A stretch of 64,000 nt of DNA from NCBI GenBank assembly GCA_017525915.1, contig JAFXSC010000010.1, positions 1-64,000 on the forward strand. The letters are read 5' to 3'. This document shows, piece by piece, positions 1 through 64,000 of the stretch (its first letter is position 1; each line of letters starts with the position of its first letter). Made by a program: the position numbers and the translations under genes. Origin of the DNA: Ruminococcus sp. (GTDB lineage: Bacteria > Bacillota > Clostridia > Oscillospirales > Ruminococcaceae). The notes beneath the pieces are model-generated. The model did no database searches. It was given only the letters and a program-made list of their open reading frames with translations, and was not told where the DNA came from.

Positions 1-397
1 TGTAAATTCCCTGCTTATTATAACGTGTTCCTAACTGTATTGTTCTGGTAAAATTCCCGTTATTATCGATTGTAATATTACCATAAAGGTTCTTACATTC
101 TAAAACAATTACGAGTTTTCGGGTTATAATAAGAAAATCAATTTGCGTTGTCAAACCGTTCATTTCAAAAAACAGATCATGCATGATATACATAGGCATA
201 TGACTGTTTTTTAGCTCAAACATTAGTGCGTCCTCACCGTATATTCCGTATTGCAATAATCGAATATCCTGTTCTATTTGAGATGACATTTCTGAGGGAA
301 CGGTTTGTAAAACGGAGTTTAACTGTGCAATTTGTTCTTTTGCACAGCTGTCTTCTTTTAGAACAATTGGTTCGCGTAGTTTATCAAATAATCCCAT
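1..397 (-). CDS. NERD-domain (nuclease-related) protein, 3' end cut by window
   Basis: A leftward reading frame starts with ATG at 397 and stays open to the window edge, giving at least 132 residues, so the C-terminus is missing. The segment around residues 75-105 reads as the NERD core: MNGLTTQIDFLIITRKLVIV followed by LECKNLYGNI. The pattern of a conserved Asp, then hydrophobic strand, then E-C-K is the restriction-endonuclease-like signature of NERD proteins. The ATG is preceded by AAGGAG with good spacing. A leftward promoter with its own inverted repeat lies just upstream. NERD proteins are thought to act on nucleic acids, but the substrate of this one cannot be told from the visible part. 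The family call is fairly secure; the function is not. Confidence 0.75.
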   Translation of the reverse strand, partial: MGLFDKLREPIVLKEDSCAKEQIAQLNSVLQTVPSEMSSQIEQDIRLLQYGIYGEDALMFELKNSHMPMYIMHDLFFEMNGLTTQIDFLIITRKLVIVLECKNLYGNITIDNNGNFTRTIQLGTRYNKQGIY

Positions 398-415
398 AAC
401 TTACTCCTTGATTGA

Positions 416-475
416 TGCACTGAAAAATGCAATCATTATTATACGAATTATAACATATTCAGTGCATTTTTTCAA
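416..475 (-). promoter_or_regulatory. promoter of the NERD gene inside a 9-bp inverted repeat
   Basis: On the minus strand TTGAAA (475-470) and TATAAT (452-447) are separated by 17 bp. The -35 overlaps the stop region of the upstream methyltransferase gene. A perfect 9-bp inverted repeat, TGCACTGAA at 416-424 and TTCAGTGCA at 458-466, surrounds the -10 and the start region, which would suit an operator. The repressor is unknown. Confidence 0.6.
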
Positions 476-1122
476 TATTTTTTTGTCTTTTGCGGTAGCT
501 TAATTCTCACAAAAACCACCCTCACCAGTGCCTTGCCGTTGGGGAGCGGTTCGGACTTCTGCAATATCAATGAGCAGCCTATCTCGTTCATAGCAGCCGT
601 CAGCGCCTTTTCCTCCATTTGGTGATGAACTTCGTCAAGCCTGTCGAAGGCTCGCAGGTACGGCGACTCCGATACCCATTGCTCCTCGTCTGAGTTTATC
701 TGTATCACGCAGGAAACGTACTCGGGAGCGGTCTGCAAAACGGCTCGCTGAAACGCTCCGTAGCCGATGTACTCGATAAGCAGATTCGCTATCAGGAGCT
801 GTGCCTTTGGGAGCTTCTCCGCTTCGTTTATAAGGTCGATGTGCAGGCACTCCAGAACTCCCGAGAGCTGAGTATATCGCTGAGATACCGCACGGAGGTA
901 GTCCGCATTGATATCAACTCCATAGACTGTGCGGAACTTGTCAGTGCCGATGTGTTCAAGTCCGTTTCCGCCTGCAACTCCCAGAACTGCGGAAGTCTCC
1001 ACAGGGTAGGCGGCGAACTGCTCCTTCATTATGGAATCGAGCGCCTGAAGCTGCCGCACAGATTCAAGGCTCATGTGCTTTTCGTAGTCGTCAAGACTTA
1101 TTTCTTCCCATGGGTTGCTCAT
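472..1122 (-). CDS. class I SAM-dependent methyltransferase-like protein
   Basis: A 216-residue protein read from ATG at 1122, which overlaps the stop of the preceding kinase-like gene as ATGA and has GGAAAGG eight bases upstream. A GTG nine bases further up is also in frame but sits inside that ribosome site. Motif I of class I methyltransferases is visible as GVAGGNGLEHI near residue 50, followed by the acidic strand end VDINADYL (motif II) and a hydrophobic strand LLIANLLIEYIG (motif IV region). The substrate is unknown. The four-base overlap suggests translational coupling with the upstream P-loop protein, so the two probably act together, but this is inference. Confidence 0.65.
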   Translation of the reverse strand: MSNPWEEISLDDYEKHMSLESVRQLQALDSIMKEQFAAYPVETSAVLGVAGGNGLEHIGTDKFRTVYGVDINADYLRAVSQRYTQLSGVLECLHIDLINEAEKLPKAQLLIANLLIEYIGYGAFQRAVLQTAPEYVSCVIQINSDEEQWVSESPYLRAFDRLDEVHHQMEEKALTAAMNEIGCSLILQKSEPLPNGKALVRVVFVRIKLPQKTKKY

Positions 1123-1631
1123 ATACAGCACCTTTCCAAATCGTATTCATCATTTATCAGAAAATAGTCAAGTCCGTAACTGATACAGCCGCGGAGATAT
1201 TCCTGATTGTCTTGTATTATATCCTCAATACTGAGGTCATTGGAGAGCCTTTTCTCGATAGCGTTCCCGAAGCTGACAATGTCACTGAAATGGCTGGTTA
1301 TGTAGCTTTCACTCATAACAAGGCAGATGTATTTTATCTGCGACAGATAGTCGGCGTCAAAGCTGTTCTTCCAGTCAAAGGGAATATAGCAACCCTCGAT
1401 TATGAGATCCTGTTCGTTTTCAATGGCAGTCTTTATCATCTCTTTCAGGATATTCCAGAGGTATGCCGTCAGCTTGTCGTCGTCATAGGGCGTGAGCTCG
1501 GTCTGACCGCTTCTTATAAGTCCCATTTTCAGGTGGTCGATAGACAGGTAAGGGTACTTGTATTTTTCAAGCAGTTTCTGCGCGAGAAGCGTTTTCCCTG
1601 TATGCGAAGCACCTGTTATCAGTATTATCAT
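1119..1631 (-). CDS. small P-loop NTPase, nucleotide or sugar kinase-like
   Basis: A 170-residue protein beginning MIILITGASHTGKTLLAQKL, with the Walker A motif GASHTGKT at residues 7-14. The segment around residue 74, DLIIEGCYIPF, looks like the Walker B strand of adenylate-kinase or zeta-toxin-like small kinases. There is no clear lid domain, so a specific kinase name is not justified. GGAAAGGAG lies upstream of the start and a strong leftward promoter sits at 1693-1665. It forms a two-gene operon with the methyltransferase-like gene through an ATGA overlap. Position next to a tRNA array may be chance; a role in RNA end chemistry is only a speculation. Confidence 0.6.
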   Translation of the reverse strand: MIILITGASHTGKTLLAQKLLEKYKYPYLSIDHLKMGLIRSGQTELTPYDDDKLTAYLWNILKEMIKTAIENEQDLIIEGCYIPFDWKNSFDADYLSQIKYICLVMSESYITSHFSDIVSFGNAIEKRLSNDLSIEDIIQDNQEYLRGCISYGLDYFLINDEYDLERCCI

Positions 1632-1664
1632 ATTAGCCGCGGCTCCTTTCCGATAGTTTCCATA

Positions 1665-1693
1665 ATTATATCATATTTGGGGGCGTTTTTCAA
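1665..1693 (-). promoter_or_regulatory. promoter of the kinase-methyltransferase pair
   Basis: Minus-strand TTGAAA at 1693-1688 and TATAAT at 1670-1665 with a 17-bp spacer, about 35 bases upstream of the start codon at 1631. Confidence 0.65.
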
Positions 1694-1830
1694 TAAAAAA
1701 CAGCTCCTGTCCGTGTGGATGTGAGCTGTTGTCAGTTATCGTACAATATGCGACAACTCGTTTCAACAGGAACTGTTGCGTTTTTTGCAACGGTTCATTT
1801 TTCAGTTGTTGCAAATAATACAACAACTCA
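1694..1830. other. hairpin-rich intergenic segment with a leftward terminator
   Basis: Successive inverted repeats built on GTTG/CAAC words: AACAGCTC (about 1699-1706) with GAGCTGTT (about 1722-1729); CAACAG with CTGTTG around 1764-1779; AACTGTTGC with GCAACGGTT around 1771-1795; and AGTTGTTG (1804-1811) with CAACAACT (1821-1828). The leftmost hairpin is followed on the minus strand by six U residues, so it would end a leftward transcript before the kinase promoter. No convincing ORF was found here. Confidence 0.4.
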
Positions 1831-1870
1831 TAGTAATGTGCAGGAAATGCATATTGCTATTATTATAATA

Positions 1871-1920
1871 TACCTGTGGTTTACTTGATTTTTCCAAAAA
1901 GCTATGTTATAATACAGGTA
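1871..1920 (+). promoter_or_regulatory. promoter of the leader-tRNA unit with flanking inverted repeat
   Basis: TTGATT at 1885-1890 and a perfect TATAAT at 1908-1913 are 17 bp apart. A 7-bp inverted repeat, TACCTGT at 1871-1877 and ACAGGTA at 1914-1920, brackets the promoter and the expected start site. This is a plausible operator, perhaps for the HTH protein encoded inside the same unit (inference). Confidence 0.75.
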
Positions 1921-1987
1921 AAGTCAGAACAGGAACGGTCGTGAACGACCACTGTATTAAAAATTATTTTGAAAGGAGATACCTAAA

Positions 1988-2113
1988 ATGAACGCATTTG
2001 CTATGTCTTATCTGTATAGCGGAATAACACTTAGCCTTAGTCTCAGCCTCGAACTGGAAGAGACTCTTATTGTGCTGCATACAGAACATAGTGCAAATGA
2101 TACGGTCATTTAG
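1988..2113 (+). CDS. 41-residue leader peptide of the tRNA unit
   Basis: A short ORF with a strong ribosome site (GAAAGGAG at 1971-1978) and ATG at 1988-1990, ending in TAG at 2111-2113. The peptide core reads TLSLSLSLELEETL. Codons 15-25 are CTT AGC CTT AGT CTC AGC, then CTC GAA CTG GAA GAG. Each belongs to Leu-CUN, Ser-AGY or Glu, the codons expected to be read by tRNAs with anticodons AAG, CAG, GCT and TTC encoded just downstream. Two CAT (His) codons follow at 31 and 34. There is no signal peptide, domain or other sign of a working protein. A 5'-UTR hairpin (GGTCG/CGACC, 1937-1950) lies before the ribosome site. The ORF is followed by an intrinsic terminator before the first tRNA. I read it as an attenuation leader whose translation is sensed; the product itself is probably not functional. 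Confidence 0.8.
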   Translation: MNAFAMSYLYSGITLSLSLSLELEETLIVLHTEHSANDTVI

Positions 2114-2185
2114 GGACTTGATTCAGTATAGATCCTTGAATAGCCAGATATAGCACCGTCTGTATGCAACAGGCGGTGTTTTTTT
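2011..2185 (+). promoter_or_regulatory. attenuator: four mutually exclusive pairing segments
   Basis: Segment 1 (2011-2020) can pair with segment 2 (2077-2085) over nine pairs with one bulge. Segment 2 (2076-2085, TGCATACAGA) is perfectly complementary over ten bases to segment 3 (2159-2168, TCTGTATGCA). Segment 3 includes the end of the 5' arm of a terminator whose 3' arm (2170-2178) is segment 4. So 2:3 prevents the terminator and 1:2 permits it. Segment 1 lies in codons 8-11 and segment 2 in codons 30-33. A ribosome halted in codons 15-25 would leave segment 2 free while tending to hide segment 1. This logic matches trp/his/leu-type attenuators; its operation here is inferred. Confidence 0.75.
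2154..2185 (+). terminator. intrinsic terminator between leader ORF and first tRNA
   Basis: CACCGTCTG (2154-2162) pairs with CAGGCGGTG (2170-2178) through nine pairs including one T-G, with a 7-nt loop, followed by seven T residues (2179-2185). The first tRNA starts four bases later, so readthrough is required for tRNA expression from this promoter. Confidence 0.85.
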
Positions 2186-2188
2186 CAT

Positions 2189-2267
2189 GCCCGCATGATG
2201 GAATTTTGGCATACATCCCTGCCTAAGAAGCAGGTTTTTGCGAGTTCGAATCTCGCTGCGGGTACCA
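2189..2267 (+). tRNA. tRNA with AAG anticodon (Leu), short variable loop
   Basis: Cloverleaf: acceptor GCCCGCA/TGCGGGT (G-T at the first pair), anticodon stem CCTGC/GCAGG with loop CTAAGAA, giving anticodon AAG at 2225-2227, variable loop TTTTT, T arm GCGAG-TTCGAAT-CTCGC, discriminator A and encoded CCA. The D arm resembles leucine tRNAs, with GGAATTTTGGCA, but its stem is only three pairs. Leucine tRNAs normally have a long variable arm; this one has five bases. A34 is rare in bacteria outside tRNA-Arg. Whether LeuRS charges it is unknown. Confidence 0.75.
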
Positions 2268-2270
2268 GAT

Positions 2271-2346
2271 GCTCTTGTAGCCCAACGGCAGAGGCAGCGG
2301 TCTCAGAAGCCGCACAGTATGAGTTCGAATCTCATCGGGAGCACCA
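2271..2346 (+). tRNA. tRNA with CAG anticodon (Leu), short variable loop
   Basis: Cloverleaf: acceptor GCTCTTG/CGGGAGC with two G-T pairs, D stem GCC/GGC, anticodon stem GCGGT/GCCGC with loop CTCAGAA, giving anticodon CAG at 2304-2306, variable loop ACAGT, T arm ATGAG-TTCGAAT-CTCAT, discriminator A and encoded CCA. The body is class I although the anticodon is leucine. It starts three bases after the preceding tRNA. Confidence 0.75.
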
Positions 2347-2385
2347 ACTTTATCAAGGATCATATACTGAAAGGAGTTGCTGAAA

Positions 2386-2610
2386 ATGCCTATCATTGAT
2401 GTGAAAGCAACAGGCACTAACATAAAGAATATCATAAAATCCAAGGGCTTCAAGATATCCGATGTGCAGGCCCGATGCGGTTTCAATACTCCGCAGGCGA
2501 TATTCAAGTGGATGCGTGGGGATGCTGTCCCCACTATCGATAATCTGATAATACTGGCGGATATGTTTGATGTGCCGATAGATAAGATAATAATCGTCAC
2601 CAGAATATGA
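2386..2610 (+). CDS. small XRE-like HTH protein inside the tRNA array
   Basis: A 74-residue protein from ATG at 2386, with AAAGGAG nine bases upstream; a TTG nine bases earlier is less likely. The sequence IKNIIKSKGFKISDVQARCG, then NTPQAIFKWMRGD and PTIDNLIILADMFDVPID, follows the five-helix XRE/Cro fold in which the recognition helix is NTPQAIFKWM. It fills almost the whole protein, so there is no separate effector domain. It lies 40 bases after the second tRNA and 12 bases before the third, so it should be cotranscribed with them and subject to the same attenuation. A likely role is autoregulation through the inverted repeat around the promoter; this is not shown by the sequence. Confidence 0.75.
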   Translation: MPIIDVKATGTNIKNIIKSKGFKISDVQARCGFNTPQAIFKWMRGDAVPTIDNLIILADMFDVPIDKIIIVTRI

Positions 2611-2622
2611 GTGACGATACAT

Positions 2623-2743
2623 GGGTAAGTGCGCCGAATTGGTGAAGGCAGCGGATGCGCTGTGAGCGTAGCGAGGAAGTCCCCTTGGGGGATAAATCCG
2701 TGACATAGAAACGTTGTAGGTTCGAGTCCTACCTTACCCACCA
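2623..2743 (+). tRNA. irregular tRNA-like gene, anticodon uncertain (GTG in one fold)
   Basis: Acceptor GGGTAAG/CTTACCC, T arm GTAGG-TTCGAGT-CCTAC, discriminator A and CCA are intact, and the D arm GCC-GAATTGGTGAA-GGC is that of leucine-type class II tRNAs. The middle is about 120 nt overall, too long for a normal tRNA. Fold A: anticodon stem GCGGAT/ATCCGT (2651-2656 with 2696-2701) and a 14-nt variable arm, leaving a 39-nt insertion in place of the anticodon loop. Fold B: stem TGCG/CGTA with loop CTGTGAG (anticodon GTG, His, 2662-2664) and a roughly 44-nt variable region holding the hairpin TCCCC-TT-GGGGGA. The two could coexist as a nested arm. It may be a pseudogene. Confidence 0.5.
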
Positions 2744-2750
2744 AAAATAT

Positions 2751-2827
2751 GGCGGATTCGTCTAACAGGTCAGGACAAGAGGCTTTCAATCTCTAAATGT
2801 CGGGTTCGAACCCCGCATCCGTCACCA
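2751..2827 (+). tRNA. tRNA-Glu (TTC), divergent copy
   Basis: Acceptor GGCGGAT/ATCCGTC without mismatch (one G-T), D stem GTC/GAC, anticodon stem AGAGG/TCTCT, loop CTTTCAA with anticodon TTC at 2785-2787, variable loop AAATG, T stem with one T-C mismatch at its base, discriminator A, encoded CCA. Its body differs strongly from the ordinary tRNA-Glu on the other strand at 3141-3215, so it is not a simple local duplication. Confidence 0.85.
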
Positions 2828-2829
2828 AT

Positions 2830-2924
2830 GGTCGCATAAGCCTAACTGGTAAGGCAGCAGTTTGCTAAACTGTGAGTAATCGGGATATTCCGATGTCTGA
2901 GTTCAAGTCTCAGTACGGCCGCCA
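2830..2924 (+). tRNA. tRNA-Ser (GCT)
   Basis: Anticodon stem GCAGT/ACTGT with loop TTGCTAA, anticodon GCT at 2864-2866, and a proper class II variable arm with stem ATCGG/CCGAT (2879-2894). T arm CTGAG-TTCAAGT-CTCAG, discriminator G and encoded CCA as expected for serine. The acceptor stem has one C-A mismatch (2835 with 2915). Confidence 0.85.
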
Positions 2925-2930
2925 AAAAGA

Positions 2931-2967
2931 AAGCTCCGTCTGATAATGTGTCAGGCGGAGCTTTTTG
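2931..2967 (+). terminator. terminator of the tRNA unit
   Basis: AAGCTCCGTCTGA (2931-2943) pairs perfectly except for one T-G with TCAGGCGGAGCTT (2951-2963), with a T run to 2966. It lies six bases after the last tRNA. Confidence 0.9.
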
Positions 2968-3053
2968 CATAATAAAAGCCAAATGAATATTATTCATTAA
3001 TATGCATAAGTGATACTGTGAAAAAGCGAGGTTTATACGCTGAAAAATTTGCG

Positions 3054-3075
3054 TAGCGTACAAATAGCGTACAAA
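3054..3075. repeat. tandem 11-bp direct repeat between the tRNA unit and tRNA-Glu
   Basis: TAGCGTACAAA occurs twice back to back (3054-3064 and 3065-3075). Such GTACAAA-type repeats beside tRNA genes can be tyrosine-recombinase arm sites, but no integrase gene is present in the window. The rest of 2967-3100 is AT-rich with no gene. Confidence 0.5.
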
Positions 3076-3083
3076 CTCATTTT

Positions 3084-3131
3084 TTAGGAAAAAAGAAAAC
3101 CCACAAACGGCTATTTTAAGCCATCTGTGGG
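3084..3131 (-). terminator. terminator of the leftward tRNA-Met/tRNA-Glu unit
   Basis: CCCACA (3100-3105) and GGCT (3109-3112) pair with AGCC (3119-3122) and TGTGGG (3126-3131) around an internal loop. On the minus strand the hairpin is followed by a U-rich tract. Confidence 0.75.
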
Positions 3132-3140
3132 ATTGCTAAA

Positions 3141-3215
3141 TGGTGACCCGTACGGGAATTGAACCCATGATTCCGCCGTGAAAGGGCGATGTCTTAACCT
3201 CTTGACCAACGGGCC
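3141..3215 (-). tRNA. tRNA-Glu (TTC), ordinary copy
   Basis: Minus strand starts GGCCCGTTGGTCAAG, with anticodon loop CTTTCAC giving TTC, T loop region GGGTTCAATTCCC and encoded CCA. The body is the standard Firmicute tRNA-Glu. Confidence 0.95.
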
Positions 3216-3218
3216 ATT

Positions 3219-3295
3219 TGGTAGCGGCAGTCAGATTCGAACTGACGACCAATCGGGTATGAACCGAGTACTCTAGCCAACTGAGCTATGCCGCC
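3219..3295 (-). tRNA. tRNA-Met (CAT), elongator type
   Basis: Minus strand starts GGCGGCATAGCTCAGTTGG. The anticodon loop TTCATAC carries CAT, the T loop is TTCGAAT and CCA is encoded. It lacks the three G-C pairs typical of initiator tRNA. An Ile2 tRNA with modified C34 cannot be excluded from sequence alone. Confidence 0.85.
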
Positions 3296-3330
3296 ACATA
3301 TGAACGCAGGCAGTCACCTACGACCATATT

Positions 3331-3359
3331 ATTATATTACTATTTGCTCCGGTTGTCAA
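3331..3359 (-). promoter_or_regulatory. strong promoter of the tRNA-Met/tRNA-Glu unit
   Basis: Perfect TTGACA (3359-3354) and TATAAT (3336-3331) with a 17-bp spacer on the minus strand. Confidence 0.9.
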
Positions 3360-3444
3360 GTGCAGAGCTAAATAATTGTATATTTGCACAACCGAGAACG
3401 CTTTGCCGATGTGCTTTTTGTCACAAAAGTGTAAGACTGTGCCG

Positions 3445-4470
3445 TCAGTTTATGAAGAATGTGAAATACTCCCCGGCAAGTTCTATCCGCGTGCCGTTCT
3501 GGAGTCTCGCATATATCCCGTTGAAGCGCATAGCCGCAAGGTCATAGCCCGAGGGCAGAGGCCAGCCGTTCACACGGGTACCGTTTTTCGAGGCGAGGTC
3601 GGCAATGTAGTAGTTCTTGCCGTCGCAGAATATCAGGGCATGGCGCTTTCCCACGCGCTTGTTCTTTGTGACCGCAAGGTCGGGCGCGACCTTTACACCG
3701 CTGCCGTCAATGCCTACCCTTCCTATGACGCAGTTCCTCGATGTTATGGGGAAATCCTTCCCGGTCTTCTCGTTTCTTATGAAAGCACCTGCCGAAACGG
3801 GTGCGGGTCCCGGGGGCGCAGGGACCTCCTCCGGAGAGCGTCCGAAGGAAGTATCCGAGCTTACAAGCGATACGGTAACCGGTGGATTAAGGGCTTCCGT
3901 AGATGAAAGCACGGAGGTGACCTCCCCGATGTTCTCGTCGAGGAAATCTGCTGTCGCGGCTGCCGAGAAGGTCTGCTGCTGTCTTACAAAACGGCTGAAC
4001 GCCTTTATCTTCTCATTGCTGCCGGAAAGCCTTGCTGTCTCGGCAATGCCCAGCATGAAGCTGAATATCTGCTTGCTCTCGAGCGGTGAATAGTTGTTCT
4101 GTACCGGACAGAAAACGAGCTCGAGCATTCGCTTGTTCACGTTGTAGAAGGCGTTCTTCATGTCCGGAACGAGCTTCTGAACGGTCATGCGGCTCTCCTC
4201 GAGGTTGTTCATTATCGTTATGAGCTGACGGGCAATGGCAAGAACTTCCTCCCCGGTCATGATGTTCTTGCTGAGGTAGGTGTTGAGGGGGATACATTTA
4301 TTTGCATCGAATACTACGGTAAGGCTCTCCTCGTTGAAGCTGATAGCCTTCATTATGCCCTCCGGCGGCTCGGAGAGCATTTCGAGCTCGCGGCGGTTGA
4401 AGCCCTCGCGCTTTGTGAGAGTACATACGAGGACGTGGCCCTGACGTATCTTTGTATACTGGAATTTCAT
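3445..4470 (-). CDS. FHA-domain protein with DUF6382-like N-terminus (T7SS locus)
   Basis: 341 residues, last gene of the leftward secretion locus. The N-terminal 170 residues look like the DUF6382 family often paired with FHA domains in clostridial secretion loci (family recalled, not searched). A Pro/Ser-rich linker follows (around residues 195-230, PEEVPAPPGPAPVSAG). The C-terminal FHA domain shows the expected IGR, GKRHA and LASKNGTRVNG elements, which bind phosphothreonine. No transmembrane segment is evident. The N-terminus could stand in for the EssB pseudokinase component, which I do not otherwise find; that is a guess. The gene overlaps the upstream WXG-like gene region by only a few bases of spacing, suggesting one operon. 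Confidence 0.75.
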   Translation of the reverse strand: MKFQYTKIRQGHVLVCTLTKREGFNRRELEMLSEPPEGIMKAISFNEESLTVVFDANKCIPLNTYLSKNIMTGEEVLAIARQLITIMNNLEESRMTVQKLVPDMKNAFYNVNKRMLELVFCPVQNNYSPLESKQIFSFMLGIAETARLSGSNEKIKAFSRFVRQQQTFSAAATADFLDENIGEVTSVLSSTEALNPPVTVSLVSSDTSFGRSPEEVPAPPGPAPVSAGAFIRNEKTGKDFPITSRNCVIGRVGIDGSGVKVAPDLAVTKNKRVGKRHALIFCDGKNYYIADLASKNGTRVNGWPLPSGYDLAAMRFNGIYARLQNGTRIELAGEYFTFFIN

Positions 4471-4477
4471 ACGGATA

Positions 4478-4795
4478 TCATGTCCATCCGCTCACCTTTG
4501 ACGCCTGTTCGACTGATTCGGACTGCGCCTTCTTGTAAAGGTCATGTGCCGCCTTGAGAAGCTCTCTGTACTTTCCGAGGTTCTCGCCTGTGACCGTGAT
4601 TATGCCGTCCGGAGCGGTCATAGCGTTCCATTTCAGCATGAACGCATCGTTGTCTTCTGCCCTCCATGCGCTCCTGGACTGCTCCACCTCAGACTGCATG
4701 ACTGCGAGCTTTGCCGCTCTGTTCAGCAGATAGGTGGATATTGCGGTCTCTGCACTCTTTATATCATCGAGGTTAACGTTGATATAGTTTCCCAT
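4478..4795 (-). CDS. WXG100-like secreted protein, WxA variant
   Basis: 105 residues from ATG at 4795, with GGAGG six bases upstream; longer in-frame starts run into the preceding gene. The helical-hairpin pattern with the turn SAWRAEDNDAF around residues 42-52 matches the turn SAWDAEDNLAF of the WXG100 protein at 10247-10549, so the two are paralogues. The central residue is Ala rather than Gly. The tail has the repeated helical register expected for ESX substrates. It is paired with the gene at 4809-5102, echoing the second pair upstream. Probably a secreted partner or chaperone-like helper for one of the hydrolase proteins. Confidence 0.75.
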   Translation of the reverse strand: MGNYINVNLDDIKSAETAISTYLLNRAAKLAVMQSEVEQSRSAWRAEDNDAFMLKWNAMTAPDGIITVTGENLGKYRELLKAAHDLYKKAQSESVEQASKVSGWT

Positions 4796-4808
4796 ACTCT
4801 GCCTCCTG

Positions 4809-5102
4809 TCACTTGAATGCCTCGCTGAGAGAGGTGTTCTTTGTCTCGACTTCCTCATAGCCGAGGGCTACTCTCTCGCGGAGAAATCTTATATAATCGG
4901 CGATTATCTTATACTGTGCCTCCATGCAGTTCGATTTTATTGAATTGAACAGGGAAACAGCCTTCGTACCGGCTGCGCCCTCCCACGAGGAACCGAGCCT
5001 GCTGACCGCGTTTGAAGGCTCTGATGCCGAATCGGATATCTTTTCGTTAAGGTTCTCGATATCGTTTGCAAGAGCCTTTACCTCTGTTGTATTGAGATAC
5101 AT
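4809..5102 (-). CDS. WXG100 family protein
   Basis: 97 residues with the WXG turn as GSSWEGAAG near residue 38-46, between two amphipathic helices. The C-terminal stretch GYEEVETKNTSLSEAFK is nearly the same as the end of the WXG100 protein at 9932-10234 (GYFDVETRNTNLSEAFK), so these are paralogues. WXG100 proteins are small helical-hairpin dimers exported by EssC-type systems. The tail may hold the export signal that the ATPase recognises (YxxxD/E-like, here YEEVE). It stops 14 bases before the next WXG-like gene, so the pair is probably cotranslated. Confidence 0.85.
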   Translation of the reverse strand: MYLNTTEVKALANDIENLNEKISDSASEPSNAVSRLGSSWEGAAGTKAVSLFNSIKSNCMEAQYKIIADYIRFLRERVALGYEEVETKNTSLSEAFK

Positions 5103-5114
5103 AAGTCCGCCTCC

Positions 5115-5315
5115 TTATTCGTTGACCTGTGAGCGGTCGATGTTCTGGAGCTTGCTCTTAGCCCTGCTGAGGCTGCCTATCTTGTCGCTTATGACGCTTG
5201 CGAGCTTCTGCTCGGTGTATATCCCTGTGAACTTCGACCGGAGCTCGTTCTCTATGTCGCTGAGCTCGTTGATAATACTGGAAAGCTCGTTGATAACAGC
5301 GGTAACTTCGTCCAT
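5115..5315 (-). CDS. small coiled-coil protein of the T7SS locus
   Basis: 66 residues from ATG at 5315 with GGAGGG six bases upstream. The start lies just beyond the stop of the hydrolase gene (5318), so the two genes nearly touch. The N-terminal half, MDEVTAVINELSSIINELSD, has a strong heptad-like pattern of Leu/Ile and acidic residues. No cysteine, signal peptide or membrane segment. I do not recognise the family. By size and place it could be a partner of the hydrolase or of the WXG100 proteins, as LXG-type effectors often travel with two small helical proteins (established for LXG systems, inferred here). Confidence 0.6.
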   Translation of the reverse strand: MDEVTAVINELSSIINELSDIENELRSKFTGIYTEQKLASVISDKIGSLSRAKSKLQNIDRSQVNE

Positions 5316-5317
5316 AC

Positions 5318-6787
5318 TTATCCCTCCATCATACTGAGTATCTGTCTTTCTGCGTCCTCGAACCTCTGTGCAGTATCGTTGAGGCAGTTGGCGCAGCCGT
5401 TTATCTTGTCCGACCAGCATATCTTCAGATCGGACGACATGAGGTTCCAGAGGTCAGTCCACTTGACCTTCCAGTAGAGCCCGTCTATGCGTTCGTCGAG
5501 CGCACCGAGCCTGCCGTTCACAGCCCAGAGCCTTCCTGCAAGACTGCGGAGGTCATCGGTGTGGAACCGGAGCACGTTCTGTACCGCAAGATAATCCTGG
5601 GCGGCACGGTAATCGGCATCGAACGTCCGCTTGCACCATTCTGCGAAATCACGGGCTGCCTGTACCACAGCGGCACAGAATTCGCTTATCTTTTCCGCTG
5701 CCCATTCAATAGTGCTGCTTATAGCCTCGCACACATAATTGATGAGGTTGTTGTATATCCACTCGCGGAACTCACCGTAGAATTCGATCAGGACAACGGC
5801 TGCCGCAACGGCGACTACTCCCGGATGGGTATAGGCGAACAGAACGAGTATTGGTATGGATATCTCCGGGTGTGAGAAGCCTGCCATCATGCCTGTTGCG
5901 ATGATATCCCTCAGCGTGTCGCCTATCGGTGCGGGAAGGTCGTCCACGAGGTTGGAGAACTTCTCGGTGATAGCCGCAATGAAGTCCTGATGTCCCTCCT
6001 TGACGTTGCCGTTCTCATCGAAGTCTATGTAGTCGGTGGAATGTCTCACGAATCCGCCTATGACCGGTATCATTACGGCATTTATCGTGACCTGTATGAA
6101 TTTTGAATGCTCACCGGGAAGCTCTTTCAGCATCGAGCCGACGAAGCTCCATTTGTAGTGGTCGACCTTGCCGGCGTTCTTGTCGATGAGCTCTCTGTAA
6201 TGGTCGATAAACTCCTGCGAGAAGCCGGGACCGTCAAAGCTCACGCAGCGCTCGAAGTTCTTTCCGACACCGCATTCGTCTGCGATGATAGTTGAGTATT
6301 CCGCAAGATTTCCGCCGAGGGAATGTCCCGTGAGATTGACCTTGTCATAGCTGTTGAGCAGCGCGGCATTGTCCTTCAGGAACTGCTGCGCGTCACGGTA
6401 CTGGTTCGTTTCGGTGGAATTGAGAAGCCCGAGGTCAGCTTCTATCCAGTCGTGCTGGATATTCTTCAGCGATGTCTCGTCGGTACCCATAGCCTCGCTG
6501 CCGCGGAAGGCGGTTATGGCATTGCCGTCGCCTGTATCGATTATGCAGGCTGCAAAGCCGGTAGCATCGTTGTTGTCGCCGACTGCCGTTATCGACCACT
6601 TGTCCCAGAGCGATTCGGGTATGCCCTTCTGTTCAAGCTCTGTTCTGATGGTGTCGCTGCGGTCAGCAAGTTCCCTGAGGGATACACTGGTCTGCCCCTC
6701 GCTGGTGAACGATGTATAGGTATCGGTGACGTTTATATACGCTATCTGCGTTGCGAGCTGGAGCTCCTTGTCTGTATATGTTGCCAA
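5318..6787 (-). CDS. Mbeg1/DUF2974-like alpha/beta hydrolase with shared C-terminal domain (putative T7SS effector)
   Basis: 489 residues. The N-terminal half is an alpha/beta hydrolase: a strand-rich start, then AFRGSE near residue 95 and the nucleophile elbow TGHSLGGNLAEY near residue 155, followed by CVSFDGPGFS. This is the Mbeg1-like (DUF2974) pattern seen in lipase-like proteins. Around residues 280-330 there are hydrophobic stretches (IPILVLFAYTHPGVVAVAAA). The last 95 residues, beginning DADYRAAQDYL, are almost identical to the end of the 555-residue hydrolase at 7499-9166. There is no signal peptide. The location between WXG100 genes suggests an ESX/T7 substrate whose recognition module is at the C-terminus. 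Substrate (lipid or ester) is unknown. Confidence 0.7.
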   Translation of the reverse strand: MATYTDKELQLATQIAYINVTDTYTSFTSEGQTSVSLRELADRSDTIRTELEQKGIPESLWDKWSITAVGDNNDATGFAACIIDTGDGNAITAFRGSEAMGTDETSLKNIQHDWIEADLGLLNSTETNQYRDAQQFLKDNAALLNSYDKVNLTGHSLGGNLAEYSTIIADECGVGKNFERCVSFDGPGFSQEFIDHYRELIDKNAGKVDHYKWSFVGSMLKELPGEHSKFIQVTINAVMIPVIGGFVRHSTDYIDFDENGNVKEGHQDFIAAITEKFSNLVDDLPAPIGDTLRDIIATGMMAGFSHPEISIPILVLFAYTHPGVVAVAAAVVLIEFYGEFREWIYNNLINYVCEAISSTIEWAAEKISEFCAAVVQAARDFAEWCKRTFDADYRAAQDYLAVQNVLRFHTDDLRSLAGRLWAVNGRLGALDERIDGLYWKVKWTDLWNLMSSDLKICWSDKINGCANCLNDTAQRFEDAERQILSMMEG

Positions 6788-6793
6788 GCTGCA

Positions 6794-7480
6794 TCACTCC
6801 TTTATCGCGGCACCGGTATCGCCTGCCGTAAATGCTGCTTCTCCGCCGTGTACGCTGATACCGAGCACGAATGCCGGAGAGAAGCCTCTGAGCCTCATAT
6901 CCGATATCCTCGGCAGCTCCGCAAAGAGCTTGCTGCATTCCTCATAGCCGGCATCGGGAAGCAGGAACAAGGCTGCCTTAATGTCTTTTCCGGCGTATTT
7001 CCGGCTTGTTTCCGTCAGCACCGAGAGTACCGCATCGGCTTCGGTCCGTGTAAGGCTTTCCGCTTTCACGGCGATACGCGTGAGCAGGAACTTCGTCTGT
7101 GAGGCTTCCACGAACTCTGCCGGGTCTGTCACAGAGGCGTTCCCTTCGCACTCAGCTTCAAACAGAACTGTCATGGACGAGGCGGTAATGCCGTTCCCGG
7201 CAAGTCCTTCCGCGATCTCGCTGTCAATGGCAGAAGCTGCCCTTCTTGCCGGAAGATCGTCCGTTATCGTTCTTTCGAGCGGTCTGTACACAACTGTGAA
7301 GCCCGGCGAAGAATTGTCCGCGGTACGGCAGAAGAGCGTAGTGGTCTCGGTATTGAACCTGTCACCTATATGAGTTGTCGTGAAGTCTGTGCCGTATTTC
7401 TCCGAGAGGAGCTTTTCAACGGTAGCCACAGGCCCCTGAACATATTCCTTCATTCCCGTAAGGGTGTTGAATAAAAGCAT
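6794..7480 (-). CDS. unknown T7SS-locus protein, paralogue of the gene at 9171-9785
   Basis: 228 residues, with GGGGGG about ten bases before the start. The segment KYGTDFTTTHIGDRFNTETT resembles KYGREFTFTSPFDKFQPTTY of the protein at 9171-9785, and both sit directly upstream of an alpha/beta hydrolase gene, so this is one half of a duplicated two-gene module. No membrane segment or signal peptide. The gene ends seven bases before the hydrolase start. The tight pairing suggests an immunity protein, chaperone or adaptor for the hydrolase; nothing in the sequence decides which. Confidence 0.6.
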   Translation of the reverse strand: MLLFNTLTGMKEYVQGPVATVEKLLSEKYGTDFTTTHIGDRFNTETTTLFCRTADNSSPGFTVVYRPLERTITDDLPARRAASAIDSEIAEGLAGNGITASSMTVLFEAECEGNASVTDPAEFVEASQTKFLLTRIAVKAESLTRTEADAVLSVLTETSRKYAGKDIKAALFLLPDAGYEECSKLFAELPRISDMRLRGFSPAFVLGISVHGGEAAFTAGDTGAAIKE

Positions 7481-7498
7481 AATATCCCCCCAAGAGCC

Positions 7499-9166
7499 TC
7501 AGCCCATCATTCCAAGGAGCTGCTGCTCGGCATTGTCAAATCGGTCTGCTGTATCGTTAAGGCAGTTCGCGCAGGCGTTGAGCTTCGTTGACCAGCATAT
7601 CTTCAGGTCGGAGGACATGAGGTTCCAGAGGTCGGTCCACTTGACCTTCCAGTAAAGTCCGTCGATGCGGCTGTCAAGGTCGCCGAGCCTGCCGTTCACA
7701 GCCCAGAGCCTTCCTGCAAGACTGCGGAGGTCATCAGTGTGGAAGCGGAGAGTGTTCTCGTTCTTGATATAGTTCTGCGCGGCGCGGTAGTTCGGGTCGA
7801 TGAGCTTCTTTATGTTGTTCTTTATCGACTCCGCAACGTTTGCGATGAATTCGAGCACCTTGTAGAGCTTCTCGCCGAATTCCGCGAGCTTTGAAACGAA
7901 CGAGACGAATTCGTAGATCACAAATCCCAGACCTTCAAGACCGTACTGTATGAAGCCTGCCGCGACGTTGCATATGATATCGACGAAAATATTGGAATCC
8001 TCGCGGTTGTCTATCTGGAAGACGTACTTCCTCAGCAGGTCGGTGATGGTGCTGTGTATGAACTTCTGACCGTTCCATGTGAACAGTATCTCCTTGAAAA
8101 GCGCAGGGGAACGCTTGATAAGTCCGATGTATTCCTCAAGCGATGCGCCCTCGCCGTGAAGACCGTGCCCCTGACCTATTGTGTCTTCGAGTATGGTCAT
8201 TATGGAGCGGCAGACGTCCTCGCGCTCCTCGGGCGGGAGCTTCATGATGTTCTCGCTCAGCGACTTCGCAAGGACTGCAAGGTCACGCTGATACTTCGTG
8301 GTCTCGTTGAAGCCGTCGCCGCCGTAGTCGTAGAGATTGCCCTCCACGCGGATATTCTTCCAGTCAATATTGTCGCCCTCCGGCGTCCTTACAAGACCGT
8401 GGGAATTGGCTGCATCGTAGGTGTCACAGGTGGTTTTTATGTATATCGTGTTCTCGTCGGGGACTACCTTGATGCCGAGAACGTTGACGAAATCATTGTC
8501 GCCGCAGATGGAGTACATCTTTCCGCGCTGTTTCTCGTAGAAATCCTCGCCGTAGAGCTGCTTGAAATAGGCTATCGCTTCCGGCGAGAAGCCCTGTCCG
8601 TCGAATGAATCGCACTTGTCAACGAGGTAGGCATACTTTGAAGCGAGGGTAACGAACTGTGCCTCGTTTCCGCCCTTTGAATGTCCTGTGACGATAACGT
8701 TCGCGCTCTCATCTACATTGAGGCTGCTCATTACCGAATCGAAATACTCGGCAGCGTCCTGCTGATAGGGCGAATACTTCTTGTCGAAGGCATCGCCGTT
8801 GTCGTACCAGCGTCCCTCGCCTGTGCCGCGGTAGGCAACGTATACATCAGTTACGTTATCGCCGTCCTTGCGGTAGAATGCCGCGCCCTTAGCGCCGTCA
8901 CTTGCGGAATATCCGGACTGATCGCTGCACGAGTGCATGATGAGGCTTCCGAACTCATCACCCTTCGGCGAATCGAGATACTGCTTTGCCGCAACAACTG
9001 CCGCACGGCAGCCATTGTCCTTGAGACCGTCCATTCCATTATAGTAAAGATCATTGACTATGTCTTTAACAGACTGATCCTTGTATTTGTCAGCACCGAG
9101 GGCATCGCTGTACATCAGGGTATCGAGTGCCAGAGATATATCCATATCGCTTGTCAGTCCTGCCAT
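7499..9166 (-). CDS. alpha/beta hydrolase with shared C-terminal domain (putative T7SS effector)
   Basis: 555 residues. The N-terminal part carries AYRGTGEGRWYDN near residue 115, the nucleophile elbow TGHSKGGNEAQF near residue 160 and CDSFDGQGFSPE, so it belongs to the same Mbeg1/DUF2974-like group as the protein at 5318-6787. A hydrophobic helical stretch around residues 415-450 (GFIQYGLEGLGFVIYEFVSF) precedes the C-terminal 95 residues, which match the other hydrolase almost residue for residue (LRFHTDDLRSLAGRLWAVNG, then WKVKWTDLWNLMSSDLKICW). The catalytic halves are far more diverged than these tails. This points to a conserved delivery domain joined to variable enzyme domains. The start has GGAGGTGAGG upstream. 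Confidence 0.7.
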   Translation of the reverse strand: MAGLTSDMDISLALDTLMYSDALGADKYKDQSVKDIVNDLYYNGMDGLKDNGCRAAVVAAKQYLDSPKGDEFGSLIMHSCSDQSGYSASDGAKGAAFYRKDGDNVTDVYVAYRGTGEGRWYDNGDAFDKKYSPYQQDAAEYFDSVMSSLNVDESANVIVTGHSKGGNEAQFVTLASKYAYLVDKCDSFDGQGFSPEAIAYFKQLYGEDFYEKQRGKMYSICGDNDFVNVLGIKVVPDENTIYIKTTCDTYDAANSHGLVRTPEGDNIDWKNIRVEGNLYDYGGDGFNETTKYQRDLAVLAKSLSENIMKLPPEEREDVCRSIMTILEDTIGQGHGLHGEGASLEEYIGLIKRSPALFKEILFTWNGQKFIHSTITDLLRKYVFQIDNREDSNIFVDIICNVAAGFIQYGLEGLGFVIYEFVSFVSKLAEFGEKLYKVLEFIANVAESIKNNIKKLIDPNYRAAQNYIKNENTLRFHTDDLRSLAGRLWAVNGRLGDLDSRIDGLYWKVKWTDLWNLMSSDLKICWSTKLNACANCLNDTADRFDNAEQQLLGMMG

Positions 9167-9170
9167 GACC

Positions 9171-9785
9171 TCACCTCCAAGATTCCGAGCTTATGCCGCT
9201 GCCGTCGGTGCTTATGAAGCCGCACGATCTGTACCAGTGCAGAGTTTTCGGGATATTTCCCTGCGTAGTTATACTGTCATAGACACCGCTGTCCGGTGTG
9301 TAGTATACCGTGAACGAGCAGACAGTGCCCTTTCCGCAGAGCGCAGCTGCGAGAGATCTTGCCTTTTCTTCCTTCTCATTCACCGGTGCTCCGGGAGGGA
9401 GGATAACGAAAAAGTGTATCAGTGAATTTTCAAGGGAGATGTATTCCCCGAATGTCTTCGGCTCACCGGAAATGGTGCGGCGCGGCGTCCTGCTGTACAG
9501 TACCCTGCACTCGCCGTAGACCTCGCCGGAAAGCTCCGTAACGAGCCTGCAGACGTCCTTCTCGTATATCACTGCCGGGAAATTGTCGCGGAAACGTATC
9601 GACTCACCCGTAAACTCCTCGACAACATAGATGTTCTCGCCGGGATAGTCCGGCGAAGCGACGAGCACCTCGCAGGAGTACGTTGTCGGCTGGAATTTGT
9701 CAAAAGGTGAAGTGAAGGTGAATTCCCTTCCGTACTTCTTTTTCATATATTCAACACAGTCGTCTGCGGAGAATTTCCTGTTCAT
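9171..9785 (-). CDS. unknown T7SS-locus protein, paralogue of the gene at 6794-7480
   Basis: 204 residues from ATG at 9785; GGAGGTG lies about 11-13 bases upstream. An in-frame start 75 bases further up would run over the ribosome site and a hairpin region. The N-terminal part MNRKFSADDCVEYMKKKYGR and following strand-rich segment align with the gene at 6794-7480. No recognised motif. It ends four bases before the hydrolase at 7499-9166, so coupling is likely. See that paralogue for possible roles. Confidence 0.6.
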   Translation of the reverse strand: MNRKFSADDCVEYMKKKYGREFTFTSPFDKFQPTTYSCEVLVASPDYPGENIYVVEEFTGESIRFRDNFPAVIYEKDVCRLVTELSGEVYGECRVLYSRTPRRTISGEPKTFGEYISLENSLIHFFVILPPGAPVNEKEEKARSLAAALCGKGTVCSFTVYYTPDSGVYDSITTQGNIPKTLHWYRSCGFISTDGSGISSESWR

Positions 9786-9884
9786 GATACTTTTCACACC
9801 TCCGTTGGAAATATTGTAAGTTCTTGGTGCATGGCACGCGATAAGGTCAGTGCCATCCACTAAAAACTAACGCTCCCCGGAGCT

Positions 9885-9908
9885 CCGCACGGGGCTCAGC
9901 CCGTGCGG
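9885..9908 (-). other. stable hairpin without T run inside the T7SS operon
   Basis: CCGCACGGG (9885-9893) pairs with CCCGTGCGG (9900-9908), nine perfect pairs, 23 bases after the WXG100 gene that ends at 9932. No T run follows on either strand, so it may be an RNA stability or processing element separating highly expressed esx genes from the effector genes. Confidence 0.5.
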
Positions 9909-9931
9909 TATTCCGTAGGAAAGGGACGGCT

Positions 9932-10234
9932 TTATTTGAAAGCCTCGCTGAGGTTGGTGTTGCGGGTCTCAACGTCAAAATATCCCTGAGATACGTTGTT
10001 TCTGAGGAACTTTACATAGTTGTCGATAACATCGTAATAGTTCTGGAAAAACTTTGTTGCAAACTCGTTGTAGGCTGACTTTGTAGCCTCGTAAGCCTCG
10101 CCGCTCCATGAATTTCCGAGACTTGTGATAAGGTCACGGCTTGTATTGAGCTCGTCTGTGAGCTTCTTGTTCAGGCTCTCTATTGCTGATGCGATCTCGC
10201 TGACCTGATCGGTATTGATCTGAATTCTTGCCAC
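9932..10234 (-). CDS. WXG100 family protein (EsxA-like)
   Basis: 100 residues starting with GTG at 10234 after GGAGGGATCACT. The WXG turn is GNSWSGEAYE near residues 39-48. The two flanking helices are amphipathic, and the C-terminus GYFDVETRNTNLSEAFK is shared with the paralogue at 4809-5102. It follows the other WXG100 gene by 12 bases, which is the usual tandem arrangement for partners that form heterodimers. Likely exported by the EssC-type system encoded upstream. Confidence 0.88.
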   Translation of the reverse strand: MARIQINTDQVSEIASAIESLNKKLTDELNTSRDLITSLGNSWSGEAYEATKSAYNEFATKFFQNYYDVIDNYVKFLRNNVSQGYFDVETRNTNLSEAFK

Positions 10235-10246
10235 AGTGATCCCTCC

Positions 10247-10549
10247 TTAGTTAGCAAGCTTCTTAACCTGTGATGAATTGTCGTCACAGTGAGTCTTGTA
10301 GTTGTTGCTCTGCATAGCAAGTGTCTCGCTTGCTGTCTGAAGCTTCTGTGCCATATTCTTCAGGTCGTCGCAGAAGCCTGTGATCTGGTTGACGAATGCG
10401 AGGTTATCTTCTGCGTCCCAGGCCGAGCCCATTGTCTGAGCCTTTTCCATGAGCTGCGTCGAGATGTCGCGGTAGTTTGTTGAAACGTCCGCGAGCTTCT
10501 TTGATGTGTCGGACAGAACCTGCGGATCAACCGTAAAAGTCTTTCCCAT
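10247..10549 (-). CDS. WXG100-like protein, WxA variant (EsxB-like)
   Basis: 100 residues with GGAGG ten bases upstream. The turn is GSAWDAEDNLAF near residues 41-52; Ala replaces the Gly of WXG. The helices carry the Leu/Met/Ala register expected of the family. It is a paralogue of the protein at 4478-4795. It sits between esaB and the WXG100 gene at 9932-10234, the usual place for the core ESX substrates, so these two are probably the primary secreted pair. Confidence 0.8.
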   Translation of the reverse strand: MGKTFTVDPQVLSDTSKKLADVSTNYRDISTQLMEKAQTMGSAWDAEDNLAFVNQITGFCDDLKNMAQKLQTASETLAMQSNNYKTHCDDNSSQVKKLAN

Positions 10550-10573
10550 AATTTTTTCCTCCTGTTAATTAAG

Positions 10574-10828
10574 TTATATCAATATGAGCTGCGTCCCGTT
10601 CCGGATCCCTTGGTCAAATGCAGTCATATCAACATCGTAGATGTCGCCGCTTTCGGCGTTAAGAAGGACAGCCTGTCTTCCTGCCTTGTAGCTGCCCTCC
10701 GAGAGGTCGGCTGCGAGCGCTGCTGCGAGAGGGGTTATCTCCCCGATGCGGCTCATTGCCGGTATCCTCATGTCGAATTTCTTTCCCGCTGCCGGGAGAC
10801 TTATCTCGACAAGGTATTTAATCGCCAT
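10574..10828 (-). CDS. esaB: EsaB/YukD-like ubiquitin-fold protein
   Basis: 84 residues from ATG at 10828, which lies eleven bases inside the end of the EssC gene; a GTG nine bases up is also in frame. The sequence has the ubiquitin-like layout of YukD: a first strand KYLVEISLPAAGKKFDMRIP, a helix ITPLAAALAADL, and an end NGTQLILI typical of the family (usual length about 80). EsaB/YukD are small cytosolic parts of type VIIb systems that influence substrate production. Direct overlap with essC supports a common operon. Confidence 0.8.
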   Translation of the reverse strand: MAIKYLVEISLPAAGKKFDMRIPAMSRIGEITPLAAALAADLSEGSYKAGRQAVLLNAESGDIYDVDMTAFDQGIRNGTQLILI

Positions 10829-13800
10829 CGTTCTCACCGCCTTCCGAGATAAGCTTGCAGAGCGCCGGCTCGCCCTTTTCTATGACGTAGCCGAGGGGCG
10901 CCGAGATCGCCTGTCTCATTGCCGGAGTGGTCGAATTCGGCTTTATCGCGTACTGCTCTGTAACGCCGTTTCCGCACCATATGCCGTCCGTACCGCTTAT
11001 CTGCTTCTTGTACCACGGATTGAAGGAGTAGCCGGAGAGGTCCTTTGCGTTATCGGCAACGAGCATATTGAACCTGAATGCAGGGTCGTTCTTTTCGAGC
11101 ACGAGACTGAGACGCTCCGGACGGTCGTCCGAAAGGCAGTCCGTAAGCCCCTTCATGGACACGAATATGCACATTGCGGGTGGGAATTCAGGTGCGCTCT
11201 TTCCGGCTTCAATGGCTTCCTTGTAGGTGTTGTTGCGCTTGACTATCTCATCGAACAGCCAGAGTATGCCCTCGCTGCACTGGGGAACATTCCCGAAGAA
11301 CCGTACCCTGTCGCTGATCGCGGGAGCTTCGCCGCCGTATAGTCTGCCCTCCGGGTCGAATACCGTGATGTCAAGTCCGGGGACTCTGCAAAGCAGGCTC
11401 AGGAACTCTCCGAGGAAGGCGATGTGGTCACCGCCGGCTGATGTCAGAAGATTTACACAGCGCTGCGAGAAATCGAATTTCTGTATACGCAGGGTAGCCT
11501 TGTTCACGCCGACCGGGAGTTCGAGCGGACGCTTCTCGTTCACTGCCGGGAGCAGGAATTCTGTGTCCACAACATCCGGAAGAACGGGTATCTTCTCGGC
11601 GCATACGCCGCTCCATTCGTCACGGAGCTTGTCGCATTTCTCCTGTATCGCCGAGAATTCCGAACTGCTGCGCGAGATGTGCGCGGACTGGAATTCAAGG
11701 AGCTTGTCCCTCTTGACGAGACCTCTGCCCTTGAGCTTGGCAGGGAACAGACCGTCCGTCTTTCCGAGGAGCGTGGAGTAATCGCTGTCGTCGTTCTGCT
11801 GGAGCACGACGTGCTGCTTGAAGTTCTGGGCTATCCTGTAACGGATGCCGTTTGCGGCAATGGTGGTGAGCAGGAAATATATCCCGTATTTCAGACCCTC
11901 TCGCGAGAGGTATATTATATCGTCCTCGTTGTCGCCGTAGAGCTCCGCGAAGGCGGTATAGTTGTGTATCACTATCACGATAGCAGGCATATCGCTGTTA
12001 GCCGCGCTGTAACCGCCGAAGTCGGTGCCGAGCATCGAGAGCTTTTTCTTGCGCTTCTTTATCTGCTGATAGAGCGATTTGAACAGTCTTGCTATCTTCT
12101 CACTGTCGTTGGACAGCATGACCTCGCCGACCTGCGGAGCGCGTGAGAATGCGCCGAGCGTTTCGTCTGCGAAATCAAGCATATACAGGTTCACTTCCTC
12201 TGCGGTATGACCGGTGATGAGGGAGTAGATTATCGTGTTGAGAAGGAGGGATTTTCCGCTTCCTGCCGCGCCGTAGATAATGGCGTTGCCCTCCGCTGTG
12301 ATGGGGAGAGTGAGGAGTCCCTGCTTCTGGTTTGCCGGATCGTCGTATTCGCCGATGACCGGTTCGAGCCTGCCGCGCTTGGTGCTTTCGGCATAGGCGG
12401 ACGGGTATTTCTTCATCAGCTCGGAAATATATATGCGCTCCGGGATAGGTTCGAGCCAGAGCTGTCTTGCAGCCGTGCCCTCAGCCTTTGCGATATCGCA
12501 GAGATAATCGGTAATGGTATCGAGCTGCTTCTTGGGCTTGTCCAATGTCATACGCGGCGGACGCGGCTTTACTGCGCGGAGGATATGGCCGTTGAGGTCT
12601 ATCGCCTCGACGCCGTTGTCTTTCTCGACAATGACTCTGTCGGAGGGGATATACTCCGCACCTGCCCATGAGGACTGTCCCAGCTCGAAAAGCTCATTGT
12701 AGCCGACCTGAAGGTAAAATCTTCCGGTATCGGAGAGCTCTGCGGCATCGGGACGCTTCAGCATATCCATACTGTCCTGACGCTCCTGAACTTTGAGACA
12801 CACCCTGAAACGGCTGTTGCTCCATATCTGGTCATCGACAACGCCAGAAGGCTTCTGGGTCGCAAGGATAAGGTGTACGCCGAGGCTTCGTCCGATACGC
12901 GCAGCACTTATCAGCTCGGTCATGAAATCGGGCTGCTGCGTTTTAAGCTCCGCGAACTCGTCCGCTATGATGAAAAGGTGCGAAAGCGGCTCTGATACGA
13001 GCTTCTGGCGGTAGAGCTTCTGGTACTGGTAGATGTTCATATTGCTCTCGCCGACCATTTTGCTTGCGGACGAGAGAAGTGCCTGGCGGCGTTTGAGCTC
13101 GCTGTTTATGGATACGAGCGAACGCTTTATCGCCGAACCGTCGAGGTTCGTGATGATGCCGGCGGTATGCGGCAGATTTTCAAAGGATTTCGCCATGCCG
13201 CCGCCCTTGTAGTCTATCATTATGAAGGATACCTCCTCCGGGTGGAAATTCACCGCGAGGGAGAGTATGTATGTGATTATGAATTCGCTCTTTCCGGAAC
13301 CGGTCATACCTGCAACAAGTCCGTGCGGCCCGTGATATTTCTCGTGCAGGTCGAGCACGAAAAGGTCGCCGTAGGGATTTACTCCCACCGGCACCGCAAG
13401 GCTCTTGGTCGGGTCGTTCTCCTTCCAGCGGATAGCGGCGTTGAGGTGTTCGACCTTGCCGACATTGAGCATCTGGAGGAAGGTTATCATCTTCGGCAGC
13501 TTCGTTGACTGGTCGCTGTCGTCGAGCTGTATGTTCGCAAGCTGGCGGCTGAGTTCAAGAGCCGGCATATTGAGCTGTATATCGGGACGGAACGGCAGTA
13601 CGCTGCCGGTAACGTCGTTCTTGTCGTAAAGTCTTCCGCTGAGCTCGTCGAGCTCGATGACCTTAGCGCACTCCTTCGGGAGCATACGCAGCTCGGAGAA
13701 TACCGAGATAACGCTGATATGCACCTTTTTCCTGGAAGCGAGTACGTTTTTCAGCACCTCTGTACGGTTGAACTGCTTCTTGCTGAGCGCGAATACTATG

Positions 13801-15434
13801 TAGTAGGGCTGCTCGTCCTCAAGGTCGGAGTCGTTCATCTCCTCGCGGTTGCTGAACACCCTTTCGAGGTAGGCGGAGACGGATTTTGCCTCCTCAGCGG
13901 TCGAGGCTATGAAACGGAAGGTCTTCTCCCTGTCCCAGACGTGGGGCAGCCACTTGGTGAAGCCGAATTCCTCCTCGTCCTCCTTGTCATAGAGCATCAC
14001 GAGCTTTACCTCGTCATAGCTGTAAAGGGATGCGAGCTGTATTATCACGCCCTTGACGAAGGGGATGAGCTCGCTGCGGTTTCCGGTTACGCCTATCGAC
14101 TCGTCAAGGAGCGATACCGCTATCGGTACATCGCGGAGTATCTTCGGTTCCTCGCAGAGTTCGAGCATCCTGTCCTCCAGAACGTCGTCGAAAAGTGCGA
14201 AGCGGCGTCCGTTGTACTGCAATTTCCCGAACATAGGGAGGTCGCCTGTGCCTATGCGGAAGGTGAGGAAGTCGTTCTGACCGATGCTGCGCTCCCAGAG
14301 GTTGCGCTGCACCTGCATTATGCGCCTCTCGCACTCCTCGGTCGTGGTGACGTTCTCGCGGAGTATCTGTGCCTGTTCCTCGCAGGCAGCCTTGATATCA
14401 AGGCGCTTCATTTCGAGGTATTCGTTATATTTCGCGCGGCGGAGCTTCTCCTTCGCATCGCGCTGCTTGCGTGTATATTTTCTTGTCAGCGTAGGCCAGA
14501 GGAGAGTGCCGAGGCACATACTTCCCGACATTACGACGGTCGGTATCGCCATTTTCACGTTTCCGGTAGCCATAGCGTTGGTGACTGCGAACGCTCCTGT
14601 GGTCATGGAAGCCATAGCCATAGTCATTGCCGGACCGACTGTGAGTATTATCGGGAGCTCGTCCTGATTGTTCTCCTTCGGGGGCGAATCTATCGGCATC
14701 TCAACGGGAGTTATGTCCCTCTTGAAGCGCGGTGAGCGGTCGAAGAAGCTCTCCTCGCGGCTGTCGTCGATCTCGTCCTTTGAAAGCTCCGGGAGGGCTA
14801 TCGGCTTGAAAACAGCCGAACTCAGCTTCACGCGCTTATCGGGGTTGTTTATGGATATACAGGCTTTTCCGAGTATCATCTTCATGCCCATGATGAAGAC
14901 GGCGTCGCCGAATTTCAGTTCAGCCTCGGTCGTGCGGATACCGTTCACGAAGGTGCCGTTCTTGCTCATGGTGTCGAGGATGTGCCATTTCCCCGAGGAA
15001 TACTGCAAGGTCGCATGCTCCGAGGAGACGTACTCGTTATCATAGACCACAGATCTTGGAGATCTGCCGTTCCCGACCGTGATGACGCAGGACTGCGGCA
15101 CGCTGAACACCGAATACTCTATGCGGTCGTCCGTATATTCCTCCGTGAACAGGTATATCCTGTCGGACGGGAGGAGGGAGTTCCTTACCTGAAAAAGGCG
15201 CTTGGGCGTGACCTCGTCTGCTCCGAGGGGAGTGCCGTCTGCGGCAGTGCCTTCCCGAACCTTTATGCTGTACTGAGAGGCAGCTCTGATGCGCCATTTG
15301 TTTTCGATGCCCTCTATCATCACAACGTTCCTGCCTGAAGGGTCAGAGAAGCTGAACTGTCCCGAGACCTTCGGCGGAAGAATGATAGAGCTGAGATTAT
15401 CGTTGTACACAAAATTTACGATCAATGCTTCCAC
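10818..15434 (-). CDS. essC: EssC/YukBA-type FtsK-SpoIIIE ATPase of type VII secretion
   Basis: About 1,535 residues, a normal length for EssC. An FHA domain lies near residues 115-190 (EHATLQ, DTMSKNGTFVNG), followed by two membrane segments around residues 255-310 (TVGPAMTMAMASMTTGAF and a second one). The first FtsK domain has Walker A GMTGSGKSE near residue 710 and Walker B LFIIADEFAEL. The second has Walker A GAAGSGKSL near residue 1055. A third, degenerate ATPase domain forms the end. This is the motor that selects and drives WXG100-type substrates through the membrane. Start is either GTG at 15434 or TTG at 15425; GGAG is placed better for the TTG. It is the first gene of the locus behind a consensus promoter. 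Confidence 0.92.
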   Translation of the reverse strand: MEALIVNFVYNDNLSSIILPPKVSGQFSFSDPSGRNVVMIEGIENKWRIRAASQYSIKVREGTAADGTPLGADEVTPKRLFQVRNSLLPSDRIYLFTEEYTDDRIEYSVFSVPQSCVITVGNGRSPRSVVYDNEYVSSEHATLQYSSGKWHILDTMSKNGTFVNGIRTTEAELKFGDAVFIMGMKMILGKACISINNPDKRVKLSSAVFKPIALPELSKDEIDDSREESFFDRSPRFKRDITPVEMPIDSPPKENNQDELPIILTVGPAMTMAMASMTTGAFAVTNAMATGNVKMAIPTVVMSGSMCLGTLLWPTLTRKYTRKQRDAKEKLRRAKYNEYLEMKRLDIKAACEEQAQILRENVTTTEECERRIMQVQRNLWERSIGQNDFLTFRIGTGDLPMFGKLQYNGRRFALFDDVLEDRMLELCEEPKILRDVPIAVSLLDESIGVTGNRSELIPFVKGVIIQLASLYSYDEVKLVMLYDKEDEEEFGFTKWLPHVWDREKTFRFIASTAEEAKSVSAYLERVFSNREEMNDSDLEDEQPYYIVFALSKKQFNRTEVLKNVLASRKKVHISVISVFSELRMLPKECAKVIELDELSGRLYDKNDVTGSVLPFRPDIQLNMPALELSRQLANIQLDDSDQSTKLPKMITFLQMLNVGKVEHLNAAIRWKENDPTKSLAVPVGVNPYGDLFVLDLHEKYHGPHGLVAGMTGSGKSEFIITYILSLAVNFHPEEVSFIMIDYKGGGMAKSFENLPHTAGIITNLDGSAIKRSLVSINSELKRRQALLSSASKMVGESNMNIYQYQKLYRQKLVSEPLSHLFIIADEFAELKTQQPDFMTELISAARIGRSLGVHLILATQKPSGVVDDQIWSNSRFRVCLKVQERQDSMDMLKRPDAAELSDTGRFYLQVGYNELFELGQSSWAGAEYIPSDRVIVEKDNGVEAIDLNGHILRAVKPRPPRMTLDKPKKQLDTITDYLCDIAKAEGTAARQLWLEPIPERIYISELMKKYPSAYAESTKRGRLEPVIGEYDDPANQKQGLLTLPITAEGNAIIYGAAGSGKSLLLNTIIYSLITGHTAEEVNLYMLDFADETLGAFSRAPQVGEVMLSNDSEKIARLFKSLYQQIKKRKKKLSMLGTDFGGYSAANSDMPAIVIVIHNYTAFAELYGDNEDDIIYLSREGLKYGIYFLLTTIAANGIRYRIAQNFKQHVVLQQNDDSDYSTLLGKTDGLFPAKLKGRGLVKRDKLLEFQSAHISRSSSEFSAIQEKCDKLRDEWSGVCAEKIPVLPDVVDTEFLLPAVNEKRPLELPVGVNKATLRIQKFDFSQRCVNLLTSAGGDHIAFLGEFLSLLCRVPGLDITVFDPEGRLYGGEAPAISDRVRFFGNVPQCSEGILWLFDEIVKRNNTYKEAIEAGKSAPEFPPAMCIFVSMKGLTDCLSDDRPERLSLVLEKNDPAFRFNMLVADNAKDLSGYSFNPWYKKQISGTDGIWCGNGVTEQYAIKPNSTTPAMRQAISAPLGYVIEKGEPALCKLISEGGENDGD

Positions 15435-15468
15435 TCCGTTCGTCAGTTAAGATACGTTACTAAAGTAA

Positions 15469-15497
15469 ATTATATCACTAACTCAACGTATTGTCAA
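15469..15497 (-). promoter_or_regulatory. promoter of the T7SS operon
   Basis: Minus-strand TTGACA (15497-15492) and TATAAT (15474-15469) with a 17-bp spacer, about 35 bases before the essC start. A consensus promoter suggests strong basal expression. Confidence 0.85.
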
Positions 15498-15582
15498 GCA
15501 CTATTGAACAAAAAAACATGGAGTGTTTATTGTGCTTTGTGATATTTCTTCAAAAATTTACAGCCCGGATAATAGGTGCGCA

Positions 15583-15610
15583 TAAAAAAGGACGGAAGTT
15601 ATCCGTCCTT
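15583..15610 (-). terminator. terminator after hydF
   Basis: AAGGACGGA (15588-15596) pairs with TCCGTCCTT (15602-15610); on the minus strand a U run follows. It separates hydF from the essC promoter. Confidence 0.85.
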
Positions 15611-15669
15611 AATGCTGTATATAACAGTTGTGCCGGGACTTCTCAGGCTTTCCGCTCAGAGTCTGCCCC

Positions 15670-16866
15670 TCATATCATCGCCGCAAGGTCGGGAAATACC
15701 CCGAGACTGCGCCTGAGTATGCCGTTCATCATCGCAAGGGCAATGCCGTAGTTCGTGAACGGCACGCCCTGATCCTCCGCGCACTTCCGGCGGTAGACCA
15801 TTTCACGTTCGCCCAGCATACAGCCACCGCAGTGTATAACAAGGCTGATGCCGGAAAGGTCCTCCGGGAACTCCCGTCCGGAGCTCAGCCGAATATTCAG
15901 TTCACTGCCGGTAGTCTTTTTAAGCAGGGCGGGGAGCTTGACGCTGCCGATGTCACCGCACTGCCTGTGATGCGTACAGCCCTCGGATATGAGCACGGTG
16001 TCGCCGTTCCTGAGCTTAGGTATCGCGGAAGCGCCGGCAACTGCGGCTTCAAGGAAGCCCTTGTACCTTGCCATGAGTATCGAGAATGAGGTGAGCGGTA
16101 CTTCCTCCGGGACTATCCTGCTCACCATTGCGAACGCCTGACTGTCCGTAACGACCATTTTCGGCGGTGCCGCGAGCTTTTTCAGGGTAGCTCCAAGCTG
16201 ATGCTCTTTCGTGAATACCGCTATGGCGTCGGCATCGAGTATGTCGCGGAGAGTCTGCATCTGCGGAAGTATCATGCGTCCCTTCGGCGCGGAGGCGTCT
16301 ATCGGAGTGACGAGGACGACCGTATCCTCCGGCTGAATGAGGTCGGCAATGATATGCTTCGGCTCTGCATCGGTCTTTGCAAGGGCAGCTATCTTCTCCT
16401 TCAGTTCCCATATATTCGTGCCGTTCAGCGCGGAAACGGCTATCTCGTTGTCCTTGCAGCCGGTCTTTTCAGCAAGGTCGGACTTGTTGTACACGACGAT
16501 GTAAGGTATGTCCTTTTCCCTGAATATATCCGTGAGCTGACGGTCGGTATCGGTTATGCCTGCCGTCCCGTCAACTATGAGCACGGCAATGTCCGTGCGG
16601 TTGAGTATCTGCTTCGTGCGGCGGACGCGCATCTCGCCGAGCTTTCCCTCGTCGTCGAAGCCGGGGGTGTCGATGATAACGACCGGTCCGAGCGGCAGCA
16701 GCTCCATAGCCTTTGTCACGGGGTCTGTGGTGGTGCCCTTCACATCGGAGACGACCGACATCTCCTGACCTGTTACTGCGTTGACAACGCTTGATTTTCC
16801 GGCATTTCTCCTGCCGAAGAAGCCGATGTGTACTCTCTCGCCGGAGGGTGTATCGTTAAGGCTCAT
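15670..16866 (-). CDS. hydF: [FeFe]-hydrogenase H-cluster maturation GTPase HydF
   Basis: 398 residues. The N-terminal GTPase domain shows G1 GRRNAGKSS near residue 18, the GTTTDP switch, G3 DTPGFDD and G4 NKSD. The C-terminal half carries the HydF cluster ligands: GCTHHRQCGD and, about 50 residues later, VIHCGGCMLGE, i.e. the CxH...HCxxC pattern that holds a 4Fe-4S cluster. HydF is the scaffold on which HydE and HydG products are assembled before transfer to the hydrogenase. hydE, hydG and the hydrogenase are not in this window. It lies 64 bases after ldh in the same direction, so the two may be cotranscribed. GGAGGTC precedes the start. Confidence 0.93.
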   Translation of the reverse strand: MSLNDTPSGERVHIGFFGRRNAGKSSVVNAVTGQEMSVVSDVKGTTTDPVTKAMELLPLGPVVIIDTPGFDDEGKLGEMRVRRTKQILNRTDIAVLIVDGTAGITDTDRQLTDIFREKDIPYIVVYNKSDLAEKTGCKDNEIAVSALNGTNIWELKEKIAALAKTDAEPKHIIADLIQPEDTVVLVTPIDASAPKGRMILPQMQTLRDILDADAIAVFTKEHQLGATLKKLAAPPKMVVTDSQAFAMVSRIVPEEVPLTSFSILMARYKGFLEAAVAGASAIPKLRNGDTVLISEGCTHHRQCGDIGSVKLPALLKKTTGSELNIRLSSGREFPEDLSGISLVIHCGGCMLGEREMVYRRKCAEDQGVPFTNYGIALAMMNGILRRSLGVFPDLAAMI

Positions 16867-16930
16867 AAATGACCTCCTAAAATAATCGGGCGAACACAGT
16901 TCGCCCGGATAGTCGGAATTACAGTATTTA

Positions 16931-17881
16931 TCAGAATTCGAGCTGGTCGATGACTGCTCTCAGCGCCTTTGCGCTCTCGCGGAGCTTCTCCTCTTCGACC
17001 TCTGTTAGCTTCGGGAATACCTCCCTGCCGATGCCGCCGCTGCCGATAACGCAGGGAAGGCTCAGGCACACGTCACTGATGCCGTATCTGTCGGTAACGA
17101 GTGAGGATACGGTCATGATGTTGTTGGTATCGCGGAGAATGGAATCACAGATCTTGTTCACGGTCATAGCGATAGCGTAGAAGGTGGCGCCCTTGCGCTT
17201 AATTACCTCTGCACCGGCTTTTCTGACCTCCTCGATGATCTCGTCCTCGTCTATATCAGCGTGATTCTGGTCGGCGCAGTATTCCTCCATAGGGATACCT
17301 GCGATATTGGTGAGTGACCACGGAATGAATGAAGAATCGCCGTGCTCGCCGAAAACGTATGCGTGAACGCTGTTCGGGCTGAGACCTACATGGTCCGCGA
17401 TGCTCGAACGGAGACGCGAGGTATCGAGCGCTGTACCAGAGCCTATTACCTGATAGGGCGTGAGGTCTGTGCATTTGAGAATGGTGTAGGTGAGAACGTC
17501 AACGGGGTTGCTGACTACTACATATATAGCATCGGGAGCGCAGCGTGCGACCTGCGGCATAACGTCCTTGATGATGTTGACATTTGCCTGTGCGAGGTCA
17601 AGGCGGGTCTGACCGGGCTTTCTTGCAAGTCCGAGTGTTACCACAACGATATCGGAGCCTGCGGCGTCCTCGTAGGTGCCGTCCATTATCTCAACGTTAT
17701 GGCCGAAGGATACGCCCTGACGGATATCCATAGCCTCACCCTTTGCCTTGGCTTTGTTGATATCAACGAGAACGACATCGGTACAGGTGCCTGCAACTGC
17801 AAGGGTATAAGCGACTGTTGCGCCGACGTTACCGGCGCCGAGGATAGTTATTTTTGTACCGTTCTTGTTTTTCTCTCCCAT
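16931..17881 (-). CDS. ldh: L-lactate dehydrogenase
   Basis: 316 residues from ATG at 17881, with GGAGG eight bases upstream; an in-frame ATG five codons earlier lacks a ribosome site. The NAD-binding motif is GAGNVGATVAYTL near residue 13 and the adenosine-binding Asp is in VLVDINK. The catalytic loop reads GLARKPGQTRLDL, with the substrate-binding Arg of LxxR in RLDL and the family signature GEHGDSSFIPWS containing the catalytic His. The Gln in KPGQTR is the lactate-specific (not malate) choice. It reduces pyruvate to lactate with NADH, a fermentative sink that competes with the pyruvate:ferredoxin oxidoreductase encoded further along. Confidence 0.93.
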   Translation of the reverse strand: MGEKNKNGTKITILGAGNVGATVAYTLAVAGTCTDVVLVDINKAKAKGEAMDIRQGVSFGHNVEIMDGTYEDAAGSDIVVVTLGLARKPGQTRLDLAQANVNIIKDVMPQVARCAPDAIYVVVSNPVDVLTYTILKCTDLTPYQVIGSGTALDTSRLRSSIADHVGLSPNSVHAYVFGEHGDSSFIPWSLTNIAGIPMEEYCADQNHADIDEDEIIEEVRKAGAEVIKRKGATFYAIAMTVNKICDSILRDTNNIMTVSSLVTDRYGISDVCLSLPCVIGSGGIGREVFPKLTEVEEEKLRESAKALRAVIDQLEF

Positions 17882-17996
17882 AGTATGAGCCTCCAAATCT
17901 GTACTACGCGCCGTCGGGCGCTTCGTTCAAACCTTCGCCGCAGAGAGGGGATATATCCGTCTGCGAAAAACGAAAGCGAGTGTAGCTTACACACTT

Positions 17997-18024
17997 ATTA
18001 TAGCATAATTGCCGTAAATTTCAA
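17997..18024 (-). promoter_or_regulatory. promoter of ldh-hydF
   Basis: Minus-strand TTGAAA (18024-18019) and TATAAT (18002-17997) with a 16-bp spacer. The 373-base gap between ldh and argG holds this promoter, the argG promoter and ARG-box-like sites, and nothing else that I can see. Confidence 0.65.
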
Positions 18025-18127
18025 GGAAAATGGACCAATCTGCTCAAAAATCGTAAAAACGTACAAAAACCGCTGATATTCCAACAATCAATTTTCACTC
18101 TGCAACATCTCTGCGGCAGACACCCAA

Positions 18128-18181
18128 TGAATAATATGCAGCATATCGTGAATATTTTGCGAAATAATGAATATTTATTCA
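18128..18181. promoter_or_regulatory. three ARG-box-like operator sites upstream of argG
   Basis: TGAATAATATGCA (18128-18140), TGAATATTTTGC (18149-18160) and the perfect palindrome TGAATATTTATTCA (18168-18181) start 21 and 19 bases apart, i.e. about two helical turns. This matches the ArgR/AhrC operator consensus TGAATWWWWATTCA. The last site ends seven bases before the argG -35, so arginine-dependent repression is likely (inference). Confidence 0.75.
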
Positions 18182-18188
18182 TTTGCTA

Positions 18189-18216
18189 TTGACAATCTTT
18201 AACATAGGTGTATAAT
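18189..18216 (+). promoter_or_regulatory. promoter of argG
   Basis: TTGACA at 18189-18194 and TATAAT at 18211-18216 with a 16-bp spacer, 54 bases before the start codon. Confidence 0.85.
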
Positions 18217-18269
18217 AGAAGCATAACGTATTTGCCGCCAGTGTCAAGGCGGCGCAGGAGGTAGTAACA

Positions 18270-19508
18270 ATGGCAAAAAATAAAAGTGATATCAAAAAGG
18301 TAGTTCTTGCTTACTCGGGCGGTCTTGATACTTCTATCATCATCCCGTGGCTCAAGGAAAATTACAACAACTGCGAGGTCATTGCCGTTTCCGGTGACGT
18401 TGGACAGGGTACTGAGCTCGACGGTCTCGAGGAGAAGGCTATCAAGACAGGCGCTTCCAAGCTCTACATCGAGGACCTCAAGGAGGAATTCATCCAGGAG
18501 TACGTTTACCCCACAGTTCAGGCGGGCGCTATCTATGAGAACAGATATATGCTCGGTACTTCCTTCGCACGTCCGATCATCGCAAAGCGCATCGCTGAGA
18601 TCGCTATAAAGGAAGGCGCTGACGCTATCTGCCACGGCTGCACCGGAAAGGGCAACGATCAGGTACGTTTTGAGCTCGCTATAAAGGCTTTCGCTCCCGA
18701 AATGCACATCATCGCTCCCTGGAGAGAATGGGATATCAAGTCAAGAGATCAGGAGATCGACTACGCTGAGGCTCATAATATCCCTCTCAAGATAAACAGA
18801 GAGACCAACTACTCCAAGGATAAGAATATCTGGCATCTCTCACACGAGGGCCTTGACCTCGAAAACCCGGCTAACGAGCCGCAGTACGAGAAGAAGGGCT
18901 TCCTCGAAATGGGCGTTTCCCCCATTGATGCTCCCGACAAGCCCACTTATGTTACTATCCACTTCGAGAAGGGCGTTCCTACCGCTATCGACGGCAAGAA
19001 GATGACAGGCGTTGAGCTCGTCGGCACTCTCAACAAGCTCGGCGGTGCTAACGGCATCGGTCTTGCAGACCTCGTTGAGAACCGTCTCGTAGGCATGAAG
19101 TCCAGAGGCGTTTACGAGACTCCCGGCGGTGCTATCCTCTACCACGCTCACGAAGTTCTCGAGACTATCACCCTCGACAAGGAAACTGCAAGAGTTAAGC
19201 AGTACCTCGGAATCAAGTTCGCTGACATCGTTTACAACGGTCAGTGGTACACTCCTCTCCGCGAGGCTATGAGCGCTTTCGTTACAGAGACACAGAAGAC
19301 CGTTACAGGCGATGTAAAGCTCAAGCTCTACAAGGGCAACATCATCAACGCAGGCGTTACCTCACCCTATACTCTCTATGATGAGGAAGTTGCTACATTC
19401 GACGAGGACGAGGTATACAACCAGGCTGACGCTGCCGGCTTCATCAATCTCTTCGGTCTCCCGATAAAGGTAAAGGCTCAGCTCGACAAGAAGAGAAACA
19501 ACAAGTAA
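18270..19508 (+). CDS. argG: argininosuccinate synthase
   Basis: 412 residues, the normal length. The ATP pyrophosphatase loop [15 protein letters not shown] lies at residues 12-26, and further family blocks such as [15 protein letters not shown] are present. It joins citrulline and aspartate with ATP to make argininosuccinate, the penultimate step of arginine synthesis. GGAGG sits nine bases upstream. Expression is probably repressed by ArgR through the sites at 18128-18181. Codon use is strongly biased to C-ending codons (ATC, CTC), a sign of high expression. The product would pass to ArgH, encoded 1.5 kb downstream. Confidence 0.97.
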
Positions 19509-19590
19509 TTTCATTGGCTATTTGACTATTTACAGGCAGGGGGGATTTATCTCCTGCCTGTTATGACTTTATATGAAAGAGGTGTAGAAA

Positions 19591-19956
19591 ATGGAATTTA
19601 TCAGCGGAAACGACATTGTTGAGTTCTCAAATCCCGGAGTTGTGTCAAGACAGCTCCTCAATCCCGAGAATTCGACAAGTGTAAGAGTTACTATTACGGA
19701 AGTTCATCTTGAAGTCGGTGCGAGCCAGCCAAGACATACTCACGAAGCCTCTGAGCAGATATGGTACGCGACTAAGGGAAGCGGAAAGCTCCTCCTCGCT
19801 GACAGTCAGACAAAGGAATTCAAAGCCGGCGATGTCGTAAGATTTGCCGATAAGGACGTTCATGGTCTGCTCAACGACGGCGAAGGCGAGTTCGTCTATG
19901 TTTCCGTAACAGCTCCGCCCATCAATTTCGGCTACGCCTACAAAGACAAGAAATAA
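19591..19956 (+). CDS. small cupin-domain protein
   Basis: 121 residues forming a single cupin barrel. Motif 1 is seen as GASQPRHTHEASEQIWYATKG (His-x-His followed by Glu about four residues later, then Gly), and motif 2 as GDVVRFADKDVHGLLND with its His. These residues would hold one metal ion. The substrate is not deducible: cupins of this size include sugar isomerases, dioxygenases and pure sensors. GAAAGAGG precedes the start. It follows argG by 82 bases and is followed closely by an acetyltransferase gene, so it probably belongs to the argG transcript. Confidence 0.8.
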   Translation: MEFISGNDIVEFSNPGVVSRQLLNPENSTSVRVTITEVHLEVGASQPRHTHEASEQIWYATKGSGKLLLADSQTKEFKAGDVVRFADKDVHGLLNDGEGEFVYVSVTAPPINFGYAYKDKK

Positions 19957-19988
19957 AAACCGTGATATCTCACGAAGGAGGGAAGAAT

Positions 19989-20408
19989 ATGGTGAAAGTC
20001 AGGGTTATGGTTCCGGAGGACTGGGACGGTATCGCCGCGGTCTGGGACAATCACGAGGGCACCAACCCCGTGGACGACACTCCCGAGGGACTTGCAAAAT
20101 ACCTCCGCCGCAATCCCACGACAAGCTTCGTTGCTGTGGACGGCGACAGGATAATCGGTACTATCCTTGCAGGTCACGACGGCCGGAGAGGCATCTTCCA
20201 CCATGTTTCCGTCCTTCCTGAGTATCAGGGGCAGGGCGTCGGAAGGATGCTCGTCGATGCAGCTATGGAGGCTCTTCGCAGGGAGGGCATAACAAAGGTG
20301 CTGCTCGTTGTCTTTGACCACAACAAGAACGGCAATGAGTTCTGGGAGCATATGGGCTTTACCGTCCGGAACGACCTTGTCTACCGTAACAAGTATACCG
20401 GTGAGTGA
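19989..20408 (+). CDS. GNAT family N-acetyltransferase
   Basis: 139 residues from ATG at 19989 with AAGGAGGG well spaced upstream. The acetyl-CoA binding motif A is clear: HHVSVLPEYQGQGVGRMLVD, with the Q/RxxGxG/A signature as QGQGVG near residue 84. The C-terminal motif B region is ELWEHMGF-like (EFWEHMGFTVRNDLVYR). The acceptor amine is unknown. It stops one base before the deaminase gene starts, so translation is probably coupled. A role linked to arginine intermediates is possible from context but not supported by any residue. Confidence 0.85.
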   Translation: MVKVRVMVPEDWDGIAAVWDNHEGTNPVDDTPEGLAKYLRRNPTTSFVAVDGDRIIGTILAGHDGRRGIFHHVSVLPEYQGQGVGRMLVDAAMEALRREGITKVLLVVFDHNKNGNEFWEHMGFTVRNDLVYRNKYTGE

Positions 20409-20409
20409 T

Positions 20410-20853
20410 ATGGACAAGTACATGAAACTTGCCGTTTCAGAGGCAAGAAAAGGCATAAACGCCGGTCACGGCGGACCGTTCGGCTGCGTTATCGTCAGGA
20501 ACGGTGAGATAGTCGGCAAGGGCCACAATGAGGTCGTAAAGCGTCAGGACCCAACCTGTCACGGCGAGATGATGGCGATACGGAATGCCTGCAAAAAGCT
20601 CGGAACGTTCGACCTTTCGGGCTGCGAGCTGTATACGACCGCGGAGCCGTGTCCGATGTGTGCCGGTGCTATAAAATGGGCGAATATCACAAGGGTCTGG
20701 TACGGCTGTAATATTGCCGATACCGACAGGATAGGCTTCCGGGACAAGGTCTTTTACGAATCGGATGGGGATAACTCCGGCGAGCTTGACCGCGCTGAAT
20801 GTCTGGAGCTGTTTGCGGAATATAATTCGATAAAGGACAAGGTGAACTATTGA
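20410..20853 (+). CDS. nucleoside/guanine deaminase, CDA superfamily
   Basis: 147 residues from ATG at 20410. The zinc and catalytic residues are visible: CHGEMMAIRNA (H-A/G-E) near residue 55 and TAEPCPMCAGAIKWANI (PCxxC) near residue 84. The pattern of an early GPFGCVIVRNGEIVG and the end around FYE is that of guanine deaminase-like proteins of about 150 residues; a tRNA adenosine deaminase would usually show a different substrate loop. It deaminates a purine base or nucleoside by zinc-bound water. It is the last gene of the argG-led cluster before a 129-base gap. Confidence 0.85.
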   Translation: MDKYMKLAVSEARKGINAGHGGPFGCVIVRNGEIVGKGHNEVVKRQDPTCHGEMMAIRNACKKLGTFDLSGCELYTTAEPCPMCAGAIKWANITRVWYGCNIADTDRIGFRDKVFYESDGDNSGELDRAECLELFAEYNSIKDKVNY

Positions 20854-20982
20854 TAATTCGGAATGCGGAATTATCGGTGTCCGCTGCGCGGACTTATTTT
20901 AATAAACTGACGGCAGCTTTGGGAATCATATCGCCGTCAGGCGATACATAAAATTCCGAATTAAACGAAAGGTAAGATAACT
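20854..20982. other. intergenic spacer with inverted-repeat debris
   Basis: Holds ATAATTCGGAAT and ATTCCGAATTA words facing each other, a short GTCCGCTGCGCGGAC palindrome and CGCCGTCAGGCGATA. Similar scraps (GCCGTCGGGCGATA with AATTATGAATTATGAA) occur at about 61240-61285 and near 48600-48660. They look like decayed copies of a short dispersed repeat. No clear promoter for argH. Confidence 0.35.
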
Positions 20983-22380
20983 ATGGCAGATATGATGTGG
21001 GCAGGAAGATTTTCTAAGCAGGTGGACGCAGGCGTCAATGCTTTCAATTCCTCCATTGCCTTTGACGGACGTATGTACCGTCACGATATACAGGGCAGTA
21101 TCGCCCACGCTACTATGCTCGGTGACTGCGGCATTATCCCGAAGGAGGACAGCCTTGCCATTATCGGCGGTCTGAAGGAGATACTTGCCGATATCGACGC
21201 CGGAAGGCTTGAGCTCGACCCGAATGCAGAGGATATCCATATGTTCGTCGAGGCTGAGCTCACAAAGCGTCTCGGCGACGTCGGAAAGAGGCTCCATACC
21301 TCCCGTTCGAGAAACGATCAGGTCGCTGTTGACCTGAGACTTTACCTCCGCGACGAGGTAAAGGAGATACAGTCCCTCATCGTTGAGCTCACAAAGACGC
21401 TCATCGGTATGGCTAAGGAGCACACCGAGACTATCATGCCCGGCTATACCCACCTCCAGAGAGCACAGCCTATAACCTTCGCGCATCACCTCATGGCTTA
21501 TGTCTGGATGCTTCTCCGCGACCTTGACAGGTTCACAGACGCGGCAAGGCGCATGAACTACTGTCCCCTCGGCTGCGGCGCACTTGCAGGTACGACCTAC
21601 AAGACCAACCGTCAGCAGACCTCGGACCTTCTCGGCTTTACAGCTCCCATGGAGAACAGCCTTGACGGCGTTTCGGACAGAGACTACTGCATCGAGCTCT
21701 GCTGTGCGATGTCCCTGCTCATGACGCACCTCTCACGTTTTTCCGAGGAGATCATCCTCTGGTGTTCGTGGGAATTCAAGTTCGTTGAGCTGGACGACGC
21801 ATTCGCTACCGGTTCGTCGATAATGCCCCAGAAGAAGAACCCCGATGTTACGGAGCTTATCCGCGGAAAGACCGGCAGAGTCAACGGCGACCTCGTTACC
21901 CTGCTTACTATGATGAAGGGACTTCCCCTCGCATATAATAAGGATATGCAGGAGGACAAGGAGGCAATATTCGACGCCCTCGACAACGTCAAGCTCTGCG
22001 TCAGGACCTTCACCCCCATGCTCGCTACGATGCGCGTTATAAAGGAGAATATGAGGAATGCCGCTGCAAGAGGCTTCATAAACGCTACCGACTGCGCCGA
22101 CTACCTTGTGAAGAAGGGTATGCCCTTCCGCGATGCCTATAAGATAACAGGCACCCTCGTTGCACAGTGCATTGAGAAGGGACTTACGCTTGAGACACTG
22201 CCTATTGAGGAATATAAGGCAATGACGGACGTATTTGATACAGATGTATATGAGGCGATAAGCCTTGACACCTGCGTCCGCGAAAGAAAGTCCTACGGCG
22301 GTCCCTCTCCTGAGGAAGTAACAAAACAGATAGCCAATGCGGAAAATGAGCTTGCTGCATTGACTGAGAGGCTCAGATGA
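20983..22380 (+). CDS. argH: argininosuccinate lyase
   Basis: 465 residues, normal length. The fumarase/aspartase superfamily signature GSSIMPQKKNPD lies near residue 280 and contains the catalytic Ser. TSRSRNDQVAVDLRLY near residue 105 binds substrate, and GYTHLQRAQPITFAHH near residue 155 holds the second active-site His. It splits argininosuccinate into arginine and fumarate, the last step of the pathway. Its stop overlaps the next small gene as ATGA (22377-22380). GAAAGGTAAG lies upstream of the start. Confidence 0.97.
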   Translation: MADMMWAGRFSKQVDAGVNAFNSSIAFDGRMYRHDIQGSIAHATMLGDCGIIPKEDSLAIIGGLKEILADIDAGRLELDPNAEDIHMFVEAELTKRLGDVGKRLHTSRSRNDQVAVDLRLYLRDEVKEIQSLIVELTKTLIGMAKEHTETIMPGYTHLQRAQPITFAHHLMAYVWMLLRDLDRFTDAARRMNYCPLGCGALAGTTYKTNRQQTSDLLGFTAPMENSLDGVSDRDYCIELCCAMSLLMTHLSRFSEEIILWCSWEFKFVELDDAFATGSSIMPQKKNPDVTELIRGKTGRVNGDLVTLLTMMKGLPLAYNKDMQEDKEAIFDALDNVKLCVRTFTPMLATMRVIKENMRNAAARGFINATDCADYLVKKGMPFRDAYKITGTLVAQCIEKGLTLETLPIEEYKAMTDVFDTDVYEAISLDTCVRERKSYGGPSPEEVTKQIANAENELAALTERLR

Positions 22381-22649
22381 AGAAAAAAGACGTAGTTTTC
22401 ACCGTGGGAATGTGCGTGTTCATGGGCGTTCTGTGGATGGCGGGAGAGCTCGTGATGGGATTATATCTCCCCGTCCGCCCGAAAACGCACCTCTGGTGGC
22501 TGATATTCATTGTCGGCTTTACGCTCACTGTAAATATCTGGCACAGCTTCAAGACAGATCATTCCGACATCAGGGACAAGCGGCGCGAGAAGTACGAACG
22601 CAAGGTAAGCGGCAGAAAAAACCGCAGGAAAAACGGAAGGAAAAGGTGA
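22377..22649 (+). CDS. small membrane protein, unknown
   Basis: 90 residues, overlapping argH by four bases. Two hydrophobic segments are visible (about residues 6-27, VVFTVGMCVFMGVLWMAGEL, and about 38-55, LWWLIFIVGFTLTVNIW). The C-terminal third is very basic (RDKRREKYERKVSGRKNRRK) and should face the cytoplasm. I do not recognise the family. The position between argH and argC may simply reflect operon insertion. Confidence 0.65.
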   Translation: MKKKDVVFTVGMCVFMGVLWMAGELVMGLYLPVRPKTHLWWLIFIVGFTLTVNIWHSFKTDHSDIRDKRREKYERKVSGRKNRRKNGRKR

Positions 22650-22659
22650 TGAGATTACC

Positions 22660-23607
22660 ATGTCAGTTAAAGTTTATATTGACGGTCAGGAAGGTACTAC
22701 CGGTCTGAAGATACTCGAAAGATTTGAGGGAAGAAACGATATCGAGCTCCTCCGCATCAGCGAGGATAAGCGCAAGGACGCCTCCGAACGTGCAAGACTT
22801 ATAAATATGTCGGACTACACGTTCCTCTGTCTCCCCGATGATGCAGCAAGAGAGGCTGTATCCTTCATTGATAACGACCATGTACGCATTATCGACGCTT
22901 CCACTGCACACCGCACCAATCCCGACTGGGCCTACGGCTTCCCGGAGCTTTCTCCGGCTCACAGGGAGAAGATAAGGACTTCAAACAGAGTTGCTGTTCC
23001 CGGCTGCTATGCAAGCGGCTTCGCATCAATAGTCTATCCCCTTGTAAACAGCGGCATCATCGGCGCGGACTATCCCGTTTTTGCCTATGCTACATCAGGT
23101 TACAGCGGTGCAGGCAAGAAGGCTATCGCGGTATACGAGGGCGAGGACAAGCCCTTTGAGTTCAACAGTCCCAGACAGTACGCCCTTTCGCAGCAGCACA
23201 AGCATCTCCCCGAGATGAAGGCTGTGTCAGGTCTTACATATACGCCCATGTTCAATCCTATGGTCTGCGACTATTTCAGCGGCATGGTAGTGAGCGTGCC
23301 GGTACAGACGAGAACTCTCGCTTCCCCCGTAACTGCGGCGCAGGTACACGAGATGTACGCAAAGCACTATGAGGGAGCAAAAATGATAGAGGTAATGCCT
23401 CTGATGTCCGCAGACGAGCAGAAGAGCTTCTTCCTTGCTTCAAACACGCTCAGCGGTCAGAATAAAATGCAGATATTCGTATTCGGAAACGATGAGCAGA
23501 TTCTTCTCTGCTCAAGGCTCGACAATCTCGGAAAGGGTGCGAGCGGCGCAGCTGTACAGTGCCTGAATATCATGCTCGGCATTGATGAGACTACCGGTCT
23601 TATCTGA
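22660..23607 (+). CDS. argC: N-acetyl-gamma-glutamyl-phosphate reductase, short (type 2) form
   Basis: 315 residues; the type 2 enzymes are about 310, the common type 1 about 345. The N-terminal nucleotide-binding segment VYIDGQEGTTGLKILERF lacks the classical GxSGYxG of type 1 and is typical of type 2. The catalytic cysteine lies in VAVPGCYASGFAS near residue 115. It reduces N-acetylglutamyl phosphate to the semialdehyde with NADPH, the third step to ornithine. The start has GGTGATGAGA upstream. Confidence 0.93.
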   Translation: MSVKVYIDGQEGTTGLKILERFEGRNDIELLRISEDKRKDASERARLINMSDYTFLCLPDDAAREAVSFIDNDHVRIIDASTAHRTNPDWAYGFPELSPAHREKIRTSNRVAVPGCYASGFASIVYPLVNSGIIGADYPVFAYATSGYSGAGKKAIAVYEGEDKPFEFNSPRQYALSQQHKHLPEMKAVSGLTYTPMFNPMVCDYFSGMVVSVPVQTRTLASPVTAAQVHEMYAKHYEGAKMIEVMPLMSADEQKSFFLASNTLSGQNKMQIFVFGNDEQILLCSRLDNLGKGASGAAVQCLNIMLGIDETTGLI

Positions 23608-23635
23608 TACGGCACAATAATGGAGGGTTGAAAAA

Positions 23636-24055
23636 ATGAGTAAACAGAAGCTCAAAGAGATATATGAATTTGATTATGTCCCCGAGGACGGCGACATCTA
23701 CCCCCTGCACGAATGGTTCAACACTATACTCGAAAAGACTGAGGACGAGCTGACCATCGCCGATGTCTGCCGTATGCTCCGGCAGAGAATGTGCTCGAAG
23801 TGCGCTATGGAACGTGCTGTGGAGATACTCCGCAAGGACCCGTTCGCCGGCGAGATATATGACGGGCAGCTCATGAGCACGCTATACGGTGCAAAGGAGA
23901 AATACCTGTGCCTTTTCTACGGCGAGCTCAGACCCATAATCGTTGATGCAGAGCTGAAGGCTATCGGCAGGACATGGCAGAGCGAGGACGAAAAGAAAGA
24001 ATATCTCAAGATCGCTGCCGCTTTCAGGCAGAAGATCGACGAGGCATCAAATTAA
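23636..24055 (+). CDS. CdiI_2-like immunity-family protein inside the arg cluster
   Basis: 139 residues with GGAGGG upstream. The pattern LHEWFNTILEKTEDELTIAD, then RMLRQRMC and AVEILRKDPFAGEIYDGQLM, resembles the CdiI_2 immunity family, where a conserved dPl/f-x-G-e-x-Y-D-G-x-L segment follows an R-Q pair (recalled pattern; not searched). Such proteins neutralise tRNA- or DNA-targeting toxin tips. No toxin gene is next to it, so it would be an orphan immunity gene. It lies between argC and argJ, 28 and 14 bases away, so it should be transcribed with them. The family call is moderate. Confidence 0.55.
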   Translation: MSKQKLKEIYEFDYVPEDGDIYPLHEWFNTILEKTEDELTIADVCRMLRQRMCSKCAMERAVEILRKDPFAGEIYDGQLMSTLYGAKEKYLCLFYGELRPIIVDAELKAIGRTWQSEDEKKEYLKIAAAFRQKIDEASN

Positions 24056-24069
24056 CAGAGGTAATAGAT

Positions 24070-25365
24070 ATGGAAATAGTAAAATTCGACAATATAACAA
24101 ACGTTGAGGGCGGCGTATGCGCTGCAAAGGGCTTCAGGGCAAACGGCATACAGTGCGGACTTGTTCACAAGCCGCTCACAGATACAGAGGCTGCAAATGC
24201 TGCTGCGAACAATGCGCTTCCCAGTGCAAAGAAGAAGAACGACCTTGCAATGATCGTTTCCGATACCGAGTGTACAGCCGCGGCAGTTTATACTACCAAT
24301 AAAGTAAAGGGTGCTCCGATACTCGTTACAAAGGAGCATATCAAGAACGGCAAGGCAAGAGCTGTCATCGTGAACTCCGTGAACGCCAACACCTGCAATC
24401 CGGACGGCGTTGAGAAGGCAAATGCCATGTGCGAGCTCTGCGCCAAGGAGCTCGGCATAAGCGCAGACGATGTTATCGTTGCTTCGACCGGTGTTATCGG
24501 TCAGGTGCTCCCCATCGAGCCTATTGCAAACGGTATGCCCGAGCTTGCAAAGGGACTTACATATGACGGAAACAAGCGTGCGCTCGAAGCTATCATGACT
24601 ACCGACACCATGCCCAAGGAGATCGCTGTTCAGTTTGAGCTCGGCGGAAAGACCTGCACCCTCGGCGGTATGCTCAAGGGAAGCGGAATGATACACCCCA
24701 ATATGGCTACGACCCTCACCTTCCTCACCACTGATGCTGCTATATCGGCAGAAATGCTCCAGCTCGCGCTCAGCGATATAGTTAAGGTGACACTCAACCG
24801 CGTCAGCGTTGACGGCGACACTTCAACAAATGATATGGTCTGCGTAATGGCTTCCGGTGCGGCAGGAAACGCTCCGGTAAACGCAGAGGGACCTGATTTC
24901 GGAAAATTCCGCCACGCGCTCTACTGCATCATGATGAACCTTGCAAGAATGATGGCAAGGGACGGTGAAGGCGCTACAAAGCTCGTTGAGTGCTGCGTTG
25001 CCGGTGCCGCTGACGATAATATGGCTGAGACTGTTGCAAAGTCCGTTATCACTTCAAGCCTGTTCAAGGCTATGATATTCGGCGAGGACGCCAATGCCGG
25101 ACGTATCTACTGCGCTATCGGATATGCTGATGCTGATTTCGACGTGAACAAGGTCGATATCGTAATTGCTTCAAAGGCAGGAAAGATACCGGTAGGACAT
25201 CAGGGCTGTCTCGTTCCCTTCTCGGAGGACGAGGCAAAGAAGGTGCTTGCCGAGGAGGAGATAAAGGTGCTCATCAACCTCAATTCCGGCTCTGGCAGGG
25301 CTATGGCATGGGGCTGTGACCTCACATACGACTACGTCAAGATAAACGGAGACTACCGCTCATAA
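24070..25365 (+). CDS. argJ: bifunctional glutamate N-acetyltransferase / amino-acid acetyltransferase
   Basis: 431 residues from ATG at 24070; longer in-frame starts would overlap the preceding gene by 80 bases. The self-cleavage site is visible as KGSGMIHPNMATTLTFL near residue 200, where the Thr after Ala becomes the N-terminal nucleophile of the beta chain. The strand TAAAVYTTNKVKGAPI and the end CDLTYDYVKINGDYRS match the family. It transfers acetyl between ornithine and glutamate, allowing a cyclic pathway; no separate argE is seen here and argA is not needed if acetyl-CoA activity is present. The stop shares a base with the next start. Confidence 0.96.
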   Translation: MEIVKFDNITNVEGGVCAAKGFRANGIQCGLVHKPLTDTEAANAAANNALPSAKKKNDLAMIVSDTECTAAAVYTTNKVKGAPILVTKEHIKNGKARAVIVNSVNANTCNPDGVEKANAMCELCAKELGISADDVIVASTGVIGQVLPIEPIANGMPELAKGLTYDGNKRALEAIMTTDTMPKEIAVQFELGGKTCTLGGMLKGSGMIHPNMATTLTFLTTDAAISAEMLQLALSDIVKVTLNRVSVDGDTSTNDMVCVMASGAAGNAPVNAEGPDFGKFRHALYCIMMNLARMMARDGEGATKLVECCVAGAADDNMAETVAKSVITSSLFKAMIFGEDANAGRIYCAIGYADADFDVNKVDIVIASKAGKIPVGHQGCLVPFSEDEAKKVLAEEEIKVLINLNSGSGRAMAWGCDLTYDYVKINGDYRS

Positions 25366-26090
25366 TGTTCGGCAGGAAAGAACGTGACGAGTACGAGGAG
25401 TACAACGAGCGGCAGAATGCAAAATACGACGATGACTATATCGCGACCTCTGAGGAATACCGCGAGGAATGCACCCACAGTCACGAACAGACCTACGAGG
25501 ATTACGATTACCGCACGGCTGATAGTGAGTACCGGGAAGAATGCACTCACAGCCACGAGCAGACCTATGAGGACTTCAATCCGGAGCTTGCGCCTTACGA
25601 AAACGACAGCAAGCTGGAACAGTTCTTCGCGAAGAAGCTGCAGAACGGCGAGCACCTCATCTGGTGCGGCGAGACTGAACGGAAGGCAACTACCAATGAA
25701 AAGGGCACAGGCTGTTCAGGCTGTGCGATCGGAGGCTTCATGGCGTTTGCGGCAATAATGATGATGGTTTCCGTCGTATTCTCTCTTATGATGCTGATGC
25801 TGTCCGCATATTTCCTTGTGATGTTAAATGCTTCGGGAAATAAATACGCAATAACCGACAGCCGCATCATTATATGCAAGGGCAGTATGATAAGATCGTA
25901 CCCTCTTGAAACGGCAGGCAATTTCAGCTGCCACGCAAGTCCGAGGAATATCGGATATGTAAGGTTCACTGTGACGGCTGCAAAAAGCGGTTCGCAGTAT
26001 GCCACCGCCGGGATATTCGGCATAAGGGACCCGGAAAATGTCAAGCGGATACTTATAGAAGCAAAATCCAACAGCAGAAGATTCAGATAG
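25365..26090 (+). CDS. membrane protein with two Cys/His-rich 24-residue repeats
   Basis: 241 residues, beginning in the argJ stop (TAATG). The N-terminus is highly charged and holds two copies of a 24-residue repeat, each with YREECTHSHEQTYED (residues 32-46 and 56-70). A hydrophobic segment spans about residues 120-155 (GGFMAFAAIMMMVSVVFSLM and following), and the C-terminal part (YAITDSRIIICKGS, then YPLETAGNFSC) resembles bacterial PH-like domains. The Cys-x-His-x-His pattern could bind metal. Function unknown; no link to arginine synthesis is evident. Confidence 0.6.
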   Translation: MFGRKERDEYEEYNERQNAKYDDDYIATSEEYREECTHSHEQTYEDYDYRTADSEYREECTHSHEQTYEDFNPELAPYENDSKLEQFFAKKLQNGEHLIWCGETERKATTNEKGTGCSGCAIGGFMAFAAIMMMVSVVFSLMMLMLSAYFLVMLNASGNKYAITDSRIIICKGSMIRSYPLETAGNFSCHASPRNIGYVRFTVTAAKSGSQYATAGIFGIRDPENVKRILIEAKSNSRRFR

Positions 26091-26103
26091 GGAAGTGTTT
26101 TAC

Positions 26104-26970
26104 ATGGAAAAGATCTCAAATCAGGATAAGTCACAGGTGCTCATCGACGCCCTGCCCTATATCCAGAAGTACAACAACAAGATACTCGTTATCAAGTACG
26201 GCGGAAATGCCATGACCAACAAGGAACTCAAGGACGCTGTTATGACCGATATCGTTCTTCTTTCACTCGTAGGAGTGAAGGTCGTTCTGGTACACGGCGG
26301 CGGTCCTGAGATAAGCGACCTGCTGAAAAGACTCAATATCGAGAGCCATTTCGTGAACGGTCTGAGATACACCGACGATGCTACTGTTGATGTCGTAAAA
26401 ATGGTGCTTTCGGGCAAGGTCAACAAGGAACTCGTTCAGCTCCTTGCTCAGCACAAGGGCAGTGCGGTAGGTCTCTGCGGCATTGACGGCGGTATGCTCA
26501 TCGCCGAAAAGAAGACCACAGATGACGGTCAGGACCTCGGCTGGGTCGGCGAGATCACAAAGGTAAACACAAAGCCTATCCTTGATGCCCTCGCAAACGG
26601 AAATATCCCCGTTATCGCAACTGTTGCGACTGACGAGCAGGGCAATACCTACAATGTCAATGCTGATACCGCTGCTGCGCGTATCGCAGCCGAGCTCGGT
26701 GCCGAGAACCTTATCCTCATGACCGATATCGCCGGACTTCTTCGCGACAAGGACGATCCCTCGACACTTATCCCGGCAGTCAACGTCAGCGAGGTGCCTT
26801 TCCTCAAGAGACAGGGCATCATCTCCGGCGGCATGATACCGAAGATAGACTGCTGCGTCGAGGCTGTCAGACGAGGTGTTCAGAAGACGGTCATCATCGA
26901 CGGCAGAGTACCTCATTCGATACTTATCGAGATACTATCCAACGAAGGAATCGGCACACAGTTTACCTGA
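26104..26970 (+). CDS. argB: acetylglutamate kinase
   Basis: 288 residues from ATG at 26104 with GGGAAG about eight bases upstream; a GTG nine bases earlier is also in frame. The ATP-binding motif is VIKYGGNAM near residue 29, the substrate loop VLVHGGGPEIS near residue 65, and the amino-acid kinase end ISGGMIPKIDCCVEAV. It phosphorylates N-acetylglutamate, the second step of the pathway. In most bacteria with the cyclic pathway this enzyme is feedback-inhibited by arginine and has an N-terminal helix; the residues before the first strand (about 25) are long enough for one. Confidence 0.95.
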   Translation: MEKISNQDKSQVLIDALPYIQKYNNKILVIKYGGNAMTNKELKDAVMTDIVLLSLVGVKVVLVHGGGPEISDLLKRLNIESHFVNGLRYTDDATVDVVKMVLSGKVNKELVQLLAQHKGSAVGLCGIDGGMLIAEKKTTDDGQDLGWVGEITKVNTKPILDALANGNIPVIATVATDEQGNTYNVNADTAAARIAAELGAENLILMTDIAGLLRDKDDPSTLIPAVNVSEVPFLKRQGIISGGMIPKIDCCVEAVRRGVQKTVIIDGRVPHSILIEILSNEGIGTQFT

Positions 26971-27026
26971 TCAGAAAAACAATTTACTTGTATACAAAAA
27001 ATTTACTGTATAGTTTTCTTACAATA

Positions 27027-27056
27027 TTGATTTTAAAGACCAAACGGCGTTATAAT
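27027..27056 (+). promoter_or_regulatory. internal promoter before argD
   Basis: TTGATT (27027-27032) and TATAAT (27051-27056) with an 18-bp spacer. The 139-base argB-argD gap is AT-rich and has no clear ARG box, so argD-argF may be expressed partly independently of argG. Confidence 0.6.
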
Positions 27057-27109
27057 GATAATATATCTTATTATTATGTGTAGATTATGATGTCGGGAAG
27101 GAGTAGAGT

Positions 27110-28288
27110 ATGAACAGTAATGAAAAAACAATAGAAAAATTTGACAGCCATATTGCACATTCATACGGACGTTATCCTCTCGCTATGAAAAAAGGCTCCG
27201 GAAGGCACTGCGTTGACGAGAGCGGCAAGGAATATATCGACTTCGGAAGCGGTATAGGCACCAATTCGCTCGGCTACTGCGACGAGAAATGGGCTGACGC
27301 AGTGTGCAGTCAGGTACGCACCCTCCAGCATAACTCGAATTACTACTACACCGAGGTGCAGGCGGAATTCGCAGAGAAGCTCTGCGGCATGACCGGCTAT
27401 TCCTCCGTGTTCTTCGGAAACAGCGGCGCTGAGGCGAATGAGTGCGCTATCAAGGTCGCAAGAAAATACAGCTTCGATAAATACGGCAAGGGCAGACACA
27501 ATATCATCACCCTTGTGAATTCCTTCCACGGCAGGACTATCGCCACCCTTTCGGCTACGGGTCAGGACGTCTTCCACAATTACTTCTTCCCGTTCCTCGA
27601 GGGCTTCATAAACGTTGAGGCAAACAATATCGCAGACCTCAAGGCAAAGCTCGACGATACGGTCTGCGCCGTGATGATAGAGTATGTTCAGGGTGAGGGC
27701 GGAGTAAACGCTCTCCAGCAGGACTTCGTGGACGCGATATATGAACTCTGCGGTCCGAAGGATATACTCGTTATCGCCGATGAGATACAGACAGGCGTCG
27801 GAAGAACAGGAAAATTCCTCGCCGGTGAATACTTCGGCAAAAAGGCTGATATAACAACCCTTGCAAAGGGTATCGCAGGCGGCGTTCCCATGGGAGCCTG
27901 CCTCATGAATGAAAAATGCTGCGGAGTTCTTACTCCCGGTACTCACGGTTCAACTTTCGGCGGAAATCCTATCGCCTGTGCAGGCGGTCTGGCTGTACTT
28001 GAAAGACTCGGGACCGAGGGCTTCCTCGATGAAGTCGCGGAAAAATCAGCGTTCATCAGAGCGGAGCTTGAAAAATGCAGTGAGGTCGTTTCAGTGAGCG
28101 GTATCGGTCTTATGATCGGTATATCGCTGAAAACCAAAAAAGCGGCTGAAGTCGCAAGGGCTGCTCTCGACAAGGGACTGCTCGTGCTGACTGCGAAGGA
28201 TAAGGTCAGACTCCTTCCGCCCCTTACGATCTCATATGACGAACTCAGAGCAGGACTTGAAATTCTGATAGGTATACTGGAGGAATGA
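27110..28288 (+). CDS. argD: acetylornithine aminotransferase
   Basis: 392 residues. The class III aminotransferase blocks are clear: NSGAEANECAIKVARK near residue 105, the PLP-holding segment LVIADEIQTGVGRTGKF near residue 222 and the catalytic lysine in TTLAKGIAGGVPMGA near residue 250. GKEYIDFGSGIGTNSLGY is the usual N-terminal block. It converts N-acetylglutamate semialdehyde to N-acetylornithine using glutamate as amino donor. GGAAGGAG precedes the start. The stop overlaps a possible start of the next gene. Confidence 0.95.
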   Translation: MNSNEKTIEKFDSHIAHSYGRYPLAMKKGSGRHCVDESGKEYIDFGSGIGTNSLGYCDEKWADAVCSQVRTLQHNSNYYYTEVQAEFAEKLCGMTGYSSVFFGNSGAEANECAIKVARKYSFDKYGKGRHNIITLVNSFHGRTIATLSATGQDVFHNYFFPFLEGFINVEANNIADLKAKLDDTVCAVMIEYVQGEGGVNALQQDFVDAIYELCGPKDILVIADEIQTGVGRTGKFLAGEYFGKKADITTLAKGIAGGVPMGACLMNEKCCGVLTPGTHGSTFGGNPIACAGGLAVLERLGTEGFLDEVAEKSAFIRAELEKCSEVVSVSGIGLMIGISLKTKKAAEVARAALDKGLLVLTAKDKVRLLPPLTISYDELRAGLEILIGILEE

Positions 28289-28290
28289 GC

Positions 28291-28758
28291 ATGGAGCTTT
28301 TGGTGATGCCAAAAGGCAATAAATATATCGTCGAAGACAGAAAACAGCGCCTTCTTTATACTATCAAGAAGAAGGGCTTCGGACAGAAATACAATCTGCT
28401 CGATGCGAGCAACTATGTTCTCTATACCATTGTACAGACAGGTGATGACAGAAAGCCTGCCTTCACTATCGTCCTGAACGATACCACATTCATGAAGCTC
28501 GAGTGCAAGTCGCTTTTCCTTGACCCGACTATCAATGCCGACGGCAAGACTGTCAAGTATTCCATCGCAAGCAAGGACAGGCGAGAGTTCGACCTTATAC
28601 TCGACGGCAATACCGTCGGACATATCAAAACAAAGGTCACTGTCACAAACGAACTTCATTATGACATCGAGATCGAGAATACTGCTTTCGATGACTATAT
28701 ACCGCTGTTCGCCGTTGCCATCGACAAGACGTTCGGCGATATGAACAGGCAGAAATGA
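28291..28758 (+). CDS. LURP-one/tubby-like fold protein
   Basis: 155 residues from ATG at 28291, which has GGAGG seven bases upstream; an ATG at 28285 overlapping the argD stop is the alternative. The repeating short beta strands (YIVEDRKQRLLYTIKKKG, then DASNYVLYTIVQTG and FDLILDGNTVGHIK) fit the LURP-one-related barrel, related to scramblase and tubby C-terminal domains. Bacterial members have no settled role. No signal peptide. It is placed between argD and argF with short gaps, likely cotranscribed. Confidence 0.6.
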   Translation: MELLVMPKGNKYIVEDRKQRLLYTIKKKGFGQKYNLLDASNYVLYTIVQTGDDRKPAFTIVLNDTTFMKLECKSLFLDPTINADGKTVKYSIASKDRREFDLILDGNTVGHIKTKVTVTNELHYDIEIENTAFDDYIPLFAVAIDKTFGDMNRQK

Positions 28759-28807
28759 CCTGTTCGCGCGGCTTCTGCCGTATTATCAGACTGAAAGGAT
28801 CAAATAT

Positions 28808-29713
28808 ATGAAGCACTTACTTAAAATGCTCGACCTGAGCACTGAAGAGATTATAGATATCCTCAACCTTGCCGACCAGCTCAAGTATGAGCTCAAGCAC
28901 GGCATTCCCCATCCCTACCTCAAGGGCAAGACACTCGGTATGATATTCCAGAAGGCTTCGACCCGTACAAGAGTTTCCTTTGAGACAGGTATGTACCAGC
29001 TCGGCGGCTATCCGCTGTTCCTCTCCTCGAATGACCTCCAGATAGGCAGAGGAGAGCCTGTTCAGGACACCGCAAGAGTTCTCTCCCGCTATCTCAGCGG
29101 CATCATGATCCGCACCTTCGAGCAGAAGGAGGTCGAGGATCTCGCTCAGTACGGCTCTATCCCGATAATCAACGGTCTTACCGATTTCTGCCACCCCTGT
29201 CAGGTGCTCGCTGACCTCATGACGATACGCGAGTTCAAGGGCAGCTTTGACGGTCTGAAGATGTGCTTTATCGGTGACGGCAACAATATGGCGAACTCCC
29301 TCATCGTAGGCTGTCTGAAGGTAGGTATGTCCGTGGCTATCGCCTGCCCCGGCGACTATCAGCCGCCGAAGGAGATACTTGATTTTGCCGCAGGCTACGG
29401 CGACAAGTTCGAGATGACCAGCGACCCGAAGCAGGCTGCGAAGGACGCTGACGTCCTCATCACTGACGTATGGGCTTCCATGGGTCAGGAGGGCGAGGCT
29501 GAGAAGCGCCGCAAGGCTTTCGCAGGCTACCAGATAAACGACGACCTCATGGCTCTCGCTCACAGCGACGCCATGGTGCTCCACTGTCTGCCGGCTCACC
29601 GTGAGGAGGAGATAACCGAGAAGGTATTCGAGGCTCACGCAAACGAGATATTTGAGGAAGCTGAGAACCGTCTCCACGCTCAGAAGGCGGTTATGGTCAA
29701 GCTGATGGCATAA
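28808..29713 (+). CDS. argF: ornithine carbamoyltransferase
   Basis: 301 residues. The carbamoyl-phosphate loop is ASTRTRVSFE near residue 48. The ornithine-side motifs are FCHPCQVLADLMT near residue 130 and HCLPAHREEE near residue 260, the latter being the OTCase (not ATCase) signature. GSDGNN-like VGDGNNMANS is present as FIGDGNNMANSL. It makes citrulline for ArgG. AAAGGATC precedes the start. This completes ornithine-to-arginine conversion within the cluster; the carbamoyl-phosphate synthase genes are elsewhere. Confidence 0.96.
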   Translation: MKHLLKMLDLSTEEIIDILNLADQLKYELKHGIPHPYLKGKTLGMIFQKASTRTRVSFETGMYQLGGYPLFLSSNDLQIGRGEPVQDTARVLSRYLSGIMIRTFEQKEVEDLAQYGSIPIINGLTDFCHPCQVLADLMTIREFKGSFDGLKMCFIGDGNNMANSLIVGCLKVGMSVAIACPGDYQPPKEILDFAAGYGDKFEMTSDPKQAAKDADVLITDVWASMGQEGEAEKRRKAFAGYQINDDLMALAHSDAMVLHCLPAHREEEITEKVFEAHANEIFEEAENRLHAQKAVMVKLMA

Positions 29714-29723
29714 GGTGAATGCC

Positions 29724-30578
29724 GTGAAGATCAGGAAGTTTACAGCTCTTGTCATGACCGGGCTCATGGCAGCTTCGCTTGCCGCCTGCTCGGACAGTGA
29801 TGATGAAGAAGATGACGTAAAGACCGGCACAAGTACAGCTGCCGCGTCTGAAAGTGAACTCACGGAAGAGAAGAGCTTTCCCACTGAGGACGTTACGGTC
29901 AGTGAAGCGGAAACTGCTTCTGCGGAAGATGAGAACAAGCTCCCCGACAACGCTTCCGGCGCATGGACGGTATGTGACGAAAGCGGAAATGAGACCGGTA
30001 AAGTCTTCGTTCTCTATAAGGACTTGGCATACGGCATCGCGGATAAGGACGACCTTTCCGGCGGAAGTGTGAATTTCCTGCATACGCCCGACCCGGATGG
30101 CTATATAAAAGAGCTGCCTCTGAATATCTGTTACGATGAAAAACAGGTGAGAATGCACGATTATTCTTACACAACCCCCGATACCGGTGATGTGATACTG
30201 CACGATTGCTATGAGTCTTTTCCCACCTCAACTGACGCTTATGTGGATTTTCGTCTGACATCTGAAAAGGGCGGCGAGATGTATATGGCGCTCACAACTA
30301 AGATCATGAAGAGGGCTAATCTGTGGCTGTCGTCGGAGAAGGACGAAGCAGGCAACTTCATCAACTACCGCTATGTCTGCACTTACTTTGATTATCATGC
30401 AGACCCGGTAGTCTGCCTCGGCTCGTTCGCTCCCGGGACGGAGATAAATCTCCGCCTGACTATCTTGCCGGGTGAAGGCGGCAGATATACAGGTCAGAAC
30501 GAGTACATAATGGTACAGAAGACCGGTTATCATTTCTGCGAGCTCGATACCGACAGACTGAAAAAGATCGGCGAATAA
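29724..30578 (+). CDS. lipoprotein, unknown
   Basis: 284 residues from a GTG at 29724 with AAGG eight bases upstream; a GTG nine bases earlier is possible. The start MKIRKFTALVMTGLMAASLA leads to AC, a lipobox (LAAC) with lipidated Cys at about residue 22, followed by a very acidic and Ser/Thr-rich spacer. The mature domain is strand-rich and has no motif I know. It should be anchored on the outer face of the membrane. It lies ten bases after argF. Confidence 0.7.
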   Translation: MKIRKFTALVMTGLMAASLAACSDSDDEEDDVKTGTSTAAASESELTEEKSFPTEDVTVSEAETASAEDENKLPDNASGAWTVCDESGNETGKVFVLYKDLAYGIADKDDLSGGSVNFLHTPDPDGYIKELPLNICYDEKQVRMHDYSYTTPDTGDVILHDCYESFPTSTDAYVDFRLTSEKGGEMYMALTTKIMKRANLWLSSEKDEAGNFINYRYVCTYFDYHADPVVCLGSFAPGTEINLRLTILPGEGGRYTGQNEYIMVQKTGYHFCELDTDRLKKIGE

Positions 30579-30658
30579 TTTTTCAGGCGATCGCCTGTTA
30601 TACAATAATCTGTGGGCTGATGCAGGCATCAGCCCCGTGTATTTTACGGAGGCTTATT

Positions 30659-31555
30659 ATGAAGGTACTCGTTCTCGGAGGAACAAGGTTTTTCGGCATA
30701 GATATGGTGAACAGGCTCGTTGCGGACGGCCATGACGTCACCATTGCGACACGCGGAACCACTCCCGACAGCTTCGGCAGCACTGTAGAAAGGATAGTCT
30801 TCGACCACCGCGATGAGCAGAGCATACGCTCGGCTTTCAGCGGAAGACATTATGATGCTGTTATCGACAAGATCGCCTATTCCTCCAACGATATCAGGCG
30901 CGTTGCCGGTAACATCGACATGGACAGGTACATATTCGCTTCGACAGGCGGAGTTTATCCCGCAATGCACGCCATGATCGCGGAGGACGAGTATATCCCT
31001 CAGGAGCATGAGCTTAAATGGGGCGAGCGTGACCCGGAGCACGGCGGTTTTGACTATGACGAGGGCAAACGGCAGGCTGAATGTGCCGCTGTGAAGCTGC
31101 TTCCCGAGAAGGAGACCGTTATGGTGCGTCTGCCCGTGATAATCGGCGAAAAGGACTACCTCCGCAGGCTGCTTTTCTACGTCGATCATGTCATGAACGA
31201 AAAGCCGATATATATTTCCAATCCCGACGCAAGGATATGCTTCATGAGTCAGCAGGAGGCAGGCGGCTTCTTTGCGGATATCCTCCGCACTGATATTTAC
31301 GGTGCGGTCAACGCGAGCAGCATCGGTACCATTTCGCCTTACGAATTCATTTGCTATACAGAAGGCCTTACCGGGAAGAAGGCTGTCCTCAGCGAGGAGG
31401 GGGACCCTGCACCGTATAATGGCTTCAGCAGTGATTACAGCCTCGACCTTTCAAAGGCTGAGAGTGCCGGCCTGAGCTTCGGAGAGCTTGGGGACTGGAT
31501 ATACAGCCTCATCGATTTCTACGCCGATCGTATAGCTTCCGGTGCAGAGCTTTAA
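30659..31555 (+). CDS. NAD-dependent epimerase/dehydratase-like protein
   Basis: 298 residues from ATG at 30659 with GGAGG upstream. The Rossmann motif is VLVLGGTRFFGIDMVNRL, a GxxGxxG variant (GGTRFFG) common in extended short-chain dehydrogenases of the NAD-dependent epimerase group. The usual catalytic YxxxK appears as YDEGKRQAE near residue 135, and a Ser/Thr patch ASTGGVYP precedes it. Substrate unknown, probably a nucleotide sugar or a rRNA/mRNA-binding relative. The gene is followed by a glycosyltransferase, which fits a role in glycan synthesis. Confidence 0.75.
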   Translation: MKVLVLGGTRFFGIDMVNRLVADGHDVTIATRGTTPDSFGSTVERIVFDHRDEQSIRSAFSGRHYDAVIDKIAYSSNDIRRVAGNIDMDRYIFASTGGVYPAMHAMIAEDEYIPQEHELKWGERDPEHGGFDYDEGKRQAECAAVKLLPEKETVMVRLPVIIGEKDYLRRLLFYVDHVMNEKPIYISNPDARICFMSQQEAGGFFADILRTDIYGAVNASSIGTISPYEFICYTEGLTGKKAVLSEEGDPAPYNGFSSDYSLDLSKAESAGLSFGELGDWIYSLIDFYADRIASGAEL

Positions 31556-31566
31556 GGAGTAATACT

Positions 31567-32565
31567 ATGGAAATGCTTTCATTCGTCATACCGTGCTACC
31601 GCTCGGCGCTGACAATAACCAATGTCGTAGACAAGATAATCGAGACCGTCACCAATGACGGAAGGTACGACTATGAGATAATATGCGTCAACGACTGTTC
31701 ACCGGATAACACAATAGATGTTCTCAACGGCATTGCTGACAGGAACGAAAAGGTCATCGTTCTTGATCTCGCAAGGAATTTCGGTCAGCATTCAGCTATT
31801 ATGGCAGGGCTGAACTATGTTTCCGGCGATATCATCGTCTGCCTTGACGATGACGGTCAGACACCCCCGGAGGAGTGCTTCAAGCTCGTTGACAAGATAA
31901 ACGAGGGCTATGACCTTGTTTCTGCTAAATATCCGAAAAAGAAGGAGTCACTGTTCAGACGCTTCGGCGCGTGGACTGCCGCAAAAATGGCTGAAAAGCT
32001 CATAAATAAGCCGAAGGGCGTCGAGATAAACAGCTACTATGCGGTTAAGCGCTTCGTCGTTGACGAGACAATCAAGTATAAAAACGCTTATCCCTATGTG
32101 CAGGGACTTGAGCTTCGCGCTACACGCAACATCACGGCTGTTGATGTTGAACACAGAGCGCGTGAGATAGGAAAATCCAACTATACCCTCTCAAAGCTCA
32201 TCGCCCTCTGGATGTCCGGCTTCACAGCTTTCTCCGAAAAGCCACTAAGAATAGCTTCAGGCACCGGAGCGCTGTGTGCTTTCGGTGGATTTATCTTTGG
32301 CGTAATTATCATCATAAAGAAGCTGCTGAATCCCGATGTGCCTATCGGTTACAGTTCAATGATGGCTGTTATTCTTTTCGTTTCGGGCTTTATAATGCTC
32401 ATGCTCGGACTTATCGGCGAGTACATCGGTAAGATCTATATCTGTATCAATAACGCACCCCAGTACGTCATCAGATCAGCAAGAAACGTCCGTCCCGAGC
32501 GTTCTACCGAAGAACTCCGCCTTGCCTCCGGCAATCAGGCTGATAATAATAATGGAACTGCCTGA
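31567..32565 (+). CDS. family 2 glycosyltransferase, polyprenyl-phosphate type (GtrB-like)
   Basis: 332 residues. The GT2 domain starts FVIPCYRSALTITNVVDKII, with the nucleotide-binding EIICVNDCSPD, the DxD-type motif CLDDDGQTPPEE near residue 97 and the family end of the catalytic part. Two membrane helices follow (about residues 235-262, GTGALCAFGGFIFGVIIIIK, and 270-300). This is the layout of enzymes that load a sugar onto undecaprenyl phosphate. Runs of AAT near the end (DNNNGTA) form a simple tail. A rightward terminator follows. Confidence 0.88.
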   Translation: MEMLSFVIPCYRSALTITNVVDKIIETVTNDGRYDYEIICVNDCSPDNTIDVLNGIADRNEKVIVLDLARNFGQHSAIMAGLNYVSGDIIVCLDDDGQTPPEECFKLVDKINEGYDLVSAKYPKKKESLFRRFGAWTAAKMAEKLINKPKGVEINSYYAVKRFVVDETIKYKNAYPYVQGLELRATRNITAVDVEHRAREIGKSNYTLSKLIALWMSGFTAFSEKPLRIASGTGALCAFGGFIFGVIIIIKKLLNPDVPIGYSSMMAVILFVSGFIMLMLGLIGEYIGKIYICINNAPQYVIRSARNVRPERSTEELRLASGNQADNNNGTA

Positions 32566-32650
32566 ACCTGTTATCCATGCGGCAGCGTTATGAGTGGTTT
32601 GTTTCTTCATTTTTCAAAGACTTTATATCAGTTTTTCCGCAAAGATATAA

Positions 32651-32687
32651 AAAGCCGGAAGTCATACAGACTTCCGGCTTTGTTTTT
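32651..32687 (+). terminator. terminator after the GT2 gene
   Basis: AAAGCCGGAAGT (32651-32662) pairs perfectly with ACTTCCGGCTTT (32670-32681), followed by a T-rich tract. Confidence 0.9.
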
Positions 32688-32789
32688 CTATCCATATGTA
32701 TTATACTGTTGCGGAGGGGCTTCCCTCAGAAAGGTTCCTTCCGGTTAGTTACGCATACACTTCCGCATGAATACAGCACAAGTGTTTCC

Positions 32790-33770
32790 TTACTTGTCAT
32801 TATCCGCGTTATCGGGGGAGTTGAGGAATTCCGCGCCGAGGTCGTTGAGGAAGTCGGCGACGATGAAGCGAGGACGGTGCTTGACCTCCGCGTATATCTT
32901 ACCGATATATTCACCGATGATGCCGAGGCAGAAAAGCTGCAGGCCGCCGATGAGCCATATTGAGCAGAGAAGGCTTGACCAGCCGAGCTCTGCGAAGCCG
33001 CAGAACTTTGCCACGAACGCCCATATGAACGCAAACACGCTCATCACTGACATGAAAAATCCGAGCGCGGTAATGAGCTTGAGGGGTTTTGTGCTGAACG
33101 AGGTAATACCGTTGACCGCAAAGGAAAGCATTTTCCGGAGAGGGTACTTGCTCTCACCGGCAGTGCGCTCCTTCCTTTCGTAATATACAGAACAGCTCTT
33201 GAAGCCGATGAGCGGCACCATTCCGCGCAGGAAAAGGTTGACCTCCTTGAATTCGGAGAGCTCCTTCAGCACTCTTTTGCTCATCAGGCGGAAATCAGCG
33301 TGATTATAGACCACCTCCGCACCCATGAGCTTCATGAATTTATAGAAGCAGCCGGCAGTCGTTCTCTTGAAGAAGCTGTCGGTCTTCCGGGCGCTCCTCA
33401 CGCCGTAAACTACCTGATTGCCCTCGTAGAAGCAGTCTATCATCTCGTCAATGGCATTTATATCGTCCTGGAGGTCGGCGTCCATAGTGATAGCGGCATC
33501 GCAGATATCCATGACGGTCATCAGTCCGGCAAGCACCGCGTTCTGGTGACCGCTGTTGTGTGCGAGGTCTATGCCGGAAAAGAAGGCGGGAGCTTCACTG
33601 TGCAGACGGGTTATTATTTCCCAGGTGCTGTCCTCCGAGCCGTCGTTGACGAAGACTATCCTGCTTGCAGCGGATATTTTACCGCTTTCCATGAGTGCGC
33701 TGAACTTTTCCCTGAGCTGCGCCGAAGTTTCCGGAAGCACCGCCTCCTCGTTGTAGCAGGGTATGACCAT
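32790..33770 (-). CDS. second family 2 glycosyltransferase with two membrane helices
   Basis: 326 residues, convergent with the gene at 31567-32565 and of the same type. Blocks: MVIPCYNEEAVLPETSAQL, IVFVNDGSEDST, ITMDADLQDDINAI and, near the end, two membrane helices (LITALGFFMSVMSVFAFIW and LLCSIWLIGGLQLFCLGIIG). The frame remains open upstream of the ATG at 33770, and the residues encoded there (VLY) look like the usual lead-in of this family, so the real start may be about 10-15 codons further up at a non-ATG codon near GGGAGG at about 33805. Likely sugar transfer to a lipid phosphate. Confidence 0.85.
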   Translation of the reverse strand: MVIPCYNEEAVLPETSAQLREKFSALMESGKISAASRIVFVNDGSEDSTWEIITRLHSEAPAFFSGIDLAHNSGHQNAVLAGLMTVMDICDAAITMDADLQDDINAIDEMIDCFYEGNQVVYGVRSARKTDSFFKRTTAGCFYKFMKLMGAEVVYNHADFRLMSKRVLKELSEFKEVNLFLRGMVPLIGFKSCSVYYERKERTAGESKYPLRKMLSFAVNGITSFSTKPLKLITALGFFMSVMSVFAFIWAFVAKFCGFAELGWSSLLCSIWLIGGLQLFCLGIIGEYIGKIYAEVKHRPRFIVADFLNDLGAEFLNSPDNADNDK

Positions 33771-33867
33771 ATACAGAACTGCCGGTTTTTCCGTTGTCTC
33801 CGCCTCCCTTGCAGATACCGGGCAGCAAAAAGATGCTGTCCCGGATGCTTCACGAACATTTTTAATA

Positions 33868-33896
33868 ATTATAGCACATTGTCAAAGCCTTGTCAA
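33868..33896 (-). promoter_or_regulatory. promoter of the leftward GT2 gene
   Basis: Minus-strand TTGACA (33896-33891) and TATAAT (33873-33868) with a 17-bp spacer. Confidence 0.85.
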
Positions 33897-33932
33897 CTTT
33901 GTAAAATCCAGGTTAAATATTTCCTGCACTCC

Positions 33933-33960
33933 TTGACTCGTGTCCAAAAACAAGTATAAT
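33933..33960 (+). promoter_or_regulatory. promoter of the Na/phosphate transporter gene
   Basis: TTGACT (33933-33938) and TATAAT (33955-33960) with a 16-bp spacer, 38 bases before the start codon. It is divergent from the GT2 promoter about 40 bases away. Confidence 0.75.
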
Positions 33961-33997
33961 AATATATGGATAAGTAAAGAAAGATCAGGAGAATTAT

Positions 33998-35815
33998 ATG
34001 GACGACAAATTTACAGTCTTCAATATCTTTACCATGCTCGGAGGACTTGCCTTCTTTCTGTATGGTATGAACGTCATGTCCACCGGACTTGAAAAGCTCA
34101 CCGGTGGTAAGCTCGAAGCTGCTCTTAAAAAGATGACCTCGAACAAGATCAAGAGCATTCTTCTCGGTATGGGCGTGACGGTAGCGATACAATCGTCTTC
34201 AGCCATGACCGTAATGCTGGTCGGCTTCGTAAACTCGGGAATAATGACACTTGAACAGACTATTGCGGTCTGCTTCGGTTCAAATATCGGTACCACCTTC
34301 ACTGCGTGGATTCTCTGTCTCGGCGACATCGAGGATACCGGCGGAAGCAGCGGCGTGATCGACTTCTCGCTGAAAATGCTGAGACCGGAATCGTTCTCTC
34401 CCCTTGTTGCTCTCGCCGGCGTAATACTCATCATGTTCGCCAAAAAGAACAAGAAGAAGGATATAGGACGAATCCTCGTTGGCTTCGCCGTGCTCATGAC
34501 GGGTATGACCCTCATGTCGGAATCGGTCGATCCGCTCGCAAGCTCGCCCGACTTCCAGAAGACCCTTACCGCCTTCAAAAATCCGCTGCTCGGCGTTCTC
34601 GTCGGTGCGGTATTCACCGGTATAATCCAGAGCTCTGCCGGTTCTATCGGTATCCTCATGGCTTTCTCAAAGTCCGGTGCGCTCACTTACAGTATGGCGC
34701 TCCCGATAATCATGGGCTGTAACATCGGTACCTGCGTTACCGCGCTGCTCTCGACCTTCGGCGTAAACAAGGACGCAAAGCGCGTTGCGTGGACACATAT
34801 CCTCATCAAGATAATCGGTACGCTCGTTCTGCTGCCGTTCATCATGGTATTGCAGAACTTCGCAGGTCTCAGCATCATGGACAAGCCCGTCGGCTATATC
34901 GGCATCGCAGTAATGCACACGATATTCAATGTGGCTACAACACTCATGTTCCTTCCCTTCACAAAGCAGCTCGTTGCCCTTTCAAAGCTCGTTGTACGCG
35001 ACGGAAAGGAAACGGATTTCACTTCAAAGCGCAACCTCATCGGTCTTGACGAGCGCTTCCTGAAAACTCCTGCGGTCGCTGTTGAGGCTTGCAGAGGCGC
35101 TACGATAGAGATGTCACAGCTGACGCGAGAGACCATTCTCATGGCTCTGGGTATTATCAGGGAGTACAATGCGGAGTCTGCGGAGACTATCATAGAGAAC
35201 GAGGACATTATCGACAGCTTCGAGGACAAGCTCAACAGCTTCCTCGTCAAGATATCCAAGAGCTCGGTTACCGGCAACGACAGCCGAAGCGTTTCCAAAA
35301 TGATGCACTGTGTCGGAAACTTTGAGCGTATCTCCGACCACGCGGTAAATCTTGTGGAATCCGCTCAGGAGATGCAGGACAAGGGCATAAGCTTCTCGGA
35401 GGAGTGCCTCAACGAGATCTACGTCATAACGGACGCCATCGCGGAGAATATCAACCGTGCGTTTGATGCCTACAACGCGAACGACCTCGATATCGCGCAC
35501 AAGGTCGAGCCGCTTGAGGAAGTCGTTGACAACCTCAGTACAGAGCTGAAAAACCGTCACATCCGCCGTCTCCAGAACGATGAATGTACCGTTGAGCTCG
35601 GATATATCTTCCAGGACGTTCTCACCAATCTCGAACGTATTTCCGACCACTGCTCGAATATTGCCGGCTGCCTGATACAGACCGACGAAAAGACCAATAT
35701 CCACGCATATCTCCACGACGTCAAGGAGAATGACGAGGACTTCCGCCGCGAGTACAGGGCATATGCCGACGAGTATTTCTCCAAGCTTGACGCTCCCAAG
35801 GCTCAGGTGCAGTAA
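33998..35815 (+). CDS. Na+/phosphate cotransporter with C-terminal PhoU-like domain
   Basis: 605 residues. The first 330 residues hold about eight hydrophobic helices and the two Na/Pi repeats of the PF02690 family, each with a QSSSA-type motif: VTVAIQSSSAMTVML near residue 63 and GIIQSSAGSIGILM near residue 210. The last 230 residues are helical, with PhoU-type segments such as FERISDHAVNLVE and LERISDHCSNIAG (E-R-x-S/G-D-H metal-binding repeats). It imports phosphate with sodium. GGAGAA precedes the start. Monocistronic: own promoter and terminator. Confidence 0.93.
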   Translation: MDDKFTVFNIFTMLGGLAFFLYGMNVMSTGLEKLTGGKLEAALKKMTSNKIKSILLGMGVTVAIQSSSAMTVMLVGFVNSGIMTLEQTIAVCFGSNIGTTFTAWILCLGDIEDTGGSSGVIDFSLKMLRPESFSPLVALAGVILIMFAKKNKKKDIGRILVGFAVLMTGMTLMSESVDPLASSPDFQKTLTAFKNPLLGVLVGAVFTGIIQSSAGSIGILMAFSKSGALTYSMALPIIMGCNIGTCVTALLSTFGVNKDAKRVAWTHILIKIIGTLVLLPFIMVLQNFAGLSIMDKPVGYIGIAVMHTIFNVATTLMFLPFTKQLVALSKLVVRDGKETDFTSKRNLIGLDERFLKTPAVAVEACRGATIEMSQLTRETILMALGIIREYNAESAETIIENEDIIDSFEDKLNSFLVKISKSSVTGNDSRSVSKMMHCVGNFERISDHAVNLVESAQEMQDKGISFSEECLNEIYVITDAIAENINRAFDAYNANDLDIAHKVEPLEEVVDNLSTELKNRHIRRLQNDECTVELGYIFQDVLTNLERISDHCSNIAGCLIQTDEKTNIHAYLHDVKENDEDFRREYRAYADEYFSKLDAPKAQVQ

Positions 35816-35835
35816 AAGTGAACAGTGAATAATTG

Positions 35836-35870
35836 CGGTATCGACCTCCGGTCGATACCGTTATTTTTTT
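35836..35870 (+). terminator. terminator after the Na/phosphate transporter
   Basis: CGGTATCGACC (35836-35846) pairs with GGTCGATACCG (35850-35860), followed by TTATTTTTTT. Confidence 0.88.
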
Positions 35871-35876
35871 GCAGAT

Positions 35877-35908
35877 ATAAAAAGGCACTGTGATCTCCAC
35901 AGTGCCTT
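35877..35908 (-). terminator. terminator after the GH94 gene
   Basis: GGCACTGTG (35884-35892) pairs with CACAGTGCC (35898-35906), with U residues following on the minus strand. Confidence 0.88.
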
Positions 35909-35924
35909 GGTTTTGTATTATGTA

Positions 35925-38339
35925 TCAGCCGAGTACGACCTTGATCTCGTTTACAGCGGCGAGCTTGTCAGCCGGAACGTAATTGCCGGTGAGCTTTTCG
36001 CCGTTGAGGGTGATCTCCTTTACGCCGCTCTGGACGTGTGCTGAGTTGTCGATAGCTATATTGAGCTTCTTTCCGCGGAAGTTCTTTTCTATCTTGAAGC
36101 CGTCCCATGCTGCCGGGATAGAAGGCGCAATGGTCAGACCGTTAAGGTCGGGACGCATACCGCAGATACCTTCAACGCAGCCTACCATGACTGTTGAAGC
36201 AGTACCGGTAAGCCAGTGAACGTGTGAACGTCCCTCGTATGGAGAAGCCTTCGACTCAGTGAACTGACCGTGAACGTACGGCTCCATAACTCTTATCTCA
36301 GCCTTGTCGTTCATAGCGGCAGGCGAGCTTTCGAGGAAGTATTCAAATGCGCGGTCGCCGTGTCCGAGGAGAGCCTCAGCGAGTATCAGCCAGCCCTGCG
36401 ACTGCGAGAAGATACCACCGTTCTCCTTTGTATCAAGGTTGAACACCTGCATGAGTGCGCCCTCGAAGTGGTGGTACTTGTAAGGCGGCTCGAGGAGCTT
36501 TGCGCCGTAGGGAGTATTGAGTATATCGTGAACGCTGTTCATAGCCTTCTCAGCCTGCTCGTCCGATGCAAAGCGTGAGATGACTGACCAGCTCTGGGGA
36601 TTGAGCCACATATTTGCCTCGGGGTCCTTCTTTGCGCCGACGATAACGCCGTTGTCGCGGATACCGCGGATAAATCTGTCCTCGTCCCAGCACTTTTCAA
36701 GAGCTGATGCAAGCTTAGCTTTTGCGCCGCCGATGAATTCGAGGTACTCGGTATCACCGCGCTGTCCTGCAAAGTCCTCCATAACGTTCATAGCGTAGTA
36801 GAGCTGGAATGCTACGAATGTAGACTCGCCCTGCTTGCCAAGACGGAGGCAGTCGTTCCAGTCAGCGTGGAGACCGGCAGGCATATCGTGACTGCCGAGA
36901 CGCTCCAGCGAGAAGCGTACAGCGTTCTTGAGGTGGTCGTAAACGGTAGCCTTTCCGCCGCCCTCCTCAGCATAGGTTATAACTTCGTCGAGGAAAGCCT
37001 TGTTGCCGCTCTCGCCGAGGTACTTGACGATAGTCGGGAAGAGCCAGAGAGCGTCGTCTGCACGGTAGGAGGGGTGACCGGTCTCCTTTGCATAAACGCT
37101 GTGCTCGTCGTTCTCGTCGGGACAGGTCTCGTGACCTGCATTGTGGTCGAACTTTACAAGGGGAAGTCCGCCGCCGTTGCTGACCTGAGCGGAGAGCATG
37201 AAGCGTATCTTCTCGGCAGCCATTTCGGGGTCGAGGTGGATAATACCCTGTATGTCCTGAACGGTATCGCGGTAGCCGTAGCCGTTGCGGAGACCGCAGT
37301 AGATGAAGGAAGCGGCTCTCGACCAGATGAAGGTGATGAAGCACTGGTAGGCGTTCCATACGTTTATCATGTTGTTGAACTCAGGAGAAGGTGTCTCAAC
37401 CTTGAAGTTTGAGAGCTGACCGTGCCAGTAGTCCTTGAGCTGCTTTACCTCGGCATCTACCTTGCCGGGAGTTTTGTACTCGTCAAGGATAACGGCGGCT
37501 TCAGCGCTGTTTCGCTGACCCATGATGAAGACGAATTCCTTTGTCTCGCCGGGAGCAAGGGTGATATCGCTCTGGAGAGCGCCGCAGGAATTTGAGTTGA
37601 AGTTCATAACACCGTCGCACTTTCCGGACTCAACAGCAACAGGATTTGCGAAAGTCCTGTAAGGTCCGATGAAGTTGCTGAGAGAGCCGTTATAGCCGGT
37701 AACAGGCTGTCCGACCATACCGAAGAAGCGCTCCTTGTGGTTAGAGCCGGTCTCGTCGAAGCCGGTATTCTCGTTCATATGCTGGATAATGCGGTTCTCC
37801 TCGAAGCTTGTACGGGTAATGAAAAGGGTGTACTGGAGGTTTACCTGATCCTGCTCATAGTTGGGCTCGTTGGTGAATGCAACAAAGCCGTAAACCGAGA
37901 GCTTTCTGTCCTTTGCGGAGTTATTGGTGACCTTTGCACGCCATACCTCATAGGTCTTTCCGTAGGGGACATAGTAGGTCGTTTCGGACTTTATCTCTGC
38001 ATATTCTGCGGAGATAACTGTATAGGCAGTACCGTGGCGGCACTCTGACTTGTACTTGTCAAGGGGCTTGCCGACCGGCTGCCATGAGGCTGACCAGTAA
38101 TCGGCTGTATCATTATCACGGATATAGATATAGCGTCCGGGAAGGTCCATGTCGGAATTGAAGCGGAAGCGCGATATTCTGCCGTTTGCGCCGGATTTTA
38201 CAAAGCTGTATCCTGCGGCGTTGTTGGAGATCATAGCGCCGTATTCGGGATCGCCTAAGTAGTTTGCCCAGGGTGCGGGCGTTGCGGGATCAGTGATGAC
38301 ATACTCCTTGTTTTCGAGATCAAAATGTCCGTACTGCAT
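35925..38339 (-). CDS. GH94 disaccharide phosphorylase, cellobiose-phosphorylase family
   Basis: 804 residues from ATG at 38339 with AAGGAG about ten bases upstream; nearby ATG codons at 38348 and earlier are less well placed. The N-terminal beta-sandwich (YGHFDLENKEYVITDPATP), the helical barrel with FRDTVQDIQG-like YGYRDTVQDIQGIIHL, and the catalytic Asp in HADWNDCLRLG near residue 493 are those of GH94. PYKYHHFEGALMQVFN and HVHWLTGTASTVMVG are further family blocks. It splits a beta-linked disaccharide with phosphate, saving one ATP. Cellobiose is the natural candidate in a cellulolytic host, but chitobiose- or other-specific GH94 members share these motifs, so I leave the substrate open. 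No signal peptide: cytosolic. Confidence 0.85.
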   Translation of the reverse strand: MQYGHFDLENKEYVITDPATPAPWANYLGDPEYGAMISNNAAGYSFVKSGANGRISRFRFNSDMDLPGRYIYIRDNDTADYWSASWQPVGKPLDKYKSECRHGTAYTVISAEYAEIKSETTYYVPYGKTYEVWRAKVTNNSAKDRKLSVYGFVAFTNEPNYEQDQVNLQYTLFITRTSFEENRIIQHMNENTGFDETGSNHKERFFGMVGQPVTGYNGSLSNFIGPYRTFANPVAVESGKCDGVMNFNSNSCGALQSDITLAPGETKEFVFIMGQRNSAEAAVILDEYKTPGKVDAEVKQLKDYWHGQLSNFKVETPSPEFNNMINVWNAYQCFITFIWSRAASFIYCGLRNGYGYRDTVQDIQGIIHLDPEMAAEKIRFMLSAQVSNGGGLPLVKFDHNAGHETCPDENDEHSVYAKETGHPSYRADDALWLFPTIVKYLGESGNKAFLDEVITYAEEGGGKATVYDHLKNAVRFSLERLGSHDMPAGLHADWNDCLRLGKQGESTFVAFQLYYAMNVMEDFAGQRGDTEYLEFIGGAKAKLASALEKCWDEDRFIRGIRDNGVIVGAKKDPEANMWLNPQSWSVISRFASDEQAEKAMNSVHDILNTPYGAKLLEPPYKYHHFEGALMQVFNLDTKENGGIFSQSQGWLILAEALLGHGDRAFEYFLESSPAAMNDKAEIRVMEPYVHGQFTESKASPYEGRSHVHWLTGTASTVMVGCVEGICGMRPDLNGLTIAPSIPAAWDGFKIEKNFRGKKLNIAIDNSAHVQSGVKEITLNGEKLTGNYVPADKLAAVNEIKVVLG

Positions 38340-38417
38340 ATTATTCATTCTCCTTTTTGGCTGAGGGCGCACCCCCTCAGTATAGTATTACCATTATAAC
38401 ATTTTTTTCCGTATATT

Positions 38418-38963
38418 TCAAGTAGTTTGCGCGATTTTTTCGCACACGGAGACCGCATACCTTCCGTTTTTCAGCAGATACTGCCGGAAGCTGTATCCCG
38501 CGATACCGGTGACTATCCTGCCGCCTTCAAAGCTGAACTCCGCCGTGCTGAGCGGGTAGGATATACCCACGCCGAGAGCTTTGACGTAGGCTTCTTTCAG
38601 CGTCCACAGCCGGAAGAACATCAGGTCGCGTTCGTCATCCGGAGAGCTTTCCACGAGCTCCCGCTCTGCCGCTGAAAAGGCCCGTTTCATCACGTTGGGA
38701 CGGAATGTCCTCACCTGTTCGCAGTCTATGCCGCACTCCGTGTCCGAGACGATGCAGGCAGCGATGCCGTTTGCGTGGGAGAGGTTGAAGTGTACCTCCG
38801 GATAGTCTGCGAGCGAAGGCTTTCCCATGTTGTTCGTGACAATGGGAGTGCTCGATAAATAGGCTATGCCAAGCGTTCCAAGGCACTCTCTGAGCAGCGC
38901 GTGAGCGTGGGAGTGCTGTTGTCTTTTGTCTATGTCCATAACTGATATCATTAGCATAATCAT
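38418..38963 (-). CDS. 4'-phosphopantetheinyl transferase, Sfp type
   Basis: About 181 residues; the start is among ATGs at 38963, 38957, 38951 and 38936, with no strong ribosome site, while any longer form would run into the promoter -10. The Sfp/AcpT blocks are clear: GKPSLADYPEVHFNLSHANG, the Mg-binding GIDCEQV and WTLKEAYVKALGVG. It moves the phosphopantetheine arm of CoA onto carrier proteins. The only carrier in the window is AcpP at 45210; whether this enzyme serves fatty acid synthesis or another pathway is not shown. It is small for Sfp types (usually 210-230). Confidence 0.88.
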   Translation of the reverse strand: MIMLMISVMDIDKRQQHSHAHALLRECLGTLGIAYLSSTPIVTNNMGKPSLADYPEVHFNLSHANGIAACIVSDTECGIDCEQVRTFRPNVMKRAFSAAERELVESSPDDERDLMFFRLWTLKEAYVKALGVGISYPLSTAEFSFEGGRIVTGIAGYSFRQYLLKNGRYAVSVCEKIAQTT

Positions 38964-38973
38964 CACCAAGGTC

Positions 38974-39002
38974 ATTATAGCACATTAGTTAAAGCATTGC
39001 AA
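38974..39002 (-). promoter_or_regulatory. promoter of the phosphopantetheinyl transferase gene
   Basis: Minus-strand TTGCAA (39002-38997) and TATAAT (38979-38974) with a 17-bp spacer. The start site would be within a few bases of the first ATG, so the mRNA leader is very short. Confidence 0.6.
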
Positions 39003-39015
39003 CCACCACATGAAC

Positions 39016-39045
39016 AAAAAACTCCCCGGTACTTGTACCGGGGAG
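39016..39045 (-). terminator. terminator after the Thr/Glu-repeat lipoprotein gene
   Basis: CTCCCCGGTAC (39022-39032) pairs perfectly with GTACCGGGGAG (39035-39045), with six U residues on the minus strand. Confidence 0.9.
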
Positions 39046-39058
39046 AAGCTTTTTGTGC

Positions 39059-39688
39059 TTATTCCTGGAATTCCTCGATAGTCTCCTCAAGAGCAGCCTT
39101 GAAGGTATATCCATCTGCTGATGCTTTGAGAACGGGAGGATAAACGCCGAGAACATCGGAATCAATGCTTTCAGCGACCATTATGCCGAGTGTGCCGCCG
39201 TCGAGATAAACGATGTACTTGTAGTTGTCGAGGTTTGCATAATAATTCTTGATATTCTTCTTGAATCCTTCTGCATCTGCCATACCGTAGCAGCCTTCAG
39301 ATGTGAAAGCAAGTGCATTTTTGCCTTCTGCATAAACCGCTTCGCCCTTTGCATCATAGTCAGTAAGTACAGCCTGGAAAGCAGTGGAGAGCTTGTGAGC
39401 CTCTTCATCGAGAGCAGCGGACTTATCCTCAGTTGCAGCTTCGGTTACGGGCTCGGTCTCCTTCTCAGTAGCCTTCTCGGTCTCCTTTTCGGTAGGCTTT
39501 TCAGTCTCCTTCTCAGTGGGCTTTTCGGTTTCTTCCTCGGTTGCAGCCTCGGTAGAAGCCTCAGTAGCAGCCTCTGTTGCTGCAGCAGAAGTAGTCTCTG
39601 CCTCGCTTGAACTGCTGCTGCTTCCGCATGAAGCGAGCGCACAGGTCATCATTGTGCATACTGCTAATACAGCCATTAACTTTTTCAT
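39059..39688 (-). CDS. lipoprotein with Thr/Glu/Lys repeat spacer
   Basis: 209 residues from ATG at 39688. A lipoprotein signal MKKLMAVLAVCTMMTCALAS ends at the lipid-modified Cys at residue 21. Residues about 35-90 are a low-complexity spacer of TEAATEA and TEKPTEKE type repeats, presumably crossing the cell wall. The globular C-terminal domain of about 110 residues (LSTAFQAVLTDYDAKGEAVY, then GTLGIMVAESIDSDVLGVYP) resembles pilin-like small domains seen in Ruminococcus lipoproteins, but I do not recognise a family. Surface location is likely; function unknown. Confidence 0.7.
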   Translation of the reverse strand: MKKLMAVLAVCTMMTCALASCGSSSSSSEAETTSAAATEAATEASTEAATEEETEKPTEKETEKPTEKETEKATEKETEPVTEAATEDKSAALDEEAHKLSTAFQAVLTDYDAKGEAVYAEGKNALAFTSEGCYGMADAEGFKKNIKNYYANLDNYKYIVYLDGGTLGIMVAESIDSDVLGVYPPVLKASADGYTFKAALEETIEEFQE

Positions 39689-39715
39689 TTTCACATTTCC
39701 CTTTCTTTTCAACAT

Positions 39716-40074
39716 TGGCTTTACGCCTTAATTATTATATCACCGGGAAAAATGCTAGTCAAGGCTAATCCTTCACAAATAACGCTGTTCATTACAGATG
39801 TAAAATATGGCATATGCAAAACCATTGTATCGGTAACAGGTGTATTGCGATCGCTGTGGAAATAAGGTATAGTATTAATGATACGGGCGGCGTCCGTTGA
39901 TAATAACTTTGGAGGTACAGAATATGAAGAAACCTCCCCGATACCTGTGCGTACCGGGGAGGCTTTATTATTACAGCTTGTAAACGCTGCGATGTCTGAA
40001 CATACTCAACTTACACGTTCACCGTTTCAGACGCGAACGCGGAAGTCCGCAGATTTAGCTGCTCTCGCTAAAAA
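39716..40074. other. 359-base gap with a possible mini-transcript
   Basis: TTGCGA (39845-39850) and TATAGT (39868-39873), 17 bp apart, form a weak rightward promoter. GGAGG at 39911 precedes ATG at 39924 of a 19-codon ORF (MKKPPRYLCVPGRLYYYSL, stop at 39981). The ORF covers the hairpin at 39933-39962. This hairpin, CCTCCCCG/CGGGGAGG, could also end nifJ transcription from the other side. Nothing else is visible. Confidence 0.35.
39933..39962 (-). terminator. probable terminator of nifJ
   Basis: CCTCCCCG (39933-39940) pairs with CGGGGAGG (39955-39962), extended by TAC/GTA past one mismatch. U residues (TTTCTTC) follow on the minus strand. Confidence 0.55.
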
Positions 40075-43000
40075 TTACTTCTCAGCGAGCTTTGTGAGGT
40101 AAGCGTAACGGTTTGCTGCTGTCTGCTCAGCCTTCTCGAAGAGATCCTTAGCGCGCTCAGGGAAGGAACGTGTAAGAGCGCTGTAACGAGCCTCGTTCAT
40201 GATGAAGTCCTGATAAGACTCTGTGGGAGCCTTGGAATCGAGCTGGAACGGATTCTTGCCGTCAGCAGCAAGACGAGGATCATAACGGAAGTTGTTCCAG
40301 TAGCCGCACTTAACAGCCTTCTCCATCTCAGCCTGGCAGTTTGTCATACCACCCTTGATGGAGTGCATCTCACAAGGAGCGTAGCCGATGATGAGTGACG
40401 GTCCCGGATAAGCCTCAGCTTCCTTGATTGCCTTGAGAGTCTGGTTCATGTCAGCACCCATAGCGATCTGTGCAACATAGATGTAGCCGTAGCTCATAGC
40501 GATATCAGCAAGGCGCTTCTTAGCGATAGCCTTACCAGCTGCTGCGAACTGTGCAACCTGACCGATATTGGAGGACTTGGAAGCCTGTCCGCCTGTGTTG
40601 GAGTAAACCTCAGTATCGAATACCATGATGTTTACATCTTCGCCGGTAGCGAGAACGTGGTCAAGACCGCCGAAACCGATATCATAAGCCCAGCCGTCGC
40701 CGCCGAAGATCCATACGGACTTCTTGGAGAGGTAGTTCTTGTTTGCAAGAACATCTGCACACTTATCGCACTTGTCAGCGCACTTCTCGAGCTCAGCAAC
40801 GAGTGCAGCAGTTGCAGGAGTATTCTTTTCGCCATCGTTGACTGTTGCGAGGTATTCATCAGCAGCAGCCTTCATCTCTGCGGATGCCTTATCGCTTGCA
40901 GCGATTTCCTTGACTTCCTCAATGAGTCTGTCGCGGATAGCCTTCTGACCGAGATACATACCGAGACCGTGCTCAGCGTTGTCCTCGAACAGTGAGTTTG
41001 CCCATGCAGGACCGTGGCCGTTTGCATCAACAGTGTAAGGTGAAGTAGCAGCAGGACCGCCCCAGATAGAAGAACATCCTGTTGCGTTTGAGATATACAT
41101 TCTGGAACCGAAGAGCTGGGTGATGAGTCTTGCATAAGAAGTCTCAGCACAGCCTGCACAGGAACCGGAGAATTCAAGGAGAGGCTTCTTGTACTGGCTG
41201 GAGATAACAGTAGCATCAGTAGCAACGTCTGTCTTCTCAGTAACCTTCTCAACACAGTAATCGAATACTGCCTGCTGAGGCTCCTGAGACTCTCTGGGAA
41301 CCATCTTGAGAGACTTTGTCGGGCAGACACCGATACATACACCGCATCCCATACAATCCATAGCAGAAACAGCGAGTGTGTACTTGTACTCTGTCTTTAC
41401 GATCGGCTTAGGAGCGATCTTGATGTTTGCCGGAGCAGCGGCTGCCTCAGCTTCTGTCAGAGCGAAAGGACGGATAGTTGCGTGCGGGCAAACGAATGCA
41501 CACTTGTTACACTTTGCACAAGTGTCCTGATTCCACTCGGGAACCATAACTGCAACGCCGCGCTTCTCGTATGCAGCAGCACCGAGCTCGAATGTACCGT
41601 CAACGTGATCTGAGAATGCAGAAACAGGGAGAGTATCACCGAGCATCTTGCCGACAGGGTTCATGATGCCGTCAACCATCTTGACGAGCTTCTCTGCGCC
41701 CTCGAGCTTTGCAGGTGCGGAATTGTCAACAGCATTAGCCCACTCAGCAGGAACGTCTACCTTGACATAAGCGTTTGCGCCTGCGTCGATAGCCTTCTCG
41801 TTCATCTGAACGATCTCGATGCCCTTCTTCATGAACTTCTGAGCCTTTTCCTTCATGTAGCCGATTGCCTCAGCCTCAGGAAGAACCTTGGAGAGTGAGA
41901 AGAATGCAGACTGGAGGATGGTGTTGGTACGCTTGCCAAGACCGATCTCCTGTGCGAGGTCTATTGCGTTAACCAGATAGAGCTGGATATTGTTCTTTGC
42001 GATATACTGCTTTGTATCAGCTGTGAGGTGCTGATCGAGCTCCTCGGGCTTCCACTGGCAGTTGATGAGGAATACACCGCCGGGCTTTACGTCGTTGACC
42101 ATCTTGTAACCCTTGAGTATGTAGGACGGGTTGTGGCAGGCAACGAAGTCAGCCTTGTTTATGTAGTAAGGGCTCTTGATGGGCTTGTCACCGAAGCGGA
42201 GGTGTGAGATAGTGATACCGCCGGTCTTCTTGGAGTCATACTGGAAGTAAGCCTGAACGTACTTGTCAGTGTGGTCACCGATGATCTTGATAGAGTCCTT
42301 GTTTGCGCCAACGGTTCCGTCGCCGCCGAGACCCCAGAACTTGCACTCGATAGTGCCTTCTGCTGCGGTATTCGGAGCATCTTCCTCAGCGAGTGAGAGG
42401 TTGGTAACATCATCAACGATACCGAGTGTGAACTGCGGCTTGGGATCAGCCTTTGCAAGCTCAGAATAAACAGCAAATACAGATGCAGGAGGAGTATCCT
42501 TGGAACCGAGACCGTAACGGCCGCCGATAACCTTGATACCGGTTCTGCCGGTAGCATTAAGAGCAGCAACTACATCGAGGTAGAGAGGCTCACCGAGAGA
42601 GCCGGGCTCCTTTGTTCTGTCAAGGACAGCGATTGTCTTTGCAGTTGCAGGAATTGCCTCAACGAGCTTTTCGGCAGAGAAAGGACGGAACAGGCGAACC
42701 TTTACGATGCCGACCTTCTCACCCTTCTTGTTAAGGTAGTCGATAACTTCCTCAGCAACGTCGCAGATAGAACCCATTGCAACGATAACACGGTCTGCAT
42801 CGGGAGCACCGTAGTAATTGAAGAGCTTGTAGTCAGTGCCGAGCTTTGCGTTTACCTTGTCCATGTACTCCTCAACGATTCCGGGAACAGCATTGTAGTA
42901 GGAGTTGCAAGCCTCACGGTGCTGGAAGAAGATATCTCCGTTCTCGTGAGAACCGCGCATAGTCGGGTTTTCAGGATTAAGAGCACGCTTACGGAATGCG

Positions 43001-43608
43001 TTTACAGCGTCCATATCGCACATTTCCTTGAGATCTTCGTAATCCCATGCAGCGATCTTCTGGATCTCGTGAGATGTACGGAAGCCGTCAAAGAAGTTGA
43101 TGAAAGGAACACGGCTCTTGATTGAAGCGAGATGTGCAACAGCAGCGAGATCCATTACCTCCTGCGGGTTTGTCTCAGCGAGCATTGCAAAACCTGTCTG
43201 ACGGCAAGCATATACGTCAGAGTGATCACCGAAAATGTTCAGTGCGTGAGAAGCAACGCAGCGTGCAGAAACGTGGAATACGCAGGGGAGAAGCTCGCCG
43301 GCGATCTTGTACATATTGGGGATCATGAGGAGCAGACCCTGAGAAGCAGTGTAGGTAGTAGTTAATGCACCAGCGTTCAGAGAACCGTGAACAGTACCGG
43401 CTGCACCAGCCTCAGACTGCATTTCCTCGACCTTAACGGTCGTACCGAAAATGTTCTTGACACCCTGAGCGGACCACTGGTCAACATAGTCTGCCATCGG
43501 GCTGGAAGGTGTGATCGGGTAGATGCCCGCAACTTCCGTGAAAGCATAGGACACATAAGCAGCAGCATTGTTGCCGTCCATTGTTTTCATTTTTCTTTTG
43601 ATTGCCAT
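40075..43608 (-). CDS. nifJ: pyruvate:ferredoxin (flavodoxin) oxidoreductase
   Basis: 1,177 residues, a single-chain enzyme with all fused domains. In order: the pyrimidine-binding/pyruvate domain with YPITPSSPMADYVDQW at residue 28; the CoA/transketolase C-like domain; two ferredoxin-type 4Fe-4S motifs CAKCNKCAFVCPH near residue 695 and CMGCGVCIGVCPT near residue 750; an extra cluster Cys set with CAGCAETSYARL near residue 825; and the TPP domain GGDGWAYDIGFGGLDH near residue 975 with SNTGGQASKSS. It oxidises pyruvate to acetyl-CoA and reduces ferredoxin. With HydF in the same window this fits ferredoxin-linked hydrogen formation. AGGAGG is eight bases upstream. Confidence 0.97.
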   Translation of the reverse strand: MAIKRKMKTMDGNNAAAYVSYAFTEVAGIYPITPSSPMADYVDQWSAQGVKNIFGTTVKVEEMQSEAGAAGTVHGSLNAGALTTTYTASQGLLLMIPNMYKIAGELLPCVFHVSARCVASHALNIFGDHSDVYACRQTGFAMLAETNPQEVMDLAAVAHLASIKSRVPFINFFDGFRTSHEIQKIAAWDYEDLKEMCDMDAVNAFRKRALNPENPTMRGSHENGDIFFQHREACNSYYNAVPGIVEEYMDKVNAKLGTDYKLFNYYGAPDADRVIVAMGSICDVAEEVIDYLNKKGEKVGIVKVRLFRPFSAEKLVEAIPATAKTIAVLDRTKEPGSLGEPLYLDVVAALNATGRTGIKVIGGRYGLGSKDTPPASVFAVYSELAKADPKPQFTLGIVDDVTNLSLAEEDAPNTAAEGTIECKFWGLGGDGTVGANKDSIKIIGDHTDKYVQAYFQYDSKKTGGITISHLRFGDKPIKSPYYINKADFVACHNPSYILKGYKMVNDVKPGGVFLINCQWKPEELDQHLTADTKQYIAKNNIQLYLVNAIDLAQEIGLGKRTNTILQSAFFSLSKVLPEAEAIGYMKEKAQKFMKKGIEIVQMNEKAIDAGANAYVKVDVPAEWANAVDNSAPAKLEGAEKLVKMVDGIMNPVGKMLGDTLPVSAFSDHVDGTFELGAAAYEKRGVAVMVPEWNQDTCAKCNKCAFVCPHATIRPFALTEAEAAAAPANIKIAPKPIVKTEYKYTLAVSAMDCMGCGVCIGVCPTKSLKMVPRESQEPQQAVFDYCVEKVTEKTDVATDATVISSQYKKPLLEFSGSCAGCAETSYARLITQLFGSRMYISNATGCSSIWGGPAATSPYTVDANGHGPAWANSLFEDNAEHGLGMYLGQKAIRDRLIEEVKEIAASDKASAEMKAAADEYLATVNDGEKNTPATAALVAELEKCADKCDKCADVLANKNYLSKKSVWIFGGDGWAYDIGFGGLDHVLATGEDVNIMVFDTEVYSNTGGQASKSSNIGQVAQFAAAGKAIAKKRLADIAMSYGYIYVAQIAMGADMNQTLKAIKEAEAYPGPSLIIGYAPCEMHSIKGGMTNCQAEMEKAVKCGYWNNFRYDPRLAADGKNPFQLDSKAPTESYQDFIMNEARYSALTRSFPERAKDLFEKAEQTAANRYAYLTKLAEK

Positions 43609-43694
43609 AGGAAAGACCTCCTAAAGTGATAATAAAGTTAGGCGTTATAGCCGGCACCTTGTGAAAAAGTTAACCGGGTACAACTACTTTTATT

Positions 43695-43723
43695 AGTATA
43701 ACACATTTTCAGATATTTGTAAA
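43695..43723 (-). promoter_or_regulatory. promoter of nifJ
   Basis: Minus-strand TTTACA (43723-43718) and TATACT (43700-43695) with a 17-bp spacer, giving an mRNA leader of about 80 bases. Confidence 0.7.
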
Positions 43724-43934
43724 CACCTTTTGTGTGATATTGTCGCAAATTTATGTATAAAAATGAACAGCGATATTTAAGCAAATTGCCCACAACGGGT
43801 CTGACTTGCGTTTTTGGCAGGACAAAATTGTCATCGAATGGCTTGGATTTGTTAATTCTGCACATTGGTACCACCTTTGTATTGTGCATGATGACAAAAA
43901 TCATGTTCTTAACGTACAAAATTAGGGTTTTCGC

Positions 43935-44090
43935 TTGACTAAATCCGAAAAACAAGCTATAATAACCATAGTGTTTAATAATCTTTATTTAATTATTAAC
44001 ACTCGTTTTGTTGTCTCCTTTCTTTTGTTCTACACATATTTATTTCAATTTATCTGTGTCAAAGCAGGGCGTAATGCCCTGCTATTTTTT
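43935..44090 (+). ncRNA. candidate small RNA with own promoter and terminator
   Basis: TTGACT (43935-43940) and TATAAT (43958-43963) with a 17-bp spacer give a rightward start near 43970. The transcript would end at the hairpin AGCAGGGC/GCCCTGCT (44063-44083) with six T residues (44085-44090), about 120 nt. It contains another hairpin, AGTGTTTAATAAT with ATTATTAACACT (about 43970-44003), and no ORF with a ribosome site. The 3' end touches the stop of the leftward spoVAC gene. The rest of the 480-base gap (43724-43934) holds nothing I recognise. Confidence 0.45.
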
Positions 44091-44535
44091 ATGCCAGTTT
44101 TCCTGCTGCGTAGTAGATCAGTCCGTAAGCCGCCGCTGCCGAGCAGCCGTAGAGTATCACAGGTCCGGCGATAGTGAATATCTTCGTGCCTACACCGAGC
44201 ACAAAGCCTTCGGACTTCGCCTCTATCGCAGATGAGCTTATCGCGTTCGAGAAGCCGGTTATCGGTACGAGAGTACCGGCACCGGCGCGTTTTGCGATCT
44301 TGTGGTAGATGCCGAAGCCGGTCAGTATAACGCTCAGCGCGATGAGTATTATCGAAGCCCATGCGCCGGCCTCTGCTTTGTCGGCACCGTTGTTCGTAAA
44401 CAGCGTGATGATGACTTCGCCGAGAGCGCAGATCGCTCCGCCTGTTGCAAACGCAATGGGAACGTTCACGGCGCTCCGGGATTTAGGCGAGGCGCGGCGG
44501 CTCATGCGGCCGTAGACATCAGGGGTAATGTTCAT
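44089..44535 (-). CDS. spoVAC: SpoVAC-like membrane protein
   Basis: 148 residues from ATG at 44535 with AAGGAG upstream. Four to five hydrophobic helices (VPIAFATGGAICALGEVII, ASIILIALSVILTGFGIYHK, FTIAGPVILYGCSAAAAYGL). The strongly conserved block AGAGTLVPITGFSNAISSSAIEAKSEGFVLG is the SpoVAC/SpoVAE signature. SpoVA proteins form the channel for dipicolinic acid in spore formers. spoVAD and other spoVA genes are not adjacent. As Ruminococcus species are generally regarded as non-sporing, this may be a retained gene with another role. Confidence 0.85.
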   Translation of the reverse strand: MNITPDVYGRMSRRASPKSRSAVNVPIAFATGGAICALGEVIITLFTNNGADKAEAGAWASIILIALSVILTGFGIYHKIAKRAGAGTLVPITGFSNAISSSAIEAKSEGFVLGVGTKIFTIAGPVILYGCSAAAAYGLIYYAAGKLA

Positions 44536-44594
44536 AGTATCAGCTCCTTCCGCTGATATTGTTCCCGCTAACGGCGGAAATATGCGCTGTACGC

Positions 44595-44619
44595 AAAAAA
44601 GGCGGACATAACGTCCGCC
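44595..44619 (-). terminator. terminator after the four-helix membrane protein gene
   Basis: GGCGGAC (44601-44607) pairs with GTCCGCC (44613-44619), with six U residues on the minus strand. It separates this gene from spoVAC. Confidence 0.85.
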
Positions 44620-44633
44620 CTGCTGCTGAAATA

Positions 44634-45092
44634 TCACTGTTCGTTGTCGTCCTTGTCGGAAGGCTCTCTGCCAAGGCAGACATAGCCTGCGGCAAAGCTC
44701 GCCATCATGGTAATAAGCACGAACATAAGCACTACGCCCGTGAGCTCATCAATGAATATAGCAAACAGCGGTGCGGCGATTGCTACCGCGAGTGCTGATA
44801 CCGAAAAAGCGATGTAGACAGCCTTGACGATTATCTTGTATGTTACGGTCTCGCGCTCGTGCGAATAGAGCTTCTGGAGCTTTTCGGGGTCCTTCAGAAC
44901 GGATTTCATGTAGGTAATGTAGAACGCAAGGTACAGCACCACGAAGGCTACCGAGGCATACACGACGATCGCCGAGAGGCCTATCGTCACTCCGAGCATT
45001 GCCTGAAGCGCGATAAACAGTATCAGACCGGCGCATATCCCGACAGATGAAAGGACAATGCGCTTCTTTATCTTCTTTTTGAATCCGTCCAT
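44634..45092 (-). CDS. four-helix membrane protein, unknown
   Basis: 152 residues from ATG at 45092 with AAGGAGG upstream. Helices lie at about residues 12-30, 36-58, 90-112 and 118-140 in two pairs, joined by a charged loop (KSVLKDPEKLQKLYSHERET). Basic N-terminus (DGFKKKIKKR) and acidic C-terminus (SDKDDNEQ). I do not recognise the family. Own promoter and terminator, so it is a single-gene unit. Confidence 0.65.
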   Translation of the reverse strand: MDGFKKKIKKRIVLSSVGICAGLILFIALQAMLGVTIGLSAIVVYASVAFVVLYLAFYITYMKSVLKDPEKLQKLYSHERETVTYKIIVKAVYIAFSVSALAVAIAAPLFAIFIDELTGVVLMFVLITMMASFAAGYVCLGREPSDKDDNEQ

Positions 45093-45144
45093 TATGATTC
45101 CTCCTTCGGGGCCGGCATTTCCGGACATTTTCCGCATCATATAG

Positions 45145-45173
45145 AGTATACCATAATATCTTAACAATGTCAA
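45145..45173 (-). promoter_or_regulatory. promoter of the four-helix membrane protein gene
   Basis: Minus-strand TTGACA (45173-45168) and TATACT (45150-45145) with a 17-bp spacer, directly after the fatty acid operon terminator. Confidence 0.8.
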
Positions 45174-45174
45174 G

Positions 45175-45200
45175 AAAAAGCCCCCGGAAGTTCCGGGGGC
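45175..45200 (-). terminator. terminator of the fatty acid synthesis operon
   Basis: GCCCCCGGAA (45180-45189) pairs with TTCCGGGGGC (45191-45200) in ten pairs, followed by U residues on the minus strand. Confidence 0.92.
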
Positions 45201-45209
45201 GGTTTTGAA

Positions 45210-45455
45210 TTATTCAGCGTCTTCCGACTCTGTGTTCTTCTCGATATAGTTTACGATATCGCCGACTGTCTTGATCTCCTCAACAGCCTCATCCGGGATA
45301 GAGATATCGAACTCGTCCTCGATTGTTGTGATAAGGTCAACAACATCAAGAGAATCTGCGCCGAGATCGTCCTGGATATTAGCCTCGGTTGTTACCTCAT
45401 CAGCGTCAACGCCGAGCTGCTCAGCGATAATGTCCTTAAGCTTTTCAAATACCAT
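45210..45455 (-). CDS. acpP: acyl carrier protein
   Basis: 81 residues, acidic, with the phosphopantetheine serine in [20 protein letters not shown] near residue 36. Carries growing acyl chains between the Fab enzymes. It is the last gene of the leftward operon, 39 bases after accA. GGAGGAAAG precedes the start. Its arm is added by a phosphopantetheinyl transferase such as the one at 38418. Confidence 0.97.
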
Positions 45456-45494
45456 TATTCTTTCCTCCTTATAGTATTTACACAGTAAAACCGG

Positions 45495-46301
45495 TCATTC
45501 TGTGAACGCTCCGATTTTTCTAAATTTAGTATAACGTTCTTTTAGCAAAACGTCAATATCTTTTTTACATTTTTCCGGAATTTTTTGTGACAAATATTCT
45601 TTAATATTCTCTGAAATTTTGTCTAAATCGTTGTGTGCGCCGCCGAGAGGCTCCTCGATAATAGCTTCAGCCACTCCGAGAGCGACCATATCCTCGGCTG
45701 TTATACGCATAACGCCGCTTGCTTCCTCCTCACGGGAGGCGTCCTTCCAGAGAATGCTTGCGAAGCCTCTGGGGGACAATACCGAGTATTCTGCGTTCTC
45801 GAGCATAGCGAGTTCGTCACATACTCCGAGTGCGAGCGCACCGCCGCTTCCGCCCTCGCCGAGCACAATTGATATCACGGGTGTGCGGAGGGTCATGAAT
45901 TCGGCAATATTCTTAGCGATAGCCTCGCCCTGACCTCTTTCCTCAGCGGCAACTCCGCAGAAAGCTCCGGGAGTGTCGATGAAGCATATAACGGGTCTGT
46001 GGAACTTTTCAGCCTGCTTTGCAAGGCGCAGAGCCTTTCTGTATCCCTCCGGGTGGGGCATTGCGAAATTGCACGCCTTGTTCTCGTTTATGTCTCTGCC
46101 CTTGACCTCTGCGATTATCGTAACGGGGCGGTTGCAGAGCCTTGCGATGCCGCCGATTATAGCCTTGTCATCGCCGCACAGCCTGTCGCCGTGCATCTCA
46201 TAGAAATCAGTGAAGATGAGCGGGATATAGTCCCTTATGGTAGGTCTGCCCTTTGCATGGATTATCTGAAGGCGTTCCCACGCGGTCTTTTTCTCGTCCA
46301 T
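45495..46301 (-). CDS. accA: acetyl-CoA carboxylase carboxyltransferase subunit alpha
   Basis: 268 residues, the short clostridial form (E. coli about 319). Blocks RPTIRDYIPLIFTDFYEMHG, VICFIDTPGAFCGVAAEERG and VLGEGGSGGALALGVCDE form the acyl-CoA and biotin sites of the crotonase-like fold. With AccD it transfers carboxyl from biotin to acetyl-CoA. The start lies three bases after the accD stop, so expression is coupled, as expected for an equimolar complex. Confidence 0.96.
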   Translation of the reverse strand: MDEKKTAWERLQIIHAKGRPTIRDYIPLIFTDFYEMHGDRLCGDDKAIIGGIARLCNRPVTIIAEVKGRDINENKACNFAMPHPEGYRKALRLAKQAEKFHRPVICFIDTPGAFCGVAAEERGQGEAIAKNIAEFMTLRTPVISIVLGEGGSGGALALGVCDELAMLENAEYSVLSPRGFASILWKDASREEEASGVMRITAEDMVALGVAEAIIEEPLGGAHNDLDKISENIKEYLSQKIPEKCKKDIDVLLKERYTKFRKIGAFTE

Positions 46302-46304
46302 AGC

Positions 46305-47153
46305 TCAGACCTCCTCCTTCCTGTCAAATCCGTGGAGCTTCAGAAGGTGGGAGAGCACGCTCCTCATCTTTCTGCGCTCGACTATCATATCAACGAAGCC
46401 TTTTTCGTGCATGAATTCTGCAAGCTGGAAGTCCTCGGGAAGTCTCTGCTTGATAGTTCCCTCGATAACTCTTCTTCCGGCAAATCCGATGAGCACCTTC
46501 GGCTCAGCGATAATGATATCGCCGATAGAGGCGAAGCTTGCCGTAACACCGCCGGTCGTGGGATCGGTCATGACGGAGATGTAAAGTCCGCCTGCGTCGC
46601 TGTGGAGCTTTACCGCACCGGAGGTCTTAGCCATCTGCATGAGTGAAACTATGCCCTCCTGCATACGCGCACCGCCGGAGGCTGTGAACATAACTACCGG
46701 AAGACCGTTCTCTGTGGCATACTCGAAAGCTCTTGTGACCTTTTCGCCGACAACGCTTCCCATGCTTCCCATCATATAGCGCGAATCCATAGCGCCGATG
46801 ACTACGGGCGATCCCTTGATGAGGGCCGTTCCGGTGATAATGGCGTCGTTGAGGTCAGTGCTCTCACGGAGCTCCTCCTGCTTCTCGTCGTAGTCCGGGA
46901 AATCAAGCGGATTAAGGCTCTTCATGTCCCTGTCGAACTCATGGAAGCTGTCCCTGTCAGCGGTAATGGCAATGCGCTCGCGGGCAGAGAGCCTTCCGTG
47001 GTAATTGCACTTGGGACATACCCTGTGCAGCTCCTCATACTTTGAAAGAGGGCTTGTTTCCTGACATCTGGGGCATTTGAACATTGGCGGCTTATAGTCG
47101 TCATCGCTGCCGTTGAAGCGTTTTTTCACGACATCAAAGAAATCTTCAAACAA
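46305..47153 (-). CDS. accD: acetyl-CoA carboxylase carboxyltransferase subunit beta
   Basis: 282 residues. The N-terminal zinc ribbon has Cys pairs in KCPRCQETSPL and VCPKCNYHGRL near residues 25-45. The crotonase-like domain shows FTASGGARMQEGIVSLMQMA near residue 160 and DPTTGGVTASFASIGDIIIA. Partner of AccA. The gene follows accC by 39 bases. Confidence 0.96.
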   Translation of the reverse strand: MFEDFFDVVKKRFNGSDDDYKPPMFKCPRCQETSPLSKYEELHRVCPKCNYHGRLSARERIAITADRDSFHEFDRDMKSLNPLDFPDYDEKQEELRESTDLNDAIITGTALIKGSPVVIGAMDSRYMMGSMGSVVGEKVTRAFEYATENGLPVVMFTASGGARMQEGIVSLMQMAKTSGAVKLHSDAGGLYISVMTDPTTGGVTASFASIGDIIIAEPKVLIGFAGRRVIEGTIKQRLPEDFQLAEFMHEKGFVDMIVERRKMRSVLSHLLKLHGFDRKEEV

Positions 47154-47192
47154 TTTATTTCACCACTTCTGATTAATGTTGATGGGGAGACA

Positions 47193-48551
47193 TCACTTGT
47201 CTATCTTCCTCTTGTCCATATAGCGGTTGAGGAAGCCGATATCATATGTTCCGCCGCGGAATTCCGGACGTGTTATCATTTCAAGCTGGAACTCGATATT
47301 TGTGTCCACACCCTCGACGATGAACTCGGAGAGCGCCCATTTCATCTTGTTTATAGCGTCCTCGCGGTCGGAACCGTGAGCAATGAGCTTGCTTATCATT
47401 GAATCGTAGTAGGGGGTTATGGTATAGCCCTGATATACGGCACCGTCTATTCTTATTCCGGGACCGCCGGGCATATAGAGCGCGGTTATGGTTCCCGGAG
47501 AGGGACGGAAGTCAAGATCGGGATTTTCCGCATTGATACGGCACTCGATAGCGTGTCCGCGGAGCTTGATATCGCTCTGTGCGACCTTCAGGGGAAGACC
47601 TGCGGCTATCTCGATCTGAGCCTTTACGAGGTCGAAGCCTGTTACTTCCTCGGTTATGGGGTGCTCGACCTGTATACGGGTATTCATCTCCATGAAGTAG
47701 AAATTGTGGGACTCATCGACAAGGAACTCGATAGTTCCGGCATTGCAGTATCTGCACTGCTTTGCGGCAGTAACGGCAGCCTCGCCCATTCTCTTGCGGA
47801 GCTCCGCATCAACGATAGGACTTGGGCATTCCTCGATGACCTTCTGGTTGCGGCGCTGCATTGAGCAGTCGCGCTCGCCGAGGTAGATGTAGTTGCCATG
47901 CTTGTCTGCTATTATCTGTATCTCAACATGGTGGGGATTTATGAGGAATTTCTCGATATACACCGAGCTGTCGCCGAAGAACTTCTCAGCCTCCTGCTGT
48001 GCAGCAGTCATCTGTGATTCAAGTTCCGAAGGAAGGTCAACACGGCGAATGCCGCGTCCGCCGCCGCCGGCAGAAGCTTTTACGAGCACGGGGTAGCCTG
48101 CCTTTTCGGCGAAAGCCCTTGCCTCATCAATGGAAGCGACTGCGCCCTTTGAGCCGGGGATAACGGGTACACCTGCGGCAGCCATAGTCTCCTTTGCGGC
48201 AGCCTTGTTACCGAGCAGCTCGATAGCCTCCGGGGAAGGACCTATGAATTCAAGCCCGAACTCCGCGCATTTACGCGCAAATTCAGCGTTCTCCGAGAGG
48301 AAGCCGAAGCCGGGGTGAACAGCCTCCGCACCGGTATTGAGGGCGGCCTGAATGACAGCGTCCATATTGAGGTAGCTGTCCTTCGTTGCCGGAGGACCTA
48401 TACAAACTGCCTCGTCCGCTATCTGTGCATGGAGGGAGTTTCTGTCCGCGGTGGAATAAACGGCTACGCACCTTACTCCGAGCTCACGGCAGGCTCTTAT
48501 TATACGCACAGCTATCTCGCCTCTGTTGGCGATAAGAATTTTCTTGAACAT
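47193..48551 (-). CDS. accC: biotin carboxylase, acetyl-CoA carboxylase subunit
   Basis: 452 residues. ATP-grasp enzyme: N-terminal KKILIANRGEIAVRIIRACR, the glycine-rich loop KASAGGGGRGIRRV near residue 160, the catalytic MNTRIQVEHPITEEVTG near residue 290 and IECRINAENP. It carboxylates the biotin on AccB with ATP and bicarbonate. The gap of 119 bases to fabZ carries palindromic debris but no promoter that I can defend. Confidence 0.97.
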   Translation of the reverse strand: MFKKILIANRGEIAVRIIRACRELGVRCVAVYSTADRNSLHAQIADEAVCIGPPATKDSYLNMDAVIQAALNTGAEAVHPGFGFLSENAEFARKCAEFGLEFIGPSPEAIELLGNKAAAKETMAAAGVPVIPGSKGAVASIDEARAFAEKAGYPVLVKASAGGGGRGIRRVDLPSELESQMTAAQQEAEKFFGDSSVYIEKFLINPHHVEIQIIADKHGNYIYLGERDCSMQRRNQKVIEECPSPIVDAELRKRMGEAAVTAAKQCRYCNAGTIEFLVDESHNFYFMEMNTRIQVEHPITEEVTGFDLVKAQIEIAAGLPLKVAQSDIKLRGHAIECRINAENPDLDFRPSPGTITALYMPGGPGIRIDGAVYQGYTITPYYDSMISKLIAHGSDREDAINKMKWALSEFIVEGVDTNIEFQLEMITRPEFRGGTYDIGFLNRYMDKRKIDK

Positions 48552-48670
48552 TTATCTATCTCCTCGAATTTAGTGAGTAGAAAGTAGTACAGGGGCGCCC
48601 TTCGGGCGTCCGCATTAGTTGAGAATTGGAAGTTTAGAGTTGAGGTACCGCCTCCGGCGATATTTATGAA
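48552..48670. other. intergenic debris between accC and fabZ
   Basis: Contains GGGGCGCCCTTCGGGCGTCC, able to form a hairpin, and AGAATTGGAAGTTTAGAGTT plus CCTCCGGCGATA, resembling other relics in the window. The operon appears to read through it. Confidence 0.35.
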
Positions 48671-49120
48671 TTACTTCTCGCCGTCTGCTACAACAAAGGT
48701 TATCTCGCAGGATACAGCCTTCTCGCCGCCAACTGAGGCAAGAGCCTTGCCGGTGCCGACGGGGCCACGCTGACGGATTATCTCGACCTCAAGGTCAAGC
48801 ACATCGCCGGGGACTACCTGTCTGCGGAACTTAGCCTTGTCGATGCCGCCAAAAAGTCCTATCTTGCCCTTGAATTCGGGCTTTGAGAGCATACATACCG
48901 CTCCTGCCTGTGCGAGCATCTCGACCATGAGCACGCCCGGAGTTACCGGGTAGCCCGGGAAGTGTCCCCTGAACCAGAAGTCGTCCTCCTTGATGTACTT
49001 TCTTGCGTGGACCTTCACGCCGACCTCCATGTCTACTATCTCATCTATGAGAAGGAAGGGGTCGCGGTGGGGGATAACTTCCATTATCTGTTCTTTATTC
49101 ATAAGTATATCAGACATCAT
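48671..49120 (-). CDS. fabZ: 3-hydroxyacyl-ACP dehydratase
   Basis: 149 residues from ATG at 49120 (another ATG follows directly); AAGGAG is five bases upstream. The catalytic His lies in IPHRDPFLLIDEI near residue 18 and the Glu in GYPVTPGVLMVEMLAQAG near residue 65. It removes water from 3-hydroxyacyl-ACP. The start overlaps the end of the membrane protein gene at 49110. Confidence 0.95.
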   Translation of the reverse strand: MMSDILMNKEQIMEVIPHRDPFLLIDEIVDMEVGVKVHARKYIKEDDFWFRGHFPGYPVTPGVLMVEMLAQAGAVCMLSKPEFKGKIGLFGGIDKAKFRRQVVPGDVLDLEVEIIRQRGPVGTGKALASVGGEKAVSCEITFVVADGEK

Positions 49121-49721
49121 CGTCACTCCTTGAAATATCATTATTGAAAAGAAGACTGTCGTCGTCCTCCGGAGGCTTTATATAGGACTTCGCATATACG
49201 CTCATCTGCTCCTCGACCTCCTCGCGGATATAGGTCGTTTTTAACTCGACAAATTCCGGAAAGCCTACGTCTGCTTTGATCTGCTCATCAGTCTTCCGCA
49301 TATACCATGTGATGAAGGTGTTTGCGGCAGTAGTAATGACGAAAAGTATGCCGTCAGGTATCATAACAGCAGATATTACCAGCATCACGCGCCAGTCTGT
49401 GAGGCGTCTGTAAAGCCAGAAATAGCCGAACATTCCCCAGAATACCAGCGGCAGGACAAAATGCAGCCAGAGCGGCGCTTCTGCCATTCTCAGCAGAGTG
49501 AGCGGCAGATCAAGGGAATACAGTACGAGTACCGGAACTATCAGGAGATTCAGCACGAGCATTGCCCAGAAATCGCAGAGGAAAATGTACTTTTTCCGCC
49601 GCATACGGAGCATATTGATGTTGTACTCCCTTACCTCCGTGTACATATCAGGCGAGGTGATATTGATATGCGCCTCGTCTATGTTTTCCTGAGTGATATA
49701 TCTCAGGTCGGAAAGCTTCAT
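49110..49721 (-). CDS. membrane protein between accB and fabZ, unknown
   Basis: 203 residues. Helices at about residues 45-70 (FLCDFWAMLVLNLLIVPVLV), 85-105 (LWLHFVLPLVFWGMFGYFW) and 112-136 (VMLVISAVMIPDGILFVITT). A charged N-terminus and an acidic C-terminal tail (PPEDDDSLLFNNDISRSDDD). Start overlaps the accB stop by one base and its own end overlaps fabZ, so it is firmly inside the operon. I know no fatty acid enzyme of this kind; it could be a scaffold or lipid-related regulator. Unknown. Confidence 0.65.
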   Translation of the reverse strand: MKLSDLRYITQENIDEAHINITSPDMYTEVREYNINMLRMRRKKYIFLCDFWAMLVLNLLIVPVLVLYSLDLPLTLLRMAEAPLWLHFVLPLVFWGMFGYFWLYRRLTDWRVMLVISAVMIPDGILFVITTAANTFITWYMRKTDEQIKADVGFPEFVELKTTYIREEVEEQMSVYAKSYIKPPEDDDSLLFNNDISRSDDDV

Positions 49722-50203
49722 TATTTTATCACCATTATCGGCTGGTCGAATTCAACAGCCTGACCGTCGGATACAAGTATCCGGTCAACTATGCCGTCAT
49801 AGTCGGACTGTATCTCGTTCATGAGCTTCATGGACTCGATTATCATGATAACGTCGCCCTTCTTCACCTCGTCGCCGACTCTTACAAAAGGCGGCTTGTC
49901 AGGTGAGGGAGCAGCATAGAAAGTGCCTACGATAGGCGATTTTACGAGGTTGCCGCTGATATCGCCGGCTGTCTGTGCCTCTGATTCGGCAAGGTTCTCG
50001 TCTGCCGGTGCTGTCTGGACTGCTGCCTGTGAAGGAGCAGCCATGAAGGGCATGGGCGGAACGGGCGGGATGCACTTCTTTCCCTTAATAGTAATTGACT
50101 TTTCGCCGTTTGAAACGGTGAGCTCCGAGAGTTCCTTCCTGTTGATGATATCGGCGAGCCTCTCAATGGTCTCAGTGTCGATCATTCCGAAAATATCGCT
50201 CAT
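49721..50203 (-). CDS. accB: biotin carboxyl carrier protein of acetyl-CoA carboxylase
   Basis: 160 residues. The N-terminal helix region and Pro/Ala-rich linker (VPPMPFMAAPSQAAVQTAPA) lead to the biotinyl domain, with the biotin-carrying Lys in IMIIESMKLMNEIQSDYDG (ESMKL instead of the usual EAMKM). It shuttles carboxyl between AccC and AccAD. Fifteen bases after fabF. Confidence 0.95.
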   Translation of the reverse strand: MSDIFGMIDTETIERLADIINRKELSELTVSNGEKSITIKGKKCIPPVPPMPFMAAPSQAAVQTAPADENLAESEAQTAGDISGNLVKSPIVGTFYAAPSPDKPPFVRVGDEVKKGDVIMIIESMKLMNEIQSDYDGIVDRILVSDGQAVEFDQPIMVIK

Positions 50204-50218
50204 TTTTGCCTCTCCTTA

Positions 50219-51472
50219 TCACTTTATTTTTTTGAAGCAGAGGGTAGCATTGTGTCCGCCGAAGCCAAGGGAATTGGAAAGGGCAGCGTTTACCTCCTGC
50301 TCGATATTGCCGCTTACGCAGTAATCAAGATCGCACTCCTCGTCGGGCACCTTATAGCCGAGAGTTCTGTGTATGAAGCCCTCCTGAACGGACTTCGCGC
50401 ATACGACAGCTTCAACTGCGCCTGCTGCGCCGAGAAGATGTCCTATCATGGACTTTGTGGAGTTTATCTTCACCTTGTCCGCATACTCGCCGAAAGCCTG
50501 CTTGATAGCGGCGGTCTCGTACTTGTCGTTGAGACCTGTTGAAGTTCCGTGGGCGTTGATGTAATCAATATCGGCAGGTGTAAGACCGGCTTCCTTTATT
50601 GCGAGGGACATACCCATTCCGGCAGCTTCACCGCTCGGCATGGGCGAAGTCATGTGGTAGGCATCACAGGTAGCGCCGTAACCGGCGACTTCAGCGTATA
50701 TCTTAGCGCCTCTTGCCTTGGCGTGTTCGTATTCCTCGAGGACGATGACGCCGCTTCCCTCACCGAGAACGAAGCCGTTTCTCTCCTTGTCGAAGGGGAT
50801 GGAAGCTCTTTCGAGGTCATCGGACTTTGTGAGCGCCTTCATATTGGAAAATCCGGCGTATGTGAATTCAACATTCGTGCTCTCGGTACCTCCGGCAAGA
50901 GCCGCATCGAGGTATCCGTCCTTTATCTTTCTGAAAGCCTCGCCGATAGAGTGTGTACCTGTGGCGCAGGCGGTCGTGATATCGAAGTTAGCGCCGCGGA
51001 AACCGGTCTTCATTGCGATGGTTCCGGCAGCCATATTGCTTATCATCATCGGGATATAAAAGGCGGAGATGCGTGAGGGACCCTTTTCGAGGTACTTGCC
51101 GTACTCCGAGAGCGTGAGGTCTATGCCGCCTATGCCGCTTCCGACAAGCACGCCCACTCTGTAAGGGTCGAGGTCGGAAAGGTCTGTGCCTGCATCTGCA
51201 AGAGCCTCATGCGCCGCAACGACTGCGTATTTCGTGAATCTGTCCATACGTCTTGCTTCCTTCTTGTCGAAGCAGCCTGGAACGTCGAAATAGTCCTCCT
51301 CATTGAAATCGCGCACAACGCCGGCGATCTTCACGCCTGTGCGCTCTGTATCGAATGCGTCGATAAACGAAATACCAAGCTTGTTTTCTCTTATGCCCTT
51401 CCAGAATTTGTCAACTCCTGTACCAAGGGGAGTAACAGCTCCCAGACCGGTAATAACAACTCTTCTGCTCAT
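50219..51472 (-). CDS. fabF: beta-ketoacyl-ACP synthase II
   Basis: 417 residues from ATG at 51472 with AAAGG seven bases upstream. The nucleophile Cys lies in ITTACATGTHSIGEAF near residue 170, the two His in INAHGTSTGLND and SMIGHLLGAAGA. It elongates acyl-ACP with malonyl-ACP and controls temperature-dependent composition in other bacteria. The end SNSLGFGGHNATLCFKK is typical. Confidence 0.97.
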   Translation of the reverse strand: MSRRVVITGLGAVTPLGTGVDKFWKGIRENKLGISFIDAFDTERTGVKIAGVVRDFNEEDYFDVPGCFDKKEARRMDRFTKYAVVAAHEALADAGTDLSDLDPYRVGVLVGSGIGGIDLTLSEYGKYLEKGPSRISAFYIPMMISNMAAGTIAMKTGFRGANFDITTACATGTHSIGEAFRKIKDGYLDAALAGGTESTNVEFTYAGFSNMKALTKSDDLERASIPFDKERNGFVLGEGSGVIVLEEYEHAKARGAKIYAEVAGYGATCDAYHMTSPMPSGEAAGMGMSLAIKEAGLTPADIDYINAHGTSTGLNDKYETAAIKQAFGEYADKVKINSTKSMIGHLLGAAGAVEAVVCAKSVQEGFIHRTLGYKVPDEECDLDYCVSGNIEQEVNAALSNSLGFGGHNATLCFKKIK

Positions 51473-51547
51473 AAATTTTCCTTTCAATTACCTTTATACT
51501 GCCGTACCGCCCGGCACGGAACAAAAATACGCATTACTAACTACGCA

Positions 51548-52288
51548 TTACATGGAAAGTCCGCCGGAGATCTCTATGACCTGACCGGTGACATAGGAAC
51601 AGTCCTCCGAAACAAGGAACGATACAACGGAAGCTATCTCCTCCGGCTCGCCGTAGCGCTTCATAGCGACTGCTTCGAGCATTTTAGCCTTTACCTCATC
51701 GGAGAGAACGTCCGTCATGGGAGTTCTGATAAGACCGGGAGCAACAGCGTTGCATACGATGCCTTTCTTGCCGTACTCCTTCGCGAGGGTCTTGGTCATG
51801 CCGATGATGGCAGCCTTTGAGGCAGAGTAGTTCATCTGTCCGGGGTTGCCGTAAAGACCTGCAACGGAAGAAACATTGACGATGCGTCCGTACTTCTGCT
51901 TCATCATAACTGGACAGGTCTGTTTGAGCATATTGAAGATGCTCTTCTGGTTTACAGCGATAACTGCGTCATAGTCAGCCTCGTCCATACGCGCAAGGAG
52001 CTTATCCTTTGTGATGCCTGCGTTGTTGACGAGGGCTTCGATGCTGCCCATAGTCTCCTTGACAGCCTTTACCATAGCGGCACAGTCGTCCATTTTTGAG
52101 ACGTCTGCCGCGAAAATCTCAGCCTTTACGCCGAGAGCACGGCATTCCTCCGCAACAGCGACAGCCTTTTCCTTATCGCCCTCGCTGGGGTAGTGGTTTA
52201 TCGCTACGTCAAATCCGTCCTTTGCAAGGCGCTTTGCGATACACGCGCCTATGCCCTGTGAAGCTCCGGTAATAAGTGCAACTGGCAT
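51548..52288 (-). CDS. fabG: 3-oxoacyl-ACP reductase
   Basis: 246 residues. Short-chain dehydrogenase: NADP motif TGASQGIGACIA near residue 7, NNAGI near residue 88, catalytic Ser in VNVSSVAGL and YxxxK in MNYSASKAAIIGM near residue 155. GGAGGAAA precedes the start. Confidence 0.96.
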   Translation of the reverse strand: MPVALITGASQGIGACIAKRLAKDGFDVAINHYPSEGDKEKAVAVAEECRALGVKAEIFAADVSKMDDCAAMVKAVKETMGSIEALVNNAGITKDKLLARMDEADYDAVIAVNQKSIFNMLKQTCPVMMKQKYGRIVNVSSVAGLYGNPGQMNYSASKAAIIGMTKTLAKEYGKKGIVCNAVAPGLIRTPMTDVLSDEVKAKMLEAVAMKRYGEPEEIASVVSFLVSEDCSYVTGQVIEISGGLSM

Positions 52289-52341
52289 AAAATTTCCTCC
52301 ATTATATATTCTATCCTAAGAATCGTTTTCTGAATTCCGAA

Positions 52342-53268
52342 TTATCTTGCGAGCAGCTTTTCCGCGCCTGCCATAATTTCCTCAACGATGTCCCTGCACG
52401 GCTTTATCTCGTTGACCATACCGGAGATAGCGCCGCAGAGGAAGGAACCGCTGTCAACGTTGCCGTCAACGACTGCGCGTCTGAGTGCGCCGAGGGTAAG
52501 TTCCTCGAACTTTTCAGGGGTGAGGGTACCGTCCTTCTCACCGTTGGCGAGCTGTTTTGCGAACTTGGTCTTTATGCTGCGGCACGGGTGGCCTGTGTAA
52601 CGTCCCGTAACGATATTGTCAGTGTCCTTCGCCTTGATGACGAGCTCCTTGAAGGTCGGGTGTATCTGGCACTCCTCCGAAGCGAGGAAGCGTGTACCGA
52701 TCTGAACGCCCTCTGCGCCGAGCATGAATGCCGCCGCCATACCTCTGCCGTCAGCGATTCCTCCGGCAGCGATAACGGGTATCTCCAGAGCGTCAACGAC
52801 CTGCGGAACGAGACACATAGTCGTGTTCTCGCCGATATGTCCGCCGGACTCGGTGCCCTCAGCAACAACTGCGTCCGCACCTGCACGCTCCATTCTCTTG
52901 GCAAGAGCAACGGACGGGATAACAGGGATGACCTTTACTCCGGCTTCCTTCCAGGCAGGAATGTACTTTCCGGGGTTGCCTGCACCTGTGGTTACGACCT
53001 TTACTCCCTCGTCAATAACGAGCTGGGCGAGGTCGTCAGCGTTGGGGCTCATGAGCATGATGTTCACGCCGAAGGGCTTATCGGTAGCAGCCTTGCAGAG
53101 CCTTATCTGCTCGCGGAGGTAGTCTATCGGAGCGCTGCCGCCTGCGATAAGACCCACGCCGCCTGCGTTGGAAACGGCAGCAGCAAGAGTGTGCTCAGCG
53201 ACCCAGGCCATACCGCCCTGGATTATGGGGTAATGGCAGCCTAAGAGTTCGGTTATCCTTGTTTTCAT
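52342..53268 (-). CDS. fabK: enoyl-ACP reductase II (FMN-dependent)
   Basis: 308 residues. TIM-barrel flavoprotein of the nitronate monooxygenase/FabK group: YPIIQGGMAWVAEHTLAAAV at the start, VVAEGTESGGHIGE near residue 135, IPVIAAGGIADGRGMAAAFM near residue 165 and GAEGVQIGTRFLAS. Its place between fabG and fabH makes enoyl reduction the evident job. Organisms with FabK in place of FabI are naturally insensitive to triclosan (established for FabK). No fabI was seen in the window. Confidence 0.93.
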   Translation of the reverse strand: MKTRITELLGCHYPIIQGGMAWVAEHTLAAAVSNAGGVGLIAGGSAPIDYLREQIRLCKAATDKPFGVNIMLMSPNADDLAQLVIDEGVKVVTTGAGNPGKYIPAWKEAGVKVIPVIPSVALAKRMERAGADAVVAEGTESGGHIGENTTMCLVPQVVDALEIPVIAAGGIADGRGMAAAFMLGAEGVQIGTRFLASEECQIHPTFKELVIKAKDTDNIVTGRYTGHPCRSIKTKFAKQLANGEKDGTLTPEKFEELTLGALRRAVVDGNVDSGSFLCGAISGMVNEIKPCRDIVEEIMAGAEKLLAR

Positions 53269-53367
53269 AGTTTTTCTCCTTTATATTCGGTAGAGGACGC
53301 CGCTCTCGGCGTCCCGTTGTTTTCCGTCGCAAGAGGGCGAAGGTACCGTCCCCTGCAAATGGCAAGA

Positions 53368-54360
53368 TCAGTATTCGAGTATTATTCCGCCGTAGGTAAG
53401 ACCTGCGCCGAAGCCGATGAGTGCGAGCTTCTGACCGCGTTTGATGAGCCCCTTCTCCACGCCCTCGTTGAGAGCGAGAGGGATCGAAGCGCTCGAAGTA
53501 TTGCCGTAGTGGTCGAGGGTAACGATGAACTTCTCCATCGGAACGCCGAGCTTCTTAGCGGCAGTCTCGATTATCCTGATATTGGCCTGATGCGGCACGA
53601 ACCAGTCGATATCGTCCTTTGTGATGCCTATTTTATCGGCGGCAAGAGTGAAGGACTTAGGAAGTATCGACGTTGCGAACTTGTAGACCTCCTTGCCGTT
53701 CTGGTAGAGCTTGTGGAGGGGCATATCCGGGAATTCGTCCGTGAAGTCCTCCGGAGCTTCTGTTGCAAGCTCCGGCACCTGTGCAAGAGCACGCGCACAG
53801 AGGAGCTTTCCGCCGCTTCCGTCAGAGCCGAGCACTGATGAATAGAGCTTGCTGCTCTTTTCAACTATCGCAGCGGCAGCGCCGTCACCAAAGAGGATAC
53901 ATGAGGAGCGGTCGGTGAAATCAAGAAATCTCGAAAGTGCTTCATTTGCAACGATGAGGACATACTTCATTCCGTCGTCAGTCTCAAGGAAGCGTCTTGC
54001 CGTATCGAGCGCGTAAACAAAGCCGGTGCAGGCAGCGTTGAGGTCGAAGGCTCCGGCATTTGCCGCGCCTATCTCGTTCTGGATAACGCTTGCCATGCTC
54101 GGGGTATGGAAGTCCGAGGTAGCGGTGCACGATATCACAAGACCGATGTCGTTCACATCAATGCCAGCCTTCCTGACAGCCTCCTTCGCAGCCATAGTAC
54201 CCATGTACCATGTAGGCTCCCAGCCCGCCATTGGCCTCTCGACGATGCCGGTACGAGTCCTTATCCACTCATCGTTTGTCTCAACAAATCGGGTAAGATC
54301 ATCGTTTTTCAATTTCTGATCGGGGATGTAATTCCCCATAGCCAGAATGCTGATACCCAT
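53368..54360 (-). CDS. fabH: beta-ketoacyl-ACP synthase III
   Basis: 330 residues. The catalytic Cys is in DLNAACTGFVYALD near residue 112, His in PHQANIRIIETAAK near residue 255 and Asn in DHYGNTSSASIPLAL. It condenses acetyl-CoA with malonyl-ACP to start synthesis. First gene of the leftward operon. A 99-base gap to fabK contains a GGACGCCG/CGGCGTCC hairpin (about 53292-53313). Confidence 0.96.
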   Translation of the reverse strand: MGISILAMGNYIPDQKLKNDDLTRFVETNDEWIRTRTGIVERPMAGWEPTWYMGTMAAKEAVRKAGIDVNDIGLVISCTATSDFHTPSMASVIQNEIGAANAGAFDLNAACTGFVYALDTARRFLETDDGMKYVLIVANEALSRFLDFTDRSSCILFGDGAAAAIVEKSSKLYSSVLGSDGSGGKLLCARALAQVPELATEAPEDFTDEFPDMPLHKLYQNGKEVYKFATSILPKSFTLAADKIGITKDDIDWFVPHQANIRIIETAAKKLGVPMEKFIVTLDHYGNTSSASIPLALNEGVEKGLIKRGQKLALIGFGAGLTYGGIILEY

Positions 54361-54398
54361 AAAAAATCAATCCTTTAAAGAAAATTAATAAAATAAAG

Positions 54399-54487
54399 GT
54401 TGTAAAAACCGGATTTTTATGTTATTATATATTTGTGGGCATGACCACACATAATATATTGTAAATCATTTCCGGTTTTTTTGCAAC
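54399..54487. repeat. 89-bp near-palindrome between fabH and fabD
   Basis: The outer arms GTTGTAAAAACCGGA (54399-54413) and TCCGGTTTTTTTGCAAC (54471-54487) are inverted copies with small gaps. The core TGTGG (54434-54438) and CCACA (54445-54449) with flanking TATTATAT/ATAATATA is another dyad. It spans the divergent promoter region, so it may be an operator pair, a hairpin in one of the leaders, or a small inverted-repeat element. Confidence 0.55.
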
Positions 54488-54610
54488 GTTATTTTTGGAC
54501 TTTAACTTTGCAGGAACAAAATATCGTCTATTCTCACAAAAATACTCGCTGTATTTTAGGGATTTTTACCAACCATTTGTATATTACTTACAGAAAGGAA
54601 GTTTTTCATT

Positions 54611-55513
54611 ATGACAATTGCACTATTTTCCGGACAGGGCTCACAGTTCCCCGGCATGGGTAAGGAGCTTCTTGAAGCCTTTCCCTCCCTTGACGAGGTT
54701 TATGCCGCAGGTTCCGATATCCTCGGAAAAGACCTGAAGGCGATATGCTTCGGCAGCACTGACGAGGAGCTTGCCCGTACCGTGAACGCCCAGCCTGCCA
54801 TCATGGCAAATTCCATTGCGGCACTGAAGGCAGCACAGGAGAAGGGCTTCACGTTTGACGGCGTTGCAGGCCATTCTCTCGGCGAGTACGCCGCTATGTA
54901 CGCTTCCGGAATGGTGACTCTCGAGGACGCCTTCCGCCTTATCAAAGCCCGTGCAGAGGCTATGGAGGAGGCTACAAAGCAGAGCGTGGGCGCAATGGCT
55001 GCCATTATGAAGATAGCTCCGGAGAAGGTCGCGGAGGTCTGTGACGGCGCTGCGAATTACGTTACTGCTGTCAACTACAACTCTCCTGTACAGACCGTTA
55101 TCGCGGGCACTCCCGAAGGTATCGCGGAGGTCAGTGAGGTCTTCAAGGAGCTGAAGGCAAGGGTAGTGCCCCTGAACGTTGCAGGCGCTTTCCATTCAAA
55201 GCTTATGCAGCCTGCTGCGGACAAATTCTATGAAGCCGCAAAGAATATCAGCTTCTCCGCACCGCAGGTGAAATACTATTCCAACGTGACCGGCGGAGAG
55301 CTCACCGATTTCTCGGATATGCCGGCACTTCTCGCAAAGCATATAGTTTCGCCCGTCCGCTTCACCTCCGAGCTTGCAGCCATGCAGGCTGACGGCGCTG
55401 ACCGCTTCGTTGAGTTCGGACCCGGAAAGACACTGACAGGACTTGTCAAAAAGACTCTTTCCGACGTGACGCTCATCAATATCGACAGCCCGGAAGCACT
55501 CGCCGATCTTTAA
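54611..55513 (+). CDS. fabD: malonyl-CoA:ACP transacylase
   Basis: 300 residues. The Ser nucleophile is in VAGHSLGEYAAMYASG near residue 88, the Arg in KARAEAMEEA region near 115 and the His in NVAGAFHSKLMQP near residue 197. FSGQGSQFPGMGKEL is the family start. It supplies malonyl-ACP. Divergent from fabH and its own first gene; AGAAAGGAAG lies upstream. It leads into aroE 19 bases later. Confidence 0.96.
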   Translation: MTIALFSGQGSQFPGMGKELLEAFPSLDEVYAAGSDILGKDLKAICFGSTDEELARTVNAQPAIMANSIAALKAAQEKGFTFDGVAGHSLGEYAAMYASGMVTLEDAFRLIKARAEAMEEATKQSVGAMAAIMKIAPEKVAEVCDGAANYVTAVNYNSPVQTVIAGTPEGIAEVSEVFKELKARVVPLNVAGAFHSKLMQPAADKFYEAAKNISFSAPQVKYYSNVTGGELTDFSDMPALLAKHIVSPVRFTSELAAMQADGADRFVEFGPGKTLTGLVKKTLSDVTLINIDSPEALADL

Positions 55514-55532
55514 TACTGAAGGAGATAATAAA

Positions 55533-56372
55533 ATGGCTAAATACGCACTTTTCGGTCACCCGCTCGGACACTCGATGTCCCCTCTGATACATGAGAAGCT
55601 CTTCGCTCTCAGCGGAAAGACCGACTGCACATATGAGCTCGCAGACGTTGACCGTGAGACACTAATTGAGTCCCCGGAGCTGCTCAGCTCATTCAGCGGC
55701 ATGAACGTGACTATCCCGTACAAGCAGGAGGTCATCAGCCTTATCGACGAGCTCGGCGAGAGCGCTCTGCGCTACAATTCCGTCAACTGCATCGACAACA
55801 AGGACGGACGCCTCATCGGCTACAATACCGACTGTGACGGCTTCGTGCTCTCGGCAGGAAAGCTTCCCCTCGGCGGAAATGTTGCTATCCTCGGCTGCGG
55901 CGGCGTCGGACGAATGATCGCTATTGAAGTCGCAAGGCACGGCGGTGATATCACACTCGCTGTGATACCTCAGGATATGGACAACGCTCAGAAGCTTACG
56001 GGCGAGATACTGGAAAAGTGTCCCGGCACATCTGTACGCATCGTTGAGATATCCGCACTTTCGGGCAGCTTTGACCTTCTCATCAACGCCACCCCCGTTG
56101 GTATGTACCCGAAGGTGAACGCCTGTGCGGTGAGCGATGAGGTGATAGAGAACAGCGGCAGCGTTTTCGATGTCATCTACAATCCGACCGAGACACTTCT
56201 CATGAAGAAGGCTCGTGCTCTCGGCAAGACCGCTGTCGGCGGCGCCGCAATGCTGGTATATCAGGCTGTGAAGGCTCACGAGATATGGTACGGCGGAAAG
56301 TTCTCAGACAATGATATCGCTGCGATAATCAAGGACGTTGAAGCACACGTTGATTCCATGAACAAGGCATAA
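55533..56372 (+). CDS. aroE: shikimate dehydrogenase
   Basis: 279 residues. The shikimate-binding Ser and Lys are in GHPLGHSMSPLIHEKLF and GMNVTIPYKQEVI; Asp in YNTDCDGFVLS. The NADP motif is LGCGGVGRMIAIEV near residue 125. It reduces 3-dehydroshikimate. GAAGGAG precedes the start. Together with aroK two genes later it marks a short aromatic amino acid segment behind fabD. Confidence 0.95.
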   Translation: MAKYALFGHPLGHSMSPLIHEKLFALSGKTDCTYELADVDRETLIESPELLSSFSGMNVTIPYKQEVISLIDELGESALRYNSVNCIDNKDGRLIGYNTDCDGFVLSAGKLPLGGNVAILGCGGVGRMIAIEVARHGGDITLAVIPQDMDNAQKLTGEILEKCPGTSVRIVEISALSGSFDLLINATPVGMYPKVNACAVSDEVIENSGSVFDVIYNPTETLLMKKARALGKTAVGGAAMLVYQAVKAHEIWYGGKFSDNDIAAIIKDVEAHVDSMNKA

Positions 56373-56375
56373 AAT

Positions 56376-56825
56376 ATGATAAGAACTGCCAGACCGGCTG
56401 ATGCCTCGCGCATAGCCGAGATGATCGTAACGAATTACCGCGTGAACTTCTACCCCTTCTTCAAAAACGACGGGTTCTATTTCGGCGAGCTGAACGTCAT
56501 TGACACGGCTGCGGAATACACCGAAGGCTCGGAGGCTCTGCTGAACACCTATGTTTACGATGACGGCGGCGTTGTCAAGGGAATGATCCGCCTGAACGGC
56601 AGAGAGATCGAAAAGCTCTATGTCGAGCCGCAGTTCCAGAGCAGCGGCATAGGTGCGGAGCTGCTCGGTTTTGCCGTGAACGAGCGCGGTGCAGACTGGC
56701 TGTGGGCTCTCGAATACAACAAGCGCGGGATAGCCTTCTATGAGCGGAACGGCTTCGTGCTGACGGGCGAGAAAATGACAGAAGATGAATGGGTTCCGCT
56801 TGTAAAAATGGCACTCAGAAAGTAA
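56376..56825 (+). CDS. GNAT family N-acetyltransferase
   Basis: 149 residues, starting three bases after aroE. Motif A is KLYVEPQFQSSGIGAELLGFAV with Q-S-S-G-I-G near residue 82, and the C-terminal block is ALEYNKRGIAFYERNGFVLTG. Acceptor unknown; similar proteins modify ribosomal proteins or small amines. No clear ribosome site, so translation may be coupled to aroE. Confidence 0.85.
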   Translation: MIRTARPADASRIAEMIVTNYRVNFYPFFKNDGFYFGELNVIDTAAEYTEGSEALLNTYVYDDGGVVKGMIRLNGREIEKLYVEPQFQSSGIGAELLGFAVNERGADWLWALEYNKRGIAFYERNGFVLTGEKMTEDEWVPLVKMALRK

Positions 56826-56835
56826 GGAGATAATT

Positions 56836-57333
56836 ATGACTGTATTTTTATGCGGCTTTATGGGCTGCGGAAAATCCACTGTCGGAAAGCTTGCCGCGAA
56901 AAAGCTCGGCTGCGGCTTTACCGATACCGACGACCTCATCGTCCGTACTTTTGATATGACGATACCGGAGATATTCGCACAGAAGGGCGAGCCGTTCTTC
57001 CGCAGTGCGGAGGCTGAGATAGTGAAGTCCCTGTGCGGAAAGAAGGTCGTTGCTGCCTGCGGCGGAGGAGCAATGCTCAATCCGGATACCGCGAAGGCTG
57101 CCGTTGACTCCGGCAGCGCTGTGGTATTTCTCGATGTACCTTTTGAGGTCTGCTATGAGCGCATCAAGGACGATACCAACCGCCCGATAGTGGTCAATTC
57201 CACGAAGGAGGAGCTCGAAGCCCTCTATAACTCGAGGAGGGACATCTACCTCCGGCACTCAAATATCCAGATCAGCTGTACGGACAGTCCTATACAGACC
57301 GCAGAGCAGATAGCTGCGGCGGTAAAGAAATGA
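56836..57333 (+). CDS. aroK: shikimate kinase
   Basis: 165 residues. Walker A GFMGCGKSTVG at residues 7-17, shikimate-binding DTDDLIV near residue 31 and the glycine-rich CGGGAMLNP near residue 78; the lid Arg is in KDDTNRPIV. It phosphorylates shikimate. AAGGAG precedes the start. Confidence 0.95.
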   Translation: MTVFLCGFMGCGKSTVGKLAAKKLGCGFTDTDDLIVRTFDMTIPEIFAQKGEPFFRSAEAEIVKSLCGKKVVAACGGGAMLNPDTAKAAVDSGSAVVFLDVPFEVCYERIKDDTNRPIVVNSTKEELEALYNSRRDIYLRHSNIQISCTDSPIQTAEQIAAAVKK

Positions 57334-57367
57334 GCTGTCAGTCCAAATAAACAATACGGAGAAAAAT

Positions 57368-58537
57368 ATGCTTATTTATAACGCTGAGATACACACGATG
57401 TCCGCAAGAGGCATCATCAACAAAGGCTGGCTGTCCGTGAAGGACGGAAAAATTGAAGATATGGGCGAGGGCATTCCCGACCTGCTGCCGGAGGACAGCA
57501 TAGACGCAAAGGGCGGTATGCTCCTTCCCGGCTTCATCGACGCTCATACCCACCTCGGCATCATCGAGGACAGCCTCGATTTCGAGGGGGACGACTGCAA
57601 CGAGTCCACCGACCCCTTCACGCCACAGATGAGAGCAGTTGACGGCATAAATCCGTTTGACCGCTGCTTTGAGGAAGCGCGTATGCGCGGCATAACCGCC
57701 GTTGCTTCAAGCCCCGGAAGCGCAAATCCCTGCGGAGGCGAGATATGCGCCATAAAGACCAGCGGCAGGCGTGTTGACGATATGCTCATAAGCAGCTGCG
57801 GCATAAAATTCGCCCTTGGTGAGAATCCCAAGAATATCTACAACGGCAAGGACGAAACGCCCATGACCCGTATGGCTGTGACTGCGTTGATACGCGAAGG
57901 CCTGTACAAGGCAAAGCGCTATGTTCATGACATGGACAGCTACTACTCCGACAGCGAGAACTATGACCCGCCGGAGTACGACATAAAGTGCGAGGCTCTC
58001 ATGGCTCTCCTCGACCGCAAGCAGAAGGCGTTCTTCCACTGTCACCGTGCCGATGACATCTGCACCGCAATGCGTATCGCAAAGGAATTCTCCCTTGATG
58101 CGGTTATTATCCACGGCACTGAGGGACACAGGATCGCCGACATCATTGCAGGCGAGGAGATACCGGTCATCTGCGGACCTATCATCTGTGACCGCTGCAA
58201 GCCGGAGATGCGCGGACTTGAGCTGAAAAACGCCGCTGTACTGCATGAAAACGGCGTAAAGACCGCTATATGCACCGATCATACCGTGATACCGATACAG
58301 TACCTTCCCCTCTCCGCACAGGCTGCGATGAAGGGCGGACTTACCTTCGACGAGGCCCTGAAGGCGATAACCATTGCCCCGGCTGAGATACTCGGCATCG
58401 ACGAGGAGACCGGCTCCCTTGACATCGGCAAGGACGCTGATATGCAGCTCTACCGTGCAGGCGAGAACCCTCTCGATCTCATGACCGAGCCGGTGCTTGT
58501 TACGGTGAACGGCGGCATCTGCCGCAGGGAGATATGA
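57368..58537 (+). CDS. amidohydrolase-family metal enzyme
   Basis: 389 residues. The first metal motif is FIDAHTHLGI near residue 58. Further blocks are KAFFHCHRADDICTAMRIAK near residue 220, VIIHGTEGH near residue 245 and the last Asp in AICTDHTVIP near residue 302, as in imidazolonepropionase-like and D-aminoacylase-like enzymes. The C-terminal DIGKDADMQLY completes the beta sandwich. It hydrolyses a C-N bond in an unknown amide or cyclic substrate. Two bases before the next gene; cytosolic. Confidence 0.85.
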   Translation: MLIYNAEIHTMSARGIINKGWLSVKDGKIEDMGEGIPDLLPEDSIDAKGGMLLPGFIDAHTHLGIIEDSLDFEGDDCNESTDPFTPQMRAVDGINPFDRCFEEARMRGITAVASSPGSANPCGGEICAIKTSGRRVDDMLISSCGIKFALGENPKNIYNGKDETPMTRMAVTALIREGLYKAKRYVHDMDSYYSDSENYDPPEYDIKCEALMALLDRKQKAFFHCHRADDICTAMRIAKEFSLDAVIIHGTEGHRIADIIAGEEIPVICGPIICDRCKPEMRGLELKNAAVLHENGVKTAICTDHTVIPIQYLPLSAQAAMKGGLTFDEALKAITIAPAEILGIDEETGSLDIGKDADMQLYRAGENPLDLMTEPVLVTVNGGICRREI

Positions 58538-58538
58538 T

Positions 58539-59480
58539 ATGAAGCGTTATACCGCCGTTCTGACGGCCGCCGCAGTATTCTTCTGCTGCGCTCCGGCAGG
58601 TGCATCTGCCGGCGGGGACGGCTCGCATACCGCCGTTTATGACGGAGTGAACTACACTTACCGTGTGACTGACGAGAAGGCGAAGACTGCCGGAATAACC
58701 GCTGCGGACGGTGCTGCGAACGGCTTTACCGTGCCTGACGAGCTTGACGGTTACAAGATAACGTCTCTCGGGGAAAAGGTATTCTTCTGCAATACCGATA
58801 TCACCTATGTGAAGATACCGGCAAGCATCACTTCTGTCGGAAGCTATGCCTTTTCCGGCTGCATAAACCTCGAACGCGCACAGCTTCCGGATACCCTTTC
58901 GGAGATAGGCGACGGCTGCTTCATGAGCTGCACTTCCCTCGTTGAGATAAACCTTGGTGACAGCATCAGGGAGATACCGGAGAAGTGCTTCTTCTCCTGC
59001 ACCGCGCTCGCCTCCGCGGAGCTTCCCGGAAAAGCGGAGAGCATCGGGGACAAGGCTTTCTACGGCTGCACGTCACTGAAAAGGCTCGATATCCCGGACA
59101 CGGTGAAAACGATAGGCGACGAGGCTCTCGGAAGGCGCTATGAAATAAGGAGTTCTGCTTCGGAGAATATTCCCGGATTTGTGCTGTTCGGCGCCGAAAA
59201 GAGTGCCGCCGAGAAATACGCTTCCGCTTACGGTATCGCATTCCGGAAGGATCACGGCGTCCTCCTCGGTGACGTTGACCTTAACGGTCTTATCAACGCC
59301 GCAGATGCTTCAAGAGTTCTCAAGGACGCCGCGGACGCTGAAATGATCGGTACGCAGCTTTCGCCCCTCCAGAGGAAGAATGCCGACATGAACTTCGACG
59401 GGCTCGTTGACGCAAGGGACGCCTCAATGATACTCGTTGCTGTGGCAAATCTCCAGCAGCAGAGCACTTCATATGTATAA
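58539..59480 (+). CDS. secreted LRR_5 (BspA-like) protein with dockerin
   Basis: 313 residues. A signal peptide with AVLTAAAVFFCCAPAGASAG ends near residue 25. Residues about 65-200 are BspA-type leucine-rich repeats (ITYVKIPASITSVGSYAFSG, LERAQLPDTLSEIGDGCF and so on, about 23 residues each). The C-terminus is a type I dockerin: DVDLNGLINAADASRVL and DMNFDGLVDARDASMIL, two Ca-binding loops. It should bind a cohesin in a cellulosome-type complex on the surface. The LRR part probably binds a ligand rather than cutting one. Confidence 0.9.
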   Translation: MKRYTAVLTAAAVFFCCAPAGASAGGDGSHTAVYDGVNYTYRVTDEKAKTAGITAADGAANGFTVPDELDGYKITSLGEKVFFCNTDITYVKIPASITSVGSYAFSGCINLERAQLPDTLSEIGDGCFMSCTSLVEINLGDSIREIPEKCFFSCTALASAELPGKAESIGDKAFYGCTSLKRLDIPDTVKTIGDEALGRRYEIRSSASENIPGFVLFGAEKSAAEKYASAYGIAFRKDHGVLLGDVDLNGLINAADASRVLKDAADAEMIGTQLSPLQRKNADMNFDGLVDARDASMILVAVANLQQQSTSYV

Positions 59481-59610
59481 TATATCGCATTGATATATAA
59501 AATATATCACCGCGCGAACGCCTTAAAGCTTTACCGCAAAAAACCGCTTTTTGTCCAAAAACCGACTGTTTTTTTACGCGAATTTCTATACCTGCCGTCT
59601 TCGGGGGTAC

Positions 59611-61150
<1,540 letters not shown>

Positions 61151-61156
61151 AGCTAC

Positions 61157-61184
61157 AAGGGCAGCCGCAGGGCTGCCCTTTCTA
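61157..61184 (+). terminator. terminator after guaB
   Basis: AAGGGCAGCC (61157-61166) pairs with GGCTGCCCTT (61171-61180), followed by T-rich sequence. The following bases to about 61290 hold AATTATGAATTATGAA and GCCGTCGGGCGATA relic words. Confidence 0.85.
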
Positions 61185-61385
61185 ATTAGTTGTCAGTGCA
61201 TAGTGAGCAGCAGATGCTGTACGCTTGCACGGACGGCTCCGGATTTTTATCGCCGTCGGGCGATACCGTTAATTATGAATTATGAATTTTAAAAAAACTT
61301 GTGACACTTTCTCTCTTTGACTTGAATGTTGTGTATGAAAGCACAATTCCATGGAACACTTTCAGATAGATTCGGAGGAACGCTT

Positions 61386-61955
61386 ATGACCGCTAATGAA
61401 TACAGCAGTCTTTACAAAAAGTCGCCTGACTCAGCTTATGATGCACTTTTTGAAGAATACTGCGAATATGTTTATGCAATAGTTTACAACAAGCTCAGAG
61501 GCGCTGCTTCGCGTGAGGATATCGAGGAATGCGTGAGCGATATTTTCGCCGACATCTTCTTCGGCTATGACACCGCAGGCAGCTTCGCGGGAGATATGAA
61601 GGGTTATGTCGGCACAGTTGCCAAACGCCGTGCGATAAATGCCTTCCACAGTCTTACCGCAAGGTCAGGGCATATGTCGTCTGACGATCCTGATGAAGCC
61701 TTCATGAATATGTGCTCTGACACAAATATAGAAGCCGATTCAGACACCGCTGAGACCCGGAAGATACTCCTTGAAAAGATAAACGAGCTCGGCGAACCGG
61801 ATTCAACGATAATCCTCCAGAAGTACTACTACGAACGCTCCTCCGGAGAGATCGCAAAGCTTCTTTCAATGAAGGCTTCTGCGGTCCGCATGAGAGCTTC
61901 GAGAGCACTTGAAAAACTAAAAACCACACTGGCTGCTGCCGGTATCACAATGTAA
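61386..61955 (+). CDS. ECF-type RNA polymerase sigma factor
   Basis: 189 residues from ATG at 61386 with GGAGG upstream. Region 2 is seen as FEEYCEYVYAIVYNKLRGAA followed by EECVSDIFADIFFGYD (-10 recognition), and region 4 as LQKYYYERSSGEIAKLLSMK then ASAVRMRASRALEKLK, a helix-turn-helix for the -35. It starts one operon with a membrane protein 14 bases downstream, the usual sigma/anti-sigma order. Region 4 Leu/Ser pattern is of the common Clostridia type with DUF-like anti-sigma partners. Confidence 0.9.
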   Translation: MTANEYSSLYKKSPDSAYDALFEEYCEYVYAIVYNKLRGAASREDIEECVSDIFADIFFGYDTAGSFAGDMKGYVGTVAKRRAINAFHSLTARSGHMSSDDPDEAFMNMCSDTNIEADSDTAETRKILLEKINELGEPDSTIILQKYYYERSSGEIAKLLSMKASAVRMRASRALEKLKTTLAAAGITM

Positions 61956-61969
61956 AGGAGCTGCGGAAT

Positions 61970-63349
61970 ATGAATAAGGAACGTGAGTTTAATATGCTGG
62001 AAAATGCTGATGACAAGACCGTAGAGCTTCTTGCCGAGGTTCCGGTGCTTACCAAAGAAGAAAAAGAGAGGATGTTATCTATGAGTAAGAATAAAGCTGA
62101 TAGAATGAAAAGAGAGCGCAATATATCCACAAATACCGCTGAGGAGCAGGTGAGCGGCGTTGAACGCTACAACCGTCCCAAGTGGAAGACCTTCGCTTCA
62201 ATGGCTGCCTGCGTCGCCCTCGTCGGCGGCATTGCCGGAACGGTATTCGTTATCGGCAAGAGCGGCAGGAACGATTCCGGTTCGAAGGTCATGGCCCAGG
62301 TAACTGATGAAGGTACTTCCGAAGTGACTACCGTTGAGGCTACCACCGCAGAGAAGACTATCTACGGCGGCGCAAATGTTGAGTTTGTACCGGAGGATAC
62401 CTACCGCACAGCAGAGGAGCTCGAGGCGAACTTCACAGAGGTAGATAAGCTCGGCTGTCCCGGAAGCATCTCCTGTGACACTAACACCGTTCAGTCAGTC
62501 CATGATAAGAACGACCAGTATTTCACCTACTACAAGGTAACAGACTCACGCTTCACAAGCGTTGAATCGGTCAAGGAATACTGCCTGAATACCGTAACCG
62601 AGGAGCTGTTCAACGAACGCTACATCGGATACATCAAGGCTGACAATACCAACGCTCCGCTGTTCAAGGAATTTGACGGTGAGCTCTACACTATGATAGG
62701 CGTAAACAACTATGAACGCACCCCCGAAGGAGCTCCGACCGTGTACGATGTCACCGAAAACAGCTTCACGATGCAGTACCAGACCGCAGACGTTGACTGG
62801 TATAATGTTGTAAAACTCAAGGTCATCAATGAGAACGGCACATGGAAGGTCGCAGAGTATGCGCTTCTGAACAGCAGGCAGGATGATTATATCGCATACG
62901 CAAAGGGTATCAAGGCTGGTCTCGCAGAGCTCGACAAGCTCGAGTGCTGTGCATTAGATATCGACACGAACAACGCAAAGCAGGCTTACGACCTGACTTA
63001 CTACAAGGTGAATTCCGACACCTATCACTCCACTGCTGATATTATCAGAGTGCTTGAAAACTATACTACCGGCGATGTATACAATTCCTACTCCAACCTT
63101 GTACAGTCCGAGATATCGAGCGGAAATCCCCTGTATACCGATATTGACGGCGAGCTCTACTGCGCGAATCTCCCTAAGGGCAGAGCATACGACTTCAACG
63201 GCGAGGGCGTAGATGTATACACCATCGAGGACAATTCCTTCGTATTCGATGCACCTGTGAATGTTCCCGGCGGAATAAGCGTTGTTACAGTATTCGTGAC
63301 ACGCGATACTGACGGAAGCTGGAAGGCTGAATCCGTCAAGGGCGTATAA
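61970..63349 (+). CDS. membrane-anchored protein, probable anti-sigma with two IseA-like domains
   Basis: 459 residues. The first 75 are cytosolic and charged (NMLENADDKTVELLAEVPVL), followed by a single membrane helix at about residues 76-98 (FASMAACVALVGGIAGTVFV). The outside part has two similar domains: one with YFTYYKVTDSRFTSVESVKE, the other with DLTYYKVNSDTYHSTADIIR, both ending in a DGELY motif (FDGELYTM, IDGELYCA). They resemble IseA-like DL-endopeptidase-inhibitor domains. As the gene after an ECF sigma, it probably binds that sigma through its N-terminus and senses an extracellular cue. The function is an inference. Confidence 0.7.
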   Translation: MNKEREFNMLENADDKTVELLAEVPVLTKEEKERMLSMSKNKADRMKRERNISTNTAEEQVSGVERYNRPKWKTFASMAACVALVGGIAGTVFVIGKSGRNDSGSKVMAQVTDEGTSEVTTVEATTAEKTIYGGANVEFVPEDTYRTAEELEANFTEVDKLGCPGSISCDTNTVQSVHDKNDQYFTYYKVTDSRFTSVESVKEYCLNTVTEELFNERYIGYIKADNTNAPLFKEFDGELYTMIGVNNYERTPEGAPTVYDVTENSFTMQYQTADVDWYNVVKLKVINENGTWKVAEYALLNSRQDDYIAYAKGIKAGLAELDKLECCALDIDTNNAKQAYDLTYYKVNSDTYHSTADIIRVLENYTTGDVYNSYSNLVQSEISSGNPLYTDIDGELYCANLPKGRAYDFNGEGVDVYTIEDNSFVFDAPVNVPGGISVVTVFVTRDTDGSWKAESVKGV

Positions 63350-63412
63350 GAAAGCATATCCACAATTCAAGCAGTATAGATAGTCAATGGCACCCATAAC
63401 GGGTGCCGGTAA

Positions 63413-63452
63413 GAAAAAAATCACAGGGTCAGATCGACCCTGTGACTTTTTT
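63413..63452. terminator. bidirectional terminator between convergent genes
   Basis: TCACAGGGTC (63421-63430) pairs with GACCCTGTGA (63436-63445), with A run to the left and T run to the right. GGCACCC/GGGTGCC (63389-63407) adds a second hairpin. Confidence 0.92.
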
Positions 63453-63470
63453 ATTTGTGGAAGCAGCTTA

Positions 63471-64000
63471 TCAGGCGAGGCTGCTGATAAGTCCGAGCTT
63501 GAAGCGCTGTATCTGGAGTGCGTCCTTGTTTGTGATATCGCTGCTGCCGTCGGTATCGGCGTTGGATTCGCCGGGAGTTGTGAGCTTATACTTGTCGGGG
63601 TTGGTGATGCTCTGCATGATGAACACCGCGTCAGCCATATTGACCTGACCGTCGCAGTTGGAATCGCCGGCAAGCCTTGCGCTCTTTTTGTAGTAAGTCT
63701 TATTGCCGCCGAAGGTCAGCTCTATCTCGCCGTCTGCGGTATATCTGAATCCGGCAGTAGGCTCGGATACTCCGCCGCTTACCGTGACCACGGTGATATC
63801 ATCGCCGCTGTTTGACCAAGTTGTGCTGTATATGCCTTCATCATTTGAGACGGAAGCAGTGAAGTCATTGTTCAGAATGATGTACTTGCTCTCGTCATTG
63901 TATTCGATAAGAGAACCCGAAGCTGTGAGCTGCTTATAGGGTACCCACTTGCCGATAAATCTCTCGTCAGCAGTTGCCGGACCGGTAGAGGTGGTAGATG
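63471..64000 (-). CDS. dockerin protein, N-terminus beyond window
   Basis: At least 175 residues, open to the right edge, so the start and any catalytic domain are missing. The visible part begins with a Thr/Ser-rich linker, then a small beta domain (FIGKWVPYKQLTASGSLIEY, then TADGEIELTFGGNKTYYKK), and ends in a type I dockerin: GDSNCDGQVNMADAVFIMQS and NADTDGSSDITNKDALQIQR, ending RFKLGLISSLA. The second loop has Ser-Ser-Asp where Asn-Gly is usual. It is likely a secreted cellulosomal component. Function of the missing part unknown. Confidence 0.85.
   Translation of the reverse strand, partial: STTSTGPATADERFIGKWVPYKQLTASGSLIEYNDESKYIILNNDFTASVSNDEGIYSTTWSNSGDDITVVTVSGGVSEPTAGFRYTADGEIELTFGGNKTYYKKSARLAGDSNCDGQVNMADAVFIMQSITNPDKYKLTTPGESNADTDGSSDITNKDALQIQRFKLGLISSLA

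Follow-up and report, generated by a model that had tools for sequence, protein, structure and literature searches.

In the window, a stretch of 64,000 nucleotides of Ruminococcus sp. DNA (contig JAFXSC010000010.1), a tRNA operon is very likely controlled by transcription attenuation of the type found in amino-acid operons, with sensor codons that the tRNAs of the same operon read. Sequence comparison over many loci establishes the leader, its ribosome site, the terminator, the covariation of the pairing regions in leader systems A and B (A/B) and the tracking of downstream anticodons by leader codons. Many genomes of rumen Ruminococcus contain related operons, as do class-level relatives and IMG/VR viral contigs. 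Gut bacteria and virus-like gut DNA appear to have many versions of this operon, and in the majority the leader suits the tRNA set of the same operon. The preliminary description had portrayed the single window locus correctly and overlooked the breadth of the operon family.

The attenuators of amino-acid operons (trp, his, leu, pheA, ilv) consist of a leader ORF, a run of regulatory codons, the alternative pairings 1:2, 2:3 and 3:4 and an intrinsic terminator. The window has in common with them a short ORF with a ribosome site, a codon run, regions 1 to 4 and a terminator ahead of the genes. The features of the operon are the following.

1871-1877 and 1914-1920: inverted repeat TACCTGT/ACAGGTA around the promoter, read directly
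1885..1913, + strand: promoter with -35-like TTGATT (1885-1890), a spacer of 17 nt and TATAAT (1908-1913), read directly
1973..1978, + strand: leader Shine-Dalgarno sequence AAGGAG, read directly
1988..2113, + strand: leader ORF of 41 codons, MNAFAMSYLYSGITLSLSLSLELEETLIVLHTEHSANDTVI, read directly; homologues found
2011..2017, + strand: region 1, TCTGTAT, partner of region 2, from direct reading and locus alignment
2021..2071, + strand: sensor core, codons 12-28, GITLSLSLSLELEETLI, which differs with the array in relatives
2076..2085, + strand: region 2, TGCATACAGA, read directly
2159-2168, + strand: region 3, TCTGTATGCA, read directly
2154..2185, + strand: 3:4 intrinsic terminator, stem 2154-2163 / 2169-2178 and T-run 2179-2185, read directly
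2189..2264, + strand: tRNA-Leu (AAG), variable loop short by eye; Rfam RF00005, 49.4 bits; missed by ARAGORN
2271..2346, + strand: tRNA-Leu (CAG), variable loop short by eye; ARAGORN and Rfam
2386..2610, + strand: XRE-type HTH protein of 74 aa within the operon; Pfam HTH_3 PF01381, 5e-9; relatives found
2623..2742, + strand: tRNA-Tyr-like gene whose anticodon loop carries ~35 extra nt; 39.3 bits as tRNA, Tyr-like by ARAGORN
2751..2827, + strand: tRNA-Glu (TTC); ARAGORN and Rfam
2830..2924, + strand: tRNA-Ser (GCT); ARAGORN and Rfam
2932..2966, + strand: terminator-like hairpin with T-run at the array end, read directly

Direct reading bore out the consensus promoter, the 41-codon ORF with its ribosome site and the terminator that had been described, as well as the three alternative pairings 1:2, 2:3 and 3:4. 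Regions 2 and 3 form an exact 10-nt complement and, since the 5' half of region 3 is common to the terminator stem, 2:3 and 3:4 are mutually exclusive. Within the ribosome site of the leader, GAAAGGA is unchanged throughout a six-locus alignment. A TATAAT-like pattern was found upstream of 67/67 leaders by a loose search (four variants, no chance control). Inverted repeats near the promoter have a mean arm of 6.08 nt vs 5.33 nt in shuffles (62 upstream regions), and with this marginal excess the promoter-flanking repeat is a putative, unproven HTH operator.

The pairings are also conserved beyond the window. Among 57 distinct A/B triples, the dG of 1:2 was -15.5 with own vs -13.3 with swapped partners (p=2e-4) and that of 2:3 was -17.5 vs -15.9 (p=2e-4), so that both covary. 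The automatic 2:3 test gave no clear signal (z above -1.5) for 4/6 system C leaders, C2, E, L312 and viral leader 1. A terminator hairpin with T-run is present in all 67 A/B leaders, which had been preselected for a GTCTG-type motif.

The terminator is followed by Leu(AAG) and Leu(CAG), next by the XRE-type HTH gene, then by a Tyr-like tRNA that is broken, and finally by Glu and Ser(GCT); the array is small, with four intact tRNAs. The tRNA searches upheld the anticodons AAG, CAG, TTC and GCT and the odd tRNA-like gene that had been noted before; the HTH gene inside the array had been overlooked, and its protein is probably an autoregulator of the operon. The interrupted Tyr-like form recurs at C49:6-126 and, by ARAGORN, in G436 and G429. 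Since ordinary Leu, Tyr, His, Glu and Ser tRNAs are present elsewhere in the genome, the array is redundant. Its five tRNAs are 64-68% identical to the nearest among 12 ordinary tRNAs compared, and its two Leu tRNAs measure 76-79 nt with CCA, the ordinary ones 85-87 nt.

The codon list of the window leader agrees with the bias first reported for it: codons 15-25 are Leu-CUN, Ser-AGY or Glu in 11/11 cases, and over the whole leader 17/41 codons fit, with Leu as CUN in 8/8 and Ser as AGY in 5/6. Leu, Ser, Glu and Tyr together have a background share of 0.26 in window ORFs of at least 200 aa, and the probability that eleven fitting codons follow one another from a given start is therefore at most ~4e-7.

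The preliminary description further proposed to test whether the codons of leaders vary together with the anticodons downstream, and the comparison of relatives supports this covariation. Leaders of systems A and B were chosen by a script that used homology or position, the region-2 peptide motif and the GTCTG-type terminator motif; the L126 leader is absent from this selection, and the second leader of L174 belongs to system B. The 67 leaders, in which one locus is counted twice (e.g. L097 and L189), form 21 clusters at 70% core identity, which merges such copies, and 21/67 fall in one cluster. Six system C representatives, included in the tests on 32 and 37 representatives, were chosen by hand for distinct cores, and the full system C test covered 40 loci with 28 leaders, 27 of them with tRNA, giving 22 distinct core/set pairs. 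The leaders of D, E, C2, L215 (both strands), L309 and L312 and the viral leaders are short ORFs with a ribosome site picked by eye, which favours a match. Loci inside one system are related to each other. Some anticodons were set by hand, namely TTC for L106 2549 and L168 4334 (ARAGORN) and TAA for L303 3895 (AAA by ARAGORN), and Gly(TCC) and Thr(TGT) of L269 were read by eye. The ARAGORN SeC prediction of L215 and tRNAs more than 800 nt past the final array tRNA (e.g. L096 8739) were excluded.

Own arrays matched core amino acids better than shuffled ones in system A (0.603 vs 0.508, 12 representatives, p=4e-4), in system B (0.484 vs 0.392, nine representatives, p=1.2e-3) and, with a small effect, over the 22 pairs of system C (0.537 vs 0.504, p=1e-4). 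The pooled match of 32 representatives was 0.609 vs 0.345, as high in 0/20,000 shuffles. For whole leaders of 37 representatives, the mean z was 3.03 vs 0.92 when shuffled (maximum 1.80, p=5e-5), with 0/20,000 shuffles equal. In 16 A/B clusters whose arrays are complete, the match resides in the core, at 0.60 there vs 0.20 for the remaining codons of the leader. Ser codon choice differs as well: the AGY:UCN ratio of A/B leaders is 39:10 inside the core vs 17:23 outside it (p=3e-4), and a His codon occurs in the core of 10/11 leaders with a His tRNA vs 1/21 without one.

Several leader families of different sequence suit different tRNA sets. For instance, SEHYEESFYHESEE leaders go with Tyr/Glu/His/Ser sets, the YSFFQYQEES leader with a Gln/Phe/Tyr/Ser/Glu set and the NKQFNNKQFMQFCKNQKCF leader with a Gln/Cys/Phe/Lys/Asn set, and the Cys of FDFQQSSYFFQQ leaders sits in region 1, outside the core. 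In G451, which has no Tyr tRNA, His and Ser replace the Tyr of its relatives' cores. In L107/G035, where no tRNAs were found, the core has drifted and the HTH gene is retained.

Nevertheless, the match has exceptions. The Leu-type arrays of L109, L110 and L116 include an intact Tyr tRNA, yet their leaders have no Tyr codon past region 1; L122 has His codons but lacks a His tRNA, and the second core of L173 has four Phe codons, with no Phe tRNA found. System C cores keep a Trp codon in 10/14 pairs without Trp tRNA, and the Trp contrast (6/6 vs 1/26) therefore hinges on the chosen C loci; Leu is likewise kept in 11/11 system C pairs without Leu tRNA. The own array ranked only 29th among 37 for L174, 23rd for L309, 11th for L169 and 10th for L176 and L182, and z was low for viral leader 1 (1.7) and E (1.8). 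The Ser GCT/TGA contrast is confounded with lineage, and the Leu UUR contrast was not significant (p=0.14). Finally, G393 and G412a have intact leaders without an array.

The sequences suggest the following mechanism. With ample charged tRNA, the leader would be translated, region 2 would be unavailable to region 3, and the 3:4 terminator would form and end transcription. With charged tRNA for a core codon scarce, the ribosome would stall in the core and withhold region 1, so that 2:3 forms and RNA polymerase proceeds to transcribe the tRNA and HTH genes. The newly made tRNAs would then relieve the stall and close a negative feedback loop. For stalls late in the core, how region 1 would be withheld is not obvious. 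As for the natural trigger, we infer tRNA destruction, by anti-phage tRNases, toxins or virus-induced tRNA loss, in preference to amino-acid starvation, since a cell without the amino acid would gain nothing from extra tRNA and since each sensor spans several amino acids together. The presence of the same operons on viral contigs lends plausibility to the tRNA-cutting toxin or phage response first put forward for the window. It is, on balance, probable that gut viruses and gut Clostridia carry a self-monitoring emergency kit of reserve tRNA sets. Each operon, its leader being written in codons that its tRNAs read, would be induced by the destruction of one of its own tRNAs, and the leader core would be an evolvable, readable list of expected tRNA losses.

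Another reading would have the attenuator sense amino-acid starvation, with the HTH regulator as the key product and the tRNAs as passengers. The HTH protein is indeed the most constant protein of these operons, lies directly 3' of the terminator in most SEHY-type operons and persists in the tRNA-less L107/G035. However, the tRNAs precede it in several Leu arrays (window, L096, L098), and L097 has no HTH gene close behind the leader. Moreover, the sets combine up to eight unrelated amino acids, and sensor codons follow the tRNA set in A, B and C, which starvation sensing for an HTH protein does not predict; this reading is consequently unlikely. The leader peptide could itself be functional, as a peptide toxin, a signal or a precursor, its likeness to the tRNA set being secondary. 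Its N-terminal and C-terminal parts are conserved inside a system, but these contain RNA regions 1 and 2, which covary mutually and with the terminator, and its middle varies with the array. With the pairing covariation and the unlike Ser codon choice of core and rest, a peptide product was rejected, and we regard this explanation as very improbable. Most improbable of all is that chance and shared ancestry made the match, from a few ancestral leader/array pairs copied often and leaders picked for matching: related loci do inflate the A/B counts and about ten leaders from other systems than A-C were chosen by eye, but the match is significant between clusters in A and in B, whose leaders came by homology and position, and also in C, different leader families suit different sets, and chance was rejected on the shuffle tests (A, B, C, pooled) and the core-vs-rest contrast.

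Attenuation by the operon's own sensor codons, the preferred reading, differs from known systems in several respects. Amino-acid-operon attenuators control biosynthetic or synthetase genes; here a tRNA set and an HTH gene are controlled, and no downstream gene that makes, imports or charges the sensed amino acid was found, only tRNAs and the HTH protein. Unlike those attenuators, one sensor serves several amino acids, is matched to the product in what would be direct feedback, and occurs on viral contigs. The T-box riboswitch has in common with these operons the control of transcription by tRNA status in Firmicutes, but its own RNA contacts uncharged tRNA directly and no translation is involved. 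T-box control was rejected, with no match at gathering level in the window or the loci searched and none at E<=1 in 1700-3400.

In parallel, dense tRNA clusters termed tRNA array units are described in Firmicutes, mycobacteria and their phages and plasmids (PMC5966550, PMC12803027), and an antidefense role has been proposed for them (PMC12803027). The window cluster resembles them in its redundancy with the host set and its XRE gene, and viral arrays do so through an adjoining HNH/homing endonuclease match. GOLLD RNA, reported in mycobacterial tRNA arrays according to a title cited in PMC12286853, was likewise found in L303/L305. The terms 'leader' and 'attenuat' are absent from the main texts of PMC5966550 and PMC12803027. 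Spare phage tRNAs that make up for the destruction of host tRNAs during defence (PMC10264068, PMC11555353) are alike in role, their evasion of anticodon nucleases being proposed to occur via anticodon-loop changes (PMC10264068); in PMC10264068 neither term occurs. Among the literature matches listed, no earlier description of such operons was found.

If true, this would be an attenuator class in which the supply of tRNA is itself under control and the sensor corresponds to the product codon by codon, and it would bear on the old puzzle of redundant tRNA arrays in phages and bacteria. As the leader would name the tRNA losses answered, it would open the idea of defence and counter-defence to direct tests; leader sequences might allow unknown tRNA-cutting systems to be predicted, and the operons may serve as a natural model for the design of tRNA-depletion sensors.

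The family and genus scans gave strong leader matches (E below 1e-9) at 39 loci including the window. ARAGORN found a same-strand tRNA within 3 kb in 32/39 and none in the remaining seven (G393, G035, G412a, G415a, G453b, G416, G402), of which G416 and G402 stop at a contig edge. Three weaker R1 matches inspected in these scans (G218, G132, G365) showed neither leader nor array; further ones may in some cases be system B, since several weak matches of another search proved to be so. An HTH-profile search (class and order, 18 loci) recovered leader and array in L217 and L220; of the other 16 loci, five lacked the script motif and the others an array. Among five of six tblastn phage records examined (H6 left out), L309 and L312 have leader and array, L310 has tRNAs and no recognised leader, and L311 and L313 have no tRNAs, as is the case for viral-scan contigs L304 and L307. 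Finally, the viral contig L303 holds three arrays, each with a separate leader, that jointly cover all 20 amino acids, and these leaders include 8/8, 8/8 and 5/5 of their arrays' amino acids.

The preliminary description had placed a leader and tRNA array at 1871-2967 of the window and proposed alternative pairings 1:2, 2:3 and 3:4 between four leader regions; its coordinates and pairings were right when re-read in the window sequence. Pairing 3:4 is the intrinsic terminator and 2:3 excludes it. The elements are:

First elements within 1871-2967, (+): promoter TTGATT-17-TATAAT and ribosome site
1988-2113, (+): 41-codon leader ORF
2154-2185, (+): intrinsic terminator
After the terminator, in order: tRNA-Leu(AAG), tRNA-Leu(CAG), 74-aa XRE-type HTH gene, broken Tyr-like tRNA gene, tRNA-Glu(TTC), tRNA-Ser(GCT)
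Downstream of tRNA-Ser(GCT), end of array: second terminator-like hairpin

The Tyr-like tRNA gene (2623-2742) carries an insertion of about 35 nt in its anticodon loop and recurs in the second array of the window genome (L007, 6-126) and in the G436 and G429 arrays. This recurrent gene may be dead or processed by some novel route.

Leaders were sorted into systems, and that of the window belongs with system A. In systems A and B, the latter comprising leaders upstream of a second HTH type, the core consists of about 17 codons between pairing regions 1 and 2. Within system A, the core SEHYEESFYHESEEAL precedes sets drawn from Tyr, Glu, His and Ser(GCT) without a Leu tRNA, while GITLSLSLSLELEE or GTLLSLSLELEE precedes Leu, mostly Ser and often Glu or Tyr, without a His tRNA. 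Cores YNELYLSLYLESEE or YSELYLSLYLESEE are followed by four or five Leu tRNAs, Glu and Tyr (in one such locus, L176, also by a His tRNA, with no His in the core), and ELHLGLVLESEE by Leu, Tyr and His. In the G451 core, SEHHESFSHEGEE, His and Ser occupy the Tyr positions of its relatives, and Tyr tRNA is absent from the array. System B pairs FDFQQSSYFFQQEDNGS with Gln, Cys, Phe and Gln (the Cys codon sits in region 1), FEYQQYSFFQYQEESS with Glu, Gln, Phe, Gln, Tyr and Ser, FFAQQFQFRFFRQWQEK with Trp, Phe and Gln, and DFDDYQCDFSFSFAWQDDSS with Asp, Gln, Cys, Gln, Trp and Ser, no Phe tRNA being found there. Three loci (L109, L110, L116) have an array Tyr tRNA and no Tyr core codons, and one (L122) has His codons in the core and no matching tRNA in its array.

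Three further leader types, C, D and E, were found in genus g162 of the same class; the leaders of D, E, C2, both operons of the Lachnospiraceae locus L215, the viral contigs and the phage-labelled records L309 and L312 were picked by eye. Type C, YCLYSESYESSLQSKSEW, accompanies sets such as Ser, Trp, Leu, Glu and Tyr; type D, NKQFNNKQFMQFCKNQKCF, accompanies Gln, Cys, Phe, Lys, Lys, Gln and Asn; and type E, IGITATKAYDFTVDTFVIDAPVLGT, Ile, Ala, Val, Asp and Met, plus Gly and Thr, these two read by eye. L215 has one operon on each strand: SYLNSESLSLSLSYEHSYELS leads an array of Leu, Glu, His, Ser and Tyr, and QWFNNICQIKDAQFANIKKQ one of Phe, Asn, Ile, Lys, Gln, Trp and Cys. An Ile(TAT) tRNA, unusual in bacteria, is present in the L269 and L272 arrays and on the L215 minus strand, and the L269/L272 leader has ATA codons.

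The IMG/VR contigs L303 (253 kb) and L302/L305 (55 kb), like L309 and L312 viral by the label of their source collections, carry three arrays in a row, with a separate leader ahead of every one. The first L303 array, behind leader MKIYETINFTMIVDHPATRGFSF..., consists of Ala, Val, Arg, Gly, Arg, Thr, Asp, Pro and Met; the second, behind MMYQSISNQIKNIRNQFCYKNWFNC..., of Phe, Ile, Lys, Lys, Trp, Gln, Cys, Asn and Arg; and the third, behind MTTFRSLYLHSELSESLYSSLAF..., of three Leu (one anticodon read by hand), Glu, His, Ser, Tyr and Ser, with an HTH gene among them. Together these arrays serve all 20 amino acids, and the amino acids of each are present in its own leader (8/8, 8/8 and 5/5). The excess over background is weak for leader 1 (0.58 vs 0.47, z=1.7) and stronger for leaders 2 and 3 (z=4.3 and 2.9). 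GOLLD RNA lies inside the first viral array (L303 1666-2102, L305 3568-4003), which an HNH/homing endonuclease gene adjoins. A leader and array are also present in each of two records of human faecal origin that bear the label 'Bacteriophage sp., UNVERIFIED': the L312 leader, ...KFCKSSYSFKHSSYSKK..., goes with Lys, Phe, Ser, Ser, His and Cys and ranks its own array first, and L309, with Phe, Lys, Glu and Asp, shows a weak match (rank 23). In another human faecal record, L310 (MT839421.1), tRNAs for Leu, Glu and Tyr come after an HTH gene, with no leader recognised.

For the match statistics, the 67 A/B leaders were grouped at 70% core identity, which left 21 clusters. Against a null in which arrays were shuffled among leaders ignoring kinship, loci within a system being related, the core amino-acid match to the own array was 0.603 vs 0.508 in system A (12 representatives, p=4e-4), 0.484 vs 0.392 in system B (9, p=1.2e-3) and 0.609 vs 0.345 over 32 representatives, with 0/20,000 shuffles as high. 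When every C leader that has a tRNA was taken, making 22 distinct pairs, the effect was small (0.537 vs 0.504, p=1e-4), and C cores lacking the matching array tRNA kept Trp codons in 10/14 and Leu in 11/11. With whole leaders and no choice of core, mean z for 37 representatives was 3.03 vs 0.92 shuffled (maximum shuffle 1.80); the own array ranked first for 10 leaders and in the top three for 23, the worst ranks being 29 (L174) and 23 (L309). For 16 A/B clusters whose arrays are complete, the match was 0.60 in the core vs 0.20 in the rest of the leader.

Single amino acids were also compared. Core His codons occur in 10/11 leaders with a His tRNA vs 1/21 without, and within system C in 2/3 vs 1/19 (p=0.04). 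Trp codons gave 6/6 vs 1/26, a contrast that depends on the choice of C loci. Ser AGY:UCN counts in A/B leaders were 39:10 inside cores vs 17:23 outside (p=3e-4); across systems they were 29:8 with GCT as the only Ser tRNA vs 12:17 with TGA (p=0.002), the TGA arrays all being system C or L215. Leu UUR codons did not differ significantly (9/45 with a UUR-reading tRNA vs 0/10 without, p=0.14).

The pairings were examined in 57 distinct A/B triples. The stability of 2:3 was -17.5 with the own partner, -15.9 swapped and -7.6 with region 2 shuffled, and that of 1:2 was -15.5, -13.3 and -8.2 (swap tests, p=2e-4 each). By eye, the CACAC/GTGTG of other leaders corresponds in L191 to CTGCACCC against GGGTGCAG, and L105 pairs TGTACAGAC with GTCTGTACA. 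A terminator hairpin is present in 67/67 A/B leaders, which were preselected for a GTCTG-type motif nearby. An automatic pairing test applied outside A/B was clear (z of -2.8 to -4.7) for two of six C leaders, D, L309, the two L215 leaders and the second and third viral leaders. It was not clear (z of -1.4 to +0.1) for the remaining four of C, for C2, E and L312, or for viral leader 1, and in these it may have chosen the wrong hairpin.

Relatives were sought in several ways. The leader peptide matched in 5/396 family genomes (6 loci, two in one genome), with a tRNA cluster downstream in 6/6. A covariance model of the leader-terminator region at E<=0.01 matched 42/396 family and 27/100 genus genomes, counts in which most weak matches are taken by score; the strong loci (E<1e-9) number 39 including the window, 32 of them with a downstream tRNA. 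The HTH protein matched 96 stretches of named genomes. The best 80 of these, which were kept, come mostly from records titled Ruminococcus (R. flavefaciens, R. albus, MAGs, many from rumen), the others being titled Oscillospiraceae, Clostridiales, Clostridia and, once, Lachnospiraceae; 49 of the 80 have a strong leader match (50 matches). In g162, the HTH was found in 37/79 genomes. In a few cases (G393, G412a) the array is lost behind an intact leader. It is also replaced or deleted behind the leader in L103, L112 and L132 (leader truncated in the last), and the HTH is cut at an identical place in L112 and L132.

In the window genome, 3.09 Mb in 67 contigs, RF00005 matches number 63, some of which are tRNAs of the ordinary kind for Leu, Tyr, His, Glu and Ser lying outside the array. 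The closest of 12 ordinary tRNAs compared show 64-68% identity to the five array tRNAs. With CCA, the two array Leu tRNAs measure 76-79 nt vs 85-87 nt for five ordinary ones, and their long variable arm is missing, as read by eye. The second array, at the start of contig C49, holds a broken Tyr gene plus Glu, His and Ser, and the contig end removes its leader side. Apart from the array, a tRNA with a Ser GCT anticodon and no long variable arm lies at G000:C33:14987-15059 (L018).

The anatomy of these operons is the same as that of trp/his-type attenuation. Loss of a sensed charged tRNA would stall the leader ribosome, the stalled ribosome would free 2:3 to pair, and polymerase would then read on to replacement tRNAs. 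Because the sensed codons are largely those read by the operon's own tRNAs, the simplest reading of the sequences is a feedback loop from tRNA loss to replacement tRNAs. As trigger, we infer that tRNA destruction is favoured over starvation, because the sets cover multiple amino acids, the operons are present on viral contigs and the array tRNAs are very unlike ordinary ones. Published work describes host systems that deplete tRNAs when phages infect, as well as phage tRNAs acting against such systems (PMC10264068, PMC11555353, PMC13096335, PMC12851939). It also describes tRNA array units that include XRE and HNH genes (PMC5966550, PMC12803027), for which a part in antidefense has been proposed (PMC12803027). 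Among the matches listed in the open literature, outside which most subscription papers lie, none dealt with tRNA arrays controlled by an attenuator. In the available parts of PMC12803027, PMC10264068, PMC12286853 and PMC5966550, 'attenuat' does not occur, nor does 'leader' in the first, second and fourth or 'leader peptide' in PMC12286853.

Adjoining the window array are SAM-methyltransferase-like and P-loop kinase-like genes with weak Pfam support, at 472-1131 (-) and 1119-1631 (-). By eye, methyltransferase homologues lie 3' of the window genome's second array and of the G295 array, and a kinase homologue 3' of the G488 array; sites for such homologues are L007 from about 809 and, downstream of the array, L097 and L129. 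Finally, 3445-9166 (-) is a type VII secretion-like neighbourhood that encodes an FHA protein, two Mbeg1/lipase-like proteins whose C-terminal parts are related to each other and, just below the Pfam cut-off, a WXG100-like protein.
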